NCBI GenBank assembly: GCA_021323535.1
Contig: JAJONO010000011.1
Location: forward strand, 62,001-126,000
Source: Bacteroidota bacterium
GTDB lineage: Bacteria > Bacteroidota > Bacteroidia > B-17B0 > Aurantibacillaceae
DNA: 64,000 bases
Direction: 5' to 3'
The notes below the pieces were generated by a model. The model was not told the origin of the DNA, made no database searches, and saw only the letters and a program-made list of their open reading frames with translations. The position numbers were made by a program, and so were the translations under genes. Each line of letters begins with the position of its first letter. The stretch's first letter is position 1. Below are positions 1-64,000 of the stretch, piece after piece.

Positions 1-445
1 CGAACTGGTTATCGAAAGTCATACGTTCGTAGTCAAAACCAACCTGGCACCAGCCCACATTTAATCCAGCGGAAACCAGAAGAGAGCTATCGGCTGTAGC
101 GGAATGTAAATACGTTCCACTTAAATATAAATGTGTGGTACCGTAACGTGTGTCACCTGCTTTATCACTGTTAAATAACACACCGGCACCAATCATATCT
201 TTGGCGAATGAAGGTGGTTTAAACCGCGCCTCGCCATTCATACTGAATGTAGAATAAGGCACCGGTACGGCCTGCCACTGACTCCGGTAAATGGCTCCAA
301 CCCTGTAATCGCCGTTGAACATACCTGTAAAGGCAGGAGAATGATTGAGCAGCGAACCGTCGTATTGTGAAAAATGAATATCCTGCCCGCTAACTGAGCC
401 ACACAGGAGCAAAAGAGATGTAAAATATTTTAGAGAATGTTTAAT
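1..445 (-). CDS. PorP/SprF family T9SS outer-membrane protein (partial, C-terminus beyond the window)
   Basis: About 148 N-terminal residues are visible. A hydrophobic signal peptide ends in LLLLCGSVSG, followed by QDIHFSQYDGS and later SPAFTGMFNGDYRVG and YRSQWQAVPVPYSTFS, which are hallmarks of the PorP/SprF family. These outer-membrane proteins support type IX secretion and often anchor surface proteins or adhesins. The start is unusual: after the in-frame stop there is no ATG, GTG or TTG before the signal peptide. The best start is ATT at 445-443, giving (M)KHSLKYF; the first ordinary start is TTG at 412, which would remove most of the signal peptide. A near-consensus -7 box (TATCTTTA, minus strand, 467-460) lies upstream of the ATT. 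The family call is firm; the start is uncertain. Confidence 0.82.
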   Translation of the reverse strand, partial: MKHSLKYFTSLLLLCGSVSGQDIHFSQYDGSLLNHSPAFTGMFNGDYRVGAIYRSQWQAVPVPYSTFSMNGEARFKPPSFAKDMIGAGVLFNSDKAGDTRYGTTHLYLSGTYLHSATADSSLLVSAGLNVGWCQVGFDYERMTFDNQF

Positions 446-525
446 AACCTGTTCCTGTTTAAAGATACTGAATTTTGCAATGAAAACAAAGCTTTATAAA
501 CCGTACACTAATCCCGGAATAATAC

Positions 526-533
526 TAAATTTG
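526..533 (+). promoter_or_regulatory. Bacteroidota -7 promoter box
   Basis: TAAATTTG fits TAnnTTTG and lies 17 nt before the ATG of the acyl-CoA dehydrogenase. No clear -33 element was seen. Confidence 0.6.
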
Positions 534-550
534 TACCTCAATTTTAAACT

Positions 551-1735
551 ATGGCAACCGATAATTTCCAGGCTCACGATTATTATTTAATGGATGAGCT
601 TTTAAGCGACGAACATAAATTAATTCGTGAAACAGCCCGCGCATGGGTGAAAAAAGAAGTAACTCCTATTGTTGAAGAGGCTTGTCAGACTACAAAATTC
701 CCTAAACAATGGATCAAAGGTTTAGCCGAAATAGGCGCCTTCGGACCTTATATCCCGGCCGAATATGGCGGACCAGGACTTGACCAGATCTCTTACGGAC
801 TCATTATGCAGGAACTGGAGCGTGGCGATAGTGGTCTCCGCTCTACAGCTTCGGTTCAGAGTTCACTCGTTATGTTCCCGATCTTTACTTACGGAAGCGA
901 AGAACAAAAACGTAAATATTTACCAAAGCTGGCAACCGGCGATTTAATGGGTTGTTTCGGATTAACCGAGCCGGATCATGGAAGTAATCCTGCAGGAATG
1001 ATCACCAATTTTAAAGATGCCGGTGATGGAAAACACGTGATCCTTAACGGCGCAAAAATGTGGATCAGTAATTCTCCTTTCGCCGACATTGCCGTTGTTT
1101 GGGCAAAAGACGAAGCCGGAGATATTCGCGGTTTAGTTGTTGAACGCGGTATGGCCGGATTCACTACTCCTGAAACTCATGGCAAATGGAGCTTGCGCGC
1201 AAGTGCTACCGGAGAACTTGTTTTTGATAATGTAAAAGTTCCTAAAGAAAATATTTTCCCTAACATCAAAGGATTAAAAGGTCCTTTAGGTTGCCTTAAC
1301 AGTGCGCGTTACGGAATTGCATGGGGTGTTATTGGCGCAGCAATGGATTGTTACGACAGCGCTTTGCGTTACAGCAAGGAACGCGTTCAGTTCGGAAAAC
1401 CAATTGGCGCTTTCCAGTTAACACAAAAGAAATTAGCCGAGATGATCACCGAGATCACTAAAGCACAATTACTCACCTGGCGTTTAGGTGTTCTTAAAAA
1501 TGAGCACAGAGCTTCTCCATCACAGATCAGTATGGCAAAACGTAACAACGTTCACATGGCTTTGACCATTGCACGCGAAGCACGCCAGATCCATGGCGGT
1601 ATGGGAATTACAGGAGAATATCCTATCATGCGCCATATGATGAACCTTGAAAGTGTTATCACTTACGAAGGAACACATGACATTCACCTGTTGATTACAG
1701 GAATGGATGTTACGGGGTTTAATGCGTTTGGGTAG
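551..1735 (+). CDS. Glutaryl-CoA dehydrogenase-like acyl-CoA dehydrogenase
   Basis: A 394-residue flavoenzyme expected to oxidise glutaryl-CoA to crotonyl-CoA with decarboxylation in lysine/tryptophan catabolism, passing electrons to ETF. Sequence signs: VQSSLVMFPI near 102-111, CFGLTEPDHGSNP near 135-147 (FAD/substrate loop), WISNSP near 174, the SLRASATG segment, and TYEGTHDIH at 371-379, whose Glu373 matches the catalytic base of glutaryl-CoA dehydrogenases. RASATG and EGTHDIH separate it from short-chain acyl-CoA dehydrogenases. Length is typical and the gene is monocistronic, with a -7 box upstream and a terminator downstream. Codon use matches its neighbours. A close paralogous acyl-CoA dehydrogenase is possible but less likely. 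Confidence 0.9.
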   Translation: MATDNFQAHDYYLMDELLSDEHKLIRETARAWVKKEVTPIVEEACQTTKFPKQWIKGLAEIGAFGPYIPAEYGGPGLDQISYGLIMQELERGDSGLRSTASVQSSLVMFPIFTYGSEEQKRKYLPKLATGDLMGCFGLTEPDHGSNPAGMITNFKDAGDGKHVILNGAKMWISNSPFADIAVVWAKDEAGDIRGLVVERGMAGFTTPETHGKWSLRASATGELVFDNVKVPKENIFPNIKGLKGPLGCLNSARYGIAWGVIGAAMDCYDSALRYSKERVQFGKPIGAFQLTQKKLAEMITEITKAQLLTWRLGVLKNEHRASPSQISMAKRNNVHMALTIAREARQIHGGMGITGEYPIMRHMMNLESVITYEGTHDIHLLITGMDVTGFNAFG

Positions 1736-1737
1736 CG

Positions 1738-1800
1738 CTTCGACTCCGCTAAGCGTGACGGCCACACTGTCATCCTGACGAAGGAAGGATCTCACTCAAA
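1738..1800 (+). repeat. Dispersed intergenic repeat (CTTCGACTnCGCTnAG family)
   Basis: CTTCGACTCCGCTAAGCGTGACG at 1738-1760 is followed by a related GTCATCCTGACGAAGGAAGG segment. The first motif recurs near 20799, 27744 (reverse complement), 31575 and, degenerate, 49231. Confidence 0.7.
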
Positions 1801-1835
1801 ACTCTAAAAGACAAACACAGATTAACACGGATTAA

Positions 1836-1868
1836 AAATCCCCTTCGGGTAGAAGGGGGGTTTGTTTA
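1836..1868. terminator. Bidirectional terminator between convergent genes
   Basis: The stem CCCCTTC (1840-1846) / GAAGGGG (1852-1858) has a 5-nt loop. It is T-rich downstream on the plus strand (GGTTTGTTT) and has a TTTTT run on the minus strand. It separates the acyl-CoA dehydrogenase from the convergent metallophosphoesterase. Confidence 0.75.
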
Positions 1869-2720
1869 AGCCTTTAAATGAAATACAGCAATTTCTGATC
1901 TTGCCATAAATCGAATGGGGAGAATACTTGTCCCTATTCCTTTTAATACATACATGTTCCTTTTGTCGTCTTTATACCAACCTTTTAAATAATCGCCGCT
2001 TCCCTGAGGTAAAAATGGAACAAAGCCGAAAAGATTTACCTGGCCACCATGCGTATGTCCTGAGAGAATGAAATCAGCTTTTGTATTCTGGTCAAGATGA
2101 TTTGCAATTGCATCACTGTATTGAGGGCAATGATTCAAAATTACATGATAGTTACTTTTTGAATACGATTGAAGAGCTTTTTTTATATCAGCCCTTCCTC
2201 CAACATAATCATCTACGCCAGTAACAGAAATCGTTTTTCCTCTTACTTCAAATTGTTTGCTTTGGTTGATAAGAAGATCACAATTATTAAAATTATAAAT
2301 GATATTGAGATCATTTATGTCTACATATCCCCAATATTCCCAATTACCAGTTATCGCTACCTTTTTTATGTCTTTGTCAAGAAGCTGAAGAAACTTATTC
2401 AGAGTTGTAATGTTCTTCTTATAATCTACGGCGTCGCCGGTAATAAAAATAAGATCGGGTTTTAATTCATTAACTTTTTGAGCGAGGCGTTTATGTTTAT
2501 AATCAAGTGACGATTGAAGATGAAGATCGGATATCTGAAGAACCTTAATGTCATAGTTGTCATCTGTTGAATTACCGAGATAAAATTCGTTGGTCTCAAT
2601 AAAGAATTTCTCGATCCAAAGCGCATCCAGCAAACCGAAGCCAATCGCGGACCAAACCATGGCACGGATAAATTTTCGCCGGGTCCATGTTTTTGGTTTA
2701 TCTGCTTCCTCTTTGTTCAT
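1866..2720 (-). CDS. YkuE-like metallophosphoesterase with Tat-type N-terminus
   Basis: A 284-residue calcineurin-type phosphoesterase. The N-terminus has TRRKFIRA (13-20) followed by a hydrophobic stretch, suggesting a twin-arginine signal or membrane anchor, so it probably acts outside the cytoplasm. Metal-binding blocks appear in order: SDLH (64-67), TGD (94-96), TGNWE (124-128), NHCP, and GHTHGG near residue 222. The third block is GNWE, where most superfamily members have GNH(E/D), so the usual catalytic histidine is replaced by Trp. Family members cleave phosphodiesters or phosphomonoesters, and some act on UDP-diacylglucosamine-like lipids; the substrate here cannot be read. It lies 5 nt downstream of the broken peptidase gene. 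Confidence 0.85.
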   Translation of the reverse strand: MNKEEADKPKTWTRRKFIRAMVWSAIGFGLLDALWIEKFFIETNEFYLGNSTDDNYDIKVLQISDLHLQSSLDYKHKRLAQKVNELKPDLIFITGDAVDYKKNITTLNKFLQLLDKDIKKVAITGNWEYWGYVDINDLNIIYNFNNCDLLINQSKQFEVRGKTISVTGVDDYVGGRADIKKALQSYSKSNYHVILNHCPQYSDAIANHLDQNTKADFILSGHTHGGQVNLFGFVPFLPQGSGDYLKGWYKDDKRNMYVLKGIGTSILPIRFMARSEIAVFHLKA

Positions 2721-2725
2721 GATTA

Positions 2726-3990
2726 TTATTTCATAAAGCTCTTTACCTTATCAAAAATTACAGTCTGTTCAGTAGAAGGCAAATCTTTAATCCTGCTCGA
2801 ATGACTTCCTTCCTTTACAACAAAAACATTTTTCTTCGCTGAAGATTGTAGTCTCCATGGATCATACTCTCCGTAAACAAAGAAAATAGTCTCTGAAGCA
2901 TCTGTCTTCATCATGGCGTTTACTCCTTCCTGAAAACTTTTATCAAATTTAATGGTAACCCGATCTGTCGCAAATCTTTTATTGGAATAGTCTGTTTGTG
3001 TAAGATATTTTTTAAAGGGTTCAGTATTATATTCATAATAACCTAATTCATGATAAAACATGTAAAATGCCCTTTCGCGAAACGATAGCTTTTTAACAGA
3101 GAAAAATTGTGGTCTTACATAATGTATTAGAGAGACTAATTGGTTGTTAATGCTAACTGTTGAATCGCTGATATATTTACACTGATCTTCTTTTTTAAAT
3201 GTTTGCCAAAATGTAAATGGGAGTTCAAGTACCATGTAATCGAATATTGTTTGTGCATCTAACGGCTTAAAAATTAACTCTTTTTTCAAAGCATATTCAG
3301 CGAAAATAAGTAACAATTCTTTTTTGTAAAAAAACAAAGAACGCTGATACGCCGATAATTTTTTACCACAATCTGTTTGAGACAAATCATACAATAACGA
3401 GTCATCCATTACACTTTGCTTATCCTTCAACGCTGTTCCGTAAACAACTGTTGTACACACGTCTTTAGGATAAAGCGCACGGTACGCAAGCGCAGCCTGC
3501 CCACCTTTACTGGCTCCTGTAGAGACCCATTTCCCTTTTAAGATGGGATCAAGAATGGTTTTAATATAATGATAATCCTCTGCCGCCTGTTTTGTAGTTA
3601 AAATTTACCAAAATAACGGTGTTCTACTACAATGAGGTTTGCTTTTAATTCAGTACTTAATTCATGAGTATAACGTTGCCCGGAAGTATAAAGAATTCCA
3701 ACATGATCAATTGCATAGCCATCTGTCTCTATAACATTTGGTGAATCAAAACCCTGGAAGCCTATATAAATTCTGTGATCGAATGTTTTCTTCGGATGTT
3801 CGTGATCTATTGGTTGAGGGATGATTATTTCGTAGAATTCCTTAAAGTTTTTATTGTCTCTTGGAGAGATAGTGTAATCATACAACTCTTTGAATTTTTC
3901 TATAAATGTTTGGGCGTTAATTGAAAAATTACAGAATACAAGAATCACTATGAAGAAAATCCTTAGATAATTATTTTTCTTTACGTTCAA
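2726..3990 (-). pseudogene. Frameshifted S37/PS-10-like serine aminopeptidase
   Basis: The coding sequence is split in two frames. The first part (3990-3598) encodes a signal peptide and about 130 residues ending in VVEHRYFGKF and a stop. The second frame is open from about 3600 to 2726. Shifting by one base at the AAAA tract near 3600-3603 joins them and restores LTTKQAAEDYHYIKTI and the nucleophile motif STGASKGGQAAL (Ser codon 3509-3511). Downstream, YGEYDPW and EGSHSSR supply the probable Asp and His of the triad. The joined product, about 420 residues, fits secreted prolyl tripeptidyl peptidases (S37, related to S28). Only the single-base shift disrupts it, so this is a recent pseudogene, a sequencing indel or, less likely, recoding. 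Confidence 0.8.
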
Positions 3991-3991
3991 T

Positions 3992-5356
3992 TTATTTACA
4001 AAACAACTTTATCGCTTCGTCCGCATCCGGTTCACCGTATTCCCTGGCCTTGTAAAAATCAATACAAAAATCAGATTCTCCCAGTTTTTGTTTGATCTGG
4101 GCCCTTACGCCGTAAGCAAAACCATATTTGGAATCTAATTCAATGGCCTTATTAGCATCCGCGAGAGCCTGTTCGGTTTTTCCAAGTTCAAGAAATAAAA
4201 ACGATCTGTAACCAAAAGCACGGAAGAAATCAGGCTTGATGGAAAGCGATTTATTAAAATCCTTTTCAGCGTCCTTATACTTTTTTAATTTGCGATAAGA
4301 TAAGCCCCGGTCAAGGTAAGCCACATGATTGTTTGGGTTGAGCTCAATACGTTTAGTCGACCATTCAGCTGCCTTTTCAAAATTGTCCATTTCAAAATAT
4401 AACAGACTAAGATTGTCATAAAGTCCGTCCACATTATTATTTGGGAAGGACAAAGCCTGGAGATAATCTTTTTCAGCATTTTTATAATCCTTAAGCTGGT
4501 AGTAACAATAGCCACGGTTCATGAAAACACCCGACTTCAATACATTATTATCAATGAGTTTCGTATAGGCTTTGATGGCCGCAGCATACATTTTACTGAA
4601 TACAAAAAGATTGGCGGCGTAATTAAGTTGCTTATTGTAATCGGCGTTACAGATGGAATCAGGAATATCAAAAGCGGCCTTATAACGCATGCTCAACGCT
4701 CTTTGTTTATCTTTACAGGCAGAATCAATATTAAGCATGAAAAAATAATTCTGCGAACGTGTTGAATAAGCTTGTGAATACCTTGGATTCAACGCAATGG
4801 CTTTATTGATGAGTGCGAGCGCTTCTTCGTGTTTATTTTTTACTCCTGTAAGAATGGCAAGATTATTATAAAGCTCGGGGGGTTCAAATTTTAGTTCAAT
4901 AGCTTTGAGGTAATCTTTCTCGGCTTCGTCATTCTTTTTCAGTTGCTGGTTCAGGATCCCTCTCCAGTAATAATGTTTTCCTTCCGGCGATAGGGCCACC
5001 GCTTTATTAAATCCTTCAAAGGACTCCTTCGGTTCATTGGTGCGGTTATACAAGAGTCCCTTTTCGAAATGATATTCGGCGTTGTCAGGATCTTTCTTTA
5101 CGGCCTTATTAATGGCCATTTTTGCCTCGTCCTGCTTATAAAAAATATAAGCGGCTTTTGAATAGCGGACCCAGTAAGCTCCTTCAACGGTATCTTTTTT
5201 ATATTCTTCTTTTAATTTCTTTAATGCCGTCATGGCATCAATGGTAGATTTTGTATTGATAAGCGCGTCAATGTCGGCGTACTTCTCAACGGTTTGTCCG
5301 AATATAAAAGCCGACAGACAAAACAGGTTTATAGTTAAAAACAATTTCATTCGCAC
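3992..5356 (-). CDS. Secreted TPR-repeat protein
   Basis: A 454-residue protein with an N-terminal signal peptide (hydrophobic to about residue 20, ending AFIFGQ). It is followed by about ten tetratricopeptide units, seen as repeated A-x2-x(Y/F)-x3-A-x2-L-x-P patterns: KKDPDNAEYHFEKGLLY, KAIALNPRYSQAY, KRIELNPNNHVAYLDRG, KSLSIKPDFFRAFGY and KAIELDSKYGFAYGVRA. TPR proteins are protein-interaction scaffolds; the partner is unknown. Translation may start at the second Met (MKLFL). It lies 1 nt upstream of the S37-type peptidase, so the two may be co-transcribed. No enzymatic domain was seen. Confidence 0.85.
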   Translation of the reverse strand: MRMKLFLTINLFCLSAFIFGQTVEKYADIDALINTKSTIDAMTALKKLKEEYKKDTVEGAYWVRYSKAAYIFYKQDEAKMAINKAVKKDPDNAEYHFEKGLLYNRTNEPKESFEGFNKAVALSPEGKHYYWRGILNQQLKKNDEAEKDYLKAIELKFEPPELYNNLAILTGVKNKHEEALALINKAIALNPRYSQAYSTRSQNYFFMLNIDSACKDKQRALSMRYKAAFDIPDSICNADYNKQLNYAANLFVFSKMYAAAIKAYTKLIDNNVLKSGVFMNRGYCYYQLKDYKNAEKDYLQALSFPNNNVDGLYDNLSLLYFEMDNFEKAAEWSTKRIELNPNNHVAYLDRGLSYRKLKKYKDAEKDFNKSLSIKPDFFRAFGYRSFLFLELGKTEQALADANKAIELDSKYGFAYGVRAQIKQKLGESDFCIDFYKAREYGEPDADEAIKLFCK

Positions 5357-5412
5357 TGAAGTTAACGAAAGACAGAATGACTTAGTATGTTAATTGTGTT
5401 TTTTTATAGTAT

Positions 5413-6453
5413 TTAGGCTTTGATGGCCCATCTCAACTTCGCAGACTTCGCTCTTGGGTTGGTACTGCATTCTTCGGCAGAAGGACGAATAACATCGGGA
5501 GCGATCTCGCTGTAAATCCCTTCACGGAACATGTGCTGAAACGATTTCTTAACGCGGCGGTCCTCTCCCGAATGAAATGAAAGAATAGCCACACGGCCCC
5601 CTGGAGCAAGAGCGTCGGGAAGTTTTTCAAGGAAGCTGTCGAGCACCTCAAATTCGTGATTCACTTCAATACGTAAAGCCTGGAAACATCTCTGACAGGA
5701 TTTTTTGATCTCTTCGTTCCTTATTTTCTCTGAAATAAATTTTAGTGAGTCCGCAATGATATCTCTTAAGTGTAAAGTTGTTTCAATTGGTTTGCCTCTT
5801 CTGATAGCGGAAATAATCGCGCTTGAAATATATTCGGAATAAGGCTCGTCTGAATTTTCAATGAATAATTCTTCAAGTCTTTCCGCAGTTACTTTCTTTA
5901 AAAACGCGGCAGCTGAAATTCCACTTTTAGGATTCAATCGTAAATCGAGCGGGCCCTCTGTCTTAAATGAAAAACCTCTTTCGGGATTATCTATCTGCAT
6001 GGAAGAAACGCCAAGGTCGGCCAGTACAAAATTTAAAGGGCCGGCTTCAGCCGCAATCTGATCGATGCCCGAGAAATTCATTTTGCGGATCAGTAACACA
6101 TCTTCTCCATAACCATAAGAAGAAAGACGTTCTTTGGTTCGTGGCAATTCAAAAGGATCGACATCGGTAGCGTATAATTTTCCTCCGGGAGTAAGGCGTT
6201 TTAATAGTTCGAGACTATGTCCGCCATAACCAAGCGTAGCATCATAACCCGTTTGTCCGGGAGTAACCTTTAGTATCTCTATGATCTCATCCACGCAAAT
6301 AGAACGGTGCATGCCGGCGGGAGTTTTGCCCTGAGAAATTACTTTTGCAATATCTTTTGCGTAATGTTCAGGATCAAGCTCTTTGTATTTTTCACTGAAA
6401 TTCTTCGGGTGCGTTCCTTTGTAGCGTACACGACGTTTTGGTTTTTCGTCCAT
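5413..6453 (-). CDS. rsmH: RsmH-like 16S rRNA m4C1402 methyltransferase
   Basis: A 346-residue SAM-dependent methyltransferase of the MraW/RsmH family, which N4-methylates C1402 of 16S rRNA. Diagnostic blocks are PAGMHRSICVDEIIEIL (46-62), the SAM loop DATLGYGGHS (71-80), TDVDP (96-100), ADLGVSSMQIDNPERGFSF (about 145-163), GPLDLRLNP, and the C-terminal AILSFHSGEDRRVKKSF and TNPRAKSAKLRWA. It is longer than usual because of a basic N-terminal extension of about 45 residues. It is not next to mraZ, ftsL or other dcw genes, so it may be a relocated copy or a paralogue with another target. Confidence 0.85.
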   Translation of the reverse strand: MDEKPKRRVRYKGTHPKNFSEKYKELDPEHYAKDIAKVISQGKTPAGMHRSICVDEIIEILKVTPGQTGYDATLGYGGHSLELLKRLTPGGKLYATDVDPFELPRTKERLSSYGYGEDVLLIRKMNFSGIDQIAAEAGPLNFVLADLGVSSMQIDNPERGFSFKTEGPLDLRLNPKSGISAAAFLKKVTAERLEELFIENSDEPYSEYISSAIISAIRRGKPIETTLHLRDIIADSLKFISEKIRNEEIKKSCQRCFQALRIEVNHEFEVLDSFLEKLPDALAPGGRVAILSFHSGEDRRVKKSFQHMFREGIYSEIAPDVIRPSAEECSTNPRAKSAKLRWAIKA

Positions 6454-6599
6454 CCTGTAAAGCTACGTATTTAAGGCTTGGAAATTAGACCCCGGACAAT
6501 CTAAAATATTTAGTCTCACATTAGGAAACCAACAACTATTCGGAATTTAGATCGTTTTAGATGGGGTTTTAGTTGTATTTTGGTGGATCAAAGAAATGA

Positions 6600-6655
6600 T
6601 AAATGTTAAGTGATGAATTTTAAATTGGCTTATCATTTAACATTCAACATTTAAA
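6600..6655. repeat. Imperfect inverted repeat upstream of the PNGase F-like gene
   Basis: AAATGTTAAGTGAT on the left pairs imperfectly with ATCATTTAACATT on the right. It belongs to a set of short-word (TTAAATG/CATTTAA) hairpins in gene borders of this window. It ends about 15 nt before the start codon, so it may affect expression of the gene at 6671. Confidence 0.5.
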
Positions 6656-6670
6656 ACTGAAATAATTAAT

Positions 6671-9600
6671 ATGAAAAGAATCATCATCCCATTCCTGTTC
6701 TTACTCTTAATTAATAATCTCCACTCACAAAACGTTGGCGACACTATTGTTGTAAAAGGTTTTAAATACGGAAGTAATACGCGCGACAGCGTCATAAATT
6801 TTCCAACCGGAAGCACCACGTTTGAGAAGATCATCCTGAAATACAACATGCGTTGTAAAAACAACCTGATCTCTAACCAGGCCAATCCTAACCAGGGCTG
6901 CGGCGAGTGGGATTATTCGTGCAACACCTACATTGTGGATTCAAGCAGAATTGAAAACGATCTTGTTTATCACCCTACTCACATCGTTTCAAATTTTACG
7001 GGGACAGTTTTTCCTTATACAACCCAAACACTTTACGATTATTATAATTATAGTCAGACCAACGTGGTGCTTAATAACATTATTTCCGAAACACAGTATA
7101 CTGTTGGAACAGGCGGCGCCACTATCACCAATCTTTTAAAATCAAACGAGAAATCGGGTCGCACTCAGATTCTTTATACAGCCGCAGAACTTACGAGTGC
7201 GGGATTCAGCGCCGGTAACATCGATGGTTTCTTTCTTAAAGTAGCCAATGCAGGTGGTGTGGCTGGCTTCTTCAAAGTAGGAATTCAGCATACTTCACTT
7301 ACCGCTCTTGTATCCAATACAGTAACGCTTACAGGTTTTACCAATGTGTATAACAGCACTTACACATTTACGAATGGCGATAACCGCATTCAGTTTCACA
7401 CACCGTTTGTATGGAACGGTACAAGCAATATTCTTATCGATTATTCTTTTACCAATACACAATCGTCAACAGCCATTACGTTAAACGGAACCACAGGTGC
7501 GGGTAATATGGCGCTCTATTCGAACAACAACTATGCGCTCGATCTTGCTTCAATGGGTCACTCATACATTAATCCTGCTCAATTCACAAGCATCAATAAC
7601 GAAATCACCATTACGTTCTGGGCCTTCGGAAGATCTAACATGATGCCTTTAAACACGTCGGTGGTTTACGGATATGGAACCAGTTCAACACAGCGTCATT
7701 TAAACGTTCACTTACCGTGGAGCGACAACAGTGTTTATTTTGATTGCGGATACAATAACGGATACGATCGCATCAACGGTGTTACCACAGCTACGGCGCA
7801 GGGCGGACAATGGAACCACTGGGCCTTCACAAAAAACGCGACTACAGGTGATATGAAAATTTACCTGAACGGAGTTTTATTTCAGTCGGGAACTGGAAAA
7901 ACAAAACCTTTGTCCATTCTTACCATGATCCTTGGAAAAGATGAAAATCTACTCAATAACTGGAAAGGAAAAGTAAATGAATTCACTGTTTGGAACAAAG
8001 AACTTTCGTCAGGCGATATTCAGAACTGGATCAACAAACCGATCGATAACACGCATCCTTTCTATAGTAATCTTCTCGCTTATTACAAAATGAGTGAAGG
8101 AACAGGATCTGTGATCAACGACAGTAAAAACGCATTAACATCAACAGGAGTAAATGTTCAATGGACTTACGATCCTGGTCATAAATTAACCAGATCGTTC
8201 TACGAAACAAATACACGTCCAAATATTGTTTTCTTCAATGGAACATACGCAACCACTAACACCACTGTTACCGTAAAAGATTCTGTTGCGAGAAATCCTG
8301 AAATCGTTACACAATACAGCATCGTTTCTAACGCCACGGTTGTACCAATGGCACACGACGCGGTAACACTTGTAACAACTCAATATTATTACCAGGCCGT
8401 TGCGCAGAATGTTTATAATGGCGATAACGGAACATTTATGGGAATTGTACCTGTTACACAAACAGGAACTTTAACGATTGGAAATCTTCCATATTACAAA
8501 CGTTATCCTTATTACAACGAGATCATGTCCTTTGTTACTCCATATGGAAAAGGACTCAGCCTCGGGCCCAACGGAAAAACATGGTATTACGACATCACCG
8601 ATTATACACCAATTTTAAAAGGACCAAAACGTTTATTAATGACCATGGGTGGAGAATGGCAGGAACAAATGGACTTGGATTTCCTTTTCATTGTAGGAAC
8701 ACCTCCAAGAACCATTCTTGAGTTTAACCAATTGTGGCAAGGTGGGGCACGTTATGGTGGCGTTGGTATTGGAAGCATTAACAACGACACGCGTTTCAAC
8801 ACTCTCAATGTTCCTTTGTTAAGCGGGGGAAAAGATTTTAAAATGCGCTCAACCATTACTGGTCATGGTGCGCAGGGAGAATTTCATCAGAATGGCGGAA
8901 CCATTTTCCATTCTTTTAATGTAAACGGGGGCGCCGATGAATTTACCTGGCCAATCACACAGGAATGTTCAATGAATCCAATCTTTCCTCAAGGAGGAAC
9001 ATGGATCTACGATCGCCAGGGCTGGTGTCCGGGCGAAACCTCGTTAACCAAAGAATATCTGTTAACGCCTCACGTAACTCCCGGTACAACCGTGACACTG
9101 GATTATAACTGTTCTAATCCACCGGTTCCAAGTGGAGATTACCGTTACATCTGCGCTCACCAGCTTGTAACTTATGGTGCGCCAAATCATAATCTCGATG
9201 CAAGTGTGATCAACGTTATTGCCCCTACCGACAGAGTTCTGCATTCGAGAAGAAACCCAATCTGTTCTGATCCTTTAATTATTGTTCAGAACACAGGATC
9301 AATAACTATCAATGGAATCGATTTTGAATACTGGTGCAACAACGCCACTGTAAAACAAACCTACTCATGGGCCGGAACATTAAACTCAATGGATACTGTA
9401 ACCGTTAAATTACCTGTAGGAAGCCTATGGCAGAACGACATACTTCCGGGAACGAACAGATTCAATGCTAAAGTGAAGTTTGTAAACGCTCTCGCCGATG
9501 ATTACGCTTACAACGACCGTTTCACATCTACGTTTGTTGTCCCTGACGCGGTGCCCGGAAATTTCGCGGTAGAATTTAAAACCAACAACTACCCTACTCA

Positions 9601-10132
9601 CAACACTTACACCATTACCGATAACAATGGAAATATTGTAGGCTCGAATAGTTTCACAGCAGCTAACACAGTTCACACCGATTATTATTTACTGAACGGA
9701 TGTTACACACTTATTGTTGACGATATTGTTGGCGACGGGTTACAGTGGTGGGCCGTTCCCGCACAGGGTGCAGGTTACGTGGCTCTTAAGGACCAATTCG
9801 GAAACCTCGTAAAAAGTTTCGGCGCTGATTTCGGAAGCAGGATCGAATACAGTTTTACAACCGATGAAAAACTTTCTATCCATGAAAACAGTTTAAGTAA
9901 CTCGTTCAGCATTTATCCTAACCCTGCACATAATAAATTTGTGGTTCAGGGAAATGATGTTCACAATTCAACTATTACAATAACGGATGTACTCGGACAT
10001 TTACTTGATCTTCCTGTATCAAAATCGCAGGATAAATTCGAATATAACACCAGCAATTTAGCTCCAGGAGTTTATTTCTTAACGATTGTGAACGATGGAA
10101 ATAAATTGACGAGGAAGATTATTGTTAACTAA
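6671..10132 (+). CDS. Large secreted PNGase F-like protein with inserted LamG domain and T9SS sorting domain
   Basis: 1153 residues with a signal peptide (1-19, ending LHSQ). The N-terminal part resembles the PNGase F N-domain, with GCGEWDYSCNTY (76-87) placing Asp81 where PNGase F has its catalytic Asp. A LamG-like module (about 285-480, with ITITFWAFG and GGQWNHWAF) is inserted. The PNGase F C-domain follows from about 620: YYDITDY (639-645), GGEW (660-663), GHGAQGEF (731-738, Glu737 matching a catalytic Glu) and PQGGTWIYDRQGWCPG (773-788). The end is a T9SS type A domain starting SIYPNPAHNKF. Family members remove N-glycans from glycoproteins; activity here is inferred. It is probably surface-bound or secreted and monocistronic. 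Confidence 0.82.
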   Translation: MKRIIIPFLFLLLINNLHSQNVGDTIVVKGFKYGSNTRDSVINFPTGSTTFEKIILKYNMRCKNNLISNQANPNQGCGEWDYSCNTYIVDSSRIENDLVYHPTHIVSNFTGTVFPYTTQTLYDYYNYSQTNVVLNNIISETQYTVGTGGATITNLLKSNEKSGRTQILYTAAELTSAGFSAGNIDGFFLKVANAGGVAGFFKVGIQHTSLTALVSNTVTLTGFTNVYNSTYTFTNGDNRIQFHTPFVWNGTSNILIDYSFTNTQSSTAITLNGTTGAGNMALYSNNNYALDLASMGHSYINPAQFTSINNEITITFWAFGRSNMMPLNTSVVYGYGTSSTQRHLNVHLPWSDNSVYFDCGYNNGYDRINGVTTATAQGGQWNHWAFTKNATTGDMKIYLNGVLFQSGTGKTKPLSILTMILGKDENLLNNWKGKVNEFTVWNKELSSGDIQNWINKPIDNTHPFYSNLLAYYKMSEGTGSVINDSKNALTSTGVNVQWTYDPGHKLTRSFYETNTRPNIVFFNGTYATTNTTVTVKDSVARNPEIVTQYSIVSNATVVPMAHDAVTLVTTQYYYQAVAQNVYNGDNGTFMGIVPVTQTGTLTIGNLPYYKRYPYYNEIMSFVTPYGKGLSLGPNGKTWYYDITDYTPILKGPKRLLMTMGGEWQEQMDLDFLFIVGTPPRTILEFNQLWQGGARYGGVGIGSINNDTRFNTLNVPLLSGGKDFKMRSTITGHGAQGEFHQNGGTIFHSFNVNGGADEFTWPITQECSMNPIFPQGGTWIYDRQGWCPGETSLTKEYLLTPHVTPGTTVTLDYNCSNPPVPSGDYRYICAHQLVTYGAPNHNLDASVINVIAPTDRVLHSRRNPICSDPLIIVQNTGSITINGIDFEYWCNNATVKQTYSWAGTLNSMDTVTVKLPVGSLWQNDILPGTNRFNAKVKFVNALADDYAYNDRFTSTFVVPDAVPGNFAVEFKTNNYPTHNTYTITDNNGNIVGSNSFTAANTVHTDYYLLNGCYTLIVDDIVGDGLQWWAVPAQGAGYVALKDQFGNLVKSFGADFGSRIEYSFTTDEKLSIHENSLSNSFSIYPNPAHNKFVVQGNDVHNSTITITDVLGHLLDLPVSKSQDKFEYNTSNLAPGVYFLTIVNDGNKLTRKIIVN

Positions 10133-10158
10133 TGGACGAAGGATAAATGACTAATGAT

Positions 10159-10187
10159 AAAGGACAGCTCATCACTGTCCTTTTTTG
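10159..10187 (+). terminator. Rho-independent terminator
   Basis: AAAGGACAG / CTGTCCTTT with a 7-nt loop is followed by a T run, just after the PNGase F-like gene. Confidence 0.85.
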
Positions 10188-10204
10188 TTTAGTGACTGTA
10201 TAAA

Positions 10205-10275
10205 GGTTTCTCGCAAAGATTTACGCAAAGAATCTTTGAACAATCTGATAAGCGTTAATTCGCAGAATTCGCGTC
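10205..10275. repeat. Dispersed intergenic repeat (TCTCGCAAAG / AATTCGCGTC family)
   Basis: Contains TTTCTCGCAAAGATTTACGC and AGCGTTAATTCGCAGAATTC (10251-10270). The second piece recurs with a few changes at 12897-12921. Confidence 0.6.
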
Positions 10276-10284
10276 AGAATATAA

Positions 10285-11178
10285 TTATAGTTGTTTCTCC
10301 AACCCCTTCAATTCTGCTACCTTCTCCAGATACCCAAGCTTTTCATAAGCGTAGATAAGGTTATTGATACAGCGTTTAATGATCTCCACGTTGCTGCATG
10401 GAAGGTAATACTTTGCTTCGGGTTCGAGGTTAAGCTGTTTAAGAAAAGAGTCTATATCCTTTTGGTTAAAGATTAAACCTTTGCTGAACGGATTGATATA
10501 GAAAAGAATATTATTAGAAAGTGATTTGTTGGTAGCATCGATCAGGTTCGCGTTCTCGTTCACATAAGCAAGTACAAAATGCTGAGGAAGATTAATGCCG
10601 TAAACCGGGATACTAAGTTCTTTGCAAATGAGGGCGTACACTACGCTTAACATTAGGGGATTTCCTTTTTTGGATTCGAGGACGTTGTTTATAAAGGAAT
10701 TTTGCGGGGCATGATAGTTTGTAATGTTTCCGCTGAACTGATGAACTTCAAATAAAATATGATTGACGATTTTTACTTTTTCAAGAGCAGTAAGATCTTC
10801 GTGTAATTCTAACCAAACATCCTGTTTAATCTGCGCGAGTTGTTTCCTGATCTTATTTTCATCAAAATCGGGATATTGGTACCGGGCCAGAATTAAGGTT
10901 CCTTTTAAAAGATCGTCCTGTTCCTCTTTTGCCCAGGTTTTTAGCGCCTTTTGAAGTGTTTCAAACTGTATATCGTGGATAATGGCTTCGATGCGCTTTT
11001 GCATGATGGCATCAAAGCTGTTTTCCCAGGCAGTTTCCAGGTGAGGAATGGCCGGAGGGCCCAGGATCACAAAACGATCGCGTACCTGCGAATAAATGTC
11101 CTCATCCGGATCATCAAGTAAAGTAATCAAGGCGATTACTTCTTTAAGGCTCATTTCTTTTTTTCGTCTTGTTCCCAT
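10285..11178 (-). CDS. SirB1-family transglutaminase-like protein
   Basis: About 297 residues starting at MGTRRKKEMSLKEV; a start 11 codons further upstream is possible. Residues about 10-90 form a helical region, with LDDPDEDIYSQVRDRF and GPPAIPHLETAWE. The C-terminal half carries the transglutaminase-like core2 block: FEVHQFSGNITNYHAPQNSF, then ESKKGNPLMLSVVYALICKELSIPVYGINLPQHFVLAYV. SirB1 homologues usually carry Cys in the first conserved position; this protein has no obvious Cys nucleophile in the GNPLMLS block, so enzymatic activity is doubtful. The function of the family is not well established. The gene stands alone and faces the PNGase F-like gene. Confidence 0.8.
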   Translation of the reverse strand: MGTRRKKEMSLKEVIALITLLDDPDEDIYSQVRDRFVILGPPAIPHLETAWENSFDAIMQKRIEAIIHDIQFETLQKALKTWAKEEQDDLLKGTLILARYQYPDFDENKIRKQLAQIKQDVWLELHEDLTALEKVKIVNHILFEVHQFSGNITNYHAPQNSFINNVLESKKGNPLMLSVVYALICKELSIPVYGINLPQHFVLAYVNENANLIDATNKSLSNNILFYINPFSKGLIFNQKDIDSFLKQLNLEPEAKYYLPCSNVEIIKRCINNLIYAYEKLGYLEKVAELKGLEKQL

Positions 11179-11285
11179 AGTAAAGAGTATAGCAAAAATA
11201 AGGCTATACAAGGCAGTCTCAGGGAAGTCAACGTTAAATTCTTAACAAAACTTGTGTTTATTGAATTCAACAATCTTCTTTTAAT

Positions 11286-11318
11286 AAAAAAAGGCCCCGT
11301 ATTCCGGAGCCTTCCTTT
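11286..11318 (-). terminator. Terminator of the M43 protease gene
   Basis: AAGGCTCC / GGGGCCTT stem (11293-11300 with 11308-11315), followed on the minus strand by TTTTTTT. Confidence 0.8.
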
Positions 11319-11338
11319 GTAATGTGCTAAAAAAGCTT

Positions 11339-12718
11339 TTATTTACTTATTACGAGGCGTTTCACCGTCCTGCTGCTGCCATTGTCAAGTGTAATAAAAT
11401 ACACTCCTTCAGGACAGTTTGTGAGGTCAATTGTCATCACATCGTTTCTCACACCTTCATGTTTAGAAGATTTAATGAGTTGTCCAAGCGCGTTATGAAC
11501 CTGGATATCGATGCTATTATTGGTTGAGAAAGAAGCTTTGATGCTAACTTTTCCGCTGGTTGGGTTCGGATATAAGGTCACGTTGTTGTCTGACATCTGG
11601 TTGTTGTCAACTCCGGTCATTACACACATGGTGCTTGCGCTGGTGCTTAACTGGGTTCTGAAAGTTCCGTTTTGCATTGCAGTTTGGAACCGTGCACTTT
11701 GATCAGGTGTAAACATGTACATTGCAGCGTCATCAGTGTAATCCATGAAGTTCATAAACATATCACCAAAACTTGAACCTGAGCAAACGCCTACGTGAAT
11801 AGGATAAGTTGGTGCGCCATAATTTTGTCCGAATTGTCCGCTGGCGAAACCGCCTTTTTGAGGAGGGGTATCATTACAGAAATCACTTGCGGCACAGTCT
11901 CCACCTGAATTACCATTCCCATCTCCACCTATATGAAGAAGACCAAGCCAGTGGCCGATCTCATGACTGGCAGTTCTTCCTTTGTCGAAACCCGGAACGA
12001 GAGATCCCACATTCCCATAAGCGCCAGCAAGGCACCATACGCCATCATCACTGGCGGTTCCAAAAGGCCCGCTGAGTCCTGATAAGCCTGCACCACCCGG
12101 AAAAACTGCAAAACCTAAAAGACCTACACTAGGATTCTCATCGGTTACCCAAATGTTCAGGTAACGGGTTGGATCCCATATCGTAGCGGGTTTTACTACG
12201 GTATTAATAAAATTCTGAAATGCGCCGGGAGAACTAAAGCTGGCTGGGTCCTGCCATGAATTGGTGTTATAGTTTATCCTTTCAATTCCCGGTTCTGTTA
12301 AAGTTGTTCCTCCCGGGGTTTTTGTAGCAGGACAGAACGCTAATCCTGTTTGAGCAGCTCCTGTTGTTGAAAAACCTGTACTTGCAAGCTGGTTAACATT
12401 TAAGCCTGTGCCTGAAAAATCCTGGTTAAGGATGTTGATCTGTGAGTTGATTTGCGCCTGGCTGAGGTTTGGATAGGTTCCTACGGCTTGTCCACCATGA
12501 ATAACGTGAACAATCACCGGAATATTATAGGCAATCATTGTAGCTTTACCCGCTACCATGTTAGCCTTGTATTCGTCCACTTTCTTGTTAAACCATGCGT
12601 TCCATTCAGCTGATGGTTGCGGCGTTCCGCATCCTCTGTGCTTAATGGTTGTTTCCTGCGCATTTAACCCCATCGTTAAGGTTAAAGCCGCTGCAATTAA
12701 TTGTAAATTTATTTTCAT
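11339..12718 (-). CDS. Secreted M43-family (pappalysin/cytophagalysin) metalloprotease with T9SS sorting domain
   Basis: 459 residues. The signal peptide (1-20, ending GLNA) precedes a zinc protease domain with IPVIVHVIHGG (66-76), the metzincin signature HEIGHWLGLLH (252-262, catalytic Glu253), GDCAASDFCNDTPPQ after it, and the Met-turn NFMDYTDDAAMYMFT (about 323-337). The spacing and Cys pattern (GDGC-D-x2-CNDTP) are typical of M43. The C-terminal 75 residues form a T9SS type A sorting domain with TLYPNPTSGKVSI and ending TVKRLVISK. It is predicted to be exported through T9SS and to degrade extracellular proteins. Monocistronic with its own terminator. Confidence 0.93.
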   Translation of the reverse strand: MKINLQLIAAALTLTMGLNAQETTIKHRGCGTPQPSAEWNAWFNKKVDEYKANMVAGKATMIAYNIPVIVHVIHGGQAVGTYPNLSQAQINSQINILNQDFSGTGLNVNQLASTGFSTTGAAQTGLAFCPATKTPGGTTLTEPGIERINYNTNSWQDPASFSSPGAFQNFINTVVKPATIWDPTRYLNIWVTDENPSVGLLGFAVFPGGAGLSGLSGPFGTASDDGVWCLAGAYGNVGSLVPGFDKGRTASHEIGHWLGLLHIGGDGNGNSGGDCAASDFCNDTPPQKGGFASGQFGQNYGAPTYPIHVGVCSGSSFGDMFMNFMDYTDDAAMYMFTPDQSARFQTAMQNGTFRTQLSTSASTMCVMTGVDNNQMSDNNVTLYPNPTSGKVSIKASFSTNNSIDIQVHNALGQLIKSSKHEGVRNDVMTIDLTNCPEGVYFITLDNGSSRTVKRLVISK

Positions 12719-12849
12719 GTGTTGTTTTTTTGTTTAGTTACTCGTGTAGTTTAATAATGCTAACATAATAAATCCCTATGTTAATTGCAAATAAATGAGG
12801 CGGGTAAAGGGTTTTATGAGGAAAATAGAAATTAACAGTTTAAAATAAA

Positions 12850-12925
12850 AAGACGCGAATTGCGCCGATTTTCGCGAATCTTTTTAAACTTAGATTAGCG
12901 TTAATTTGCGGAATTCGCGTCGAAA
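12850..12925. repeat. Dispersed intergenic repeat
   Basis: GACGCGAATTGCGCCGATTT and AGCGTTAATTTGCGGAATTC are related to the unit near 10205-10275. The two ends are inverted copies of a GACGCGAATT word. Confidence 0.6.
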
Positions 12926-12938
12926 AAAGGATAGACCC

Positions 12939-14570
12939 TTAATCTTTCTGTAAAAACGGATATCTGTAGTCTGTTGGCGGAACCCAGGTTTCTTTAATGG
13001 TACGCGGACTAACCCAGCGCAGCAAATTAACTTTAGCTCCTGCTTTATCGTTTGTTCCACTTCCACGTGCGCCACCAAATGGCTGCTGCCCTACAACGGC
13101 GCCGGTACATTTATCATTTATATAAAAGTTTCCTGCTGCGTTCGACAGTTTTTTAGTAGCCAGTTCAATAGCGTAACGATCGCTTGCCATAATAGAGCCG
13201 GTTAAAGCGTAAATGCTGGTGCTATCAACGATATCGAGCATCTGTTCAAATTTATTTTCATCGTAAACATGAAGGGTTAATACCGGTCCGAATAATTCCT
13301 CGCACATGGTTACGTATTTCGGATCGTCCACTTTCAATACGGTTGGTTCAATGAAATAACCTTTCGATTTATCGCATTTTCCTCCGGCAACCACTTCCAC
13401 TCCTTTATCTGCTTTTGCTTTTTCAATGTAAGATTGAAGTTTATCAAAACTTTTCTCGTCGATAACAGCGTTGATGAAGTTGGTGAAGTCTTCCGTTGGT
13501 CCCATTTTCATGGTTTTAAGATCTTCGGTTAAAAAGATTTTTACGTCGTCCCAAAGGTTAGACGGGATGTACGCTCTCGATGCCGCGGAACATTTTTGTC
13601 CCTGGTATTCGAATGCTCCCCGTCCTAAAGCCACAGCCACTTCTTTGGCGTCGGCGGTTTTGTGAACCATGATAAAATCTTTACCTCCTGTTTCACCAAC
13701 AATTTTAGGATACGATTTGTATTTATGAATGTTGTTTCCAATGGTCTGCCAGATGTTCTGGAACACTTCGGTACTTCCTGTAAAATGAATTCCCGCAAAA
13801 TCCCTGTGATTAAAGATTACTTCGGCTGCATCCGGACCACTCGGATAAATAAGATTGATAACACCATCCGGTACGCCTGCTTTCTGAAATATTTCCATTA
13901 ACACATTGGCGCTGTAAACCTGGGTATTACTTGGTTTCCAAACAACCACGTTACCCATCAGGGCACAACTTGTAGGAAGATTTCCTGCAATGGCCGTAAA
14001 ATTAAATGGTGTTAAAGCATAAACAAATCCTTCAAGGGGTCGCCATTCGAGCCTGTTCCACACTCCCGGACTGCTGATAGGTTGTTCAGCATAGATCTCG
14101 GTCATAAAATGAACATTAAAACGTAAGAAATCAATGATTTCGCAGGCGCTGTCGATTTCGGCCTGGTAAGCGTTCTTACTTTGCCCGAGCATAGTCGCCG
14201 CATTTAGTTTTGCACGGTAAGGACCAGCAATAAGATCGGCTGCTTTTAAGAAAATGCTGGCGCGATGTTCCCAGCTAAGATTTACCCATTTTTCGCGCGC
14301 CGCCATAGCAGCATCAATGGCTTGCTGAATATGTGTTTTATCACTTTTATGAAAATGTCCAAGCGTATGTTTATGATCATGCGGAGGGGCAACACGAACT
14401 TTGTTATTGCTTCGCACTTCTTTTCCGCCAATGTACATAGGAATGTCGAGCTCCTTCGAGCGCATTTCTTTTAACATAGCCTGAAGTTCTTTACGCTCGG
14501 CGCTTCCACTGGCGTATTGCTTTACCGGCTCATTCACCGGAGTTGGTACTTTAAAAATTCCTTTTGGCAT
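12939..14570 (-). CDS. pruA: L-glutamate gamma-semialdehyde (P5C) dehydrogenase
   Basis: A 543-residue ALDH4A1-type aldehyde dehydrogenase that oxidises glutamate semialdehyde to glutamate with NAD+ in proline catabolism. Seen: VYALTPFNFTAIAGNLPT (183-200), NAD-binding FTGSTEVF (263-270), catalytic region VGETGGKDF (291-299, Glu293), EYQGQKCSAASRAY (321-334, nucleophile Cys327), EELFGPVL and GQQPFGGARGSGTNDK. The GETGGKDF and NLPTSCALMGN blocks favour P5C dehydrogenase over other ALDHs. Length matches stand-alone eukaryote-like P5CDH rather than the PutA fusion. No proline dehydrogenase gene lies in the window. Confidence 0.95.
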   Translation of the reverse strand: MPKGIFKVPTPVNEPVKQYASGSAERKELQAMLKEMRSKELDIPMYIGGKEVRSNNKVRVAPPHDHKHTLGHFHKSDKTHIQQAIDAAMAAREKWVNLSWEHRASIFLKAADLIAGPYRAKLNAATMLGQSKNAYQAEIDSACEIIDFLRFNVHFMTEIYAEQPISSPGVWNRLEWRPLEGFVYALTPFNFTAIAGNLPTSCALMGNVVVWKPSNTQVYSANVLMEIFQKAGVPDGVINLIYPSGPDAAEVIFNHRDFAGIHFTGSTEVFQNIWQTIGNNIHKYKSYPKIVGETGGKDFIMVHKTADAKEVAVALGRGAFEYQGQKCSAASRAYIPSNLWDDVKIFLTEDLKTMKMGPTEDFTNFINAVIDEKSFDKLQSYIEKAKADKGVEVVAGGKCDKSKGYFIEPTVLKVDDPKYVTMCEELFGPVLTLHVYDENKFEQMLDIVDSTSIYALTGSIMASDRYAIELATKKLSNAAGNFYINDKCTGAVVGQQPFGGARGSGTNDKAGAKVNLLRWVSPRTIKETWVPPTDYRYPFLQKD

Positions 14571-14743
14571 ACTGCTTAAGTTTATTGTTTATAGTCGATA
14601 GTTTATAGTTGATCCTCTTGATTCCTCGCTCCTGTTTCTTGTTTCAAAAAAGCAGATACAAAAGCAGTAAAAAGAGACCTCAAATATAGATGAAAAATGT
14701 AATTTTCCCATAATATTAAGGTTTTTTAGACTTGATTTGTTAT

Positions 14744-14751
14744 TAGCTTTG
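14744..14751 (+). promoter_or_regulatory. -7 promoter box of the MMPL transporter gene
   Basis: TAGCTTTG matches TAnnTTTG. The implied transcription start is near 14755, just before an in-frame ATC at 14757. Confidence 0.55.
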
Positions 14752-14786
14752 TACGTATCAAAAACCAAAGAACATATTATTCGCTG

Positions 14787-17018
14787 GTGCTGCTCTTTGT
14801 GGTTTTATTTTCGGCGCTTTGTCTCTATAATATCCGTACTTTGCGCTTCGATTACGATTTTGAAGCTTTCTTTCCTAACGAAGATCACGAACTGGAACTT
14901 TACAATAAATTCCGTAATACATTTGAACACGATAATGAGTTTGCCCTTGTAGCCGTAGAAAGTAATAAAGGCATCTTCAATAAGCCTTTTTTATTAAGGG
15001 TAGATAGCCTAACAAAAGTCTTTTCTGAATTGCAGTACATTCAAAAAGTAACGTCTCCTACCAATCTTAAAAATGTGGACCTGGGCGGATTAATGCCAAC
15101 CCAGATGCGCACCTTACATTTCGAAGATGAAAGTCTTTATAAAGACGATAGCATTTCTATTTATAATTCACCACATCTTGTAGGATCCTTCTTTCCGCTG
15201 AATGGAAAATCGGTAACAATTTATATTAAGACACAGGACGCGTTAAAGAAAAGACAAGCAGATTCACTGGCTTTTTCCATTGAGAACGCGCTTTCAAAAT
15301 TTCATTTCGACGAGGTTCATTACGTGGGTAGGATCTTCGCCCAGAAAGTATATCTCACCAATCTTCAGAAAGAATTTGCTTTGTTCCTTTTGCTTTCTCT
15401 CGCGGTTGTGATCATCTTTTTATGGTTCAGTTTTAAAAGTGTTTACGGAGTTGTGGTACCAATGAGTATCTGTATTATTTCCATTTTATGGACCTTAGGA
15501 ATTATGTCCTTTGTCGGAAAACCTGTAGACATTATGACGGTAATGTTACCAACGATGATCTTCATTGCCGGAATGAGTGACGTTGTTCATTTTTTCTCCA
15601 AATACTTTGAAGAGCTGGCTAAGGGAACAGAACGAAAACATATTCATCAGTTGATTCTTAAAGAAGTTGGGTTTCCAACGTTTCTAACTCTAATTACAAC
15701 GGTAGTTGGGTTTTTATCGCTGTTATTTTCAAGCATTGTTCCTATCAGGGAGTTCGGGATTTATACCTCGGTAGGTGTTATCATTGCCTTTATCCTGAGT
15801 TATACCATGCTTCCGGCCCTGCTTCATTTTTTCACACCAAAAAAACTGGTAACGGTTCATCAGCATAATAACAGAACATATAATGCTATGAGAACTGGTT
15901 TATTCTGGATCTTCAGGAACCAGAAAACAATTCTTCTTATAACATCGGTAGTTACAATACTTTCTGTTATTGGTATTTCAAAGATCAGAACCAATCACAT
16001 TTTACTGGAAGATCTGAGTGAAAAAGTAAAGATCAAACAGGATTTTAATTTCTTCGATAAAAACTACAGCGGTGTTCGGCCGCTCGAATTAAAAGTGTCA
16101 TTAAAAGACACGACGAAAAACATCTGGGATTACGACATTCTAAAACAGTTGAACGGCGTTGATGAATTTATTCAGAAGGAATACAATGCAGGTTTTATGT
16201 TGTCGCCTTCGAGCCTGGTAAAAACAATTCACAGAAACACATCCGGGCAAACAAAAGCCGGTTTTCCTGATAAAGAAGATTTTGATCCTATTGCCGAACA
16301 ATTAAAAAGTAACAGAAAGAATAAAGACGTTCAAAGGGTTATGACCTCTAATGGCAAAACCGCCAGGATCTCGGCCAAGATCAGGGATATTGGAAGCATT
16401 ATCATTGCAGGACACAACGATCACCTGAACGAATACATCAGAACAAAAACCGATACCAATGCCATTCGTTTTGAAATTACGGGAGCAGCGCATCTGCTCG
16501 ACAGGAACAACGAATACATGGTAGATAACATGACGCAGGGATTTATTTTTTCTATTGTTATCATTGCTATTCTAACGTTTTTTCTTCACCGTAGCTGGAG
16601 AATGGTACTTGTGTTTATTATCCCCAACGTTATTCCATTGGTGATCATTGGTGGAATTATGGGCTTTGCAGGAATTGAATTAAAAGCAGCCACATCTCTT
16701 GTATTCAGCATTGCGTTCGGTATTGCCACCGATGACACCATTCATTTTATATCCCGTTTAAAGATTGAACTGGCTTACGGAAAAAGTCTGATGTACGCTT
16801 TTAAGAGAACCTATTTTGAAACCGGGAAACCGATCATTCTCACCACATTTATTTTGCTCGGAGGGTTTATGAGTTTAATGATCAGCGATTTTCAAAGTAC
16901 ATTTTACTTCGGTTTTTTAATTTGTATTACGATTGTAATTGCTGTTCTTGCCGATATTTTTCTATTGCCAGTATTATTGTTTTTAATCTATGGGCGAACT
17001 AAGAAAAAAAGTAAATAA
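14787..17018 (+). CDS. MMPL/RND-superfamily transporter
   Basis: 743 residues from the GTG at 14787. An N-terminal helix (LLFVVLFSALCLYNI) leads to DYDFEAFFPNEDHELE, a porter-domain start typical of HAE2/HAE3-type RND proteins. Then come a five-to-six-helix bundle (about 195-365, with MTVMLPTMIFIAGMSDVVHFF), a second periplasmic loop, and a second bundle (about 580-740, with VFSIAFGIATDDTIHFISRL). Such proteins move lipids or hydrophobic compounds using proton flow; the IAGMSD and GIATDD motifs are the likely coupling sites. The frame stays open upstream to ATC 14757, giving a basic KNQR segment before the first helix, so the real start may be non-canonical. Monocistronic. Confidence 0.85.
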   Translation: MLLFVVLFSALCLYNIRTLRFDYDFEAFFPNEDHELELYNKFRNTFEHDNEFALVAVESNKGIFNKPFLLRVDSLTKVFSELQYIQKVTSPTNLKNVDLGGLMPTQMRTLHFEDESLYKDDSISIYNSPHLVGSFFPLNGKSVTIYIKTQDALKKRQADSLAFSIENALSKFHFDEVHYVGRIFAQKVYLTNLQKEFALFLLLSLAVVIIFLWFSFKSVYGVVVPMSICIISILWTLGIMSFVGKPVDIMTVMLPTMIFIAGMSDVVHFFSKYFEELAKGTERKHIHQLILKEVGFPTFLTLITTVVGFLSLLFSSIVPIREFGIYTSVGVIIAFILSYTMLPALLHFFTPKKLVTVHQHNNRTYNAMRTGLFWIFRNQKTILLITSVVTILSVIGISKIRTNHILLEDLSEKVKIKQDFNFFDKNYSGVRPLELKVSLKDTTKNIWDYDILKQLNGVDEFIQKEYNAGFMLSPSSLVKTIHRNTSGQTKAGFPDKEDFDPIAEQLKSNRKNKDVQRVMTSNGKTARISAKIRDIGSIIIAGHNDHLNEYIRTKTDTNAIRFEITGAAHLLDRNNEYMVDNMTQGFIFSIVIIAILTFFLHRSWRMVLVFIIPNVIPLVIIGGIMGFAGIELKAATSLVFSIAFGIATDDTIHFISRLKIELAYGKSLMYAFKRTYFETGKPIILTTFILLGGFMSLMISDFQSTFYFGFLICITIVIAVLADIFLLPVLLFLIYGRTKKKSK

Positions 17019-17060
17019 CTTCCAAGGTGTTAATCATGTTTGTAAAAAAGAAATGTTACA

Positions 17061-17138
17061 GAACTCCGAAGGAGTTCAATATTATTAGACAAGTAATTCC
17101 AAAATTACCGCAACCCTGAGTGGGGTTGAATAAATCAG
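17061..17138. repeat. Bipartite palindromic intergenic element (copy A)
   Basis: GAACTCCGAAGGAGTTC, then AGACAAGTAATTCCAA, then CAACCCTGAGTGGGGTTG and AATAAATCA. The same order and spacing recur at 57481-57558. Each palindrome can form a hairpin. Confidence 0.75.
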
Positions 17139-17163
17139 GTACTAAGGAAAACTTTCAACCAAT

Positions 17164-18393
17164 ATGAATAAAAAGAGTATCATAATAATCGGAGGGGGAG
17201 CTTCAGGATTTTTTTCTGCGATCAACATTGCTTTGCTTAAACCGGAGTATGAGATCACTATTCTCGAAAAAACGAACAAACTTCTTACTAAAGTTAAAGT
17301 ATCAGGTGGTGGTCGATGTAATGTGACACATCACTGTTTCGATAATTCAGAGCTTGTAAAAAATTATCCACGCGGAAATAAAGAACTCATGCAGGTGTTT
17401 TCTAAATTCAATGTTACATCAACTATTGAATGGTTCGAAAAACAAGGCGTGAAACTAAAAGTGGAAGAAGACGGTCGCATGTTTCCAATTACAGATAATA
17501 GCCAGACCATCGTTGATTGTTTTTTAAGATTAGCTAAACAATTTAATATTGAAATTGTAACGCAATGTGAAGTCTTTGCGATAAAAAAAGTAAATGAAGG
17601 GTTCAGATTGAAAACAAATAAAAATGAATTAGTCTCTGATGCCGTCATTTGTTGCATTGGCGGGCATAACAAATCAGATTCCTATTTTCTTCTTAAAAAT
17701 CTTGGTCATACAATTGTGGAACCAATTCCCAGTTTATTCACTATCAATCTTCCAAATGAATCCATCAAAAAAGAATTGCAGGGAATAAGTGTTAAACATG
17801 CCGAAGTAAAAATTGCGGGAAGCAAACTCAATTATAATGGTCCGGTGTTGATTACACATTGGGGACTAAGCGGACCAGCCGTGCTTAAACTATCAGCCTT
17901 TGCTGCGCATGAGTTCTTCAATGCAAATTATAATGCAACTATTCTGGTAAATTGGGTTCATCCGTTAAGGGTGTATGAAGTGGAGGAAAAACTAAAAGTA
18001 ATTCAGAAAGAAAAACACAAAGCCCTCCCCTACACTGTTCCTCAATTTGATTTGCCAAAACGTCTGTGGGAATTTTTATGTGAACGTTCGGGAATTGATA
18101 ACACAAAACCCTGGGCCGAGCTCAATAAAAAACAATTAAACTCTCTTACCGAAAATCTTTGCAACTCCTCTTTTAAAATGGAAGGAAAGACAACCTTTAA
18201 GGAAGAATTTGTGAGCTGCGGCGGTGTTCATTTAAAAGAAATAGATTTTAAAACCATGCAAAGTAAAATCGTTCCCGGTTTATATTTCAGTGGCGAAGTT
18301 CTAAACATCGACGGCATCACCGGAGGATTCAATTTTCAGAGCGCGTGGAGTACGGCGTGGATATCGGCAAAGTCGGTAGTCGAGAGTCATTAG
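17164..18393 (+). CDS. HI0933/YhiN-family NAD(P)/FAD-dependent oxidoreductase
   Basis: A 409-residue flavoprotein. The N-terminal Rossmann motif IIIIGGGASGFFSAI (6-20) binds FAD; ILEKTNKLLTKVKVSGGGRCNVTH (about 36-59) is the family signature, and GRMFPITDNSQ follows. A mid-protein insert has THWGLSGPAVLKLS, and the C-terminus has CGGVHLKEID and SGEVLNIDGITGGFNFQSAWSTA, the second FAD-contact block. Members such as YhiN/BaiN are flavin oxidoreductases with mostly undefined substrates. It stands alone between a repeat and the PP2C gene. A 3-dehydro-bile-acid reductase role, known for BaiN, should not be assumed. Confidence 0.9.
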   Translation: MNKKSIIIIGGGASGFFSAINIALLKPEYEITILEKTNKLLTKVKVSGGGRCNVTHHCFDNSELVKNYPRGNKELMQVFSKFNVTSTIEWFEKQGVKLKVEEDGRMFPITDNSQTIVDCFLRLAKQFNIEIVTQCEVFAIKKVNEGFRLKTNKNELVSDAVICCIGGHNKSDSYFLLKNLGHTIVEPIPSLFTINLPNESIKKELQGISVKHAEVKIAGSKLNYNGPVLITHWGLSGPAVLKLSAFAAHEFFNANYNATILVNWVHPLRVYEVEEKLKVIQKEKHKALPYTVPQFDLPKRLWEFLCERSGIDNTKPWAELNKKQLNSLTENLCNSSFKMEGKTTFKEEFVSCGGVHLKEIDFKTMQSKIVPGLYFSGEVLNIDGITGGFNFQSAWSTAWISAKSVVESH

Positions 18394-18513
18394 ATCCTAG
18401 TCTTTAGAATCAAGTCATAAGATTTTAGTTCTGGACTCACGACTAGCCTCTAACGACTAATGACTAATAAGGAAGGGTATTTCCCACATCATCCGTTCTA
18501 TTATAGAATTTCT

Positions 18514-18521
18514 TATTTTTG
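18514..18521 (+). promoter_or_regulatory. -7 promoter box of the TPR-PP2C gene
   Basis: TATTTTTG matches TAnnTTTG and sits 7 nt before the ATG at 18529, implying a very short leader. It also argues against a longer reading frame starting at 18460. Confidence 0.65.
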
Positions 18522-18528
18522 CCACTCA

Positions 18529-20784
18529 ATGAAAAAGCACTTCCTCCTCCCCCTGCTCTTTTTGTGTTCCGTTTTGAACGCACAGTATGGTGATAAAAAA
18601 TTTTACCTGGTTGACTCTATCCACCTTTCTGAAATTGAACCAGCCGAACGCTATAAACTTGATTCTTTACTTCAGGTATATCAACAGGCAAAACACGATA
18701 CTACAAGACTTCAAACTCTCCATCGCCTCACACTTCTCGACAATCCGGATCTGTGGGTGAGATACAACAGAAAACTGATCGGGGACTCAAAGAAACTGAC
18801 TTTAAACAGGAAAGCGAATACACGTGAAGGAAAGATCTATTTTAATAAACTGGGATCTTCTTATTATAACATGAACTTTTATTTCTCAATGATCAATGAA
18901 GAAGATTCCTCTCTCAGATATGTGAAGTTATGCATTGAACCATTTCGTATAGCAGGCGATCAGGGCGGATTAGCCGATGCCTATAGCAGCCTTGGTGTTT
19001 ATTACAGTCGCCAGGGAAATTTCGCCGAAGCACTTAAGAATTTTCAGCAATGTCTTGTTATTAATGAATCTATCAATGATAAAAGTGGAATTGCTCGAGC
19101 GCTTCTCTCCATTGGTATTGCTTACCGCGATATTGAAGAATTTGACAAAGCACTTGAGTATGTAAAGAAATCGCTGAAAATTACCGAGGAACTTGGCGAT
19201 GAACGCAACCTTCCTGATTCGTGGAACCAAATGGGGGTGGCTTATAAATGGAGTGGCGATACGCTTAATGCAGAGAAAGCTTATCGTAAAAGTCTTGAAT
19301 ACGCCTTAAAAATAAATAATATTTATGCAGTGTCGGTTGCAAAGTTAAACCTTGGAGTTTTGCAGCAAGACAGAAATAACTTTACTGAAGCTATTAAAAG
19401 CTTTGAAGAAAGTCTTGCCGGGTTTAAGAAGAGTAAAAGTACCAATGGCATGTCGTATGCTCTCAATAGTCTTGCAATTTGCTATAAAAGACTTAATCAG
19501 CCCGGCAAAGCTCTTCCTTATGCAAAAGAGGCCCATGACATAAATCTTCAGACGGGGTATCCCGAAAGTCTCATGAATAGCAGCCAGGTTCTTGGCGAGT
19601 TATATGAACAAACTGGTAACTTCAGGGAAGCAATAGGGTTTCAGAAATATTTTTACAGAACTAAGGACAGTTTATCCGGAGCAGATGCTCAGAAAAAAGC
19701 ACTTAAAACACAATTGGATTTTGAGAACGAAAAGAAAGTGCTTGAATTAAAAAAAGAACAGGAAAGCAGGAACCTGATCGCCGCTCAGGAAAAGAAACGC
19801 GATATGGTGATTATTGTTGCCGCAATCGCTGGACTTATCATTGTGATCATCTTCGCAATTGTACTTTACAAAAGATTTAAGATAACGAATAAACAAAAAG
19901 ACATTATTGAAAAACAGAATCATCTTGTTACCGAAAAGAATAAAGAAATTTTAGATTCCATTTCTTATGCGAAAAGATTACAGGAAGCCATTCTTCCTCC
20001 ATTAAAAGATGTGCTAAAATATTTACCCGGTTCATTTATTTTTTACAAACCAAAGGATATTGTCGCCGGAGATTTCTTTTGGATGCATACGGTTGAAAAT
20101 TATCCGTTAAACGTTAAAGGTTCAGAACGCATAACCAATAACGATCAACTTATTTTATTTGCCGTAGCCGACTCCACGGGTCATGGTGTTCCGGGAGCGC
20201 TTGTGTCTGTTGTTTGTTCCAATGCATTGAACAGAAGCGTAAACGAATTCGGATTAAAAGATCCCGGAAAAATTCTTGATAAAACCCGCGAACTTGTTTT
20301 AGAAACATTCGAAAAAAGTGACAAAGATGTAAAAGACGGAATGGATATTTCTTTAATAAGTATTCAAGAGTCAGGTCCATCGGCCGCCAAAGGCTTGCCG
20401 ACGGCGCAGCAAAATTCAAAAGAGAAAATCGTTCAATGGGCCGGAGCCAACAATCCTCTCTGGTATTTTAAGAACAATGAATTCTTTGAAATAAAACCCG
20501 ACAAACAACCTGTAGGAAAAAGCGACAAAGCAAAACCTTTTACTACTCACACGATCGAATTATCTAAAGGCGATTCTGTTTATCTTTTCACAGATGGTTA
20601 CGCCGATCAGTTTGGCGGTGCACAGGGAAAGAAATATAAGTACAAGCCATTCGCTGATCTGTTGGGTCAGTGTCATTCTATGTCTCCCGAGCAACAACAC
20701 GAAAAACTAAAAATTGCTTTCGAAGAATGGAAAGGCGGATTAGAACAGGTTGATGATGTTTGCGTTGTTGGAATAAAACTCTAA
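18529..20784 (+). CDS. TPR-transmembrane-SpoIIE/PP2C phosphatase
   Basis: 751 residues from MKKHFLLPLLFLCSVLNAQ (signal peptide). Residues about 120-380 hold roughly six TPR units (SIGIAYRDIEEFDKALEYV, QMGVAYKWSGDTLNAEKAY), probably periplasmic. A helix near 425-445 crosses the membrane, a coiled coil follows (about 450-485), then a SpoIIE-type PP2C domain (about 505-751) with KPKDIVAGDFFWM, ADSTGHGVPGALVS and LFTDGYADQFGG, which hold the metal-binding Asp residues. The layout suggests an outer TPR sensor controlling a cytoplasmic Ser/Thr phosphatase, perhaps on an anti-sigma antagonist. No partner kinase is adjacent. A paralogous phosphatase domain lies at 24296-25660. Confidence 0.9.
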   Translation: MKKHFLLPLLFLCSVLNAQYGDKKFYLVDSIHLSEIEPAERYKLDSLLQVYQQAKHDTTRLQTLHRLTLLDNPDLWVRYNRKLIGDSKKLTLNRKANTREGKIYFNKLGSSYYNMNFYFSMINEEDSSLRYVKLCIEPFRIAGDQGGLADAYSSLGVYYSRQGNFAEALKNFQQCLVINESINDKSGIARALLSIGIAYRDIEEFDKALEYVKKSLKITEELGDERNLPDSWNQMGVAYKWSGDTLNAEKAYRKSLEYALKINNIYAVSVAKLNLGVLQQDRNNFTEAIKSFEESLAGFKKSKSTNGMSYALNSLAICYKRLNQPGKALPYAKEAHDINLQTGYPESLMNSSQVLGELYEQTGNFREAIGFQKYFYRTKDSLSGADAQKKALKTQLDFENEKKVLELKKEQESRNLIAAQEKKRDMVIIVAAIAGLIIVIIFAIVLYKRFKITNKQKDIIEKQNHLVTEKNKEILDSISYAKRLQEAILPPLKDVLKYLPGSFIFYKPKDIVAGDFFWMHTVENYPLNVKGSERITNNDQLILFAVADSTGHGVPGALVSVVCSNALNRSVNEFGLKDPGKILDKTRELVLETFEKSDKDVKDGMDISLISIQESGPSAAKGLPTAQQNSKEKIVQWAGANNPLWYFKNNEFFEIKPDKQPVGKSDKAKPFTTHTIELSKGDSVYLFTDGYADQFGGAQGKKYKYKPFADLLGQCHSMSPEQQHEKLKIAFEEWKGGLEQVDDVCVVGIKL

Positions 20785-20798
20785 GGGTTCTCGCAGCC

Positions 20799-20914
20799 CT
20801 TCGACTGCGCTCAGGGTGACGCGTTGAGAACGGAAAAAGCGCAGAGTTATACTTTTTGACTATTATTTATAACTTCTCAGCGAACTCAGCCTCCTCTGTG
20901 CTCTCTGCGAGAAC
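20799..20914. repeat. Two dispersed intergenic repeats
   Basis: CTTCGACTGCGCTCAGGGTG begins at 20799, and a TCTCAGCGAACTCAGC...CTCTGCGAGAACC unit ends near 20913. Both families recur in other gaps of the window, and together they fill most of this gap. Confidence 0.65.
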
Positions 20915-21469
20915 CTAATTAATAATGGATAACGACACACACGTCGCCTTGTTCCCATCAGCGTCTTCAACAGTTTTAAGACTAAGGTTTGCCGACGCCG
21001 CACCAGCTCCGGGTTTTCCGGGAAGACGGTAAGAAATTGTTTTTTTATTGCCTGCCGTTATTGGTGAACGGCCTGTAGAAGTCTTACTCACTTTACCATC
21101 CAGTTCATTAAACTTAGTATCCGCCAATTTGTTTTTCTCGCCGGGATAAAAATAAATGAATGTTGGGTGATGATCGTCTTCTGTTTTACTGAACGTAGAA
21201 AATTCGATGATAACAGAATCTGCTTTTTCATTTTCAGGAAAGCGGTATTGATACCTGAAGCAATCCATCTGGTTATCGGTTTCCCTGTTGGAAGAAATAA
21301 ATTTATAGGTAAAGCTGGTGTCGGTGCGTAACAGGTTCAATGCCGATGTATCTTTCTTTTTTGCTGTTTGAAATTTGGCCAGGTAAAGATTAATATCTTC
21401 TTCCTGCGAATAGAATTTCGCCGAGAATAAAAGAGAAGTCAGTAAAACGAGAGTATATTTTAATTTCAT
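20915..21469 (-). CDS. Secreted protein of unknown function
   Basis: 184 residues with a signal peptide (MKLKYTLVLLTSLLFSAKFYSQ). The mature part contains SNRETDNQMDCFRYQYRFP, EFSTFSKTEDDHHPTFIYFYPG and a Gly/Ala-rich stretch near the C-terminus (LPGKPGAGAASA). I do not recognise a family. No lipobox, membrane segment or sorting domain is visible, so it is probably periplasmic. It is convergent with the TPR-PP2C gene and preceded by a non-coding stretch of 285 bases. Confidence 0.7.
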   Translation of the reverse strand: MKLKYTLVLLTSLLFSAKFYSQEEDINLYLAKFQTAKKKDTSALNLLRTDTSFTYKFISSNRETDNQMDCFRYQYRFPENEKADSVIIEFSTFSKTEDDHHPTFIYFYPGEKNKLADTKFNELDGKVSKTSTGRSPITAGNKKTISYRLPGKPGAGAASANLSLKTVEDADGNKATCVSLSIIN

Positions 21470-21636
21470 GCAGCTTTATAATACACATTGCTATACTAAG
21501 ATACAATTTTCTTACAATTTATATCCCCTGATACCTATTTACATTAAAAAAGTAACCAGTTATAAAGCCAAAACCAGTAATTACAGGTAAACGCCTTTGC
21601 TTAAAAAAAAATGTTTTTAATTTGCCTCCACTTAAC

Positions 21637-21673
21637 GTGAATGAACTTTATTTCCCTTCCACTCTTCATTCAC
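21637..21673. promoter_or_regulatory. 9-bp inverted repeat upstream of the small HTH gene
   Basis: GTGAATGAA (21637-21645) and TTCATTCAC (21665-21673) are perfect inverted copies with a 19-nt spacer, about 80 nt before the HTH start. It may be an operator or RNA hairpin. The rest of 21470-21754 is AT-rich with no gene seen. Confidence 0.4.
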
Positions 21674-21754
21674 ATGGGTTCTGATGAGCACTAAAGTATT
21701 TCATTTTAATTAACCTGGAGTTATCCGGGAGGTTTAACTTTTTATTTAATTGTT

Positions 21755-21952
21755 ATGGATTTCCTGAAATATTCCGAGAAGCTTGATTCAATGGTTTATC
21801 TGATAAGGTCACGCTCGGCTTGCAATGTTATCAGTCTATCAGTAAGATTAGATGTTTCGAGGCGAACCATTTTAAGAATGGTGGACAATTTAAGACTGAA
21901 GGGTCATAATATAAAATACTGTAAAAGAAATAAAGCCTATATGCTCGATTGA
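21755..21952 (+). CDS. Small stand-alone HTH protein
   Basis: 65 residues, MDFLKYSEKLDSMVYLIRSR then NVISLSVRLDVSRRTILRMVDNLRLKG and a short basic end. The middle matches an HTH_11/DeoR-like winged-helix start: a short helix, LSVRLDVSRRTILR as the helix-turn-helix, then RLKGHNIKY as the wing. It resembles the first domain of YafY/BirA-type regulators but carries nothing else. It is likely a DNA-binding regulator. It sits 66 nt upstream of the reprolysin-like protease gene in the same direction, so control of that gene or of itself is possible. Confidence 0.75.
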   Translation: MDFLKYSEKLDSMVYLIRSRSACNVISLSVRLDVSRRTILRMVDNLRLKGHNIKYCKRNKAYMLD

Positions 21953-22018
21953 TTTTTCAGAGTGCCATTTTTTGGCATCTGCTCCTTTTAAATTTATCAA
22001 AACTTAAAACCACCAACT

Positions 22019-24250
22019 ATGAAAAAAATCAAATTAATTATCGCCGTATTACAGCTTATGGCAGTCTCTGCATTCTCTCAGGGCGGAACCCTTGGAGATA
22101 TATCAGGGAAAAATTGCAATAAAGCGACAAAACTAACCTTAAGTCATACCCCACAGACTTTAATCCAGAATAAGGCCAACGGCTGGTATTATTTTGTAGC
22201 TACAACCAGGAATCCTGATGTACAACTCAGAAATATATCGCTTCCAAATTACGGAAGTAAAATTACAAGCATCAGGGCTTTTACAGGAAGCTGTGAAGAA
22301 CCAGTGGAAATTGCGAAAGACACCGTTACAATGCACAACGACAGTCTTCTTGTATTAATTATGGATAACGTAAAATTAGGTGACACTGTTAAGTTATATG
22401 TAAACAAAAAATTCTCGAATCAGAATTGTTCGGTTAATCCAAATCAATGCAATCACGATGCGATTTTTAAACTGAACGTATATGAAACAAAGAGTTTATT
22501 CGAGCCGGCTACTATTTCATCAGCAGGTCTTGATCAGCTGCAAAGCATCAATTATCAGAAACTGGTGGATCAGAATCTTTATACCTCTATTAACTTTATC
22601 ACCATGGGCGATATCGCGAAACTCACGCCTTATGGCAAACTTGCAATTGATCTGCCATACCTCGGCTGTGGCAAAGTAACTTTAAGAATGACGCATGTAG
22701 AATATAACCAGATTGCCGGCACAACGCTTCCAGCAGATTTCAAATGGCGTGGAAGTTCCTATATTTTTGACGATTCGGTTTGCACTCACGCGAATATTAC
22801 TCTCTTAAGAAGCAGTAACAGTGTTATAGGGCATTTATCGATTGAACATAATAGTTATGAAATTTTTGATTTAACGGGGGGAATACTTGCTATCTGTAAA
22901 ACCAATTTAAACCTGGCATCGCCTGCCGAATGTGCAACACAGTCAAGCAGCCAGAGTAGCTCTCCGCCTGCGCCTGCAAGTGGTCCCTGCGCCGATGGAA
23001 AATCGAAAGTTTTAATATTTTACACGCCGGCGGCAAATAACGCCATGCCAAATATTCACGCAACTGCCGGCCTTTGTATCGATCAGCTTAACCAGATCTG
23101 GTCCAACAGCCAGATTTCCAATAATACAAATACTGTTGCTGTTCTGCCGTTCAGCTTTTCAGAAACAGGAAATATTGACAACGACCTAAACTCATTTTCT
23201 AATAATACCACTATACAAAATTTAAGAAATAGTTATGGCGCTGAAATTGTTGTTCTATTAACTGGTTCCAGTTATGGAACAATTAATGGAGTAGCCAAGG
23301 GTATTGGTTGCCCTAATGGCGCAAGTGATGGTTTTGTAATCGTTGACGTCGCAAAAGCGACTTCGGGAAGACGTACTTTTGCTCACGAAGTTTGCCATTT
23401 ATTTGGTGCGCGACATCAGGACGATAACACTACCACAAGCGACAAAGGTTTCGCTTTTAAAACTGGGGCCGGATGGTTAGGCTTTGGAGGCATATGGCGA
23501 AAAACTTTGATGCATACTCTACCTGCCGGTGAATCAAGAATTGATCACATTTCAAACCCAACAGTTAATTTCATGAACGTGAACACAGGAACTTCGAACA
23601 ACAATAATGCTTTACGCGTAAACAGTTTAAAAACGCACCTCGGATCATTTTTTCCTGATCCTGTGCCTGCCAGTTTTAATTTTGCTGTTATTAAAGCGGG
23701 TTGCGGATATGGTTGGACCTGCATTGCCGAAATCTGTAATGGCACACCTTATACATATCATTGGTCCATTAGCCAGAATGGTATTACCTGGATTCCTGCA
23801 GCTACCGGTTTTCTCGCCAACGTTTACGTGCCCTGGAACACGGGCCTTGTGAAATGCGAAGTAAAAAACCAGGCAAATACCGTAATCTTCACATTACAAA
23901 AAACCGTGGTCAAACTAAGTTTCTGTAATGGAATTTCATTCAGGCAAGGAAATATTACCCAGGAAGAAGAGATTGGTATTGAGTATAACGAAAATAATGT
24001 TAGTTATTCTCCAAATCCAAACAACGGTAACTTCAGTATACAAATTAACTCCACCCGTTCGGAAGATCATGTTGATATGGTTCTTACAGACTTAACCGGG
24101 AAAATAGTGAAGCAAATATTTACAGGACCTGTTTCTGTGGGGCAGCAAAAAATAGAAGTTAACAGTGATTCAAAACTCACTCCGGGAGTTTACATTTTAA
24201 AGGCTTCAGGAAAATCGATCAATTCCTATAATAAAATTGTAATCCAGTAA
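22019..24250 (+). CDS. Secreted reprolysin-like zinc metalloprotease with T9SS sorting domain
   Basis: 743 residues. The signal peptide ends at AFSQ (20-21). Residues about 150-300 form a prodomain-like region; a Ser/Pro-rich linker (308-321, SSSQSSSPPAPA) precedes a metzincin domain with KVLIFYTPAANN (330-341), zinc motif HEVCHLFGARHQDD (456-469, catalytic Glu457) and a candidate Met-turn KTLMHTLP. HISNPTVNF follows, as in reprolysin_4 proteins. After an Ig-like stretch the end is a T9SS type A sorting domain (SYSPNPNNGNFSIQI to SYNKIVIQ). Predicted extracellular protease. A terminator follows directly. Confidence 0.88.
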   Translation: MKKIKLIIAVLQLMAVSAFSQGGTLGDISGKNCNKATKLTLSHTPQTLIQNKANGWYYFVATTRNPDVQLRNISLPNYGSKITSIRAFTGSCEEPVEIAKDTVTMHNDSLLVLIMDNVKLGDTVKLYVNKKFSNQNCSVNPNQCNHDAIFKLNVYETKSLFEPATISSAGLDQLQSINYQKLVDQNLYTSINFITMGDIAKLTPYGKLAIDLPYLGCGKVTLRMTHVEYNQIAGTTLPADFKWRGSSYIFDDSVCTHANITLLRSSNSVIGHLSIEHNSYEIFDLTGGILAICKTNLNLASPAECATQSSSQSSSPPAPASGPCADGKSKVLIFYTPAANNAMPNIHATAGLCIDQLNQIWSNSQISNNTNTVAVLPFSFSETGNIDNDLNSFSNNTTIQNLRNSYGAEIVVLLTGSSYGTINGVAKGIGCPNGASDGFVIVDVAKATSGRRTFAHEVCHLFGARHQDDNTTTSDKGFAFKTGAGWLGFGGIWRKTLMHTLPAGESRIDHISNPTVNFMNVNTGTSNNNNALRVNSLKTHLGSFFPDPVPASFNFAVIKAGCGYGWTCIAEICNGTPYTYHWSISQNGITWIPAATGFLANVYVPWNTGLVKCEVKNQANTVIFTLQKTVVKLSFCNGISFRQGNITQEEEIGIEYNENNVSYSPNPNNGNFSIQINSTRSEDHVDMVLTDLTGKIVKQIFTGPVSVGQQKIEVNSDSKLTPGVYILKASGKSINSYNKIVIQ

Positions 24251-24261
24251 TTTTAATGATT

Positions 24262-24295
24262 AAAGTCAGCGGTCGTATGATCGCTGACTTTTTTA
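24262..24295. terminator. Bidirectional terminator
   Basis: AAAGTCAGCGGTC / GATCGCTGACTTT with a GTAT loop, followed by TTTTATT. It lies between convergent genes and ends at the stop of the membrane PP2C gene. Confidence 0.9.
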
Positions 24296-25660
24296 TTATA
24301 TACCTATTCCCACCACCAACACATCGTCCATTTGTTCGTATTGGCCCTTCCACCTCGTAAATTTATCATCAAGGTAACTTTGTTGTTCGGCAGGAGTTTT
24401 ATTTCCCATTTCGCTCAGCAATACTTTGAAATTTTTCGTGGTCATTTTTTTATTTTTTTCTCCGCCAAACTGGTCGGCAAAGCCATCGGTAGAAAGAAAA
24501 ATACAATCTCCATTTTGTAACTCTATTTCGGTAACAGTAAAATTCTTTTCCTGTTCCATATAAAAACCTCCAATAGGTTGCTTGGTGGGTTTATGCTCAA
24601 ACAATTCGTTATTTCTTACAAGATATAAGGGGCGATTAGCAGCCGCGTAATATAATTTGTTTCTTTCTTTATTCAGTTTAATAAGCGCTATGTCCATACC
24701 ATCGTGTGTGGCCGTTTCGTTTTGTTTAAGAGATGATACAATACCCGTGTTTAAATCCTGCAGTACAAGTCCCACATCGCTTATCGATTTTTCGTTCACA
24801 GCCTGGTTAAGTACGCTGGTGCCAATCATGCTCATAAACGCTCCCGGCACTCCGTGTCCTGTACAATCTGCCACGCCTAAAAATGCTTCGCCTCCTTTTT
24901 CCGAGATCCAGTAAAAATCTCCGCTAACAATGTCTTTGGGTTTATATAACACGAACGATTGCGGAAATAATTTGCTCATAGCTTCGGCCTGCGGCAATAA
25001 TGCATTCTGAATACGTCGTCCGTAATTAATACTATCAGTAATTTCCTGGTTCTTTTCCAGTATCATTTTATTGGAACCACGAAGTTCGCTTACCAACTGA
25101 AGACGGAGTTTTTCATTCCTGAAAATGAGAAAGAATAAGAAGAGAGCTGTTGTAACCAGGTTCATTAGAAAATATCCTGGCGAAAGCGTATCAACCATTT
25201 TGCGAAACGGCATTACATGATACATATCCATAATGTAATAGGAGAAATAGCCAAGCATAGTTAAGCATCCGTAAACCAGCCCCATACGATATGTACCCAA
25301 AACAACGGCTAGTACAGGCACAATATAAAGTGTGTAGGCGTCGGGCGAATAAAGTCCGCCAGTAACAAATGGCGCCCCATAAATAGTAATCAAGCAAAAC
25401 ACACAAATGATGTTTGCGAGCATAACAAATGAACCGTTGCGCTTAAAGAGCCAGAGACAAAAGACAAGGAAAGGCGGAAAAACAATTCCAACAATGATGT
25501 TACCAATATCGTCGGGTCTTAAGCTATAGGTATAACCAAATATTAGAATGGTGCAGCAAAGTGCAAAATAAATGAAGGCCACACTGAACTTTGATTTACG
25601 GTATAGTTCCGCGTCATCAAGGTGTTTTTCAGGAATAAAATAGGCTATCAGTTTCTTCAT
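24296..25660 (-). CDS. Membrane-sensor SpoIIE/PP2C phosphatase
   Basis: 454 residues. Residues about 25-195 hold six hydrophobic helices with short loops, resembling a MASE-type membrane sensor. A coiled-coil linker (about 198-222, SNKMILEKNQEITDSINYG) leads into a SpoIIE/PP2C domain: KPKDIVSGDFYWI, GVADCTGHGVPGAFMSMIG, THDGMDIALIKL and LSTDGFADQFGGEKNKK. The catalytic domain is close in sequence to that of the gene at 18529, but the sensor differs (membrane bundle instead of TPR). Likely a Ser/Thr phosphatase reading a membrane-borne or small-molecule signal. No adjacent antagonist gene was found. Confidence 0.88.
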   Translation of the reverse strand: MKKLIAYFIPEKHLDDAELYRKSKFSVAFIYFALCCTILIFGYTYSLRPDDIGNIIVGIVFPPFLVFCLWLFKRNGSFVMLANIICVFCLITIYGAPFVTGGLYSPDAYTLYIVPVLAVVLGTYRMGLVYGCLTMLGYFSYYIMDMYHVMPFRKMVDTLSPGYFLMNLVTTALFLFFLIFRNEKLRLQLVSELRGSNKMILEKNQEITDSINYGRRIQNALLPQAEAMSKLFPQSFVLYKPKDIVSGDFYWISEKGGEAFLGVADCTGHGVPGAFMSMIGTSVLNQAVNEKSISDVGLVLQDLNTGIVSSLKQNETATHDGMDIALIKLNKERNKLYYAAANRPLYLVRNNELFEHKPTKQPIGGFYMEQEKNFTVTEIELQNGDCIFLSTDGFADQFGGEKNKKMTTKNFKVLLSEMGNKTPAEQQSYLDDKFTRWKGQYEQMDDVLVVGIGI

Positions 25661-25805
25661 TTTTAAAGGGTGTATAAAAGTAATATTTTCCGACTAAACC
25701 CAAAATCAATCTCCTTAAATCTTTTTAGATGTTAATTAATGCCACTAAATCAATTTATATGCGGTTATATAATATTGGGATAATGTAAAGCGGGAAATGA
25801 CGATG

Positions 25806-25813
25806 TATCTTTG
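25806..25813 (+). promoter_or_regulatory. -7 promoter box of the 58-residue gene
   Basis: TATCTTTG matches TAnnTTTG, 18 nt before the ATG at 25832. Confidence 0.6.
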
Positions 25814-25831
25814 CACAAAAATTCAGAGGAA

Positions 25832-26008
25832 ATGACAATAGGATTAAAGCACAGAAGAACACGTAAAACGATTGCACAAAAACGTATTACAACCGTTAAC
25901 TACAGGTGGATGAAGAAAATGATCGAGCAGAATAACTCTATGAAACTTACTATCCAGATCCAGGATAAGAATGAATCATCGCCGGTTTACAGGTGGTGGG
26001 AGAATTAA
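25832..26008 (+). CDS. Small basic protein, 58 residues, unknown function
   Basis: Starts MTIGLKHRRTRKTIAQKRI and ends SSPVYRWWEN. The start is chosen because a consensus -7 box lies 18 nt upstream and AGAGGA precedes the ATG. The N-terminal half is very basic (RR, RK, KR), the rest polar. It could bind nucleic acid, but no family is recognised. The dedicated promoter is the main evidence that it is real. Confidence 0.6.
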   Translation: MTIGLKHRRTRKTIAQKRITTVNYRWMKKMIEQNNSMKLTIQIQDKNESSPVYRWWEN

Positions 26009-26054
26009 TTTAATTTAGGAATTATAAATTCTGAATTAAAAATTTAAAGCACTC

Positions 26055-26190
26055 TACGGTGATTTGTGTTAATTCGTAGAATTCATGTTTTTTCTCGCAA
26101 GGTAACCTTTGGGTGTTAGTGCTAGTTTTGTTTCACCCAGATTCTACAGATTTCGCAGATAATTTTTCGGAAAGTTAAACTCTGGCTTCG
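26055..26190. repeat. Dispersed intergenic repeats (TTCGTAGAATTC / CAGATTTCGCAG words)
   Basis: GTGATTTGTGTTAATTCGTAG, TTTCTCGCAAGGTAACC and TTCTACAGATTTCGCAGATA are degenerate relatives of the units near 10205, 30828 and 49195. No gene is seen in 26009-26221. Confidence 0.5.
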
Positions 26191-26221
26191 GCACACAGAA
26201 CTATTAACCATTAACTCTCCC

Positions 26222-27073
26222 CTACTTCTCAATAATCGACTTCAACGCAAACTTCGCCATTTCAACATTGGCCATGGTAGCTTCCTGCGAGAATATCACA
26301 TGACCCAACAACTGTTTTGCTTCTTCTTTTTTTCCTGTATTACTCCAGATAAGCGCTTTATTGATTTCTAAAATACCTTTTGTTTCCGCATCAGGATTTT
26401 TTGAAAGTCCTTTTTCAATAGCATCCAGTTTGGCTTTATTATCATCTACAAGACTGGACAGTTCTTTCCACGCCGGGGCATAATCAGGGTACTTTTCTGT
26501 AATGGCTTTAGCTATTTCCATTTTTTTAGTGGGGTCCGACTCCCACTCTATTCCAAGACATGTTGCATATAAACCTTTAGGAAACTTTCCTGTTTTTTCA
26601 CCTTCTAAAGAATATACTGCAGTCTTAGCTGTAAAGAAACCACGGGGTTCCATTTCATCTGTTTTTTTATAATACGTAAGCGCTTTATCATTGTTGCCTT
26701 TCAGTAAATGTGTAAAGGCAAGATCGTAAACAGGATATGCCCAATCGGGTTGCAGTTTTATTGCTTCTTCGAGTTTAGCAATGGAAAGATCGTACTTTCC
26801 TGTTTGCCCTAAAGCGCGGGCTTCTTCATGTAATTGTTGAGCCTGTCTGCTTATTGTTTTATCATCCATAATTTCATAATTAACTTTTCCTGTAATGTTG
26901 GCAAGATCTGATCTGCTGATTGAATGTCCGGCACTGTCTTTAAAAATAATTTCACGTTCATTGGTCACTATTGGCTCTATAGGAACAAGTTGTGGTTCTG
27001 TTGTTTCAGTTTTAGTGTCGCACGATACAAAACTTAAAACTATTAAACCTATGATTATCCGTTGTAGTTTCAT
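26222..27073 (-). CDS. TPR lipoprotein
   Basis: 283 residues. MKLQRIIIGLIVLSFVSCDTK is a lipoprotein signal with lipobox Cys18. TPR units run from about residue 78: LHEEARALGQTGKYDLSIAKLEEA, KLQPDWAYPVYDLAFTHLLKG and NNDKALTYYKKTDEMEPRG, with further helices to the end (NKALIWSNTGKKEEAKQLLGH). Probably anchored to a membrane and used as an interaction scaffold. No partner is evident; flanked by repeats on one side and the SUKH gene, divergent, on the other. Confidence 0.85.
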   Translation of the reverse strand: MKLQRIIIGLIVLSFVSCDTKTETTEPQLVPIEPIVTNEREIIFKDSAGHSISRSDLANITGKVNYEIMDDKTISRQAQQLHEEARALGQTGKYDLSIAKLEEAIKLQPDWAYPVYDLAFTHLLKGNNDKALTYYKKTDEMEPRGFFTAKTAVYSLEGEKTGKFPKGLYATCLGIEWESDPTKKMEIAKAITEKYPDYAPAWKELSSLVDDNKAKLDAIEKGLSKNPDAETKGILEINKALIWSNTGKKEEAKQLLGHVIFSQEATMANVEMAKFALKSIIEK

Positions 27074-27154
27074 TTTTAAAGTAAATATAAAATAAAAAAG
27101 CCTGAAGAGGTACCAGATTTATCGGTTGGTAATATGTGTTTAAACTTTAAGCTA

Positions 27155-27162
27155 TACATTTG
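27155..27162 (+). promoter_or_regulatory. -7 promoter box of the SUKH gene
   Basis: TACATTTG matches TAnnTTTG, 16 nt before the ATG at 27179. Confidence 0.65.
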
Positions 27163-27178
27163 AAATAAAATCACAACC

Positions 27179-27703
27179 ATGCCAATTAATTTTTCAGATT
27201 TCCTTGATAAAGACTTTAAGTTGTCTAAAGCCAGCGTTCCTCCAACCATGGAGCAGCTTGTTAAATTAAGAAGAGAACTTAATTGCCGTTTGCCCGACGA
27301 TTATATGTTTTACCTCGCGCAGAACGGCGCCACTTATCTCGAAGTAAGGGAAGATGTGTGGCCAAAACCAAAACAGTATGAGGTTCGTCCTTCATGGGAA
27401 ATGATGTCGGCCATTATGGTGCTTGGTATTTCGAGCAAAGAAGAGGAAGAAAATTTTCCGGACATGCTTAATATCAAAGTTATAACCCCGCAATTTAAAA
27501 ACATGTTTAACAGCGATCTTATTCCTTTCTTTAAATGGCAAAGCGATAATGTTATTTCCTGTTTTGATACTAACGGCAAAATATTCAACCTAAGCTACAG
27601 CGATCCCGAAAATCCTGAGCCAGTAAACATGGACTTTAAAGAATTTCTTGAAAGTGAAATGAGAAAGCTGGTGGAGAATAAGAACAGGTATAAGGGGAAA
27701 TAA
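27179..27703 (+). CDS. SMI1/KNR4 (SUKH) family protein
   Basis: 174 residues. The block TMEQLVKLRRELNCRLPDDYMFYLAQNGA (about 23-51) is the SUKH start; LIPFFKWQSDNVISCFDTNG (about 119-138) and MDFKEFLESEMRKLVE complete the fold. Bacterial SUKH proteins often serve as immunity proteins to nuclease or deaminase toxins, but many are housekeeping. No toxin gene is beside it, so an immunity role cannot be claimed. It has its own promoter. Confidence 0.85.
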   Translation: MPINFSDFLDKDFKLSKASVPPTMEQLVKLRRELNCRLPDDYMFYLAQNGATYLEVREDVWPKPKQYEVRPSWEMMSAIMVLGISSKEEEENFPDMLNIKVITPQFKNMFNSDLIPFFKWQSDNVISCFDTNGKIFNLSYSDPENPEPVNMDFKEFLESEMRKLVENKNRYKGK

Positions 27704-27999
27704 TTGAGGGGGTTATTTCTTTCACGCAGATTTCTCAGTCAAGGTCACACTGAGCGCAGTCGAAGTGCGACTATCAAATCTTTAGAAGAACAGTGTTCCA
27801 GATTATTTCTCAATGGTTTCTCGCAGAGTTTCGCAGAAGAATACGCAGAGTTCGCAGAAGTTCTGTGTGTAGTTTTGCGAAGATAGTTTATGCTTACAGA
27901 TTTGTGATCCGCCGCGGCGGACTTGGCTTTTCCCGCAACGCCAACTCTGGTTCAGCGTACAGAACTATTAACCATTAACTATTAACCTTTGACTATCGA
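27704..27999. repeat. Gene-free stretch with several dispersed repeats
   Basis: Holds an inverted copy of the CTTCGACTGCGCTCAG motif (27744-27765), TTTCTCGCAGAGTTTCGCAG and ACGCAGAGTTCGCAGAAG words (about 27820-27870), and the phrase ACTATTAACCATTAACTATT (near 27963). Reading frames here are composed of repeat sequence and are not credible genes. Confidence 0.65.
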
Positions 28000-28518
28000 C
28001 TATGGCCTTTGCCCGAGTTCGGCTTGCAGTTGTTGTACCTGGCTTTGAAGATTCTTTATTAATTCCTCGCGTTCCGTTTCAATCGCTTTAAGGTTTGTAA
28101 TATCTCTTGTGAAACATCTTGTATGAATAAATTTATCGGCTTCCCAATATACATTGGAGTTAATAAGTACATGCCTTATATCGCCATTTTTACAAACTAA
28201 ACGCGCAGGGTAATTTATTAATGTTTCTTTATTCATTAAGCGTCCTAAAATATCTTCAATTACATCTTTGTCGGCATGAAATTTACCTATGTGCTGGTTA
28301 ACAAACTCGTCTTTACTATAACCCAGCATTTCAAGTTCGGCTTTGTTTACCCAAATAATAATTCCGCTGCCATTAACCCAATGAAGAGGAACAGAAGCAT
28401 TTTCGAGGAAATCGCGCAGTTCGCCATTCTCCTTTCTTAGATTTCTTTCAGAGGACTCCAACTCCTCGAATCGTTTTTGCTTTTCGGTTTCCATTATTAA
28501 TTCCTTGATCATGTTCAT
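28000..28518 (-). CDS. PAS-domain protein without output domain
   Basis: 172 residues. A coiled-coil start (ETEKQKRFEELESSERNLRK) precedes a PAS domain (about 35-150): LENASVPLHWVNGSGIIIWVN, AELEMLGYSKDEFVNQHIGKF, then LVCKNGDIRHVLINSNVYWE and a PAC-like end, followed by a second coiled coil (IETEREELIKNLQSQVQQLQ). There is no kinase, cyclase or HTH domain. It is 12 nt downstream of the MEDS-domain gene and they probably form one transcript. In other bacteria MEDS and PAS sensors are often fused to histidine kinases; the split form suggests a two-component partner elsewhere. Confidence 0.83.
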   Translation of the reverse strand: MNMIKELIMETEKQKRFEELESSERNLRKENGELRDFLENASVPLHWVNGSGIIIWVNKAELEMLGYSKDEFVNQHIGKFHADKDVIEDILGRLMNKETLINYPARLVCKNGDIRHVLINSNVYWEADKFIHTRCFTRDITNLKAIETEREELIKNLQSQVQQLQAELGQRP

Positions 28519-28530
28519 AATAAACTATTG

Positions 28531-29175
28531 TTACTTCCCACGGGGTAAATTCTTGTAAAACACTTCGGTCTTTGACTTCTCTAAACCTGAAATCATTTTA
28601 GTATGCGCAGAACAAATGTGTTTAATAGATTCTTCCGGATCTTGCGTAAACCCGGTTTTAGGATACGCGCAAAAGAGACAAAATATTTCTGTTTCACAAA
28701 ACTTGTTCCATAAATGTTCAAGCTGAACGGTGGCGCCATTATGTCCTTGTCCCCATAATATTGCTACCATTTCGCCATAGGCCCTTACTTTTCTGTTGTT
28801 TTTTCCACGGCCAAGAGAAATAACTTCTTTAACCGTTTTTAAAAACAATTTCTCTTCCGGCCAGCCATTACGCATAAACTTTGCTAACGTTTCATGCGCG
28901 TTAAGAGGAATATAGGAGAAATCCTTTTTTAGCGCATCCAGGTCTAAACCATAGTTAAGAAGCCCCTTGTTTAATGCCGAAAGATGATCTTCTGTAGCAA
29001 TAATTATTACAGATTCTCCGGCGGCGAGTCCACTTTTTATGAAACCTTCAAGTGAGTTTAAGATTACTTCATCGTTCTCGTAGATTTGAAGAAGATGGTC
29101 TGATGGAGCTATTTCGCCCCAGAATACATGCGTTTTATTTGTTTGCCAGTTTTCATCAGGTGATGATTTATCCAT
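28531..29175 (-). CDS. MEDS-domain (DcmR-like) sensory protein
   Basis: 214 residues with the MEDS domain layout: HVFWGEIAPSDHLLQIYENDE (about 15-35), LEGFIKSGLAAGESVIIIAT (about 41-60), the hydrophobic core FSYIPLNAHETLAKFM, then RKVRAYGEMVAILWGQGH (about 128-145) and CLFCAYPKTGF (about 167-177). MEDS domains are thought to sense hydrocarbon derivatives and sit on anti-sigma or kinase systems. No output domain is attached. It is the first gene of a two-gene operon with the PAS protein and has its own -7 box about 80 nt upstream. Confidence 0.83.
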   Translation of the reverse strand: MDKSSPDENWQTNKTHVFWGEIAPSDHLLQIYENDEVILNSLEGFIKSGLAAGESVIIIATEDHLSALNKGLLNYGLDLDALKKDFSYIPLNAHETLAKFMRNGWPEEKLFLKTVKEVISLGRGKNNRKVRAYGEMVAILWGQGHNGATVQLEHLWNKFCETEIFCLFCAYPKTGFTQDPEESIKHICSAHTKMISGLEKSKTEVFYKNLPRGK

Positions 29176-29254
29176 TATATAATTTAATCGCTCTGAGTGA
29201 TTAATGAGCTTTTTAGGAGGGCAGGATATTGAGCTGTTAATATCCCAAAGAACA

Positions 29255-29262
29255 CAAAGTTA
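29255..29262 (-). promoter_or_regulatory. -7 promoter box of the MEDS-PAS operon
   Basis: TAACTTTG (minus strand) matches TAnnTTTG; the leader would be about 75 nt. Confidence 0.55.
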
Positions 29263-29385
29263 CTTAACAATAATTATGCTTGAAGTATTTTATGCAGAAA
29301 TGCTTAATATGTTGATAATAACTCCGAAACGGGAAAGGTTTTGCCCACTTATTAACCCTTAAAGAAAAAATTTCATACAAAAATC

Positions 29386-30120
29386 TTATTTTATGTCAAC
29401 ATATCTTTCTTTGCCATCTTCCTTGTTATAGATTTTGTACTGAACAAGTTTATTATTTTTATAAACAAGGCCTGTGTCTGAATAAACTGAACCTGTGTAG
29501 AAAAAGTATTTACGATAATTACTATTGTCTAAGCTATCGTAAATAAAATAGTCTCCAACCATTACAGTGTCTTGCCACGTTCCTTTAGCACGAAAGTTTC
29601 CGCCGGGAAAATATTCAATGAATGGTCCGTAGGGCTTATTATCCTTATAAGTTAATTCTGATGATACCTTACCATCCGGATAATATTCATAGGATTTTCC
29701 ATTTAACAATCCATTTATACAAGTTCCCTTTCTTGTTTTTTCGCCATTTTCGTTGAAATCAATAAACTCTCCTTCCGATTGGTTGTTCATGAAATGATTA
29801 ATTTGTTGAAGTTTTCCGTTTTTATGATAAAATTTCCACTCACCATCCTGAAGTCCATTAACAAAATTACCTTCCGATGACTTATTTCCATTTTCAAACC
29901 AGGTTGTCCAGAAACCTGTTTGCTTATCATTTTCATAATTACCCTCGCTTCGTTTTTGGCCATTCTCATAGTAGGTTACATAAGCACCGTTTTTTAGCCC
30001 ATCATTCGTTACTGAGAATTTTGAGAGCAATTGTCCGTTTGGATAAAGCTCTGACTTTTCCTGTTGTGAAGAGCACGAAACAAAAAATATCAGAAGAAAT
30101 AAATAGAGTATTGGTTTCAT
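29386..30120 (-). CDS. MORN-repeat lipoprotein (YwqK-like)
   Basis: 244 residues from MKPILYLFLLIFFVSCSSQQ (lipobox Cys16). The start is chosen because the -7 box at 30150-30143 puts transcription start below the alternative upstream Met. About seven MORN/YwqK units follow: YYENGQKRSEGNYENDKQ, WFENGNKSSEGNFVNG, FYHKNGKLQQINHF, EYYPDGKVSSELTYKDNKPYG and YFPGGNFRAKGTW. Such proteins are often annotated as YwqK-type antitoxins, but secreted lipoprotein forms are common in Bacteroidota and their role is unknown. A second MORN protein lies at 53204. Confidence 0.85.
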   Translation of the reverse strand: MKPILYLFLLIFFVSCSSQQEKSELYPNGQLLSKFSVTNDGLKNGAYVTYYENGQKRSEGNYENDKQTGFWTTWFENGNKSSEGNFVNGLQDGEWKFYHKNGKLQQINHFMNNQSEGEFIDFNENGEKTRKGTCINGLLNGKSYEYYPDGKVSSELTYKDNKPYGPFIEYFPGGNFRAKGTWQDTVMVGDYFIYDSLDNSNYRKYFFYTGSVYSDTGLVYKNNKLVQYKIYNKEDGKERYVDIK

Positions 30121-30142
30121 AAGGTTACTGTGATTATGCATG

Positions 30143-30150
30143 CAAATATA
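30143..30150 (-). promoter_or_regulatory. -7 promoter box of the MORN lipoprotein gene
   Basis: TATATTTG (minus strand) matches TAnnTTTG, 22 nt upstream of the ATG at 30120. Confidence 0.6.
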
Positions 30151-30292
30151 TGCGATTTTAATTCTATAACTTATCGTTTCAAAGCCCAGGTCCTTCGCTT
30201 CTCAGTATAACATTTCAGATCTTAAGACACTTGTAATTCGTCTTAACCTTTAGGCAAACAGAACTTTCAACGCTCATCTTTCAACATTCAAC

Positions 30293-30691
30293 TCACATCA
30301 CAATCGCGTCTTCATCGCCTTCTTTATACTTTACATGATCATCGTATCCTATGCTTCGTTCGATCAATGGTTTTGGATGCGCGTTGGGATAAGTTGAATA
30401 AATTCTTGGAACTGCTTCTTCTATCTTAAAAATGTAATCGCTGTGGTTCGAAAATATTTCAATAAAACAAAAGTCGTAACCGGTTTTGCTGTAATAAATA
30501 GTTTCGCCATAATCTTCTCCGATATTTTTCTTTATCCATTTATTAAGATTATCAAGCTCCATGTACTCCCCTTCAACGATTAAAGAATAATTATACTTTG
30601 GTAATGTTTCGTTTCTCTCCATCTCATCCCCGGGATCCCAATAGCCTTCGCCATATTCTTTAAGCATTTGAGTATAGGTTTGGGTGCGCAT
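30293..30691 (-). CDS. Cytoplasmic protein of unknown function
   Basis: 132 residues, starting MRTQTYTQMLKEYGEGYW and rich in Tyr, Glu and Asp (VEGEYMELDNLNKWIKKN, IYYSKTGYDFCFIEIFSNH). No signal peptide, membrane segment or recognised motif. Codon use is like its neighbours and the frame is clean, so it is probably a real gene. Acidic overall. Confidence 0.6.
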   Translation of the reverse strand: MRTQTYTQMLKEYGEGYWDPGDEMERNETLPKYNYSLIVEGEYMELDNLNKWIKKNIGEDYGETIYYSKTGYDFCFIEIFSNHSDYIFKIEEAVPRIYSTYPNAHPKPLIERSIGYDDHVKYKEGDEDAIVM

Positions 30692-31011
30692 TTGGTTGTT
30701 AGTTCAAAGTTATGGGTTATTTGTTTTGCTCCAAGGGTTCTCACAAATTCGAGCGGAAATATGCTGAAGGCATTCTCTGTATCTCTGGTTCTCTGTGGTA
30801 AAAAAGCGTGGAGTAACTCCAATAATTTCTCGCAGAGTCGCGCAGAGGTTTCGCTGAGTTCGCAGAAGCTGTTGTGTAAAGGCCATGCAGATTTCGCTGA
30901 TGACGCAGATGGTTTCTCGCAAACACGCGCTAAGGTTTCGCAAAGGGTGCAAAGAAAAGAAATCCTTTTAGGATTTCTTTAATCTGTGTTAATCCGTGAA
31001 ATCTATATTTT
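30692..31011. repeat. Gene-free stretch made of dispersed repeats
   Basis: About 320 bases with no convincing gene. It holds TTTCTCGCAGAGTCGCGCAG, TTTCGCTGAGTTCGCAGAAG, ATGCAGATTTCGCTGATGAC and AATCTGTGTTAATCCGTGAA, all related to words in other gaps. Overlapping reading frames on both strands are low-complexity translations of these repeats. Confidence 0.65.
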
Positions 31012-31446
31012 TTAATCATGTATTTTTGCATAACACGAGCCTCTGAGAATTTCTCTTTTTTTGGTGTTTCTCCTATGTAACAACATAAGAGTATCTCCAT
31101 TTAATCTTCCTATTTCATCTTTTGTTCCGGAAAAAAAAACAGAAAAATTATCATAATCAATCCGGCCCTTTTGATGGCAACTCCCGTAATCAATAACCTT
31201 CTTCTTTTGATCCAAATGCCAGGTACATGTTGTAACAAAATAACAATCAATACCACTATAATTACTATAATATTTTCCTGTCGGCATAAAACTTATAGTA
31301 TCAAAATACTTTGACATTGACACCTTTCCATCTTCAACTTCATATATTTTTTTCCATTTTCCAATAATATTAATGGTATCTGCTTTTGTTCTCCCGGTTT
31401 GAGAATAACAGGAACAGCTTATGAGAATGAATATGTACAGGAACAT
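31012..31446 (-). CDS. Secreted lipocalin-like protein, unknown function
   Basis: 144 residues from MFLYIFILISCSCYSQTG. The signal ends in CSCYSQ, with a possible lipobox Cys. Mature part: NIIGKWKKIYEVEDGKVS, FDTISFMPTGKYYSNYSG, CTWHLDQKKKVIDYGSC. The GKW start and beta-strand pattern resemble the small lipocalin-like (DUF) proteins of Bacteroidota; this is a weak call. The ATG at 31446 is preferred to an upstream GTG because the latter overlaps the -7 box. Confidence 0.65.
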   Translation of the reverse strand: MFLYIFILISCSCYSQTGRTKADTINIIGKWKKIYEVEDGKVSMSKYFDTISFMPTGKYYSNYSGIDCYFVTTCTWHLDQKKKVIDYGSCHQKGRIDYDNFSVFFSGTKDEIGRLNGDTLMLLHRRNTKKREILRGSCYAKIHD

Positions 31447-31451
31447 TTTCA

Positions 31452-31459
31452 CAAATCTA
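31452..31459 (-). promoter_or_regulatory. -7 promoter box
   Basis: TAGATTTG (minus strand) matches TAnnTTTG and ends 5 nt before the ATG at 31446, implying a nearly leaderless mRNA. Confidence 0.55.
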
Positions 31460-31481
31460 ATTTACAAAAAGCAACTGAAAG

Positions 31482-31517
31482 ACCTTCAAGGTTAAAGAAC
31501 AGAAACCTTGAAGGACC
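31482..31517. repeat. Inverted repeat
   Basis: CCTTCAAGGTT and AACCTTGAAGG are inverted copies about 12 nt apart; each arm is itself a CCTT-n-AAGG palindrome. Confidence 0.55.
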
Positions 31518-31523
31518 GTAAAC

Positions 31524-31553
31524 AAAAAGAGCCGTATTGCTACGGCCTCTTCT
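31524..31553 (-). terminator. Terminator of the OmpA/TSP3 gene
   Basis: AAGAGGCCGTA / TACGGCTCTT stem with a 4-nt loop, followed on the minus strand by TTTTGTTT. Confidence 0.75.
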
Positions 31554-31574
31554 TGTATTTTAATTGCGTGTCCC

Positions 31575-31597
31575 CTTCGACTTCGCTCAGGGTGACG
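31575..31597. repeat. Dispersed repeat (CTTCGACTnCGCTnAG family)
   Basis: CTTCGACTTCGCTCAGGGTG and ACG follow; one of five copies seen. Confidence 0.7.
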
Positions 31598-31622
31598 CTT
31601 ACTATTAACTATTGACTCTCAA

Positions 31623-34196
31623 CTACTCTTTAAAAACAATCTTCATCTCTACCCTTCTGTTCTTCTGGCGGCCCTTCTCGTCTTTATTATCTGCGATTGG
31701 TTGCGTTTGTCCGAACCACTCGGTGATAATGTTATCTGCCGGTACACCTTTCTTCACTAAATAAGCCTTAACTGCTTTAGAACGTTTTTCACTTAACACC
31801 ATGTTCTTCTCGGCATCGCCCTGGTTATCGGTGTGGCCACTTAGTTTAAGTTTCCAGTCACCTTTGTGAAGCGTTAATAATTTAGCTAAGTCGTTCAACG
31901 ATGGATACGATTTTGCTTTAATAATATCTTTTGCCGACGCAAACTCTAAACTTGAGAAGGCGCGTTCAATGATCTTCTGCTCAGCAGCTTTCATTGGCGG
32001 CGGTGGAGGACATCCTTTATGCTCAGCCACACCCGGCGTTGTAGGACAAACATCATCCTTATCTAAAATACCATCCTTATCGGTATCAGGCCAAGGACAA
32101 CCTTTGTTTTCTTTTGGTCCCGCAATTTCAGGACAGCTGTCTTCTTTGTCTAACAAGCCGTCGCCGTCTTTATCAGGACAACCTTTGTATTCCTTTGGTC
32201 CGAATACATCCACACAAGCATCATACTTATCTGGCGTACCGTCGCCATCTTTATCAGGGCAACCCATAAACTCGGCAATACCTGCTTCATCAGGGCACTC
32301 ATCATCTTTGTCAATGATCTTATCTCCATCACGGTCAGGACAACCTTTAAACTCAAGCGTTCCTTTATCATCCGGACAAGCATCTTCGGCATCAGTAATT
32401 CCATCGCCATCTTTATCAGGGCAACCCTGAAGTTCTTTGACACCTGGCACATCAGGACATTTATCTTCTTCGTCTTTAATATGATCATGATCGCGGTCTG
32501 GGCAACCCATAAACTCCCACTCGCCAGGTACTTTAGGACAAACATCTTTCTTATCGCTTACTTTATCTTTATCCTTATCGCGAGGCCTGTTATAAGGCAC
32601 AGGAACTTTAAGCATGAAATAAAAATCGGCACCGAAGAGATCCTGTTTATTGATATAATTAGCAATGTTGTTGGTTCCTAACATTAATGGCCCAAGGCGC
32701 AACATGGTTCCAACACGAATTGGCTGATTGGCCTTTGCGTAAAAGCTATTGTAGGAAACAGGAACCGAAACCCCGAACCATTTATGATCCCAACGCGGAG
32801 CAAGGCTAATGTTTGTGATCTCGTGAACCTTTGCCACTTTATTTCTATGCTGCAAAGCAATGAACGGAGTAAGATTAATGTAAAAATCTTTCCAGATATT
32901 ATAATCTATCTGCGCGCTTATAGAGGTTGGAAGCGCCACTCTGAATGTAGGCTTTGTATCATGCAGATCTGCCAATGAATCCAATAATAAGTCAAAATCA
33001 TATACTGGATAATTCCTGAACTTTAAGAGACGGTACTTTACGCTATCTGTATTAATGGAAAAGTCGCGCGCCTGTTTACCCTGCGCCCATTTAATGCCGC
33101 CAATGTCAAGAACCGAAAGTCCAACCTTTAATTTGTATTTGTTCTGATCCTTTCTCCACAAACCTTTCTGGTTATCCATTTCATAGATGTATTTATCACG
33201 CTCAGGCCGCCACTCATAAACAAATCCAAGATCAAGACCGAAACCGGGGAATGATTCCATGCGTGGATAATTGGCCAGTTTTAATCCTGAATTAGGATCG
33301 TTAGGATTCTTAGGCGCTAATCCCATCGTGTAATACAAGGTTGGATCATCAAGAAAAGGATTTGATGTATTTGTTTTATCGGTAGGAAACTCAAGATTTT
33401 CGGAGTGTCCGTATTTTACTTCGGTATTAAAAACATCCAGGAAAGAAGAATCATTCAGGTTGATCTGATCCTTAAAACGGAATTCGAAATCGCGAATGTC
33501 CATATAAGCAGCTGCTAAGCCCTGTAACAGTTTTGGAGTAACTCCTGCTTTAAAGTAATGTTCATCCTTATCACGAAACACGTGCGCATAGGTTAAACCA
33601 TATTCTATCCAGCTCATGGTATTTGCGCTGAAATGTTCGTTCTTTAATTTAACCGCTAAAAGATCCCCTACACCATACTCTGTTTTACGTCCGATATCGG
33701 AATAGATTAATCGTGCAAGTTCTTCATCAACACCATCCACATTCACGTATGTTCTAAAGCTGGTAGTTATTCCAATAGCGTCTTTTCTGCCAAGATTGAT
33801 CATGAATGAAGGAAGCGTAATTCTTAAAGAAGTATGAATAGCTTTGCTTTTTCCATTTACAACTTCGGTAAGAAAATCACGTTGAAAAGAACTATCATTT
33901 CTGAATGCCGCGAAACCAATAGTATTTTCATCATCGTCGTTCTCTCTTTTAATAGCGCTTCTCCACGAACCATCGTGAGCAAAAGCACTCTTTTTAACAC
34001 CTACATAGTTATTGGCTGCGTTAAAGTTAAGCCCGAACAATACCATATCGAACTTCATACGACCATCTACAATATTGGCCGGATTGATCTGGGCGCCTGT
34101 AATGCCAGAGTAATTAGAGTTAATAAAGCCAAGATAATCCTGTGCTTTTAAGCCTGCGATAATACAAATAAATGCAATCGTGTAAAGTTTCTTCAT
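31623..34196 (-). CDS. Outer-membrane protein: DUF5723 barrel, thrombospondin-3 repeats, OmpA domain
   Basis: 857 residues. Signal peptide 1-18 (ending GLKAQ); DYLGFINSNYSGITGAQINP starts the DUF5723-type barrel region (about 20-545). Then seven thrombospondin type 3 units of the pattern DxDxDGxxDxxDxCP (about 550-735), each ending in a GCPD-like turn, which bind calcium and act as a stiff stalk. The C-terminal OmpA domain (about 745-857) has LKLSGHTDNQGD and GQTQPIADNKDEKGRQKNRRVEM, with the Asp and Arg used to bind peptidoglycan. It probably links outer membrane to peptidoglycan. Monocistronic with its own terminator. Confidence 0.9.
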   Translation of the reverse strand: MKKLYTIAFICIIAGLKAQDYLGFINSNYSGITGAQINPANIVDGRMKFDMVLFGLNFNAANNYVGVKKSAFAHDGSWRSAIKRENDDDENTIGFAAFRNDSSFQRDFLTEVVNGKSKAIHTSLRITLPSFMINLGRKDAIGITTSFRTYVNVDGVDEELARLIYSDIGRKTEYGVGDLLAVKLKNEHFSANTMSWIEYGLTYAHVFRDKDEHYFKAGVTPKLLQGLAAAYMDIRDFEFRFKDQINLNDSSFLDVFNTEVKYGHSENLEFPTDKTNTSNPFLDDPTLYYTMGLAPKNPNDPNSGLKLANYPRMESFPGFGLDLGFVYEWRPERDKYIYEMDNQKGLWRKDQNKYKLKVGLSVLDIGGIKWAQGKQARDFSINTDSVKYRLLKFRNYPVYDFDLLLDSLADLHDTKPTFRVALPTSISAQIDYNIWKDFYINLTPFIALQHRNKVAKVHEITNISLAPRWDHKWFGVSVPVSYNSFYAKANQPIRVGTMLRLGPLMLGTNNIANYINKQDLFGADFYFMLKVPVPYNRPRDKDKDKVSDKKDVCPKVPGEWEFMGCPDRDHDHIKDEEDKCPDVPGVKELQGCPDKDGDGITDAEDACPDDKGTLEFKGCPDRDGDKIIDKDDECPDEAGIAEFMGCPDKDGDGTPDKYDACVDVFGPKEYKGCPDKDGDGLLDKEDSCPEIAGPKENKGCPWPDTDKDGILDKDDVCPTTPGVAEHKGCPPPPPMKAAEQKIIERAFSSLEFASAKDIIKAKSYPSLNDLAKLLTLHKGDWKLKLSGHTDNQGDAEKNMVLSEKRSKAVKAYLVKKGVPADNIITEWFGQTQPIADNKDEKGRQKNRRVEMKIVFKE

Positions 34197-34345
34197 ATAC
34201 CTTTAATTATGTTAGTTAAATTAAAGCTTTAAGTGGGATAAGCTTCACTAAGGGGGTTCATGTACCAAATATAATTAAATTTTGATTCGATTTTTGGCCA
34301 TTTTAACGGGAATACAATTTATTCTTTTAAATAGGCTCAAATTCG

Positions 34346-34353
34346 TACCTTTG
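34346..34353 (+). promoter_or_regulatory. -7 promoter box of prfA
   Basis: TACCTTTG matches TAnnTTTG, 13 nt before the ATG. Confidence 0.65.
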
Positions 34354-34366
34354 TCAACTTAAAATT

Positions 34367-35446
34367 ATGCTCGATAAGTTAGAAGAAATAATCAGGAGAT
34401 ATGAAGATGTAGAGTTGAAACTCGCCGATCCTAAAGTAATTTCGGATATGAAATTGTTCAAGAAACTGAACATTGAATACCGCGAACTGGGTGATGTTGT
34501 TACTGTGATAAACGAATACAAAAAAACACTGGCCAATATCGATAGCGCGAAAGAAGTTCTTGCTACTGAAAAAGATAAAGACTTTCTTGAAATGGCTAAA
34601 GCCGAACTGGAGGAAAACCGGGCCAGAGAAGAACAACTTACTGAAGAAATTCGTCTTCTTCTTATTCCAAAAGATCCGGAAGATGCCAAGAACTGTGTAA
34701 TGGAACTTCGCGCAGGTACAGGTGGCGATGAGGCTTCGATCTTTGCCGGAAATCTTTTTGAAATGTATAGCCGCTTCTGCGAAAAGAAAGGCTTTAAAAT
34801 TGAAGTGGTGGATTCTAGTCCCGGCACCATGGGCGGTTATAAGGAAATTGTTTTTAACGTAAATGGAAACGGCGCCTACGGTATCTTAAAATTTGAAAGC
34901 GGTGTTCATCGCGTACAGCGTGTTCCGGCAACAGAAACACAAGGACGGGTACATACCAGCGCCGCAACTGTTGTTGTACTTCCCGAAGCCGAAGAGTTTG
35001 ATGTGGAACTCAGAGATGCCGATATTGAAATGCAAACCGCGCGAAGCGGTGGTGCTGGCGGGCAGAACGTAAATAAAGTAGAAAGTAAGGTTATCTTAAC
35101 TCATAAGCCATCGGGATTGGTTGTTACCTGCCAGACTGAGCGTAATCAGTTAGGAAACCGCGAGAAAGCCATGCAGATGTTGCGCTCCAAACTATACGAC
35201 ATTGAACTTCAGAAACGAATGGAAGATACTACCAAGCGTAGAAAAACGATGGTAACAACGGGCGACAGAAGTGCGAAGATCAGAACATACAATTATCCCC
35301 AGAACCGTATTACCGATCACCGCATCAACGAAACACTTTACGACCTCGATAACTTCGTAAACGGAGATATCCAGGAAATGATCGATAAATTACAGTTTGC
35401 TGAGAATGCCGAAAGGTTGAAAGAGGGCGGCTTATCTTTAGGGTAA
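34367..35446 (+). CDS. prfA: Peptide chain release factor 1
   Basis: 359 residues. RF1 reads UAG and UAA stops and triggers peptide release. The codon-recognition motif is PAT (187-189, in [12 protein letters not shown]), not the SPF of RF2; the GGQ motif (231-233, in [14 protein letters not shown]) sits in the peptidyl transferase centre. [20 protein letters not shown] (115-134) opens the central domain. Length and domain order are standard. It is monocistronic with a consensus promoter. Confidence 0.97.
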
Positions 35447-35667
35447 AGAATTTTTAATGTTTAGTTCTTAGTGTTTAATAAAGGTTCTGAATATTGATTA
35501 TTTAACTCTTTTTAGGCGAACCCGGAATGAAAAATGTAAGTACAAAAGAAAATAGGAGACAAAAGACTATTCTGAACTATAAATTAAAAACTAATCACTG
35601 AGAACTAAAACTATCAACTATTGACTCCTATTAATAACTCATCATTAAGAACTAAAAACTATTCTAT

Positions 35668-36381
35668 ATGACCCCCGAAGGCGAAGACAAGATACGCAAC
35701 GCGTTTGCACAAAAAGACTGGAACGACATTAAGGCACAAAACAGCTGGCAGATCTTTAAGATCATGAGCGAATTTGTGGAGGGATTTGAAAAAATGAGCC
35801 GCATTGGTCCATGTGTTTCTATTTTCGGAAGCGCACGCACCAAGCCCGATAACAAATATTACATGCTGGCCGAAGACATTGCCTACAAGCTTGTAAAAGA
35901 AGGTTACGGAATTATTAGCGGTGGTGGTCCCGGTATTATGGAAGCGGCTAATAAAGGCGCTCAAAAAGGCGGAGGAAAATCCGTAGGCTTAAACATTGAA
36001 TTACCGTTCGAGCAAAAACACAACGACTTTATCGATCCTGATAAATGCATCAATTTTGATTACTTCTTTGTTCGTAAAACCATTTTCTTAAAGTACTCAC
36101 AGGGTTTTATTGGAATGCCCGGTGGATTTGGTACCATGGACGAGTTATTTGAATCATTAACTCTGGTGCAAACCCATAAGATCGCGCAGTTTCCTGTTGT
36201 TCTTGTAGGAAAGGAATACTGGAGCGGTATGATCGACTGGATGAAGAATGTAATGCTTGACGGCGAAAGAAATATTAACCCCATAGATCTTGATCTGTTT
36301 AAAGTGGTAGATACAGCCGATGAAGCCGTGCAACACATTGTAAGCTTCTACAGCAAATACATGCTTAAACCTAACTTCTAA
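35668..36381 (+). CDS. LOG-family (TIGR00730) nucleotide-monophosphate phosphoribohydrolase
   Basis: 237 residues. The signature GGGPGIMEAANKGAQKGGG (85-103) and PGGFGTMDE (151-159) define the LOG family, with Arg136 and Glu159 in the usual active-site neighbourhood. LOG proteins hydrolyse cytokinin riboside monophosphates or other purine nucleotides. An N-terminal extension of about 45 residues with SRIGPCVSIFGSARTKPD places it in the longer type. It abuts the acyltransferase gene with no gap, so the two are co-transcribed, though no functional link is obvious. Confidence 0.9.
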   Translation: MTPEGEDKIRNAFAQKDWNDIKAQNSWQIFKIMSEFVEGFEKMSRIGPCVSIFGSARTKPDNKYYMLAEDIAYKLVKEGYGIISGGGPGIMEAANKGAQKGGGKSVGLNIELPFEQKHNDFIDPDKCINFDYFFVRKTIFLKYSQGFIGMPGGFGTMDELFESLTLVQTHKIAQFPVVLVGKEYWSGMIDWMKNVMLDGERNINPIDLDLFKVVDTADEAVQHIVSFYSKYMLKPNF

Positions 36382-37287
36382 TTGGGGAAGATCGTGTTTA
36401 ACATATTTGTTATTCCCCTGCTCTACCTCCATTCTATTCTGCCATTCTGGTTCCTGCGTTTTATTGGCAGCTGTTTATTCGTTCTTGTTTACTACATCAT
36501 AGGTTATCGTAAGAAAGTTGTTTTTCAGAATCTGAAGAATTCTTTTCCTGAAAAAACGGAAGCCGAACTTTATGTCATTCAGAAAGAATTCTATAAACAT
36601 TTCTGTGATCTGATTCTTGAGACAAATAAACTGTACACCATTTCCGATAAAACATTCCGCAAACATTTTAGCTTTACCGAAAATGCTACGAAAACATTTA
36701 ATTCTTTCGAAGAAAAAAATCAAAGCATCATTTTAGTACTTGGCCATTGCGGCAACTGGGAATATGATTTTGTAGGATACAATTTTTACTTCAAACAACT
36801 TATTACCGGAGTGTATCATCCTCTCTCAAATAAGAACTTTGATAAATACGTTTTTAAGCTGCGCATGCGTTTCGGAGGAAATCTTATTCCTATGAATGGC
36901 GTTATTCGCGAACTGGTAAAATTAAAATCACAAAAAACACCAACAACACTCGGGCTCATTGCCGATCAGGTTCCTCCACCCGAAAGCGCTTATTGGACCA
37001 CCTTTTTAAACCAGGATACGCCTGTATTTAACGGTCCTGAAAAATTGGCGAAGAAATTCAACTATCCTGTTGTTTATGTAAAGGCCATCAAGTTAAAACG
37101 CAGTCATTACCGCCTCGACACGAAAGTGCTCACCGAAAACCCAACGGAAACTGCAGATGGTGAAATAACAGAAATGTTCCTCAGAGAATTAGAAAACAAC
37201 ATTAAGGAACAACCGGCGTATTGGTTATGGAGTCATAGGAGGTGGAAACACAAACGGCCCAAAGGAATGGAAAATGTAAAAGGTTAA
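36382..37287 (+). CDS. LpxL/HtrB-like lipid A acyltransferase
   Basis: 301 residues from the TTG directly after the preceding stop (GTG at 36394 is another option). An N-terminal hydrophobic segment anchors it in the membrane. The acyltransferase motif GHCGNWEYDF (121-130) supplies His122 and Glu127 of the H-x4-E pair; FGGNLIPM and ADQVPP are the other family blocks, and WLWSHRRWKHKRP is the typical C-terminus. LpxL-type enzymes add a secondary acyl chain to lipid A (or a related glycolipid) on the inner membrane face. The stop codon lies inside a long hairpin shared with the next gene. Confidence 0.9.
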   Translation: MGKIVFNIFVIPLLYLHSILPFWFLRFIGSCLFVLVYYIIGYRKKVVFQNLKNSFPEKTEAELYVIQKEFYKHFCDLILETNKLYTISDKTFRKHFSFTENATKTFNSFEEKNQSIILVLGHCGNWEYDFVGYNFYFKQLITGVYHPLSNKNFDKYVFKLRMRFGGNLIPMNGVIRELVKLKSQKTPTTLGLIADQVPPPESAYWTTFLNQDTPVFNGPEKLAKKFNYPVVYVKAIKLKRSHYRLDTKVLTENPTETADGEITEMFLRELENNIKEQPAYWLWSHRRWKHKRPKGMENVKG

Positions 37288-37337
37288 ATGGAAAATGTAA
37301 CATTACATTATCCATCTTACATATTACCTTTTACATT
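37273..37337. terminator. Long palindrome covering both stops of convergent genes
   Basis: AATGTAAAAGGT (37273-37284) and ACCTTTTACATT (37326-37337) are perfect inverted copies, with more pairing inside (AAATGTAA / TTACATT). The left arm is the end of the acyltransferase gene; the right arm runs onto the stop of the LamG gene. Probable bidirectional terminator or attenuator. Confidence 0.7.
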
Positions 37338-38988
37338 AATTTTTAATGATCTTCTTCATTACAAAAGCTTTCTCTCCACTTAATATTACGAAGTATATTC
37401 CTTTAGGTAAAGAATGCATCGAAATAATGTCTGATTCGTTTTTGATTTCTTTGGTAAACATAACCTGCCCGATATGATTGACAAGTTCTATTTTCGAAAT
37501 TTCTTTTAATCCTGCGATATTTAACTCTGAGCTTGTTGGGTTAGGAAACAGAACAATTTCAGAAGCAACTGCATGTTTAGTATTGATTCCTGAACAAACA
37601 TCAACTGACTGTGTGTAAATAGCCGAGTTTTCACAACCATTATTATCTGTTCCGGATACGGTAAATGTTGTTGTAACGCTAAGTGAAGTGGAAACGAAAA
37701 AACCGTTCAGGTTACCAGGCTGCCACGTGTAAGTTGATGCTCCATTTGCCGCAAGGTTTACATTGGTATTTGCACAAGCCATCGAAGGGCCCGCCACTGA
37801 AATAGTTGGCGCCATGTTATTTGAAACAGTAATTGAAGTTGTTGCCGTATTCTGACAACCAAAAGAATTTGTTCCTGTAACACTGTAAGATGTTGTAACC
37901 ATTGGAGAAATAGATATTCCTGATGAAATAACACCCATGTTCCACGTATATGTATTGGCGCCGGAAGCAACAAGGTTTAGAATATTTCCTTTACAGATAG
38001 GTTTACTTCCTGAAATTGTAACTGATGGAGAAGGGTTAACATTTACAAGCTCAGAGGTGTAACCCGATTGCCCACATCCATTTACAGCAGCAACGCTAAT
38101 CATTCCACCACTTACACTCGAAGTAACACTAATAGTATTTGTTGAAGAAGTGCCAGTCCAGCCACCTGGTAAAGTCCAGGAATAAGAACTTGCTCCGGCT
38201 ACCGGCGCCACACTAAAAACAGAAGTTGAACCAAGGCAGGCTATAACCGGCCCCGCAATGGCCGTTGGGGCAGATGGGGCTGATGAACAAGGCGAATAAT
38301 TATATAACTGCGATACTTCGGCGGGTGTAAGCGCTTTGTTGTAATAGTAAAAATCGTCGAGACTACCCTTAAAGAAACGTAAAGCCGAGTTTGAAGATTT
38401 TCCGATTGTTATAGGATAATTACTGTTACTGTTAATTAAGGAAGTGGAACTACTGATAACACATGTTACAGTTGGCTGCAATACATTATCTACATAAAAA
38501 CTGACGTGCTGTAACTGTGTTCCAATAGACGCGTCCATAACAGCAACAATGTGATGCCAGTTATTATCTGTTAACCCTGTATTTCCACGAATGAGCGCGG
38601 CATTTGAATTATCTACTCCAACACCCTGGCAGCTGTAGTTAAACAGGATCTGGAAGATGCCTGGTGCATCTCCATAACCAAATCCTACCTGTATAACCGT
38701 GTTAGTGGTTTTGGCCCAAAATGAAACCGAACGCGAAACATTTCCAGTTGGTCCCCCGGTGGACATGACGATATAATTTGAAGTTCCGTTAAAACTATAA
38801 GCACTGTTTGCGGCACCAAATCTATCATTGGTTAATACAGCGCCTGATACGGTACCGTGATTTCCTGAACCAGACATATCGTTAGCGTTGCCGGTAAAGG
38901 GCCAGCCTCCGATCATACCAATAGTTGGAATTTGTGAGAAAGAAGAAAGACTGAAAGATAATGCTAAAAAAATAAAAAGCTTTTTCAT
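37336..38988 (-). CDS. Secreted LamG/Ig-like adhesin with T9SS sorting domain
   Basis: 550 residues. Signal peptide (1-18, ending SLSSFSQ). A LamG/concanavalin-like domain follows (about 25-225: GGWPFTGNANDMSGSGNHGT, FNGTSNYIVMS, WHHIVAVMDAS, KGSLDDFYYYNKALTPAEVS), then two or three Ig/PKD-like modules (about 235-465) with the repeated phrase ANTYTWNMG/ASTYTWQPG and TTTSITVSN. The C-terminus is a T9SS type A sorting domain (VLFPNPTSSELNI to FVMKKIIKN). Probably a surface polysaccharide- or protein-binding adhesin. Convergent with the acyltransferase gene. Confidence 0.9.
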   Translation of the reverse strand: MKKLFIFLALSFSLSSFSQIPTIGMIGGWPFTGNANDMSGSGNHGTVSGAVLTNDRFGAANSAYSFNGTSNYIVMSTGGPTGNVSRSVSFWAKTTNTVIQVGFGYGDAPGIFQILFNYSCQGVGVDNSNAALIRGNTGLTDNNWHHIVAVMDASIGTQLQHVSFYVDNVLQPTVTCVISSSTSLINSNSNYPITIGKSSNSALRFFKGSLDDFYYYNKALTPAEVSQLYNYSPCSSAPSAPTAIAGPVIACLGSTSVFSVAPVAGASSYSWTLPGGWTGTSSTNTISVTSSVSGGMISVAAVNGCGQSGYTSELVNVNPSPSVTISGSKPICKGNILNLVASGANTYTWNMGVISSGISISPMVTTSYSVTGTNSFGCQNTATTSITVSNNMAPTISVAGPSMACANTNVNLAANGASTYTWQPGNLNGFFVSTSLSVTTTFTVSGTDNNGCENSAIYTQSVDVCSGINTKHAVASEIVLFPNPTSSELNIAGLKEISKIELVNHIGQVMFTKEIKNESDIISMHSLPKGIYFVILSGEKAFVMKKIIKN

Positions 38989-39095
38989 AGGGGACTATTA
39001 GAATTAAAGTAATTAAATAAAAATACAAAACAAAACCTTTCTGACAAAATAAACCTGTCAAAAATGATGATAACTAAACTGTATTTAGAAGGATA

Positions 39096-40826
39096 TTATT
39101 TAGTTGGAGCAACGGTTTTAGTAATCAGTGAGTCCGGTCTGCGCTCGTAAATATAAATCTGGTTCTGCGCCTGTGGTTTGTAAGTTGCAAGTTGTTCGCG
39201 CCAAACGTAATTACTCTGGTAACCATCAATCATATCTACAAAACCAATAAGGTTATATTGTTCGCGGATCATCCTGTCGTACCACTGAAACACAAACTGG
39301 TCAACACCACGCTGCACCATTAAAGAGATAGGGTGATTATAAAAGATCACATAACGTGGTTTGGCAAGTGTAACTTCGCCCACAAATTCGCGCTGCCATT
39401 TACGGTGCTCATCAACACTATCCACAATAGCCGAGAAGTAGGCGTGACGCGACGGACAGTTTTTCTGCGTGTAAAAATAAATTTCGGGCTCAGAACCAAT
39501 GGCCACAATATTATCTTCAGGTTTACTGTTCGCGTTAATGAATTCTGCGATCTTAGCCGTTTCAGGAAAAGGATTATTTCCATAAACACTTCTTAAGATA
39601 CGATCGTAGTTCGGATTGAAATAATAATCTTTCAGTCGGTTCAAATGCATGAACGATACAATGAAGAAAATAGCCACATAAACGTATTTGATCCTGGGCG
39701 ACTTAACCCCTGCCCTGTTTGTGATGATATCGTTGATGGCATAGAAAGTTAAACCCGCCATAATGGCTAATCCCGGAAGGATCTGGATCCAGTAGTGACC
39801 GTAGAAATAATAACCCGGGAAAATGGTAATAGTTCCGAATACCATTAACAAAACAGTACTGAGTTTTAAACGGAAAGGAAGATTCTTTAAAAGGAGTGTC
39901 ACCGTTGCAAGAGCGGCATGCATCCAGAAAAATTTGTATTCTTTGGTAATAGCCTGGTAGGTATAATCGAGATATTTCTTGCCTTCTTCCCAAGGCATAC
40001 GGCTCACGTAACGTTTAGGGATCTCGATAGACCAGTACAACATCTGTTCGAAAGAACCCTTTATGGCAATGATCATAAAGAAAATTGCTATCACAAGAAA
40101 AACACCTCCTGTATAAACCAGGGTTCTTTTAAAGAATTCTTTTTTGGTCCATTCTGATTTTTTCATCCCGAAGAAGAAATCGATCACAATAGCAATTCCT
40201 CCCCAAAGACCAAGGAACATACCGCTTGTTTTGGTCATGAACGCTAATCCCATGGCAATACCCATATAAAAGAAATATTTCCAGCGGTTATCTTTTGTAG
40301 TAATGGAGTAAAAATAAATTCCCATGGCTGTGAAGAAAGCAACACCATGTTCACCCTGAACGGTAAAACCACTAAGGTTTGGGGTCATGGAAACGATAGC
40401 GTAAGTCATTGCTGTTACAACAGCCGCCATTGGCGAGAATAAACGTTTTGCCGCTCCGAATAAGAACAGGATGGTAGCAATGTTAAGGAACATAAAGCCC
40501 ATATGAAGCCCTTTTACGGTATCACCGAAAATGCCCACCATGGCTCCGTAGAAATAAAATATCCCAGGAAACTTTTGTTCGTAGAAATCAACGTAAGGTG
40601 TTTTGCCCTGCAACAATAATTTACCGTAATAACCGTAAGCGCCTTCGTCGCGCTCGAACGGAATGTTAAAGAAGTTGGAACGGATAAGCATAACCAGCAG
40701 GATAATAAACGCCAGCATACCATAGCTGATCTTTTCTTCCTGTGTAAGATTATTGATGTATTTTTTAAATCCTTTTGTGTCGGTACTTTTAGATGACACT
40801 TTGGTTTCTGCAGTTGTTTTTGACAT
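39096..40826 (-). CDS. GT39/ArnT-like membrane glycosyltransferase
   Basis: 576 residues with about eleven predicted helices. The key early loop FNIPFERDEGAYGYYGKLLLQGKTPYVDFYE (about 53-83) contains the acidic ERDEGAY motif of GT-C, dolichol/undecaprenyl-phosphate-sugar glycosyltransferases; later GEHGVAFF and YWIQILPG. Such enzymes take a lipid-linked sugar and transfer it outside the membrane. It is last in a minus-strand operon with a GT2 that makes lipid-linked sugar and an epimerase, suggesting the three work together on a surface glycan. The C-terminal region from about 410 is a soluble domain. Confidence 0.85.
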   Translation of the reverse strand: MSKTTAETKVSSKSTDTKGFKKYINNLTQEEKISYGMLAFIILLVMLIRSNFFNIPFERDEGAYGYYGKLLLQGKTPYVDFYEQKFPGIFYFYGAMVGIFGDTVKGLHMGFMFLNIATILFLFGAAKRLFSPMAAVVTAMTYAIVSMTPNLSGFTVQGEHGVAFFTAMGIYFYSITTKDNRWKYFFYMGIAMGLAFMTKTSGMFLGLWGGIAIVIDFFFGMKKSEWTKKEFFKRTLVYTGGVFLVIAIFFMIIAIKGSFEQMLYWSIEIPKRYVSRMPWEEGKKYLDYTYQAITKEYKFFWMHAALATVTLLLKNLPFRLKLSTVLLMVFGTITIFPGYYFYGHYWIQILPGLAIMAGLTFYAINDIITNRAGVKSPRIKYVYVAIFFIVSFMHLNRLKDYYFNPNYDRILRSVYGNNPFPETAKIAEFINANSKPEDNIVAIGSEPEIYFYTQKNCPSRHAYFSAIVDSVDEHRKWQREFVGEVTLAKPRYVIFYNHPISLMVQRGVDQFVFQWYDRMIREQYNLIGFVDMIDGYQSNYVWREQLATYKPQAQNQIYIYERRPDSLITKTVAPTK

Positions 40827-40845
40827 TTTTGTATTAGTTGAAAGC

Positions 40846-40901
40846 TGAAAGTTGAAAGTTGAAAGCGCGTTAGACTTTCAATATTCAAATTCAACTTTTA
40901 A
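40846..40901. repeat. Short-word inverted repeat between glycan genes
   Basis: Repeats of GAAAGTTGAAAGTTGAAAG face CTTTCAATATTCAAATTCAA, giving an imperfect hairpin whose right arm reaches the end of the epimerase gene. One of several such hairpins in the window. Confidence 0.55.
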
Positions 40902-41821
40902 TGTTTCACCATTCCGCTCTTAAGAGCAGCGTATGTTTTTGTAATTCCTTGTTTAATTTCTATAAATCTGAAATCGCTGAAGTTCTTTAATATTTTTGTG
41001 TTATCAAGATCGATGTATGAGTTATCGCTTTGCCTTCCGCCTTCATGGTTTACTTTAAAATCTTCGGCAACAACTTCTTTCATTATTTTAATAAGTTCGT
41101 TAATGCTTAACGTGCTGTTCGACGACACATTGTATACATCCGAAGTATCCGGGGTGCGGATAGTAAGGCTCAACAATTCAGCTACATCTTTCACGTAAAT
41201 ATAATTGCGGATGGTTTGTCCATCGCCAAACACTTTCACTGAACTTTCTTTAATGATCTTTTCAAGAAATGTGTTAATGATCCCAAGTCCCTTACCAATA
41301 TTCTGACCTTCTCCATAAACATTAGAAACACGATACACATCAAACTGAAGGTTGTATTTTACCCTATAATAGTTCAGGAAATTTTCCATGGCCAGTTTTG
41401 TAATTCCATAAGGAGAGAACGGTGCCTTATTAAAATCTTCGGGCACTTTGCCGTTGGTAGTTCCATAAACGGTACCAGCACTGGAAACAAAAGCGATCTT
41501 TTTCACTTTAAGTTTCGAAATTATTTCAAGAAAGTTGATGAATGGAACCAGGTTCTTTTCAATCTCTATCATTGGCGTATCCCAGCTTGAAGCCGGAATG
41601 GTTTCCGAGGCAAGATAATAAACCGTATCAACATCTTTAAAATCCTTCCGAAGCTGTTCGTTGTTATTGAAATCTATTTTTTTGTAAGGGTGCGCGTCTT
41701 TTGAAACAGAAGATTCACTTCTTCCAAAAAGAAAAAGATTTAAGTTCTTTTCCCGGGAAAGTCTTTCGGTAAGATGTCGCCCGATAAAACCATTGGAACC
41801 TATAATGGCTACATTTTTCAT
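40898..41821 (-). CDS. NAD-dependent nucleotide-sugar epimerase/dehydratase
   Basis: 307 residues from the MKNVAIIGSNGFIGRHLTE start, which leaves a 1-nt gap to the GT2 gene. Extended SDR: NAD motif GSNGFIG, VSSAGTVYG (Ser/Thr region), YGITK catalytic Tyr-Lys, RVSNVYGEGQ and FGDGQTIRNYIYVKDVA (substrate binding). It matches UDP-glucose-4-epimerase-like enzymes; the exact sugar cannot be read. It is in one operon with the upstream GT2 and downstream GT39-type gene. Confidence 0.88.
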   Translation of the reverse strand: MKNVAIIGSNGFIGRHLTERLSREKNLNLFLFGRSESSVSKDAHPYKKIDFNNNEQLRKDFKDVDTVYYLASETIPASSWDTPMIEIEKNLVPFINFLEIISKLKVKKIAFVSSAGTVYGTTNGKVPEDFNKAPFSPYGITKLAMENFLNYYRVKYNLQFDVYRVSNVYGEGQNIGKGLGIINTFLEKIIKESSVKVFGDGQTIRNYIYVKDVAELLSLTIRTPDTSDVYNVSSNSTLSINELIKIMKEVVAEDFKVNHEGGRQSDNSYIDLDNTKILKNFSDFRFIEIKQGITKTYAALKSGMVKH

Positions 41822-41822
41822 A

Positions 41823-42749
41823 TTACACATTAACGGTTTTCTCAATAACTACGTAAGGCCGGCTTCGTACTTCATCATAAATTCTTACAATGTATTCGCC
41901 GATAACACCAAGGCAAATAAGAATAAGCGAACCAAAGAACGAAATAGTGATTGCTAATGTTGCAAAGCCCGCGACAGCGATGCCATTGTAAAAATATTCG
42001 AAGACCAGGAGAAGTGAATAAACAGTTGCAAAGCCAAAACCAAGTATACCAAGAATGGTGATCAATCTTATTGGCGCGGTTGAAAATGAAAAGATGCCGT
42101 CCATGGCAATCTTTAAAAGTTTTTTAAGTGTATATCCTGATTGTCCATCGAACCTGGCTGCACGCTCATATTCTACGCCAATTTGTTTAAAACCAACCCA
42201 GGCGCGGATTCCGCGAAGGAAAGGATTCTGTTCTTTGAGGCGAAGCATATTGGCTACCACGTGAGCTTTCATCACACAAAAATCGCCGCTGTCAATAGGA
42301 ATATAAATATCGCTCATGCTTTTAAGTATCCTGTAAAAGCTGTTGTAACTAAAGCGTTTGATAAAAGATTCTTTTCTTTTTTTACGGATACCGTAAGCAA
42401 CATCGTAACCTTTATCGAGGTAACTGAAAAAATTCGGAAGCAATGATGGCGGATCCTGAAGGTCGTCGTCAATGATGGCAACATAATCACCGGTACAATG
42501 AGTCAGTCCGGTCTTAACCGCTATCTGATGTCCGAAATTTTTTGAAAGTTTAATTCCTTTTATGTAAGAATATTTTTTAGCGAACTCTTCAATCTTTTCG
42601 AAACTGTTATCTCTACTACCGTCTTCGACAAGAATCAGCTCAAGATCCCAGTTATTATTTACTTTTTCCTGATCAATAGCTTCCAGTAAATTGTTCATGA
42701 AGGAAGCCGAATTATATATCGGGACAACTATCGAAATCTTCTTACTCAT
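41823..42749 (-). CDS. GT2 glycosyltransferase, GtrB/DPM1-like
   Basis: 308 residues. GT-A fold: SIVVPIYNSASFMNNLLE (6-23), ELILVEDGSRDNS, and GDYVAIIDDDLQDPPSLLP with the catalytic DDDLQDPP; then QSGYTLKKLLKIAMDGIF and two C-terminal membrane helices (about 225-295). This layout is that of polyprenyl-phosphate glucosyl/mannosyltransferases (GtrB, DPM1, ArnC-like), which make lipid-linked sugars for a GT-C enzyme, here probably the GT39-type protein. It is the first gene of the minus-strand operon, with a -7 box at 42789-42782. Confidence 0.9.
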   Translation of the reverse strand: MSKKISIVVPIYNSASFMNNLLEAIDQEKVNNNWDLELILVEDGSRDNSFEKIEEFAKKYSYIKGIKLSKNFGHQIAVKTGLTHCTGDYVAIIDDDLQDPPSLLPNFFSYLDKGYDVAYGIRKKRKESFIKRFSYNSFYRILKSMSDIYIPIDSGDFCVMKAHVVANMLRLKEQNPFLRGIRAWVGFKQIGVEYERAARFDGQSGYTLKKLLKIAMDGIFSFSTAPIRLITILGILGFGFATVYSLLLVFEYFYNGIAVAGFATLAITISFFGSLILICLGVIGEYIVRIYDEVRSRPYVVIEKTVNV

Positions 42750-42781
42750 TAAAACGTACTTTTCACTAACTGTTTATGCGG

Positions 42782-42789
42782 CAAATGTA
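42782..42789 (-). promoter_or_regulatory. -7 promoter box of the GT2-epimerase-GT39 operon
   Basis: TACATTTG (minus strand) matches TAnnTTTG, about 33 nt before the start at 42749. The remaining 42790-42995 shows no gene; no clear box was found for the rightward operon. Confidence 0.6.
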
Positions 42790-42995
42790 TGAAAATAACA
42801 CATTATCTGCCGAAAAAAAGCAGGTGTTTTGCTTAAGCTAAGCAAGATAACTCAAATTATTCAGGTAGCGATTAATTTCCAAGAAAAGTTTTAAAAATAG
42901 TCTTGTCAAAGAAAAAATTCATAAATTCACAGCTGAAATGAATCAGCGTCCGCCATTGATAAATATAAAGTGGACCAATCTTATATATTAATTGT

Positions 42996-43781
42996 ATGAA
43001 AGTTGTAATCCTTGCTGGCGGTCTCGGAACCAGGATCTCTGAAGAAACTGTAATTAAGCCCAAACCAATGATTGAAATTGGAGGGAAGCCTATTCTCTGG
43101 CATATTATGAAGATCTATTCGCACTACGGTTTTAACGATTTTGTAGTTTGTCTCGGTTACAAAGGACACCTTATAAAAGAATATTTTATCAATTATTTTC
43201 TTTATAATTCGGACATTACAGTTGAACTCGAAAAAAATGTGATTGATGTTCATTTTACCAATGCCGAATCATTTAAAGTAACCCTGGTTGATACCGGAGT
43301 GGATACCAACACCGCGGGACGAATTAAAAGAATTGAAAAACATGTTAAAGGCGAAACGTTTATGCTCACTTATGGTGATGGCGTTGCAGACATTAACATT
43401 AACGAACTTCTGGAATTTCATAAGAAGAACGGCAAAAAAGCCACACTTACTTCGATACAATTACCCGGACGCTTCGGGAACATTGAAACCAATGACAAAG
43501 GTATTGTGAGCAGGTTCCAGGAAAAACCTGAAGGAGACGGCGTTTGGATCAACGGCGGTTTCTTTGTCCTTGAACCGGGAATTTTTGATTACCTGAAGGG
43601 AAATATGGATACAATACAATGGGAAAAAAAACCATTGATCGAAATAGCAAACGACGGACAACTCGCCGCTTTCAAACACAACGGATTCTGGAAATGCATG
43701 GATGCCATGCGCGATAAAATTGAATTGGAAGAATTATGGAGCGCTAATAATGCTCCCTGGAAAATTTGGGAAAAGAAATGA
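42996..43781 (+). CDS. rfbF: Glucose-1-phosphate cytidylyltransferase
   Basis: 261 residues. Makes CDP-glucose from CTP and glucose-1-phosphate. ILAGGLGTRISEETVIKPKPM (5-25, the nucleotide loop and catalytic Lys), MLTYGDGVADI (metal Asp), GRFGNIETNDKGIVSRFQEKP and INGGFFVLEPGIFDYL are RfbF signatures; length is standard. It begins a tight rightward operon and sets the pathway as CDP-activated. Its ATG-TGA overlaps the next gene (ATGA at 43778). Confidence 0.95.
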   Translation: MKVVILAGGLGTRISEETVIKPKPMIEIGGKPILWHIMKIYSHYGFNDFVVCLGYKGHLIKEYFINYFLYNSDITVELEKNVIDVHFTNAESFKVTLVDTGVDTNTAGRIKRIEKHVKGETFMLTYGDGVADININELLEFHKKNGKKATLTSIQLPGRFGNIETNDKGIVSRFQEKPEGDGVWINGGFFVLEPGIFDYLKGNMDTIQWEKKPLIEIANDGQLAAFKHNGFWKCMDAMRDKIELEELWSANNAPWKIWEKK

Positions 43782-44839
43782 AAAATGTTTTAATTATCGG
43801 TAACCTCGGTTACATTGGACCTGTAGCGGTTAAATATCTAAAAGAAAATCACACGGACCTTTCAGTATCGGGATACGATATTGGTTATTTCATGCAAAAC
43901 TACACCAATCAGGGTTTGATTGGAGAAACTTATCTCGACAAACAATATTTTGGCGATGTAAGAAAGTTTGATGCGGAGCTACTCAAAGGATTTGATGCAG
44001 TAATTTACCTTGCCGCTATCTCTAACGATCCAATGGGGAATGTTTACGAAAAACCCACTCTCGACATTAACTATCATGCAGCTATTGACATTGCTAAAAA
44101 ATGTAAGAGTAAAGGTGTAAAGAACTTCGTGTTTGCGAGCAGTTGCAGTGTATATGGTTTTGCCGATACGGCACCGCGTACAGAAACTTCGGAAGTAAAT
44201 CCATTAACAGCTTATGCAAAATCAAAAGTGTATGCCGAAAGAGATCTGGAACCACTGGCCGATAACAATTTTAAAATCACCTGTCTTCGTTACGCAACAG
44301 CTTGTGGATTCAGCGATCGCCTGAGACTTGATCTTGTACTTAACGACTTTGTGGCTTGCGCCATTGTAGATAAAAAAATTACGATTCTCAGCGATGGAAC
44401 TCCTTGGAGGCCGTTAATTCATGTAAAAGATATGTCACGCGCCATGGATTGGGGAATTCACCGCAGTGAAGGCAGCAACTTTATTGTTGTGAATGCCGGA
44501 AGTAATAAATGGAACTATCAGGTAAAGGACCTTGCATATGCAGTTCAGAAAGCGTTTAACGGAATTGAAATAAGCATCAATGCCAACGCTCAGCCTGATA
44601 AACGCTCTTATAAAGTAAGTTTCGATCTTTTCGAAAAACTGGCGCCAAATCATCAGCCTCAGGTTAGTCTTGAACAAGCCATTGCTACTTTAAAAACAGG
44701 CCTCGAACAAATTCAGTTCTCCGACTCAAATTTCCGACAGTCGCCATTGATAAGGCTTAAAACCATTCAAAAACTGATTGCCGATTCTTACATCGATTCG
44801 GAATTATTTAAGATCGAAAAAACTGCAGTACAGGTTTAA
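43778..44839 (+). CDS. NAD-dependent sugar epimerase/dehydratase (extended SDR)
   Basis: 353 residues from MKNVLIIGNLGYIGPVAVK, overlapping rfbF by 4 nt. Rossmann motif GNLGYIG (8-14), DAVIYLAAISNDPMG, FASSCSVYG, catalytic YAKSK, and RPLIHVKDMSRAMDW. It is the step right after CDP-glucose formation where one expects CDP-glucose 4,6-dehydratase (RfbG), but it lacks the RfbG-typical GHTGFKGSWL start, so its exact reaction is open: a dehydratase, epimerase or reductase on a CDP-sugar. Confidence 0.85.
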   Translation: MKNVLIIGNLGYIGPVAVKYLKENHTDLSVSGYDIGYFMQNYTNQGLIGETYLDKQYFGDVRKFDAELLKGFDAVIYLAAISNDPMGNVYEKPTLDINYHAAIDIAKKCKSKGVKNFVFASSCSVYGFADTAPRTETSEVNPLTAYAKSKVYAERDLEPLADNNFKITCLRYATACGFSDRLRLDLVLNDFVACAIVDKKITILSDGTPWRPLIHVKDMSRAMDWGIHRSEGSNFIVVNAGSNKWNYQVKDLAYAVQKAFNGIEISINANAQPDKRSYKVSFDLFEKLAPNHQPQVSLEQAIATLKTGLEQIQFSDSNFRQSPLIRLKTIQKLIADSYIDSELFKIEKTAVQV

Positions 44840-44853
44840 TTTAATACGCCGCA

Positions 44854-45399
44854 ATGAAGTTCGAAACAACCTTACTCAAAGGAAGTTATATTATTTCTCT
44901 TAATCCTTTTTACGATAACCGGGGTGGGTTTGTAAGAACTTTTTGCAAAAAAGAATTTGAAACTATTAACCATACTAAAGAATTTGTTCAGCTCAACCAA
45001 TCCTACAACACAAAAAAAGGAACCATAAGAGGCATGCACTACCAGGTAAGGCCTTTCTCAGAAATAAAACTGGTAAGATGCATACGCGGTTCTGTTTACG
45101 ATGTGATTATCGACATCCGCGAAGGGTCCCCTACTTTTCTACAACATATTTCTGTTGAGTTAACGGCCGAAAATAAAAGAATGCTTTACATTCCGGAAGG
45201 ATTCGCGCATGGGTTCCAGACACTGGAAGATAATACCGAGCTGGTTTATCATCACACTGAATATTATTACAAAGATGCCGATGCGGGATTAAATTATCTT
45301 GACCCGGCCTTCAATATCAAATGGCCTCTTCCTGTTTCTGTTATTTCGGAAAAGGATCAGGAAAATAAATTAATCACTAATACATTTAAAGGAATATAA
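44854..45399 (+). CDS. RfbC-like dTDP-4-dehydrorhamnose 3,5-epimerase-family protein
   Basis: 181 residues, cupin fold: FYDNRGGFVRTFCKKEF (about 17-33), QLNQSYNTKKGTIRGMHYQ with the conserved RGMHYQ, LVRCIRGSVYDVIIDIREGSPTF, YIPEGFAHGFQTLEDNTELVYH, ending near residue 150. The His in RGMHYQ and Tyr in the FAHGF block are the usual catalytic pair. In a CDP pathway it would epimerise C3 and/or C5 of a 4-keto sugar. The next gene starts 3 nt downstream. Confidence 0.88.
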   Translation: MKFETTLLKGSYIISLNPFYDNRGGFVRTFCKKEFETINHTKEFVQLNQSYNTKKGTIRGMHYQVRPFSEIKLVRCIRGSVYDVIIDIREGSPTFLQHISVELTAENKRMLYIPEGFAHGFQTLEDNTELVYHHTEYYYKDADAGLNYLDPAFNIKWPLPVSVISEKDQENKLITNTFKGI

Positions 45400-45402
45400 A
45401 TT

Positions 45403-46632
45403 ATGAAATGTCGTTTTTGCAAACATCCTGTTAACCTTGAGTTTACTGACCTTGTAAACAGTCCACCATCTAACTCATATCTTACAAAAGAACAATTAAA
45501 TGAACCTGAAAATTTTTATCCCCTCAGGGTTCTTGTTTGCGAAAAATGTTATCTGGTTCAGGTGGATGAATATTATAAATCGTCAGAAATTTTCAGTTCA
45601 GATTACGCTTATTTCTCATCTTTTTCTACAAGCTGGCTGGCGCATGCAAAGCGTTACACCGACATGATGACCGAGCGTTTTGGATTCAACAAAGATTCGC
45701 AGATAATTGAAATTGCCTCGAACGATGGATATCTTCTCCAATACTTTCACGAAAAAAATATTCCGGTATTAGGTATAGAGCCAACTGCAAACACAGCAGC
45801 CGTTGCAAAAACAAAAGGTATAGATTCTGTGATCGAATTTTTTGGAACAACATTGGCAAAACGTTTGGCCGGCGAAGGAAAAAAAGCAGATCTCCTTTTA
45901 GGAAATAACGTATTGGCGCATGTTCCTGACATCAATGATTTTGTGGGGGGAATGAAAGTGATCCTTAAAGAAAAAGGTGTTATCACCATGGAGTTTCCGC
46001 ATCTTTATCAGTTAGTTTTAAATAATCAGTTCGATACCATTTATCACGAGCATTTCTCATATTTATCGTTTCATACAGTAAAACAAATATTCGAAGCGCA
46101 GGGTCTTGAAATGTTTGACGTGGAAGAAATTCCAACACATGGAGGATCGTTAAGGATTTTCGCAAAACATAAAGACGATTCGTCGAAACCAATTGGCGAG
46201 CGTGTTGGGAAATTACTTGCCAAAGAAGAAGCTGCCGGTATGTTAAAAATTGATTACTACAGTAATTTCCAGGAGAAGGTAGATATGATCAAAAACGATC
46301 TTCTCGAATTTCTTCTGCAACAAAAGAAAGCAGGAAAAAAAGTAGCAGCATATGGTGCCGCGGCAAAAGGAAATACACTTTTAAATTACTGTGGTATTAA
46401 AAAAGACCTTATCAGTTTTGTGGTGGATGCAAACCCAGCAAAACAAAACAAATACATGCCTGCGAGCCACATCCCTATTGTTACTGAAGCTTCTATCAAA
46501 AACGAAAAGCCTGATATTATTCTTATTTTACCATGGAACATTAAAGAGGAAATTGTAAAACAACTTTCTTACGTAAAAGAATGGGGTGGTAAATTTGCGG
46601 TGCCAATCCCTAAACTTGAGGTTATTCAATAA
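45403..46632 (+). CDS. SAM-dependent sugar C-methyltransferase, TylC3/NovO type
   Basis: 409 residues. The N-terminal Zn-binding domain has CRFCKHPV (3-10) and CEKCYLVQVDEYY (47-59), four Cys. The SAM fold follows: IIEIASNDGYLLQYF (97-111), IEPTANTAAVAKTKGI, LLLGNNVLAHVPDINDF and FDTIYHEHFSYLSFH (HEHFSY is the family catalytic block). A C-terminal Rossmann-like domain has KVAAYGAAAKGNTLLNYCGI. TylC3-type enzymes C-methylate a 3-position keto-sugar, so the sugar made here is probably branched. Adjacent to the 3,5-epimerase. Confidence 0.9.
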   Translation: MKCRFCKHPVNLEFTDLVNSPPSNSYLTKEQLNEPENFYPLRVLVCEKCYLVQVDEYYKSSEIFSSDYAYFSSFSTSWLAHAKRYTDMMTERFGFNKDSQIIEIASNDGYLLQYFHEKNIPVLGIEPTANTAAVAKTKGIDSVIEFFGTTLAKRLAGEGKKADLLLGNNVLAHVPDINDFVGGMKVILKEKGVITMEFPHLYQLVLNNQFDTIYHEHFSYLSFHTVKQIFEAQGLEMFDVEEIPTHGGSLRIFAKHKDDSSKPIGERVGKLLAKEEAAGMLKIDYYSNFQEKVDMIKNDLLEFLLQQKKAGKKVAAYGAAAKGNTLLNYCGIKKDLISFVVDANPAKQNKYMPASHIPIVTEASIKNEKPDIILILPWNIKEEIVKQLSYVKEWGGKFAVPIPKLEVIQ

Positions 46633-46646
46633 TTACATCGGTTATC

Positions 46647-48218
46647 ATGAAAGTGTTGGTTACCGGTGCAACGGGATTTGTTGGCTATTACGTCGTACAC
46701 AAACTTCTTGAAAGAAAAGTTCATGTTGTTGCGACTGCCAGAAATTCAGAAGCAGCAAGGCAAAAATCCTGGTACGACAAAGTCACTTTCATTGAACACG
46801 ATTTTACTAAAGAAACAAAAGAAAACCTCTTTGAAAAATTTCAAAAACCTGACCTGGCCATTCATCTTGCCTGGGGAGGCCTTGCGAACTTTAAAGATGC
46901 CTCTCATATCGAATCGGAGTTGCCGCTTCATAAGGCTTTCCTTTTAAATCTTATTTCCAACGGATTAAAAGATCTGGCTGTTACTGGAACATGTCTTGAA
47001 TATGGCATGCAGGAAGGTGAATTGTCGGAAGACATGGATGCTAATCCAACCATCGCCTATCCTATTGCTAAAAACGAACTTCGTAAATATACCGAGGCGC
47101 TGAGACAAAAGTTTTCCTTTCATTTTAAGTGGATCAGGTTGTTTTATATGTATGGTGAAGGCCAGACACCTAAATCTATCATTCCCCAATTACAAAAAGC
47201 GTTAAGGGCAGGTGAGAACGTGTTTAACATGAGCAAAGGTGAGCAGGTAAGAGATTATCTCCCTGTAGAATCGATTGCTGAAAATATTGTTATATTTGCA
47301 ATGCAACACGAAATTACGGGCATCATTAACTGCAGCAGCAACAAACCTGTTACAGTAAAACAACTGGTGCAGGATTACCTGAAGCAACACAATAAAAAAA
47401 TTGAATTAAACACGGGATTTTATCCCTATACAGATTACGAACCCTTCAAGTTTTGGGGGTCAGATAAAAAACAAAAAAAAATAATAAGTATGAACCCTAT
47501 CGAAGAATTTAAAAAAGAACGTAAAGAACGAATTGAAAGTTATGGCCAGAATAAAGAATTAAAAGAAGCGGCTGAAAAATTCAACACTATTTCAAACCGT
47601 GACCAGTATTCTTATAACTTTTCATGGATGGGTCGTCCTATCATTCAGTATCCTCAGGATATGGTCATGATGCAGGAACTAATCTGGGAAATTAAGCCTG
47701 ATCTTATTATTGAAACCGGTATTGCGCATGGAGGCTCGCTTATTTTCTACGCTTCCATTATGGAACTTATCGGAAAAGGAGAAATTCTTGGCGTAGACAT
47801 CGATATCCGTGACCATAACCGCAAGGAAATTGAAGCGCATCCTATGTTCAAACGCATTAAAATGATCCAGGGATCGGCTATCGATCCAAACATTATCGAG
47901 CAGGTTAAAAAACACGCCGAAGGCAAAAAAACTATTATGGTTTCTTTGGATTCGAACCATACACATGAACATGTTCTTGAAGAATTAAAATTATACGCGG
48001 GCTTTACAACGGTAGGTTCCTATTGCATAGTGTTCGACACTATTGTTGAAGATCTTCCTAAAGGATCGATCAACCGCCCCTGGGATGTTGGTAACAATCC
48101 AAAAACTGCAGTATTCGAATTCCTTAAGACCAACGATAATTTTGTGATCGATAAAGCAATCGATAATAAATTACTTATCAGCGTAGCTCCTGACGGATAC
48201 CTTAAGAGAATAAAATAA
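46647..48218 (+). CDS. Fusion: NAD-dependent sugar epimerase + CmcI-like methyltransferase
   Basis: 523 residues in one frame. Residues 1-272 are an extended SDR (VTGATGFVGYYVVHKLL, LAVTGTCLEYG, YPIAKNELRKY, GEQVRDYLPVESIAENI). Residues about 283-523 match cephalosporin-hydroxylase/CmcI-family SAM methyltransferases (RPIIQYPQDMVMMQEL, LIIETGIAHGGSLIFYASIM, GVDIDIRD, LDSNHTHEHVLEEL). The join is CAAAAAAAAAATAATAAGTATG-like: an A9 run (47473-47481), then TAATAA and an ATG at 47490. With one A fewer, the first gene would stop at TAA and the second would start at the ATG 47490. Thus fusion depends on tract length. Confidence 0.87.
   Translation: MKVLVTGATGFVGYYVVHKLLERKVHVVATARNSEAARQKSWYDKVTFIEHDFTKETKENLFEKFQKPDLAIHLAWGGLANFKDASHIESELPLHKAFLLNLISNGLKDLAVTGTCLEYGMQEGELSEDMDANPTIAYPIAKNELRKYTEALRQKFSFHFKWIRLFYMYGEGQTPKSIIPQLQKALRAGENVFNMSKGEQVRDYLPVESIAENIVIFAMQHEITGIINCSSNKPVTVKQLVQDYLKQHNKKIELNTGFYPYTDYEPFKFWGSDKKQKKIISMNPIEEFKKERKERIESYGQNKELKEAAEKFNTISNRDQYSYNFSWMGRPIIQYPQDMVMMQELIWEIKPDLIIETGIAHGGSLIFYASIMELIGKGEILGVDIDIRDHNRKEIEAHPMFKRIKMIQGSAIDPNIIEQVKKHAEGKKTIMVSLDSNHTHEHVLEELKLYAGFTTVGSYCIVFDTIVEDLPKGSINRPWDVGNNPKTAVFEFLKTNDNFVIDKAIDNKLLISVAPDGYLKRIK
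47473..47481 (+). other. A9 homopolymer at the fusion joint
   Basis: Nine A residues followed by TAATAAGTATG. Eight A would give a stop at TAATAA; ten would shift to another frame. Such tracts are prone to replication and transcriptional slippage and also to sequencing error. Confidence 0.85.
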
Positions 48219-48232
48219 TTCCATAAGCTTAC

Positions 48233-49078
48233 ATGCAGAGTGGCCCTTTAGTCAGCATTTGTATTCCTGTTTACAACGGCGATAAATTTATTGACGAAAC
48301 CATTCAGTGCTGCGTCAATCAGACTTACAAAAATTTAGAGATCATTATTTCTGATAATTGCTCCACAGACAAAACCGTGGAGTACATTAAACGTTACAAT
48401 GATCCGCGCATAAAAATTTTCTCCAATGAAACCAATATCGGGCTTGTTGGAAATTACCGCAAGGCCCTTACCTACGCTACCGGCAAATACATGGCCTTCC
48501 TGGGTGCCGATGATGGCATGGAACTGGACACGGTTGAAAAAGCAGTGGCCATCATGGAATCGCCCGAACACAAAAATGTTGTGCTGGTGAATACCTATAT
48601 CAAGATCATTAACAACGAAAGCAAAGTGGTGTTCATTAAGAAATTTATTTTCGGAGGCGGACCACTTTCTGCTTATTGGGGAATACGTTCTAATTTTTTA
48701 TACGGGTCAAATACCATTGGCGAACCAAACGGTTCTTTATTCAAAAAAGAAGCTTACGATAAAATTCCCGAGCCAAAATTCAGAAACGGAAACACCTGGA
48801 CACTCGACCTGGATATGAAATATGAACTCATGCTGCTTGGCGATTCTTATATGATCCCTGAAACACTTGGTAAATTCCGTATCTCAAGTCAATCAACGAG
48901 CAACAGAGAACTTAAATTCTCACAGGCAAAATTGTTCCGCGAATACGCAATGGCAATTTACAAAGACAAGCGCTATAAACTTTCTTTCTTCTGGGTGATC
49001 ACGGCTACAGTAAACTCGTGGTTGTTACAGATCGCAAGGAATGTGTTTTATATTTTGTTTATCAAAAAGAAAGCATGA
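48233..49078 (+). CDS. GT2 glycosyltransferase
   Basis: 281 residues. GT-A start VSICIPVYNGDKFIDETIQC (7-26), KNLEIIISDNCSTDKT (about 35-50) and KYMAFLGADDGMELD with the DxD-type ADD near residue 90. A C-terminal hydrophobic stretch (about 245-275) may tether it to the membrane. Probably transfers the sugar made by the preceding operon. Last gene of the rightward operon, 14 nt after the fusion gene; no terminator was recognised. Confidence 0.9.
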   Translation: MQSGPLVSICIPVYNGDKFIDETIQCCVNQTYKNLEIIISDNCSTDKTVEYIKRYNDPRIKIFSNETNIGLVGNYRKALTYATGKYMAFLGADDGMELDTVEKAVAIMESPEHKNVVLVNTYIKIINNESKVVFIKKFIFGGGPLSAYWGIRSNFLYGSNTIGEPNGSLFKKEAYDKIPEPKFRNGNTWTLDLDMKYELMLLGDSYMIPETLGKFRISSQSTSNRELKFSQAKLFREYAMAIYKDKRYKLSFFWVITATVNSWLLQIARNVFYILFIKKKA

Positions 49079-49194
49079 GTTTCTTGAGGAGTTGAGTGTT
49101 TAAAGTTCTGTGTGCCTAAACAGGAGTTACGGGAAGATTTTCAAGTTCAAAGTTCTGTGTGCTTAAAACACGGGTTATCTGAAGGGTTGAAAGT

Positions 49195-49300
49195 TGCTAC
49201 ACGGATTTCGCGGATTAACACGGATTGATTCTTCGCTTCGCTCAGAATGGCAGGAATAAAACTTCTGCGAACTCGGCTTCCTCTGCGAGAACCCGGTCAG
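49195..49300. repeat. Dispersed intergenic repeats
   Basis: CGGATTTCGCGGATTAACAC, CTTCGCTTCGCTCAGAATGG (49231-49250) and CTTCTGCGAACTCGGCTTCC are degenerate members of families seen elsewhere. No gene lies in 49079-49301. Confidence 0.6.
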
Positions 49301-49301
49301 G

Positions 49302-50570
49302 TTAATCAAACCTCAAGGTCTTCACCGGCGTTAATTTGGATACAAGCATCGTTGGAATAAACAACACCGAGATACACACTATAAAAGTTCCTATATTGAG
49401 AAGAAGGAAGTACAACCAGTTGATCTCAATCGCTACATGATCCACATAATAAGTAGCGCTGTCGAGTTTTACAATTTCGAATTTGTATTGAAGGTAACAT
49501 AAACCTATTCCTATAATATTTCCCCATAACAATCCCTTTCCAATTAGTTTGAGCGTGATGTGCATGAAAATTTTTCTGACATCGGCATTCGCCATTCCCA
49601 AAGCTTTAATAAGACCTATCATGTTTGTGCGTTCTAATATAAGAATAAGAAGCGCGGTTGTCATATTGATGACTGCAACAATAATAATGAGAACAACAAT
49701 GATGATGCCGTTCACATCGAGCTTATCAAGCCATATAAAAATATTGCCATAATAATCTACAATGGTATTTACATTGAAATTGTAGCCAAGCAGTTCATGA
49801 AGTTCTTCACGTGTTTCTTCAAGCTTTTCGAAATCATTCAGTTTAATTTCGTAATTACCAACCTGGTCGGCATTCCAGTAATTTAGTGAACGAATGTGAC
49901 GAATATCTACGAATGAAAGACTGTTGTCAAAATCAGAAAAATTAGTCTGAAAAATACCACAGATCTTTAAGTTGCGTGAACGTTGTTCGTATTTGATCAC
50001 TTCTTCATTGGCTGCGCTATCGAAAACAACGTGCTGCGAGATGAAGTAAATGAGCATCTTCCCTCCTACTTTCAATTCGAGTTTATCGGCAAGGAGCTGG
50101 CTGATGAGAATATCCTTACTTGCGGCTGAATCATTAAAAGCAGGCAAAGCGCCTTCTACAATGTGTTGTTTCAGAAAATTGAAATCGAAATTTTTATCAA
50201 TGCCTTTTATAAGAATACCTTCGTTGGCAGTTTTTGTTTTAAGAATTCCATTTTTAAAAGCGGTTGTCTGAATATGTTTTATTAGAGGATTCTGGCGGAG
50301 AAGCTTTAACGTATCTTCGCTTATAACCAGCGGCTCGGGTTCGTTGCTGGGGTTGACGTTGATATTGCTGATGGTAATGTGGGTGGTAAGTCCGGTCATT
50401 TTCTCTTTAATGGCCTTTTTAAACCCAAGTACGATACTTACAGTCAAAAGCATAACGGCCACACCAAGAATGATTCCGATAATTCCTATTTTTACAATAG
50501 GTTTTGAGATGTTACCTTTGTTTTTACCGGAACCTGAAATCCTGTCTGCTATGAATTTTTCAACACTCAA
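49302..50570 (-). CDS. LolE/LolC-like (FtsX family) ABC transporter permease
   Basis: About 422 residues from the TTG at 50570 (an ATG at 50606 lies upstream of the -7 box). The first helix, VKIGIIGIILGVAVMLLTVSIVLGF, followed by KKAIKEKMTGLTTHITISN, is typical of LolC/E permeases. The middle (about 65-280) is a periplasmic MacB-like domain, and three helices at about 290-415 form the FtsX domain. LolCDE moves lipoproteins out of the inner membrane. No LolD ATPase is adjacent, so an ATPase encoded elsewhere is expected. Its 5' end overlaps the divergent NamZ gene. Confidence 0.83.
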   Translation of the reverse strand: MSVEKFIADRISGSGKNKGNISKPIVKIGIIGIILGVAVMLLTVSIVLGFKKAIKEKMTGLTTHITISNINVNPSNEPEPLVISEDTLKLLRQNPLIKHIQTTAFKNGILKTKTANEGILIKGIDKNFDFNFLKQHIVEGALPAFNDSAASKDILISQLLADKLELKVGGKMLIYFISQHVVFDSAANEEVIKYEQRSRNLKICGIFQTNFSDFDNSLSFVDIRHIRSLNYWNADQVGNYEIKLNDFEKLEETREELHELLGYNFNVNTIVDYYGNIFIWLDKLDVNGIIIVVLIIIVAVINMTTALLILILERTNMIGLIKALGMANADVRKIFMHITLKLIGKGLLWGNIIGIGLCYLQYKFEIVKLDSATYYVDHVAIEINWLYFLLLNIGTFIVCISVLFIPTMLVSKLTPVKTLRFD

Positions 50571-51780
50571 AAAAAGAAGCTTATACGGCAAAAATACTAA
50601 AATCATTGGCTTGATTGCTTTGATGACAGCTTTATTTCAGGGGCTTTGTGCACAATCTCCCGAAATGAGAGAGTTTTCATCGGTCACCTGCGGCAATGCA
50701 CAATTCGAAAAATATCTTCCTAAGCTAAAAGGGAAACGCGTGGCCGTTGTTACCAATGTTACAGGACTCGTTGGAACTACCAGCATTGTGGATACGCTTC
50801 TGAAATTAAAAGTAAACATCAAAAAGATCTTTGGCCCCGAACATGGTTTTAGAAGCGACACCGATGCCGGAGAAAAAGTGGGAAGCAATGTAGATGCAAA
50901 GACCAATCTTCCAATAGTTTCATTATACGGATCGAACAAAAAACCAACGAAAGAACAGCTCAAGGATGTGGATGTAGTTATTTACGACATTCAGGATATC
51001 GGGACGAGATTTTACACTTATATCGCAACCATGTGTTACGCTATGGAAGCCTGCGCCGAAAATAAAAAAGAAATGATTGTGTTGGATCGTCCGAACCCGA
51101 ACGGATTTTATATTGATGGGCCGGTTATGACCAACGAGTTCAAAGGGTTTTTAGGATTACATAAAGTTCCGATCGTTTACGGAATGACCTGCGGCGAGTA
51201 TGCTTTGATGGCCAATGGAGAAGGCTGGTTAAAAAATAAAGTGAAATGTAAGCTCATGATTGTAGCCTTGAAAAATTATGAGAGAAAATGCACTTATAAA
51301 TTACCTGTTCGTCCCTCGCCCAATATTCCCAATGCCGAAGCAGTTTTATTGTATCCGAGTATGGGGTTATTTGAGGGTACCATTATGAGTCTGGGAAGAG
51401 GAACAGAATTCCCCTTCCAGGTGGTGGGACATCCGGAATTTCCTGATACTGCATTTTGTTTTACGCCAAAGGAAACTGTGGTTTCAAAAAATCCCAAATA
51501 CATTAACCAGAAATGTTACGGATTGGATCTGAGGAAAGATCCTTACATCACCAACCACCCCGGAAAAATAAATCTATATTGGTTACGATTAATGATTTTG
51601 AAGATGAAGAAAGACGATTTCATTGACAAGAACTTTAATGCTCACGCAGGAAATAAAACACTGGAGGCGCAGATCAAATCAAGAATTTCGTTTGAGGATA
51701 TCAGGAACAGCTGGCAGGCCGATATAGATGCATTTAAAAGTGTGAGGAAAAAGTATTTAATGTATCCTGACTTTTATTAA
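50551..51780 (+). CDS. namZ: NamZ-type exo-beta-N-acetylmuramidase (DUF1343)
   Basis: 409 residues from ATG 50551. N-terminal signal (KNTKIIGLIALMTALFQGLCAQ). Two-lobed DUF1343 fold: KGKRVAVVTNVTGL (60-73), IKKIFGPEHGFRSDTDAGEKVG (90-111) with the family Glu97 in GPEHG, PIVSLYGSNKKPT, VVIYDIQDIGTRFYTYI, IVLDRPNPNG, GMTCGEYALMANGE and FEGTIMSLGRGTEFPFQVVG. NamZ removes N-acetylmuramic acid from peptidoglycan chain ends for recycling or for use. The start overlaps the divergent LolE-like gene by about 20 bases (or 56 if that gene starts at 50606). Confidence 0.85.
   Translation: MNFSTLKKRSLYGKNTKIIGLIALMTALFQGLCAQSPEMREFSSVTCGNAQFEKYLPKLKGKRVAVVTNVTGLVGTTSIVDTLLKLKVNIKKIFGPEHGFRSDTDAGEKVGSNVDAKTNLPIVSLYGSNKKPTKEQLKDVDVVIYDIQDIGTRFYTYIATMCYAMEACAENKKEMIVLDRPNPNGFYIDGPVMTNEFKGFLGLHKVPIVYGMTCGEYALMANGEGWLKNKVKCKLMIVALKNYERKCTYKLPVRPSPNIPNAEAVLLYPSMGLFEGTIMSLGRGTEFPFQVVGHPEFPDTAFCFTPKETVVSKNPKYINQKCYGLDLRKDPYITNHPGKINLYWLRLMILKMKKDDFIDKNFNAHAGNKTLEAQIKSRISFEDIRNSWQADIDAFKSVRKKYLMYPDFY
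50589..50596 (-). promoter_or_regulatory. -7 promoter box of the LolE-like gene
   Basis: TATTTTTG (minus strand) matches TAnnTTTG; it implies a start near 50585 and so favours the TTG at 50570. It lies inside the NamZ coding region. Confidence 0.55.
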
Positions 51781-51781
51781 C

Positions 51782-53110
51782 ATGTTGCGGGCAAAATTCA
51801 TATCTGGAGTATTCTTGTTTTTTATTGCATTCACCATGTTTTCATGTTCGCGTGATCCGATACCGTTAAATGGTTCTCTTCCCTCTGAAATAAAGATCCA
51901 GGTAAATGATTCCATGTTCCAGCGGGGTGAAAAACTCTTAAACTCTATTTTTGATTCAGTAAAAGGGGCTGCAAATTATAACAGTGTGACATGGTACGAT
52001 GTAAGCGTGTTTGATAGATTAAACCTAAGAGAAAAGGCCAAAGAAGCTTTTGGCTGTTTCGATAAAAGTAAAAAACTGTATCGCGACACCAGCGAAGCTT
52101 CGGTAAAATGTCTTGAGAAAATGGCCTGGTGCACACATTTTCAAAAAGATAATTTTGCATATCACAAAGGAATCACACCTTTATTCCATGAAACATTAAA
52201 GCATATTGATGAAGCCATTCGTCTGACTCAGATACTGTTTCCCAACAGCAACTATTTATCCACACTGAATGAATATGGTTTCGAGTTTTCGATGCCAAGG
52301 TTTTATATGGCTGTAATTACCCCTTCGCAGGCCGAAGCTGAAAAGATAGCCTGGAAATATCTCAAAAATGCTGCCGCTGTGAGTAACAGGATCAAAAACA
52401 ATAAAAACACGCTTCGTTTATTAAGGGCCTTACCAAACGATTCTCTTCAAAATTATTTTCCGGAAATAGAATTGGGAAGAAAAACAGAAGGTGACACGTC
52501 ACTGAACGTTGCAAAAGATATTGCCGCAATGTTTCACAAGGCCTGGTATTCTGAATTCAGTAAAGAACAAAAACCTTTGGCCAAAGAACTTTGCGACCTT
52601 GGTGTAAAAATATTTTACGAACACAAATCAGATTACCAGATCTATCTTTTGAGAGACATTGGATTATTCTATCAACGGCAGGAAAAAGATCTTCCTACGT
52701 CTTTAAAATATTATCTGAAAGCGCAGGAGTTAGAGGAGAAAAACAAAATGGAACTTTATTATACAGCCTTTTCTATTGCAGGCATTTATATTGAACTGGA
52801 AAATTATGATCGGGCAAAGGAACAATATCAAAAAGCATTTTCTGATACACATTTATCGCCCACTGATAATGAATGTGCCTGGTTTGGACTTGTTATGTGC
52901 GAGCAATTGCGAGGAAATAAAAAAGAAGCATTAAACATCTGGAGAGAACACATTTTCGACTGCCCGATCATGAATGGTATTTCTGGTTTTCCCGGCTGGT
53001 GTAATCCGGAGATGAGAAAGAAACTAAAAGAAAAAGCACTCGACCTTATTAGCTCAGTTAACGCGCCAAATGCGAAGAGGATTGTTGAACAGGATTGGAC
53101 GGTGGAATAA
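51782..53110 (+). CDS. TPR lipoprotein
   Basis: 442 residues, 1 nt after the NamZ stop, so the two are co-transcribed. MLRAKFISGVFLFFIAFTMFSCSRD has a lipobox with Cys22. Helical repeats run from about residue 90 to the end: YYTAFSIAGIYIELENYDRAKEQYQKAF and GLVMCEQLRGNKKEALNIWREHI are clear TPR units; earlier units are degenerate. Likely a periplasmic or outer-membrane scaffold with a role linked to the cell-wall enzyme NamZ, but this is only context. Confidence 0.83.
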   Translation: MLRAKFISGVFLFFIAFTMFSCSRDPIPLNGSLPSEIKIQVNDSMFQRGEKLLNSIFDSVKGAANYNSVTWYDVSVFDRLNLREKAKEAFGCFDKSKKLYRDTSEASVKCLEKMAWCTHFQKDNFAYHKGITPLFHETLKHIDEAIRLTQILFPNSNYLSTLNEYGFEFSMPRFYMAVITPSQAEAEKIAWKYLKNAAAVSNRIKNNKNTLRLLRALPNDSLQNYFPEIELGRKTEGDTSLNVAKDIAAMFHKAWYSEFSKEQKPLAKELCDLGVKIFYEHKSDYQIYLLRDIGLFYQRQEKDLPTSLKYYLKAQELEEKNKMELYYTAFSIAGIYIELENYDRAKEQYQKAFSDTHLSPTDNECAWFGLVMCEQLRGNKKEALNIWREHIFDCPIMNGISGFPGWCNPEMRKKLKEKALDLISSVNAPNAKRIVEQDWTVE

Positions 53111-53185
53111 CCCAGTTTTCAATAAAACGTTTATAATTTTTTTTAATTGTTATTAAAAGCGGGGCAATTTATGGGCTTATATCTC

Positions 53186-53193
53186 TATATTTG
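53186..53193 (+). promoter_or_regulatory. -7 promoter box of the pilus-like cluster
   Basis: TATATTTG matches TAnnTTTG, ending 10 nt before the ATG at 53204. It is the first promoter of the cluster. Confidence 0.65.
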
Positions 53194-53203
53194 ATAGGTA
53201 CAG

Positions 53204-53929
53204 ATGCGCTTATCTCTCTTATATAAATCACTTCTACTTGTCTTGATGGCACCTTTAACAGGGCTCTCACAAAAATTTGTAGAACCCGGCAAACAGGATC
53301 AATTCAATATTACAGTTAATCATGACGATTACACTGTTAAAACACAGATCTTAAGCCATAACAAAGACATTAAAGTGAATAACGACCGCATTTACATGTG
53401 GTACACATCACAAAAAATCATGGAAACAAAAGGTGGATTTGAAGGAAAACTCATTCACGGAAAATACAATGCCTTTTATTTAAATAACCAATTAAAGGAA
53501 CAGGGGGCGATAAAATACGGACTTAAAAATAAAGAGTGGAAATACTGGTACTCAGATGGAAAATTAAAGGAAGTCATTACCTGGAAAAATGGCGTTAAAA
53601 ATGGTTCATATGCTCTTTATAATGATTACGGCCAGATAATGGCAAAAGGCAATTTTTGCAATGATAAACTGGATGGAAAATTTACTACTTATGGGCCGGC
53701 AGGAAACGTTACGGAGACAAAAAAATATAAAGATGGAGTTGAAGTACCTATGAAAGTCAAAAGTCAGAAGTCAAAAGCTAAAAGTTCAAGCGGAAAAACT
53801 CAGAAAGAAGTAATTGAAGGCGGAGAAAACAAGAAAAAAGAATCATTCTTCAAACGCATTTTCAGAAAAAAAGACAAAGCTGCCCGGGAGAAATCCAAAA
53901 AAACAGAAAAGAAATCTGTAACCGCGTAA
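53204..53929 (+). CDS. Secreted MORN-repeat protein with basic tail, first gene of a pilus-like operon
   Basis: 241 residues. Signal peptide 1-22 (ending GLSQ). MORN units from about 90: YYLNNQ-like KYNAFYLNNQLKEQGAIKYG, WYSDGKLKEVITWKNGVKNG, LYNDYGQIMAKGNF and TTYGPAGNVTETKKYKDG. The last 60 residues are almost pure Lys/Arg/Ser (KVKSQKSKAKSSSGKTQ, KRIFRKKDKAAREKSKKTEKK). The start of this tail is encoded by a 17-bp AAGTCAGAAGTCAAAAG word that also occurs in the GspF gene. It may bind nucleic acid or peptidoglycan-linked acids; unknown. It is 10 nt upstream of the GspK-like gene. Confidence 0.82.
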   Translation: MRLSLLYKSLLLVLMAPLTGLSQKFVEPGKQDQFNITVNHDDYTVKTQILSHNKDIKVNNDRIYMWYTSQKIMETKGGFEGKLIHGKYNAFYLNNQLKEQGAIKYGLKNKEWKYWYSDGKLKEVITWKNGVKNGSYALYNDYGQIMAKGNFCNDKLDGKFTTYGPAGNVTETKKYKDGVEVPMKVKSQKSKAKSSSGKTQKEVIEGGENKKKESFFKRIFRKKDKAAREKSKKTEKKSVTA

Positions 53930-53939
53930 TTCTCCGGCA

Positions 53940-55217
53940 ATGGGCACACGGAGGGCAATACAACATCTTCTTCAAAAAAAAGTTCAGGGCGGAGCTCTCT
54001 ACATTGCTATTATCATTAGCATTATTATCGGAATTATTCTCACCATGTTCATACTGGTAGGAAAATATAATCAGAGAAATGTTACCGTTTTTTCACAAAG
54101 TTCGCAATTAAATTACAATCTCACCAGCGCCTTTGAAATTGCAAAATCAGATTATTTCACTGCAGAAAGAAACAACCGTTGGTTTAAGAATATCAGTAAC
54201 GATGATTCGTTACGAATAAAAAAACTAAACTGGGGCGCATATCTCCTGATAACCGCAGAAACAAAAAACAGGCACCAGAAAATTTCGCAAAGTGGGTTAT
54301 TCGGCACCTGGCTCAATTCAGATACTGCTCTTTACGTTGCCGACAATTCACGTCCGGTTGGCCTGAGTGGAAAAATAGTTTTTAAAGGAAATTGTTATCT
54401 CCCAAAAGGAGGAATAAAACCGGCGTATATTGAGGGGCAATCCTACATCAGTTCTCCTGGTACCAACGCATTTATCAAAAATTCCTCAGCAGAAATTCCA
54501 ATTCTTGAAAAGAGTTTCAGGGACGCGATTACCGAACAGCAAAAAAACTTCAATCCGTATACCGACAGTGTTATTCCATTATCTATTCAAAAAATAAATC
54601 ACCCCTTCCATAAAAAAACAATTGTTCTTGATCAGGGCAGTCAGAAATTAAGCAACCTTGAGTTATCCGGAAACATAAAGATTTTAGGAAAAATCATTAC
54701 GATTGATAATTCCTGTAAGCTTGAGAACATCCTACTTGTGTGTGAGAAAGTTATTTTTAAAGAAGGTTTTAAAGGATCGGTTCATGTAATTGCTTCCGAC
54801 AGTATCATTGTGGAAAAGAAATGTGAGTTAATGTATCCAAGTTCATTTGTCATATCAGCGAAAGAAAATGAGGCTCCCATAACAAGAACCATTATTTTTA
54901 ATGAAGACAGTAAATTTTCGGGGGGAATTATTGCCTTTAAAAATTCACAGCAATTAAATACCGGGAAAGTATTTGTGAAACTTCACGCTAAAAGTGAGAT
55001 CAACGGATCGGTTTATTCAGAAGATTACGTTCACGTAGAAGGACTAATAAACGGCAATATCATCAGTCATAACCTGCTTCTTAAAACACCATCAGCGGTA
55101 TACGAAAATCATATTCTTGCCTGCGAAATTGATCCGAAAAAATACGCACATATCTTAGTGGTTCCTATTCTTAATACTAAAAAAAACAAACTGGTTTGCT
55201 GTAAGAACCTTCAATGA
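53940..55217 (+). CDS. GspK/PilX-like minor-pilin protein with bactofilin-like domain
   Basis: 425 residues. N-terminus KKVQGGALYIAIIISIIIG resembles the class III signal of GspK/PilX: a basic stretch, Gly18, cleavage before Ala19, then a hydrophobic helix without Glu at position 5. The C-terminal third has a regular beta-pattern (ENILLVCEKVIFKEGFKGSV, SEINGSVYSEDYVHVEGLINGNI) like polymer-forming bactofilin domains. A GspK-like protein begins pseudopilus tips; a bactofilin-like fusion is unusual. It ends with ATGA overlap into the next prepilin gene. This call is by signal shape and context, not overall similarity. Confidence 0.6.
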   Translation: MGTRRAIQHLLQKKVQGGALYIAIIISIIIGIILTMFILVGKYNQRNVTVFSQSSQLNYNLTSAFEIAKSDYFTAERNNRWFKNISNDDSLRIKKLNWGAYLLITAETKNRHQKISQSGLFGTWLNSDTALYVADNSRPVGLSGKIVFKGNCYLPKGGIKPAYIEGQSYISSPGTNAFIKNSSAEIPILEKSFRDAITEQQKNFNPYTDSVIPLSIQKINHPFHKKTIVLDQGSQKLSNLELSGNIKILGKIITIDNSCKLENILLVCEKVIFKEGFKGSVHVIASDSIIVEKKCELMYPSSFVISAKENEAPITRTIIFNEDSKFSGGIIAFKNSQQLNTGKVFVKLHAKSEINGSVYSEDYVHVEGLINGNIISHNLLLKTPSAVYENHILACEIDPKKYAHILVVPILNTKKNKLVCCKNLQ

Positions 55218-55570
55218 AAAAGATCACGAAGCATAAACTAAAAGGAAACACCATCATTGAAATTCTCATTGCATTGGCCATTATTAGTTTTTGCGCAAGT
55301 CTTGCAATGGTAATTTATCTGAACATTCAGAAAAGCAGCCTCCCGTTCTTTAAAATAAAAGCTGTTGAACTGGCTGAATATTACATGAAAGACACATTCA
55401 ACAAAAAAATTTTTTCGGAAGAAAATTTTAAGAACGAGGAATTTTCGGTTAAGAAAACAGTGTCTTCACATCCCGAATTCCCGGATTGTTATCTTATAAG
55501 AATTATTGTATTTGATGTAACAAAAAAGAAGGTTCACGAACTGGAAAGCGTGGTTTTGAGAGACAAATAA
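55214..55570 (+). CDS. Prepilin, GspI/PilV-like
   Basis: 118 residues. Class III signal KHKLKG|NTIIEILIALAII: cleavage after Gly11, Asn at +1 (Phe is usual), Glu16 at +5, then the hydrophobic helix. The C-terminal part is a small beta domain (FSVKKTVSSHPEFPDCYLIRIIVFDV). The size fits a minor pseudopilin of the GspI/PilV kind. Overlaps the gene before by 4 nt and is directly followed by the next prepilin. Confidence 0.8.
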   Translation: MKKITKHKLKGNTIIEILIALAIISFCASLAMVIYLNIQKSSLPFFKIKAVELAEYYMKDTFNKKIFSEENFKNEEFSVKKTVSSHPEFPDCYLIRIIVFDVTKKKVHELESVVLRDK

Positions 55571-56089
55571 TTGAGAAAAAAACAAAAATATAAACTTAAA
55601 GGATTTACTATTACGGAAGTATTGGTGACATTGGTATTGACTTCCATTGCCATAACCCTCTCTTACTCTACCTTGACTTACATTCAAAAACTATTTTATA
55701 ATTACAAGGATCAGAACCGGTTCATTAACGAGTATACAACGCTGAAAAAAAGATTTGATTTTGAATCGTTGAACGCGAAACTGATCATTGAAGAAGGTGA
55801 AAATAAATTTGTAATAAAGCGAGACAGCGGTGATGTAAGCGTGGAAATAAACGAAAAGATCATTCTGCTAAAAAAAGGAGAACATTGTGACACCTTTCAC
55901 ATTGAAGCGAAAAACATTAAGAAAGAATATGAGATCATGAAGAACCCGGTTTGGACCGGCAGGTTGATAAATCAATTAATGTTTGAAACTGAATTTACGA
56001 AACAGAAATTTAATTTTTACTTTTATAAAAACTACGATGCTTCGGTGAAGCTCGCATTAGATAAAACAGAAGACAGTGGCAGGAATTGA
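55571..56089 (+). CDS. Prepilin, GspJ/PilW-like
   Basis: 172 residues starting at TTG immediately after the preceding stop. Class III signal KYKLKG|FTITEVLVTLVLTS: cleavage after Gly11, Phe at +1, Glu16 at +5. The C-terminal domain is beta-rich (KFVIKRDSGDVSVEINEKIILL). Position in the operon and size suggest a GspJ/PilW-type minor pseudopilin. Overlaps the GspF gene by 14 nt. Confidence 0.82.
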   Translation: MRKKQKYKLKGFTITEVLVTLVLTSIAITLSYSTLTYIQKLFYNYKDQNRFINEYTTLKKRFDFESLNAKLIIEEGENKFVIKRDSGDVSVEINEKIILLKKGEHCDTFHIEAKNIKKEYEIMKNPVWTGRLINQLMFETEFTKQKFNFYFYKNYDASVKLALDKTEDSGRN

Positions 56090-57242
56090 TCTTTCGAAAT
56101 ACGGAGCAAAGTCAAAAGAAACAAGTCAGAAGTCAAAAGAAAAGACCGCTGATCCAAAAAATCTTTCTGACATTCTGAATACGGAAATCAGTTTCCTGGA
56201 GAAGAAATTTGGTCCTAAGGAAAAAGAGGGTTTCTACTCGGAGTTAGGACTTTTATTATCGACTGGCGTCGACATTAAAACCGCTTTTGAGATAATAGAA
56301 GAAGATATTCCGAACAAAAAACATAAGGTATTACTGGAACAGATAAAGAATGATATCATCAGCGGAAAACGTATTTACGAAGCGGTAGGATCGCATGAAA
56401 AGATTTTCAGTAAATATGAGATCCAGAGCATTATGATTGGAGAGGAAACAGGAAAATTACCTGAAGTTCTGAAAGAGCTTGGCTCATTTTACGAATCGAG
56501 CATTAAATTAAAAAGGCAGATCATTGGCGTGCTCACCTACCCTATTGTAGTAATAAGTATGGCCATTTTGATTGTGTATTTCATGTTATCGTTCGTAGTG
56601 CCCATCTTCAGTGACATCTTTACACAAACGGGGGGAGAATTGCCTGAGATCACGCAATTTCTTATCAGGATGAGCAATAAGAGCGGCGTTATTTTTTACA
56701 CTTTGTTTGGGATTATATTTGCATTGATTATCGTTCATAAAACCCAGAAAACAAAGGCGTGGTACAGGAGATTTACTTCGTCTTTATTTTTGAAGATTCC
56801 TGTTTTTAATAAACTGATACAAAAAATTTATCTCGCCCGTTTTTGCCAGAGCATGAAATTATTATCGGGTGCAAAAGTAATGATCAACGAGGCCTTGGAT
56901 CTTGTAAAAAACATGATAGAATATTACCCGATGGAACACGCCCTTGAGGCGGTAAAACACGAAGTGATAAACGAAGGAAAATTGCTTAATGAAAGTCTCG
57001 CCAAACACAAGATCTTTCCAAAAAAACTAGTAGCGTTAATTAAATTAAGTGAGGAAGTCAATGCCCCGGAGATTATTTTCGAGAAGTTGTATAAACAATA
57101 TTCGGCCGAAATTGAGCATCAGCAGGCTGTGGTAGGAAAACTTATAGAACCTATCTTTATTATTCTTCTCGGGTTATTTGTAGGATTTATTCTGGTGGCC
57201 ATGTATTTACCAATGTTTGAGATGAGCACGGGAACTTTTTGA
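56076..57242 (+). CDS. GspF/PilC-family inner-membrane platform protein
   Basis: 388 residues from GTG 56076. Two T2SSF domains: the first about 65-190 (GFYSELGLLLSTGVDIKTAF, SIMIGEETGKLPEVLKELGSFYE), the second about 265-385 (FCQSMKLLSGAKVMINEALDL, LIKLSEEVNAPEIIFEKLYKQY). Three membrane helices (about 175, 220, 370). The N-terminal tail is Lys/Ser-rich (SKETSQKSKEKTAD). GspF/PilC binds the assembly ATPase and builds the pilus. No ATPase (GspE/PilB) or secretin gene is in the window. Confidence 0.92.
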   Translation: MAGIDLSKYGAKSKETSQKSKEKTADPKNLSDILNTEISFLEKKFGPKEKEGFYSELGLLLSTGVDIKTAFEIIEEDIPNKKHKVLLEQIKNDIISGKRIYEAVGSHEKIFSKYEIQSIMIGEETGKLPEVLKELGSFYESSIKLKRQIIGVLTYPIVVISMAILIVYFMLSFVVPIFSDIFTQTGGELPEITQFLIRMSNKSGVIFYTLFGIIFALIIVHKTQKTKAWYRRFTSSLFLKIPVFNKLIQKIYLARFCQSMKLLSGAKVMINEALDLVKNMIEYYPMEHALEAVKHEVINEGKLLNESLAKHKIFPKKLVALIKLSEEVNAPEIIFEKLYKQYSAEIEHQQAVVGKLIEPIFIILLGLFVGFILVAMYLPMFEMSTGTF

Positions 57243-57300
57243 GGAATGTTGAGTGTTAAATGTTGAATGTTAAATTGTAGTTTAAGTATTCACAACAACA

Positions 57301-57558
57301 TTCGGAGTTGAATATGAATAGACAAGGAATTCCAAACCGTAAAACCCTGAAGATTGAATACAATTATTTAAACGTTTTACCATATAACCTTTGCGGTCTA
57401 CAACTCCGAAGGAACCCGTAAAACACTGAAAGGTTGGATACAACTATTTAAATATTTTACCGTATAGCCTTTGCAGTCTACAACTCCGAAGGAGTTGAAT
57501 GTGAATAGACAAGGAATTCCAAGCCCCCACAACCCTGAGAGGGGTTGAATAGATCAAA
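57301..57558. repeat. Nested direct and palindromic repeats between gspF and gspG
   Basis: Two copies of about 79 bp (57341-57413 and 57420-57494; about 80% alike) are flanked by CGGAGTTGAATATGAATAGA (57303) and AGGAGTTGAATGTGAATAGA (57491), each leading into CAAGGAATTCCAA. The right half, 57481-57558, is a copy of the bipartite element at 17061-17138. No gene is seen in 57243-57631. Confidence 0.75.
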
Positions 57559-57618
57559 TCCGGTTAACAAAAGCTCAAAAGTTGTTCATAACGCAAATTA
57601 AATCAGGCTCCTTTTAAT

Positions 57619-57626
57619 TATTTTTG
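57619..57626 (+). promoter_or_regulatory. -7 promoter box of the GspG-like gene
   Basis: TATTTTTG matches TAnnTTTG and ends 5 nt before the ATG at 57632, implying a separate, nearly leaderless transcript for the major prepilin. Confidence 0.6.
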
Positions 57627-57631
57627 AAGAA

Positions 57632-58066
57632 ATGAAATCCGGACTCATAAACTCGTTTAAAAAAGCCAGCAATTACAAAGTAAAGGGCATGACCCTGATC
57701 GAATTATTACTCGTGCTTGCTCTTATCGGGATTTTATTGTCAATGGCTGTGCCAAAGTTGATGCCCTTGATTGGCAAAACTAAATCACTGGAGGCACAAA
57801 TGCAGTTAAAGCACGTGCTGAATCTACAGAAGAATTATTTTTACATCAATTCAAAATATTCGAATAGTCTCGATGATATTGGTTTTGAGCAATCGAAGCT
57901 GGTAACTCAGGATGGTAAGGCCAATTACAAGATCGAGATCATTGAGGCCAATAACAAATCATTTGTTGCCAAGGCTGTTTCAGTTACCGATTTTGATCAG
58001 GACGGGCAGATGAATGTATGGCAGGTGAACCAGGAAGAAGAGATCAAAGAGCTCACCAAAGACTAA
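57632..58066 (+). CDS. GspG/PilA-like major prepilin
   Basis: 144 residues. A 19-residue basic leader, then KVKG|MTLIELLLVLALIGILL: cleavage after Gly19, Met at +1, Glu24 at +5. The helix leads to a globular domain with VPKLMPLIGKTKSLEAQMQLK and a C-terminal VTDFDQDGQMNVWQV, whose DxDxDG could bind calcium as in GspG. This is the best candidate major pseudopilin. It is followed by the peptidase gene after 12 nt. Confidence 0.88.
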   Translation: MKSGLINSFKKASNYKVKGMTLIELLLVLALIGILLSMAVPKLMPLIGKTKSLEAQMQLKHVLNLQKNYFYINSKYSNSLDDIGFEQSKLVTQDGKANYKIEIIEANNKSFVAKAVSVTDFDQDGQMNVWQVNQEEEIKELTKD

Positions 58067-58078
58067 TCCCTTATTTAT

Positions 58079-58546
58079 ATGTTTTGGCTGGGCTGGCTCC
58101 TATTAATTATATGCGGGGGTGCAATCGCTTACCAGGATTTTAAGAGTCGTTTAATTAGCTTGTGGCTTATTCTACTGTATTCAGGAACATGCATTACAAA
58201 TTATCTTTTATATGAGACGGTTTACCAGTTCGTTGAGAATGTGATTTTTAGTCTCTGTTATTTTCTATTGTGTTTTTTAGTATTGGTTTTATTTTACTTT
58301 ATTAAGAACAGGAAACCTGGCGGCATAATTGATCAGAAAATAGGATGGGCTGACGTTTTACTATTTTTAATTGTTGGATTTACAATTGAACCATTGTTTA
58401 TGATATGGTTTTTTACGGCGTCTTTTATTTTAAGTCTTGTTTTTCATTTAATTTTTTCAGGAAATAAAAAGAGCGTACCATTAGCCGGCTTTATCGTTAT
58501 CTTCTACTCCATCTTCCTGATCTTAAAACATTTCGATAGTTTTTAA
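58079..58546 (+). CDS. Minimal A24 prepilin peptidase
   Basis: 155 residues with five to six helices. Two aspartates fit the A24 aspartic protease pattern: AYQDFKSRLISLW (Asp20) and KIGWADVLLFLIVG (Asp92, the GxGD-type site with Ala instead of Gly). There is no N-terminal Cys-rich methyltransferase domain, so it probably cleaves but may not methylate the pilins. It sits directly behind the major prepilin. FlaK/TadV-type small peptidases are the nearest shape. Confidence 0.8.
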   Translation: MFWLGWLLLIICGGAIAYQDFKSRLISLWLILLYSGTCITNYLLYETVYQFVENVIFSLCYFLLCFLVLVLFYFIKNRKPGGIIDQKIGWADVLLFLIVGFTIEPLFMIWFFTASFILSLVFHLIFSGNKKSVPLAGFIVIFYSIFLILKHFDSF

Positions 58547-58566
58547 ATTCCGAGGAATTCTTTTCG
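58546..58566 (+). terminator. Weak terminator after the prepilin peptidase
   Basis: AATTC (58546-58550) / GAATT (58555-58559) with loop CGAG, followed by CTTTT. A short hairpin, so weak. Confidence 0.45.
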
Positions 58567-58664
58567 GATTTTCTATTGATATTTTTTACGCTGTATGGCT
58601 ACTTTAGTTTTTGGTTAGAAAATTATTAAACTAACGTCTCCCGGTTTGTATCTTTTTATGTGAT

Positions 58665-58672
58665 TATTTTTG
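58665..58672 (+). promoter_or_regulatory. -7 promoter box
   Basis: TATTTTTG matches TAnnTTTG. It may drive the surface-protein/RHS genes with a leader of about 350 nt, or a small gene in 58676-59014. Confidence 0.55.
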
Positions 58673-59014
58673 TCCGCACTAAGTTATCAACACAAAAACT
58701 CTTCTTTTCGGATATTAACACGTTATGAGCTACGTAAAAACACGGATAAAATCTCCAAAAAAAACTTAATAAGTTGTTTATTGTTCGTCGAAAATGACAA
58801 TGTCAATTTGAATGAACATAATGTTTCATTTCTTTATTTGCAGGGGTTTCGTGATAGAAACCAAATATCCAAAAAAAATTTTCATCAAAAAACAAAGCTC
58901 CTTATTTCGTCGACGAAACAAAAAAACGAAATTGTTGAAATCCCTTTTACTGTTAATAACCTGAACCAACTAAAAAGGTTCTTCTGCGTTAATATTGCAG
59001 ACTTAAAAACTTAA
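58670..59014 (+). CDS. Possible small protein, unknown function (weak)
   Basis: A clean frame of 114 residues begins at a TTG inside the -7 box, so the real start must be further in; no ATG is in frame. The later part looks protein-like (LYLQGFRDRNQISKKNFHQK, EIVEIPFTVNNLNQLKRFF), Lys/Asn-rich, with no signal peptide. No family recognised. It could instead be an untranslated leader of the gene at 59027. Confidence 0.35.
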   Translation: MSALSYQHKNSSFRILTRYELRKNTDKISKKNLISCLLFVENDNVNLNEHNVSFLYLQGFRDRNQISKKNFHQKTKLLISSTKQKNEIVEIPFTVNNLNQLKRFFCVNIADLKT

Positions 59015-59026
59015 AAGTCCCCCTTT

Positions 59027-59548
59027 ATGAATTACTCTAAACTAATCTTAGCTTTATTCCTACAACTTTTCTTTTCTCCTTTCATTTCTAAATCTCAAAC
59101 GTGCTTACCCTGTACATATACCGTAACTGGGGTAAGCAACACTTCATTTACTGTGAATACGGGTCAAACACTCTGTCTTGACAGTTTAACAAAGTTTTCA
59201 GGAACCGTAACGCTGAATGGCGGAACCGTTTGCAATAAGGGTTTTTTTAATCCAAGCGCTTTAATTTTTAATAGCGGGACTATTTACAATTACCATAACA
59301 TTTTATTAAATAATGTTTTTACGTTAAATACCAACTGTTCGTTATTTAACATTAAAAGATCTTCTTTAAAGATAACCGGGACTTTCGCTATTGCCGGAGG
59401 AAACTTTGACAATAAAGGGATCAGTAGCGTATTAAACCCCCTTTCATTTAATTCAGGAACCTTTAATAACAGTGGCATCATTAACTGCAAGGGTCTTACC
59501 GGTAATACTTCCGGGATAGTGAACACTGGCATCATAAACAAAAACTAA
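59027..59548 (+). CDS. Short secreted Asn/Gly-rich beta-solenoid-like protein
   Basis: 173 residues. Signal peptide (ending ISKSQ), then TCLPCTYTVTGVSNTS and repeats of NSGTIYNYHNILL / NSGTFNNSGIINCKG type that suggest a beta-solenoid. It resembles the first part of the next gene's product (QTCLPCTY versus QNCSGCTQ; LNGGTVCNKG versus MDGGTLCNEG) but stops before any Ig or sorting domain. Likely a truncated tandem paralogue, 10 nt upstream of the larger one. Confidence 0.75.
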   Translation: MNYSKLILALFLQLFFSPFISKSQTCLPCTYTVTGVSNTSFTVNTGQTLCLDSLTKFSGTVTLNGGTVCNKGFFNPSALIFNSGTIYNYHNILLNNVFTLNTNCSLFNIKRSSLKITGTFAIAGGNFDNKGISSVLNPLSFNSGTFNNSGIINCKGLTGNTSGIVNTGIINKN

Positions 59549-59558
59549 TCAATTAATT

Positions 59559-62294
59559 ATGGGATTTTCATTAAAGAAGGTGAGATACTTTCTTGCGCTT
59601 CTATCTTTAATTCTGAATTCTCAGGTCGGCTCCTCTCAGAATTGCTCAGGATGTACGCAGAATATTTCATCTAATACCTCTTATGTTCATGTAATGACTA
59701 AAGATGTTATTTGTATTGACCCTGGGGTTGTTGTAGATGTAGTTTTTATGGACGGCGGTACTCTTTGTAATGAGGGTACAGTCTCAGATCTTAAGCTTAA
59801 TGGCGGATCCGGTATTGTAAACAACTATTCGAATATAGAAAATTATGAAGGAAGTTTTAAACTTAAGAACAATCTCGAAATCCACAATTTTCCTTATGCC
59901 ACTTTTGTTTTTTATAATAATCAGTCAATTGATCTTGACAGCCGTGACTTTTCGTTCACAAATTATAATGGCGCCAACTTCAGTTTTGACAATTACGACA
60001 TGAATGTTTACACTGGCACTATTACAATCATTAATGGCGAAACATGGAGTGTTGATCCGGGTATATCCGATCAGGCCTTATTTAACCTTGCTCACCATTT
60101 CAATTCAGATGATAACGGAGTAGTTATATTAAACAAAGAAACCGGGTACTTTAATGTTAACGGCTCTATAAATTTAAATGGAGTAGCCAATAAGAGTATT
60201 GGTAACTCTGGCCTTATGGAGGTGCTGGGTTCTTTTAATACCGGTGGTACTGCCAGCAGTAATGTAATAGAATTACAAAACTCAGGGTCTATGGCAATAT
60301 ACACAGATTTTAATTCAACCGTGAGCAATGCCAGTCTTAGTATTATTAATCAGAACAGTATTATTGTTTACAATGATTTCATACTTACTAACCCTTCCAG
60401 TACTGTTACGAACTCTTCGCAGTTTATTGTAAACAATAATGTAGATCTTAATTACTGTAATTTTACCAATAATGAGTATATAACCTGTAATAATATAAAT
60501 CTTAATAACAGTATATACCACAATAACAATAATTCCTATTTTAATTATCTCAACAATGTCAATTCAGTATTTAATAACAATTCATACATTAACGCCTCAA
60601 CAATTGTCAATACTGGCACAATAAATCTTGCCGAAAAAACTCTCATCCTCACCTATGAGTATTCCAATACCAATGGAATTATTCATGGACCGAGTGGGGT
60701 TACTGATACTTTGAGTTATGCAAGAATTATAATAACTAACAGTTCAACCAATTCAACATGGATCGACGGAAATATTTTAGTTCACGACAAATCCCTCAAC
60801 TGCAATTCGACCAACATCAATTACGGATTTGATAATGTAACCAATGCAAGTAAAATTGCCGGAACTGTTTTCTTTGCTTCAAAATCGGTTGGGCCCGGAT
60901 CTCCTCCGGTTAGTACTTGTGCTACACTCAACCAACTTTACAACGTATCTGCGACTAAATCAACATCCTCCGCTATGTGCCAAGGTGGTCTTGTTGTTTT
61001 AACTTCTCAACTGAACCAGGTCATAACTTACACAGTTCCTTTTTGGGGACTAGTAGTTACATTAAACTATCCTCTTAATATTCCTTCCAACTCGTTTACA
61101 TGGACCCCTGGAAACATGGTTGGCTATCAACATGTAGTTTCTCCGAGTTCAACAACTACTTACACAGTTAAAATAAATTATTTTGGTTGCACGTTTACAA
61201 ATGTGGTTACGGTAACTGTTACCCCTAATGCGGTAAGCATAACCGCCAATCAAACCGGTATTTTATGTTATCCATCTTCAGGTCTTATACTTAATGGCAC
61301 TGCCAGTGCACCCGGAGCATATACGCTCCAATGGTATCTTAATGGTAGTCCCATTTCCGGAGCAACCAGCCTTAATTATACCCCAACAGGACCAGGAATA
61401 TATTATCTTAAGATGACCGCGACAGGAAGTTGTCCTGCGGCCTCTTCAAACACAATAACCATTCATCCAAAACCTTCTGTAACAATTGTTGCCAGCGCGC
61501 TTGGTATTTGCCAGGGAGTGCCTGTTACATTTACTGCAACTGTAGCGTCTGGTTCCGGGAGCGGGTTCAGTTACCAGTGGACACAGAATACGACTAATGT
61601 TGGAACAAATTCCAATATGTATACAACATCTTCTGCAGGAAACTACGCGGTGAATGTTACCAACTCTAATGGATGTGTAGGCACATCCAATGCAATCAAT
61701 ATCCAGGTTAGTACCGGCCTGACTGCAAATGCCGGACCCGATCAGATCTATCTTTCAACGCCAATTGTTATCGGAGGTGTTAATGCGGGCTCCTCAGCAT
61801 GTGCAACTGGCGGTGTTCCACCATATACACCGTTATGGTCCACAAACTCAGGTTTTATTTCCGGAAATGTAAACCAGTGTAACAACCTGGTGGTTCCTAC
61901 TGTTTCTACAATCTATAGTTTAACTGTTACTGATGCAGCGGGTTGTCAATCTACCGATAATGTTTTTGTGGCAAAAGGCGGAACATTTTATATCGTTCCT
62001 AAAAAAGATATTGATGGTGGCTACCAGGTACCTGTAGCTAATAAAGTTTATTTCAAATTTGAGGAAGAATATAAAAACGGGAATCTTTCGTATAAAATAC
62101 TTGACTACAATAGTCTTACAGCAAACATTCAACCTGCAAATATTGTTTGCAGTTTAGTTCCTTCAGCAAAGAGCCTTGGTGATAACAGGTATTACATTGA
62201 TATTACCACTTGTTCGCTTCAGACTTCAAAATTTTACCTTGTAGAAGTAACTACCGACAAGAACGAAAAATTCTACTTTAAATTTTTGAATTGA
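59559..62294 (+). CDS. Large secreted Asn-rich and Ig-like protein lacking a T9SS sorting domain
   Basis: 911 residues. Signal peptide ends QVGSSQ; QNCSGCTQN begins the mature part. About 50-400 is Asn/Tyr-rich with many short beta units (NNSYFNYLNNVNSVFNNNS). About 460-810 holds several Ig/PKD-like modules (SITANQTGILCYPSSGLIL, SVTIVASALGICQGVPVTFT, NAGPDQIYLSTPIVIGG). The C-terminal 95 residues (from GGTFYIVPKKDIDGGYQVP to EKFYFKFLN) do not look like a type A (YPNP) or type B T9SS domain. Probably a surface or pilus-associated adhesin. First of four tightly spaced genes leading to the RHS gene. Confidence 0.83.
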   Translation: MGFSLKKVRYFLALLSLILNSQVGSSQNCSGCTQNISSNTSYVHVMTKDVICIDPGVVVDVVFMDGGTLCNEGTVSDLKLNGGSGIVNNYSNIENYEGSFKLKNNLEIHNFPYATFVFYNNQSIDLDSRDFSFTNYNGANFSFDNYDMNVYTGTITIINGETWSVDPGISDQALFNLAHHFNSDDNGVVILNKETGYFNVNGSINLNGVANKSIGNSGLMEVLGSFNTGGTASSNVIELQNSGSMAIYTDFNSTVSNASLSIINQNSIIVYNDFILTNPSSTVTNSSQFIVNNNVDLNYCNFTNNEYITCNNINLNNSIYHNNNNSYFNYLNNVNSVFNNNSYINASTIVNTGTINLAEKTLILTYEYSNTNGIIHGPSGVTDTLSYARIIITNSSTNSTWIDGNILVHDKSLNCNSTNINYGFDNVTNASKIAGTVFFASKSVGPGSPPVSTCATLNQLYNVSATKSTSSAMCQGGLVVLTSQLNQVITYTVPFWGLVVTLNYPLNIPSNSFTWTPGNMVGYQHVVSPSSTTTYTVKINYFGCTFTNVVTVTVTPNAVSITANQTGILCYPSSGLILNGTASAPGAYTLQWYLNGSPISGATSLNYTPTGPGIYYLKMTATGSCPAASSNTITIHPKPSVTIVASALGICQGVPVTFTATVASGSGSGFSYQWTQNTTNVGTNSNMYTTSSAGNYAVNVTNSNGCVGTSNAINIQVSTGLTANAGPDQIYLSTPIVIGGVNAGSSACATGGVPPYTPLWSTNSGFISGNVNQCNNLVVPTVSTIYSLTVTDAAGCQSTDNVFVAKGGTFYIVPKKDIDGGYQVPVANKVYFKFEEEYKNGNLSYKILDYNSLTANIQPANIVCSLVPSAKSLGDNRYYIDITTCSLQTSKFYLVEVTTDKNEKFYFKFLN

Positions 62295-62301
62295 TTTCCC
62301 C

Positions 62302-62796
62302 ATGAAAAAACTATTAATTCTACTGCCCGCATTGCTGTTATTCTCGTGTGGTAACACCCAGAAAACAGGTTATATCGATGTTAAAAAAGTATTCAATGAT
62401 TTTGAATATAAAAAAGAGCTTGAAAAAGAACTCACGAGTATTACCAATAACAGAAAGTTTGTATTGGATAGTATGGAAACAAACCTCAGATTACTTTCTA
62501 AAAAAGTGGAACTGGATAAAAACAACAAGGATCTTGTCGCTGAGTTTCAGACTCTGAGAAGTATTTACCTGGAAAAAAGATCGATGATCGAGGACGAAAA
62601 CAGGAACATCGTTCAACAGTTCGATGAAAAAATAATTAAGCAGCTTAACAGCTATGTTAAAAGTTACGGGCAGCAAAATAATTATTCAATGATTTACGGT
62701 GCCACCTCTGACGGTAACATTATGTATGGCGATACTACTCTTGATATTTCCAGAGAAGTCACTGAGTATATCAATAAAAAATACAAAGGGAAATAA
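62302..62796 (+). CDS. OmpH/Skp-like chaperone lipoprotein
   Basis: 164 residues. MKKLLILLPALLLFSCGNTQ gives a lipobox with Cys16. After YIDVKKVFNDFEYKKELEKEL comes a long coiled coil (about 40-125, RLLSKKVELDKNNKDLVAEF to EDENRNIVQQFDEKI) and a C-terminal QNNYSMIYGATSDGNIMYGD typical of OmpH/Skp. Skp-like proteins hold unfolded outer-membrane proteins; the lipid anchor and position suggest a dedicated chaperone for the RHS or surface protein. Starts 7 nt after the preceding stop. Confidence 0.85.
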   Translation: MKKLLILLPALLLFSCGNTQKTGYIDVKKVFNDFEYKKELEKELTSITNNRKFVLDSMETNLRLLSKKVELDKNNKDLVAEFQTLRSIYLEKRSMIEDENRNIVQQFDEKIIKQLNSYVKSYGQQNNYSMIYGATSDGNIMYGDTTLDISREVTEYINKKYKGK

Positions 62797-62799
62797 TAC

Positions 62800-63507
62800 A
62801 TGAGAATCTTAATTATCATACTTGTTGTTTGTGCGTTGGGCCTGACTTTCTGTGGACAAAAGAAAGATTTGAGCGGCCCCTCAGGAGAAGGCATCAATGC
62901 ATCTGAGGTAACTCTCAAAAAAGAACTCGCAGATAAGAACACTACGTATGACAACATCTTTGAACACCTGGGTACAATTTCCAAAGAAATAAACAAACAA
63001 AAAGAAATTGAGGATTTTGTATTTACCGCACAGTATCAACCACATTTATTACTATCGCTTTTAAATTCAGATTCTACCGACGAAAATCAAAAGATCAATA
63101 GAGCTATTCTGACTAGAGCACAGGAATATGATAAACTTCATTATATAAAATTCTCTATTGAAAATAAAAAATTTAAGTCAGAATTGTTAAGATACAATGC
63201 TACAACACCTGAGGAATATTCAGAAAGAATATCTTATTATTCGTTTCACATAAAAAATGATGTTTACCTGGTCGAGAATTCAAAAGACACTCTGAAAAAC
63301 GCATTCGTAACCTTTGAAAGAACATTTGACATGTCGCCAAAACTCAATATCGTTTTTGCGTTTGAAAGAAAAAAAACAGAGCCTCTCAAACAACTCACGT
63401 TCGTGTTTGAAGATCTGGTATTCAATAATGGAAAAATTTTATTTGAATACGACTACACCAAATTTTCATATCTGAACTCTCCTGAAATAAAAAAAATAAT
63501 ACCATGA
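62800..63507 (+). CDS. Lipoprotein of unknown function in the RHS operon
   Basis: 235 residues. MRILIIILVVCALGLTFCGQ gives lipobox Cys18. The rest has NTTYDNIFEHLGTISKEINKQ, FEDLVFNNGKILFEYDYTKF and mixed helix and strand. No family recognised. It starts 3 nt after the Skp-like gene and overlaps the RHS gene by ATGA, so the three are coupled. Confidence 0.75.
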   Translation: MRILIIILVVCALGLTFCGQKKDLSGPSGEGINASEVTLKKELADKNTTYDNIFEHLGTISKEINKQKEIEDFVFTAQYQPHLLLSLLNSDSTDENQKINRAILTRAQEYDKLHYIKFSIENKKFKSELLRYNATTPEEYSERISYYSFHIKNDVYLVENSKDTLKNAFVTFERTFDMSPKLNIVFAFERKKTEPLKQLTFVFEDLVFNNGKILFEYDYTKFSYLNSPEIKKIIP

Positions 63508-64000
63508 GATCTTTTGTAAAGAAATATCAAAGACACATTGCCACTTTTTTTCTTCTCAATATTTTAGTTGAGCTGATAAGCCCAGCAGCGGCAATGGCAT
63601 TAACAAGCGGACCAAATCAACCAGAGGTTCAGGAGTTTCAGGCCATTAACGTGAGCGATATGGTTGATCCTTCAACAGGAGATTGTTCTTACAATGTGCC
63701 ATTACTGGAAGTTGACGGATACCCGGTAAATTTAAGTTACCGTTCAGGAATAAGCATGGACCAAGAAGCTACTTTCTGTGGATTAGGCTGGAACATGAAT
63801 GTTGGATCCATTTCAAGAGGATTAAGAGGGTTACCTGATGATTTTAAAGGAGATGTGATCACAAAGAAAATGAACATGAAAGACAACGAATCGTATGGTG
63901 TGACGATTGGCGTTGGCGGAGAATTTTTTGGTGTAGACGGCCTCACAGCAAATGGATCGATAGGACTTACCTATAATAATTATTCAGGATATGATTATGT
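63504..64000 (+). CDS. RHS/YD-repeat-type secreted protein (N-terminal part)
   Basis: About 165 residues to the window edge. A signal peptide ends near AAAMALTSG; then PNQPEVQEFQAINVSDMV, DPSTGDCSYNVPLLEVDGYP, NLSYRSGISMDQEATFCGLG and WNMNVGSISRGLRGLPDDF. These are the N-terminal signatures of the large Bacteroidota RHS-repeat proteins, which form a hollow shell, often around a C-terminal toxin. ATG overlaps the preceding stop. The repeat core and any toxin lie beyond the window. Confidence 0.85.
   Translation, partial: MRSFVKKYQRHIATFFLLNILVELISPAAAMALTSGPNQPEVQEFQAINVSDMVDPSTGDCSYNVPLLEVDGYPVNLSYRSGISMDQEATFCGLGWNMNVGSISRGLRGLPDDFKGDVITKKMNMKDNESYGVTIGVGGEFFGVDGLTANGSIGLTYNNYSGYDY

What the first reader, a model, noticed from the sequence alone, without database searches (positions are those of the whole stretch)
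53204..58546. Compact type II secretion / type IV pilus-like cluster in a Bacteroidota genome
Seen: three class III prepilins with Gly|(N/F/M) and Glu at +5 (55214, 55571, 57632), a GspK/PilX-like protein with a bactofilin-like domain (53940), GspF/PilC (56076) and a small A24 peptidase with two Asp (58079), in overlapping order behind a MORN protein. Known: these parts build a pseudopilus or pilus and need a GspE/PilB ATPase and, for export, a secretin, neither of which is here. Members of this phylum mainly use T9SS and Mfa/FimA-type pili. Inferred: a reduced, possibly new system that may serve the surface/RHS genes just downstream.
Basis: partly seen in the sequence, partly recalled or inferred. 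Interest (0 to 1): 0.8.

Follow-up and report, generated by a model that had tools for sequence, protein, structure and literature searches.

The report
Split Bacteroidota type II secretion-like machine
These genes are one half of a protein-export-type machine that many Bacteroidota share; its predicted needle tip resembles a Thermus DNA-uptake pilin, and giant RHS-type surface proteins sit beside it unusually often, which suggests a testable answer to what this poorly understood machine carries.

Summary
In detail: seven open genes encode a MORN protein, a GspK-like pilin, two minor pseudopilins, GspF, a GspG-like pilin and a small A24 peptidase. It is not a reduced system. In a relative, 13 genes form one run (E-D-L-M-X-C-Y-K-I-J-F-G-O). 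Here, as in a one-contig relative, they are split: the other half lies on contig C126, which begins inside the secretin gene; the ATPase is missing from the assembly. By gene content and order this is the putative "T2SS" of Cytophaga, which Denise 2019 suggested may be a separate system derived from type IVa pili.

New here: tip pilin K is predicted as a pilin-like part plus beta-solenoid, best (though weakly) matched by ComZ, the Thermus competence pilin. L is predicted to be a fused GspL. RHS genes co-occur with the machine (17 of 17 positive, 18 of 43 negative genomes) and lie within 20 kb in 10 of 17 (1.6 expected; cut-off chosen afterwards). My leading reading is an endopilus exporter of Sec-delivered RHS and surface proteins. 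Identity is nearly certain; cargo is inferred (about 0.4). DNA uptake is the main rival.

The parts
53204..53929 (+). Y: MORN_2-repeat protein with signal peptide (by eye), first gene of the K-O half
   Evidence: PF07661 E=7.1e-7, 29.2 bits, cut-off 29.6; next before K among profiled genes in 61 of 68 named loci with room
53940..55217 (+). K: GspK/ComZ-like tip pilin, N-terminal helix + strands + beta-solenoid
   Evidence: AlphaFold2 pLDDT 88.3, pTM 0.82; best Foldseek match ComZ 6qvi, E=9.9e-4 but TM 0.25; conserved family
55214..55570 (+). I: minor pseudopilin (GspI position)
   Evidence: N_methyl 8e-5, over cut-off; G|N with Glu5 read directly
55571..56089 (+). J: minor pseudopilin (GspJ/H position), TTG start
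   Evidence: N_methyl 9.2e-5, over cut-off; G|F with Glu5
56076..57242 (+). F: GspF/PilC inner-membrane platform protein
   Evidence: T2SSF 1.7e-43; NCBIfam PilC and GspF about 1e-63, below their equivalog cut-offs
57632..58066 (+). G: major pseudopilin
   Evidence: N_methyl 5e-7; GspG 9.7e-8, PilA 7.4e-14
58079..58546 (+). O: prepilin peptidase, A24 domain only, GxAD variant
   Evidence: PF01478 2.4e-5, 25.2 bits, cut-off 26.5; sequences compared
59027..59548 (+). 173-aa protein with signal peptide (by eye) directly downstream; candidate cargo or surface protein
   Evidence: no family at 0.01; a similar protein (by eye) follows O in relative G026
59559..62294 (+). 911-aa protein with PKD/Ig-like repeats; candidate cargo
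   Evidence: PKD_3 5e-5 and PKD 8e-5, both below cut-off
62302..62796 (+). OmpH-like protein with a lipobox (by eye), next to the RHS-type gene
   Evidence: PF03938 2.1e-15; same cluster in 15 named loci besides the window
62800..63507 (+). putative lipoprotein next to the RHS-type gene
   Evidence: same cluster in 14 named loci besides the window; no Pfam family
63504..63998 (+). start of an 1826-aa RHS/YD-type secreted protein that runs beyond the window
   Evidence: clusters with proteins of which several match RHS repeats, mostly weakly; no Pfam or NCBIfam match of its own

Best explanation
The window holds the pilin half of a conserved Bacteroidota type II secretion-like machine. The other half (GspE ATPase, GspD secretin, fused GspL, PilO/GspM-like M, an Ig/Fn3-like lipoprotein X and GspC/PilP-like C) is encoded elsewhere in the genome, on a contig that breaks inside gspD; GspE itself is inferred from relatives. 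Proposed working: O cleaves the pilins; GspE, F, L and M assemble a short endopilus of G, started and capped by K-I-J; no retraction ATPase was found. K places a rigid ComZ-like beta-solenoid at the tip. Cargo proteins enter the periplasm by Sec, contact the tip, and are pushed through the secretin, with X possibly assisting at the outer membrane. Shown: gene content, order, conservation, split loci, linkage to RHS genes. Predicted: folds of K and L. Inferred: tip location, the push mechanism, and that linked RHS/YD and surface proteins are cargo. Identity of the machine about 0.95; ComZ-like tip about 0.7 (lowered from 0.8 on rechecking the match scores); RHS export about 0.4.
For: One 13-gene run in relative G026. 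Two loci, E and F 38 kb apart, in one-contig genome G001. The C126 half in this genome. All 13 genes found in 32 of 80 named loci. In the 15 of 60 relatives with a T2SSE over the cut-off there is one such match each, except G030, which shows two equal-scoring copies near the ends of its contig. L model matches GspL 4pht, E=4.7e-9, and its periplasmic part XcpY 6ghu, E=0.028, TM 0.70 by target. M profile matches PilO 3jc8, E=2.9e-4. K matches ComZ. X has an invariant lipobox Cys in 18 of 18 aligned. RHS core 17/17 against 18/43 and DUF6443 15/17 against 7/43. An RHS core or DUF6443 match within 20 kb on the same contig in 10 of 17, 1.6 expected. RHS-type gene in the flank of 34 of 80 named loci, 32 of the 58 with at least 6 kb of flank. 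In the genus of Flavobacterium pectinovorum, RHS core 10/10 against 38/71, p=0.0035.
Against: GspE is absent from this assembly and from the draft of relative G025, which also lacks GspD. Many genomes hold RHS genes without the machine: 18 of 43 relatives and 38 of 71 in the Flavobacterium set, with G057 (22 matches) and G050 (15) the clearest. In 7 of 17 positive relatives no listed RHS match lies within 20 kb; the same for 6 of 10 in Flavobacterium. The 20-kb limit was chosen after seeing the data, the match lists were cut, and nothing is corrected for shared ancestry. Only 12 of 80 named loci show an RHS-core motif in the flank by regex; most of the 34 rest on clustering. The Foldseek match of K to ComZ has TM 0.25 and rmsd 17.5 A overall; ice-binding solenoids tie with ComZ by VIA (Z 11-12 against 11.1), and the pilin part was barely tested. 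In C. hutchinsonii, mutants hardly changed the extracellular proteins (PMC5553014, section 24).
Confidence: 0.6

Rival explanations
1. A DNA-uptake (competence) endopilus: K is a ComZ-type tip DNA receptor, the secretin admits DNA, and RHS linkage reflects shared residence in variable, horizontally exchanged regions.
For: The only Foldseek match of K at E<=0.001 is ComZ; [quoted passage not shown] ComZ binds DNA, and PilT mutations do not impair T. thermophilus competence (PMC6561018 passages). An integrase-type family lies in 12 of 80 flanks (one member scanned), as variable regions may show.
Against: ComZ is not listed when the K profiles are searched against PDB sequences; its DNA-binding lysines were not compared. 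A fused GspL is a T2SS trait. No competence gene was recognised among the recurrent flank families printed, but only some of these were scanned, and competence genes were not surveyed genome-wide.
Confidence: 0.2
2. General surface-protein exporter or outer-membrane organiser, with no special relation to RHS proteins.
For: C. hutchinsonii mutants lose cellulose adhesion and some outer-membrane proteins (PMC5553014, abstract and section 24). Other secreted-looking proteins neighbour the genes, e.g. a family of about 220-400 aa within or beside the machine in 9 loci.
Against: It does not by itself predict the RHS co-occurrence and proximity.
Confidence: 0.25
3. Degraded remnant.
For: No GspE in the assembly and only 66 codons of secretin; GxAD peptidase motif.
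Against: C126 begins inside gspD, as an assembly break would; all seven window frames are open and conserved; one-contig relative G001 has E, D, L, M, X, C and the Y-to-O half by order and length.
Confidence: 0.04

Closest known systems
Putative T2SS of Cytophaga hutchinsonii, CHU_3191-3202 (Wang 2017, PMC5553014)
   Same: ATPase, secretin, peptidase, major pilin, GspF, minor pilins and L/M/C-like genes in one cluster; the reported numbering (3201, 3200 minor pilins, 3199 F, 3198 G, 3197 O, 3196 E, 3195 D, then 3194, 3193, 3191) follows the commonest order found here, I-J-F-G-O-E-D-L-M-X-C. Components were also reported in Flavobacterium, Pedobacter and Odoribacter
   Different: Sequences were not compared here. 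No T2S-K, MORN or lipoprotein was named there; by position CHU_3202 would be K and CHU_3192 X (my inference). Here K, Y and X are shown as conserved parts and the set is split in two loci
Proteobacterial T2SS (Gsp)
   Same: E, D, F, G, O, fused GspL, K-I-J tip set, no PilT
   Different: K is predicted with a beta-solenoid, where GspK has a helical domain (PMC6561018 passages); M matches PilO; C has no recognised domain; MORN protein and lipoprotein are added; E and D match PilB and PilQ nearly as well as GspE and GspD; published trees place the Bacteroidetes system apart
ComZ, Thermus thermophilus competence tip pilin (6qvi, PMC6561018)
   Same: pilin-like part with a beta-solenoid, same order of elements, next to a GspI-like pilin
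   Different: no sequence match; weak overall superposition (TM 0.25); shorter solenoid; DNA binding unknown
Polymorphic RHS toxin systems (Zhang 2012, PMC3482391)
   Same: signal-peptide RHS proteins, labelled 'T2SS/Sec-dependent' there
   Different: in its table that label lists no signature neighbourhood genes (passages); here RHS genes sit beside the actual machine

Membership tests
Type II secretion system | GspE assembly ATPase | tested here: inconclusive
   absent from this assembly; over cut-off in 15 of 60 relatives, next to the secretin where read
Type II secretion system | secretin GspD | tested here: met
   only the C-terminal 66 codons, at the end of C126, in this genome; full length in relatives, Secretin 4e-38 in G026
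Type II secretion system | GspF platform and GspG-type major pilin | tested here: met
   PilC and PilA models score as well as or better than GspF and GspG
Type II secretion system | fused GspL (actin-like + TM + periplasmic ferredoxin-like) | tested here: met
   predicted model of this genome's L, Foldseek matches to GspL and XcpY; a prediction, not a structure
Type II secretion system | GspM and GspC | tested here: inconclusive
   M matches PilO 2.9e-4; C matches no family or relevant PDB chain
Type II secretion system | GspK with helical domain | tested here: not met
   K model carries a beta-solenoid
Type II secretion system | A24 prepilin peptidase | tested here: inconclusive
   PF01478 E=2.4e-5, 25.2 bits, below cut-off 26.5; GxAD for GxGD
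Type II secretion system | groups with T2SS in trees of core proteins | not tested
   literature says the Bacteroidetes system groups with T4aP instead (PMC6668835 passages)
Type II secretion system | exports folded proteins | not testable with these tools
   needs mutants
Type IVa pilus | retraction ATPase PilT | tested here: not met
   no second, different T2SSE over cut-off in the 15 relatives that have one; G030 has two equal-scoring copies
Type IVa pilus | separate PilM and PilN | tested here: not met
   one protein predicted to hold both parts; 20 homologues aligned with it but not modelled
ComZ-type tip pilin | beta-solenoid between penultimate and last strand of the pilin sheet | tested here: inconclusive
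   order of elements fits; pairing of the last strand not checked; overall TM 0.25
ComZ-type tip pilin | binds DNA | not testable with these tools
   needs protein
Bactofilin | PF04519 over curated cut-off | tested here: not met
   15.3 bits against 27.9; 19.8 at best in three relatives scanned

The most novel reading that the evidence does not exclude
The Bacteroidota T2SS-like machine is a secretion system in its own right, with a ComZ-type solenoid tip, an added lipoprotein and an added MORN protein, devoted largely to exporting Sec-delivered giant RHS/YD-repeat (polymorphic toxin-like) proteins and their cassette partners.
Probability: 0.35. Interest if true: 0.85.

Novelty: new variant of a known kind. 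Interest (0 to 1): 0.6.

Why it matters
Whether the Bacteroidetes 'T2SS' is a T2SS, and what it secretes, was left open by Denise 2019 and Wang 2017 (passages and sections read). A defined 13-gene set, a predicted tip protein and a named class of candidate cargo make both questions testable in laboratory Flavobacterium or Cytophaga. If RHS proteins are the cargo, it links a pilus-type machine to polymorphic toxins in a phylum known mainly for the type IX system.

Tried and rejected
Bactofilin cytoskeleton reading of 53940: below cut-off; the weak match covers a short C-terminal stretch. Degraded remnant: frames open and conserved. Chance prepilin motifs: excluded by conservation of the gene set. 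PDB sequence searches with the L, C and K profiles gave no relevant match. dN/dS ratios could not be computed in general: NG86 dS was saturated in 12 of 13 comparisons (O against G025: 1.7) and YN00 gave one ratio (G against G025, 0.037). Promoter and terminator patterns are at shuffle level; no Rfam family at gathering score and no tRNA in the window. C. hutchinsonii sequences were not fetched or compared. An RHS-core regex found 23 hits in 12 of 80 loci, fewer than the 34 by clustering; it misses proteins cut by locus ends and those without a core. Of seven RHS-type proteins scanned, only one RHS_repeat match was over Pfam's cut-off, besides L103. Dropped before counts: K of G041 (interrupted frame in L064), so A1 has 16 of the 17 GspF-positive genomes; the room test used 68 of 80 loci; the L, M, X, C and K alignments used hand-picked subsets of 25 loci, with cut or odd rows left out; one of 20 locus handles was not held. 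The scan kept the best 80 of 125 relatives. The RHS linkage test used listed matches (one search list was cut), counted RHS core and DUF6443 together, and its 20-kb limit was set after looking. Match lists were cut, so 'not within 20 kb' means 'not listed'. VIA rows show ice-binding solenoids tied with ComZ for K; folds not listed are not excluded. In print: of ten paper searches none listed a paper whose title or shown start of abstract joins the Bacteroidota T2SS to RHS genes or to a solenoid tip pilin; six papers were opened, all in part.
Full report
Observation. The seven ORFs at 53204-58546 are present and open. Pfam finds MORN_2 (just below cut-off), N_methyl in three proteins, T2SSF (1.7e-43) and an A24 peptidase just below cut-off; 53940 has only a weak bactofilin match. 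NCBIfam's nearest models are PilC and GspF for 56076 and PilA and GspG for 57632, below their curated cut-offs. F and G are separated by 389 bases that hold a degenerate direct repeat. Against relatives G025 and G010, dN is 0.10-0.70 over 13 comparisons, with NG86 dS saturated in 12.

Where the rest is. In this genome no T2SSE match was found. A secretin C-terminus of 66 codons starts at base 1 of contig C126, followed by four more genes, here called L, M, X and C. In relative G026 all 13 genes form one run: E, D, L, M, X, C, Y, K, I, J, F, G, O. In G001, a one-contig genome, E and F lie 38 kb apart, in an E-to-C half and a Y-to-O half, so the split seen here is natural. That C126 breaks inside gspD for assembly reasons and that gspE is lost with it is an inference; the nearest relative by GspF, G025 (87%), also lacks E and D in its draft assembly.

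Distribution. GspF relatives were found in 17 of 60 genomes including this one; 15 of the 60 have a T2SSE over cut-off; the two GspF-positive genomes without it are G000 and G025. A scan of one genome for each of 84,980 species found 125 relatives of GspF and kept the best 80 loci, from Flavobacterium, Pedobacter, Mucilaginibacter, Saprospiraceae and others (one bears a Bifidobacterium label and is probably mislabelled). With profiles for the 13 genes, 32 of 80 loci hold all 13. Of the 68 with more than 3.5 kb before F, K is present in 67, and Y-K-I-J-F are consecutive among the profiled genes in 61, though other genes can lie between. In 198 genomes drawn over the phylum, K matches in 19: this one, one weak partial match (G050), seven others of the class and ten outside it.

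Parts. K (16-sequence alignment) is predicted with pLDDT 88.3: helix 3-69, strands 90-133, a strand-rich solenoid of about 140-400, and a last strand at 419-424. The only Foldseek match at E<=0.001 is ComZ, with TM 0.25 and rmsd 17.5 A overall. VIA gives ComZ Z=11.1 over 213 residues at 3.9 A, tied with ice-binding solenoids (Z 11-12), and the part before residue 118 was barely tested. [quoted passage not shown] The order of elements in K agrees, but I could not check which strand the last one pairs with. L (21 sequences) is predicted with an actin-like half, a long helix and a ferredoxin-like end; the best PDB match is GspL, E=4.7e-9, and XcpY matches the periplasmic part, E=0.028. M matches PilO at 2.9e-4. 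C matches nothing relevant. X has an invariant Cys at a lipobox in 18 of 18 aligned and repeats that look Ig/Fn3-like by eye, with only a weak Big_13 match. E and D of G026 match GspE/PilB and GspD/PilQ almost equally. No second, different ATPase such as PilT is over cut-off in the 15 relatives; G030 has two equal-scoring copies near the ends of its contig.

Known work. Wang 2017 (PMC5553014; abstract, sections 19 and 24, passages) described the putative T2SS of C. hutchinsonii and components in four other Bacteroidetes; mutants were impaired in cellulose use and adhesion, and extracellular proteins hardly changed. Its reported gene numbering follows the commonest order found here, I-J-F-G-O-E-D-L-M-X-C (20 of 80 loci begin or continue exactly so), with CHU_3202 in the place of K and CHU_3192 in that of X; I did not compare the sequences. 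Denise 2019 (PMC6668835; passages) found that the Bacteroidetes system clusters with T4aP and raised the possibility of a novel secretion system derived from T4aP. Abby 2016 (PMC4793230; passages), a 2023 review (PMC10128026; passages) and Zhang 2012 (PMC3482391; passages) were read for context. The predicted GspL fusion adds a T2SS-like trait to a machine that published trees place near T4aP; convergent fusion is possible.

RHS linkage. Downstream of the window cluster lie an OmpH-like protein, a putative lipoprotein, an 1826-aa YD/RHS-type protein without a family match of its own, and further large secreted proteins, one with DUF6443. In the 60 relatives the RHS core (TIGR03696) occurs in 17 of 17 GspF-positive and 18 of 43 negative genomes, Fisher p=1.2e-5; within the genus 11/11 against 10/26; among genomes of 3.8 Mb or more 14/14 against 5/13; DUF6443 in 15/17 against 7/43, p=3e-7. 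An RHS core or DUF6443 match on the same contig within 20 kb of a machine gene: 10 of 17, against 1.6 expected from random placement, with none of a million simulations reaching 10 (the limit was chosen after looking). In G001 the only two RHS cores of the genome lie between the two halves of the machine. In the named loci, 34 of 80 have an RHS/YD-type gene in the flank, 32 of the 58 with at least 6 kb of free flank. Of seven such proteins scanned, five match RHS_repeat at E<0.01 (one over Pfam's cut-off), one DUF6531 and one nothing; a core motif by regex is in 12 loci. Of 20 named loci's genomes, 19 were held and 19 of 19 have an RHS core. In the genus of Flavobacterium pectinovorum (81 genomes), 10/10 GspF-positive and 38/71 negative genomes have it, p=0.0035, and in four of the ten a listed core lies within 20 kb (G065, G304, G331, G350). 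Against: many RHS-bearing genomes lack the machine (G057 with 22 matches, G050 with 15), and none of these tests is corrected for shared ancestry.

Mechanism. From established T2SS biology and the anatomy above I infer: pilins processed by O, an endopilus of G started by K-I-J, tip contact with Sec-delivered cargo, and extrusion through the secretin without retraction. RHS/YD and cassette proteins are the best-supported candidate cargo (about 0.4); DNA uptake by a ComZ-like tip is the chief rival (about 0.2).

Verdict. Real, conserved, and complete in relatives; a new variant of a known kind. The interest lies in the ComZ-like tip and the RHS linkage, which turn an open question about Bacteroidota into a deletion-and-proteomics experiment.

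Noticed in passing
window 57243-57631: 389-base gap between F and G with a degenerate direct repeat (64-nt unit, 88%; 35-nt unit, 94%).
   Followed up: partly
L071, L074, L076, L098, L102, L104-L106, L109, L123, L127, L128; also L024:3119-4192: A family recurs beside the machine in 12 of 80 loci; the one member scanned (L098) is a tyrosine integrase; a similar protein by eye lies between RHS and gspE in G036. Possible cassette recombination.
   Followed up: partly
L094, L103, L121, L122, L134, L137-L139, L142: A secreted-looking family of about 220-400 aa (one member without Pfam match) lies within or beside the secretion genes in 9 loci, mainly Sphingobacteriaceae by record title; candidate cargo.
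   Followed up: no
L056:4983-5639, L057:5733-6395, L055:513-1166, L058:192-851: An opposite-strand gene of about 220 aa follows O in several relatives; a copy read in L035 and a family look like LuxR-type response regulators by eye, the rest judged by place and length.
   Followed up: no
L024:13955-14416, window 58079-58546: Prepilin peptidase GxGD motif reads GxAD in this genome and in G036 but GxGD in three others read; all five are short.
   Followed up: partly
G091, G096, G122, G140, G152, G191, G214, G218, G238, G250: K-like proteins in open frames of 440-540 aa occur in ten genomes of other classes of the phylum, best matched over the C-terminal solenoid.
   Followed up: no
L081: A contig labelled Bifidobacterium breve (MAG) carries I-J-F of this Bacteroidota system: probably a mislabelled or contaminated record.
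   Followed up: no
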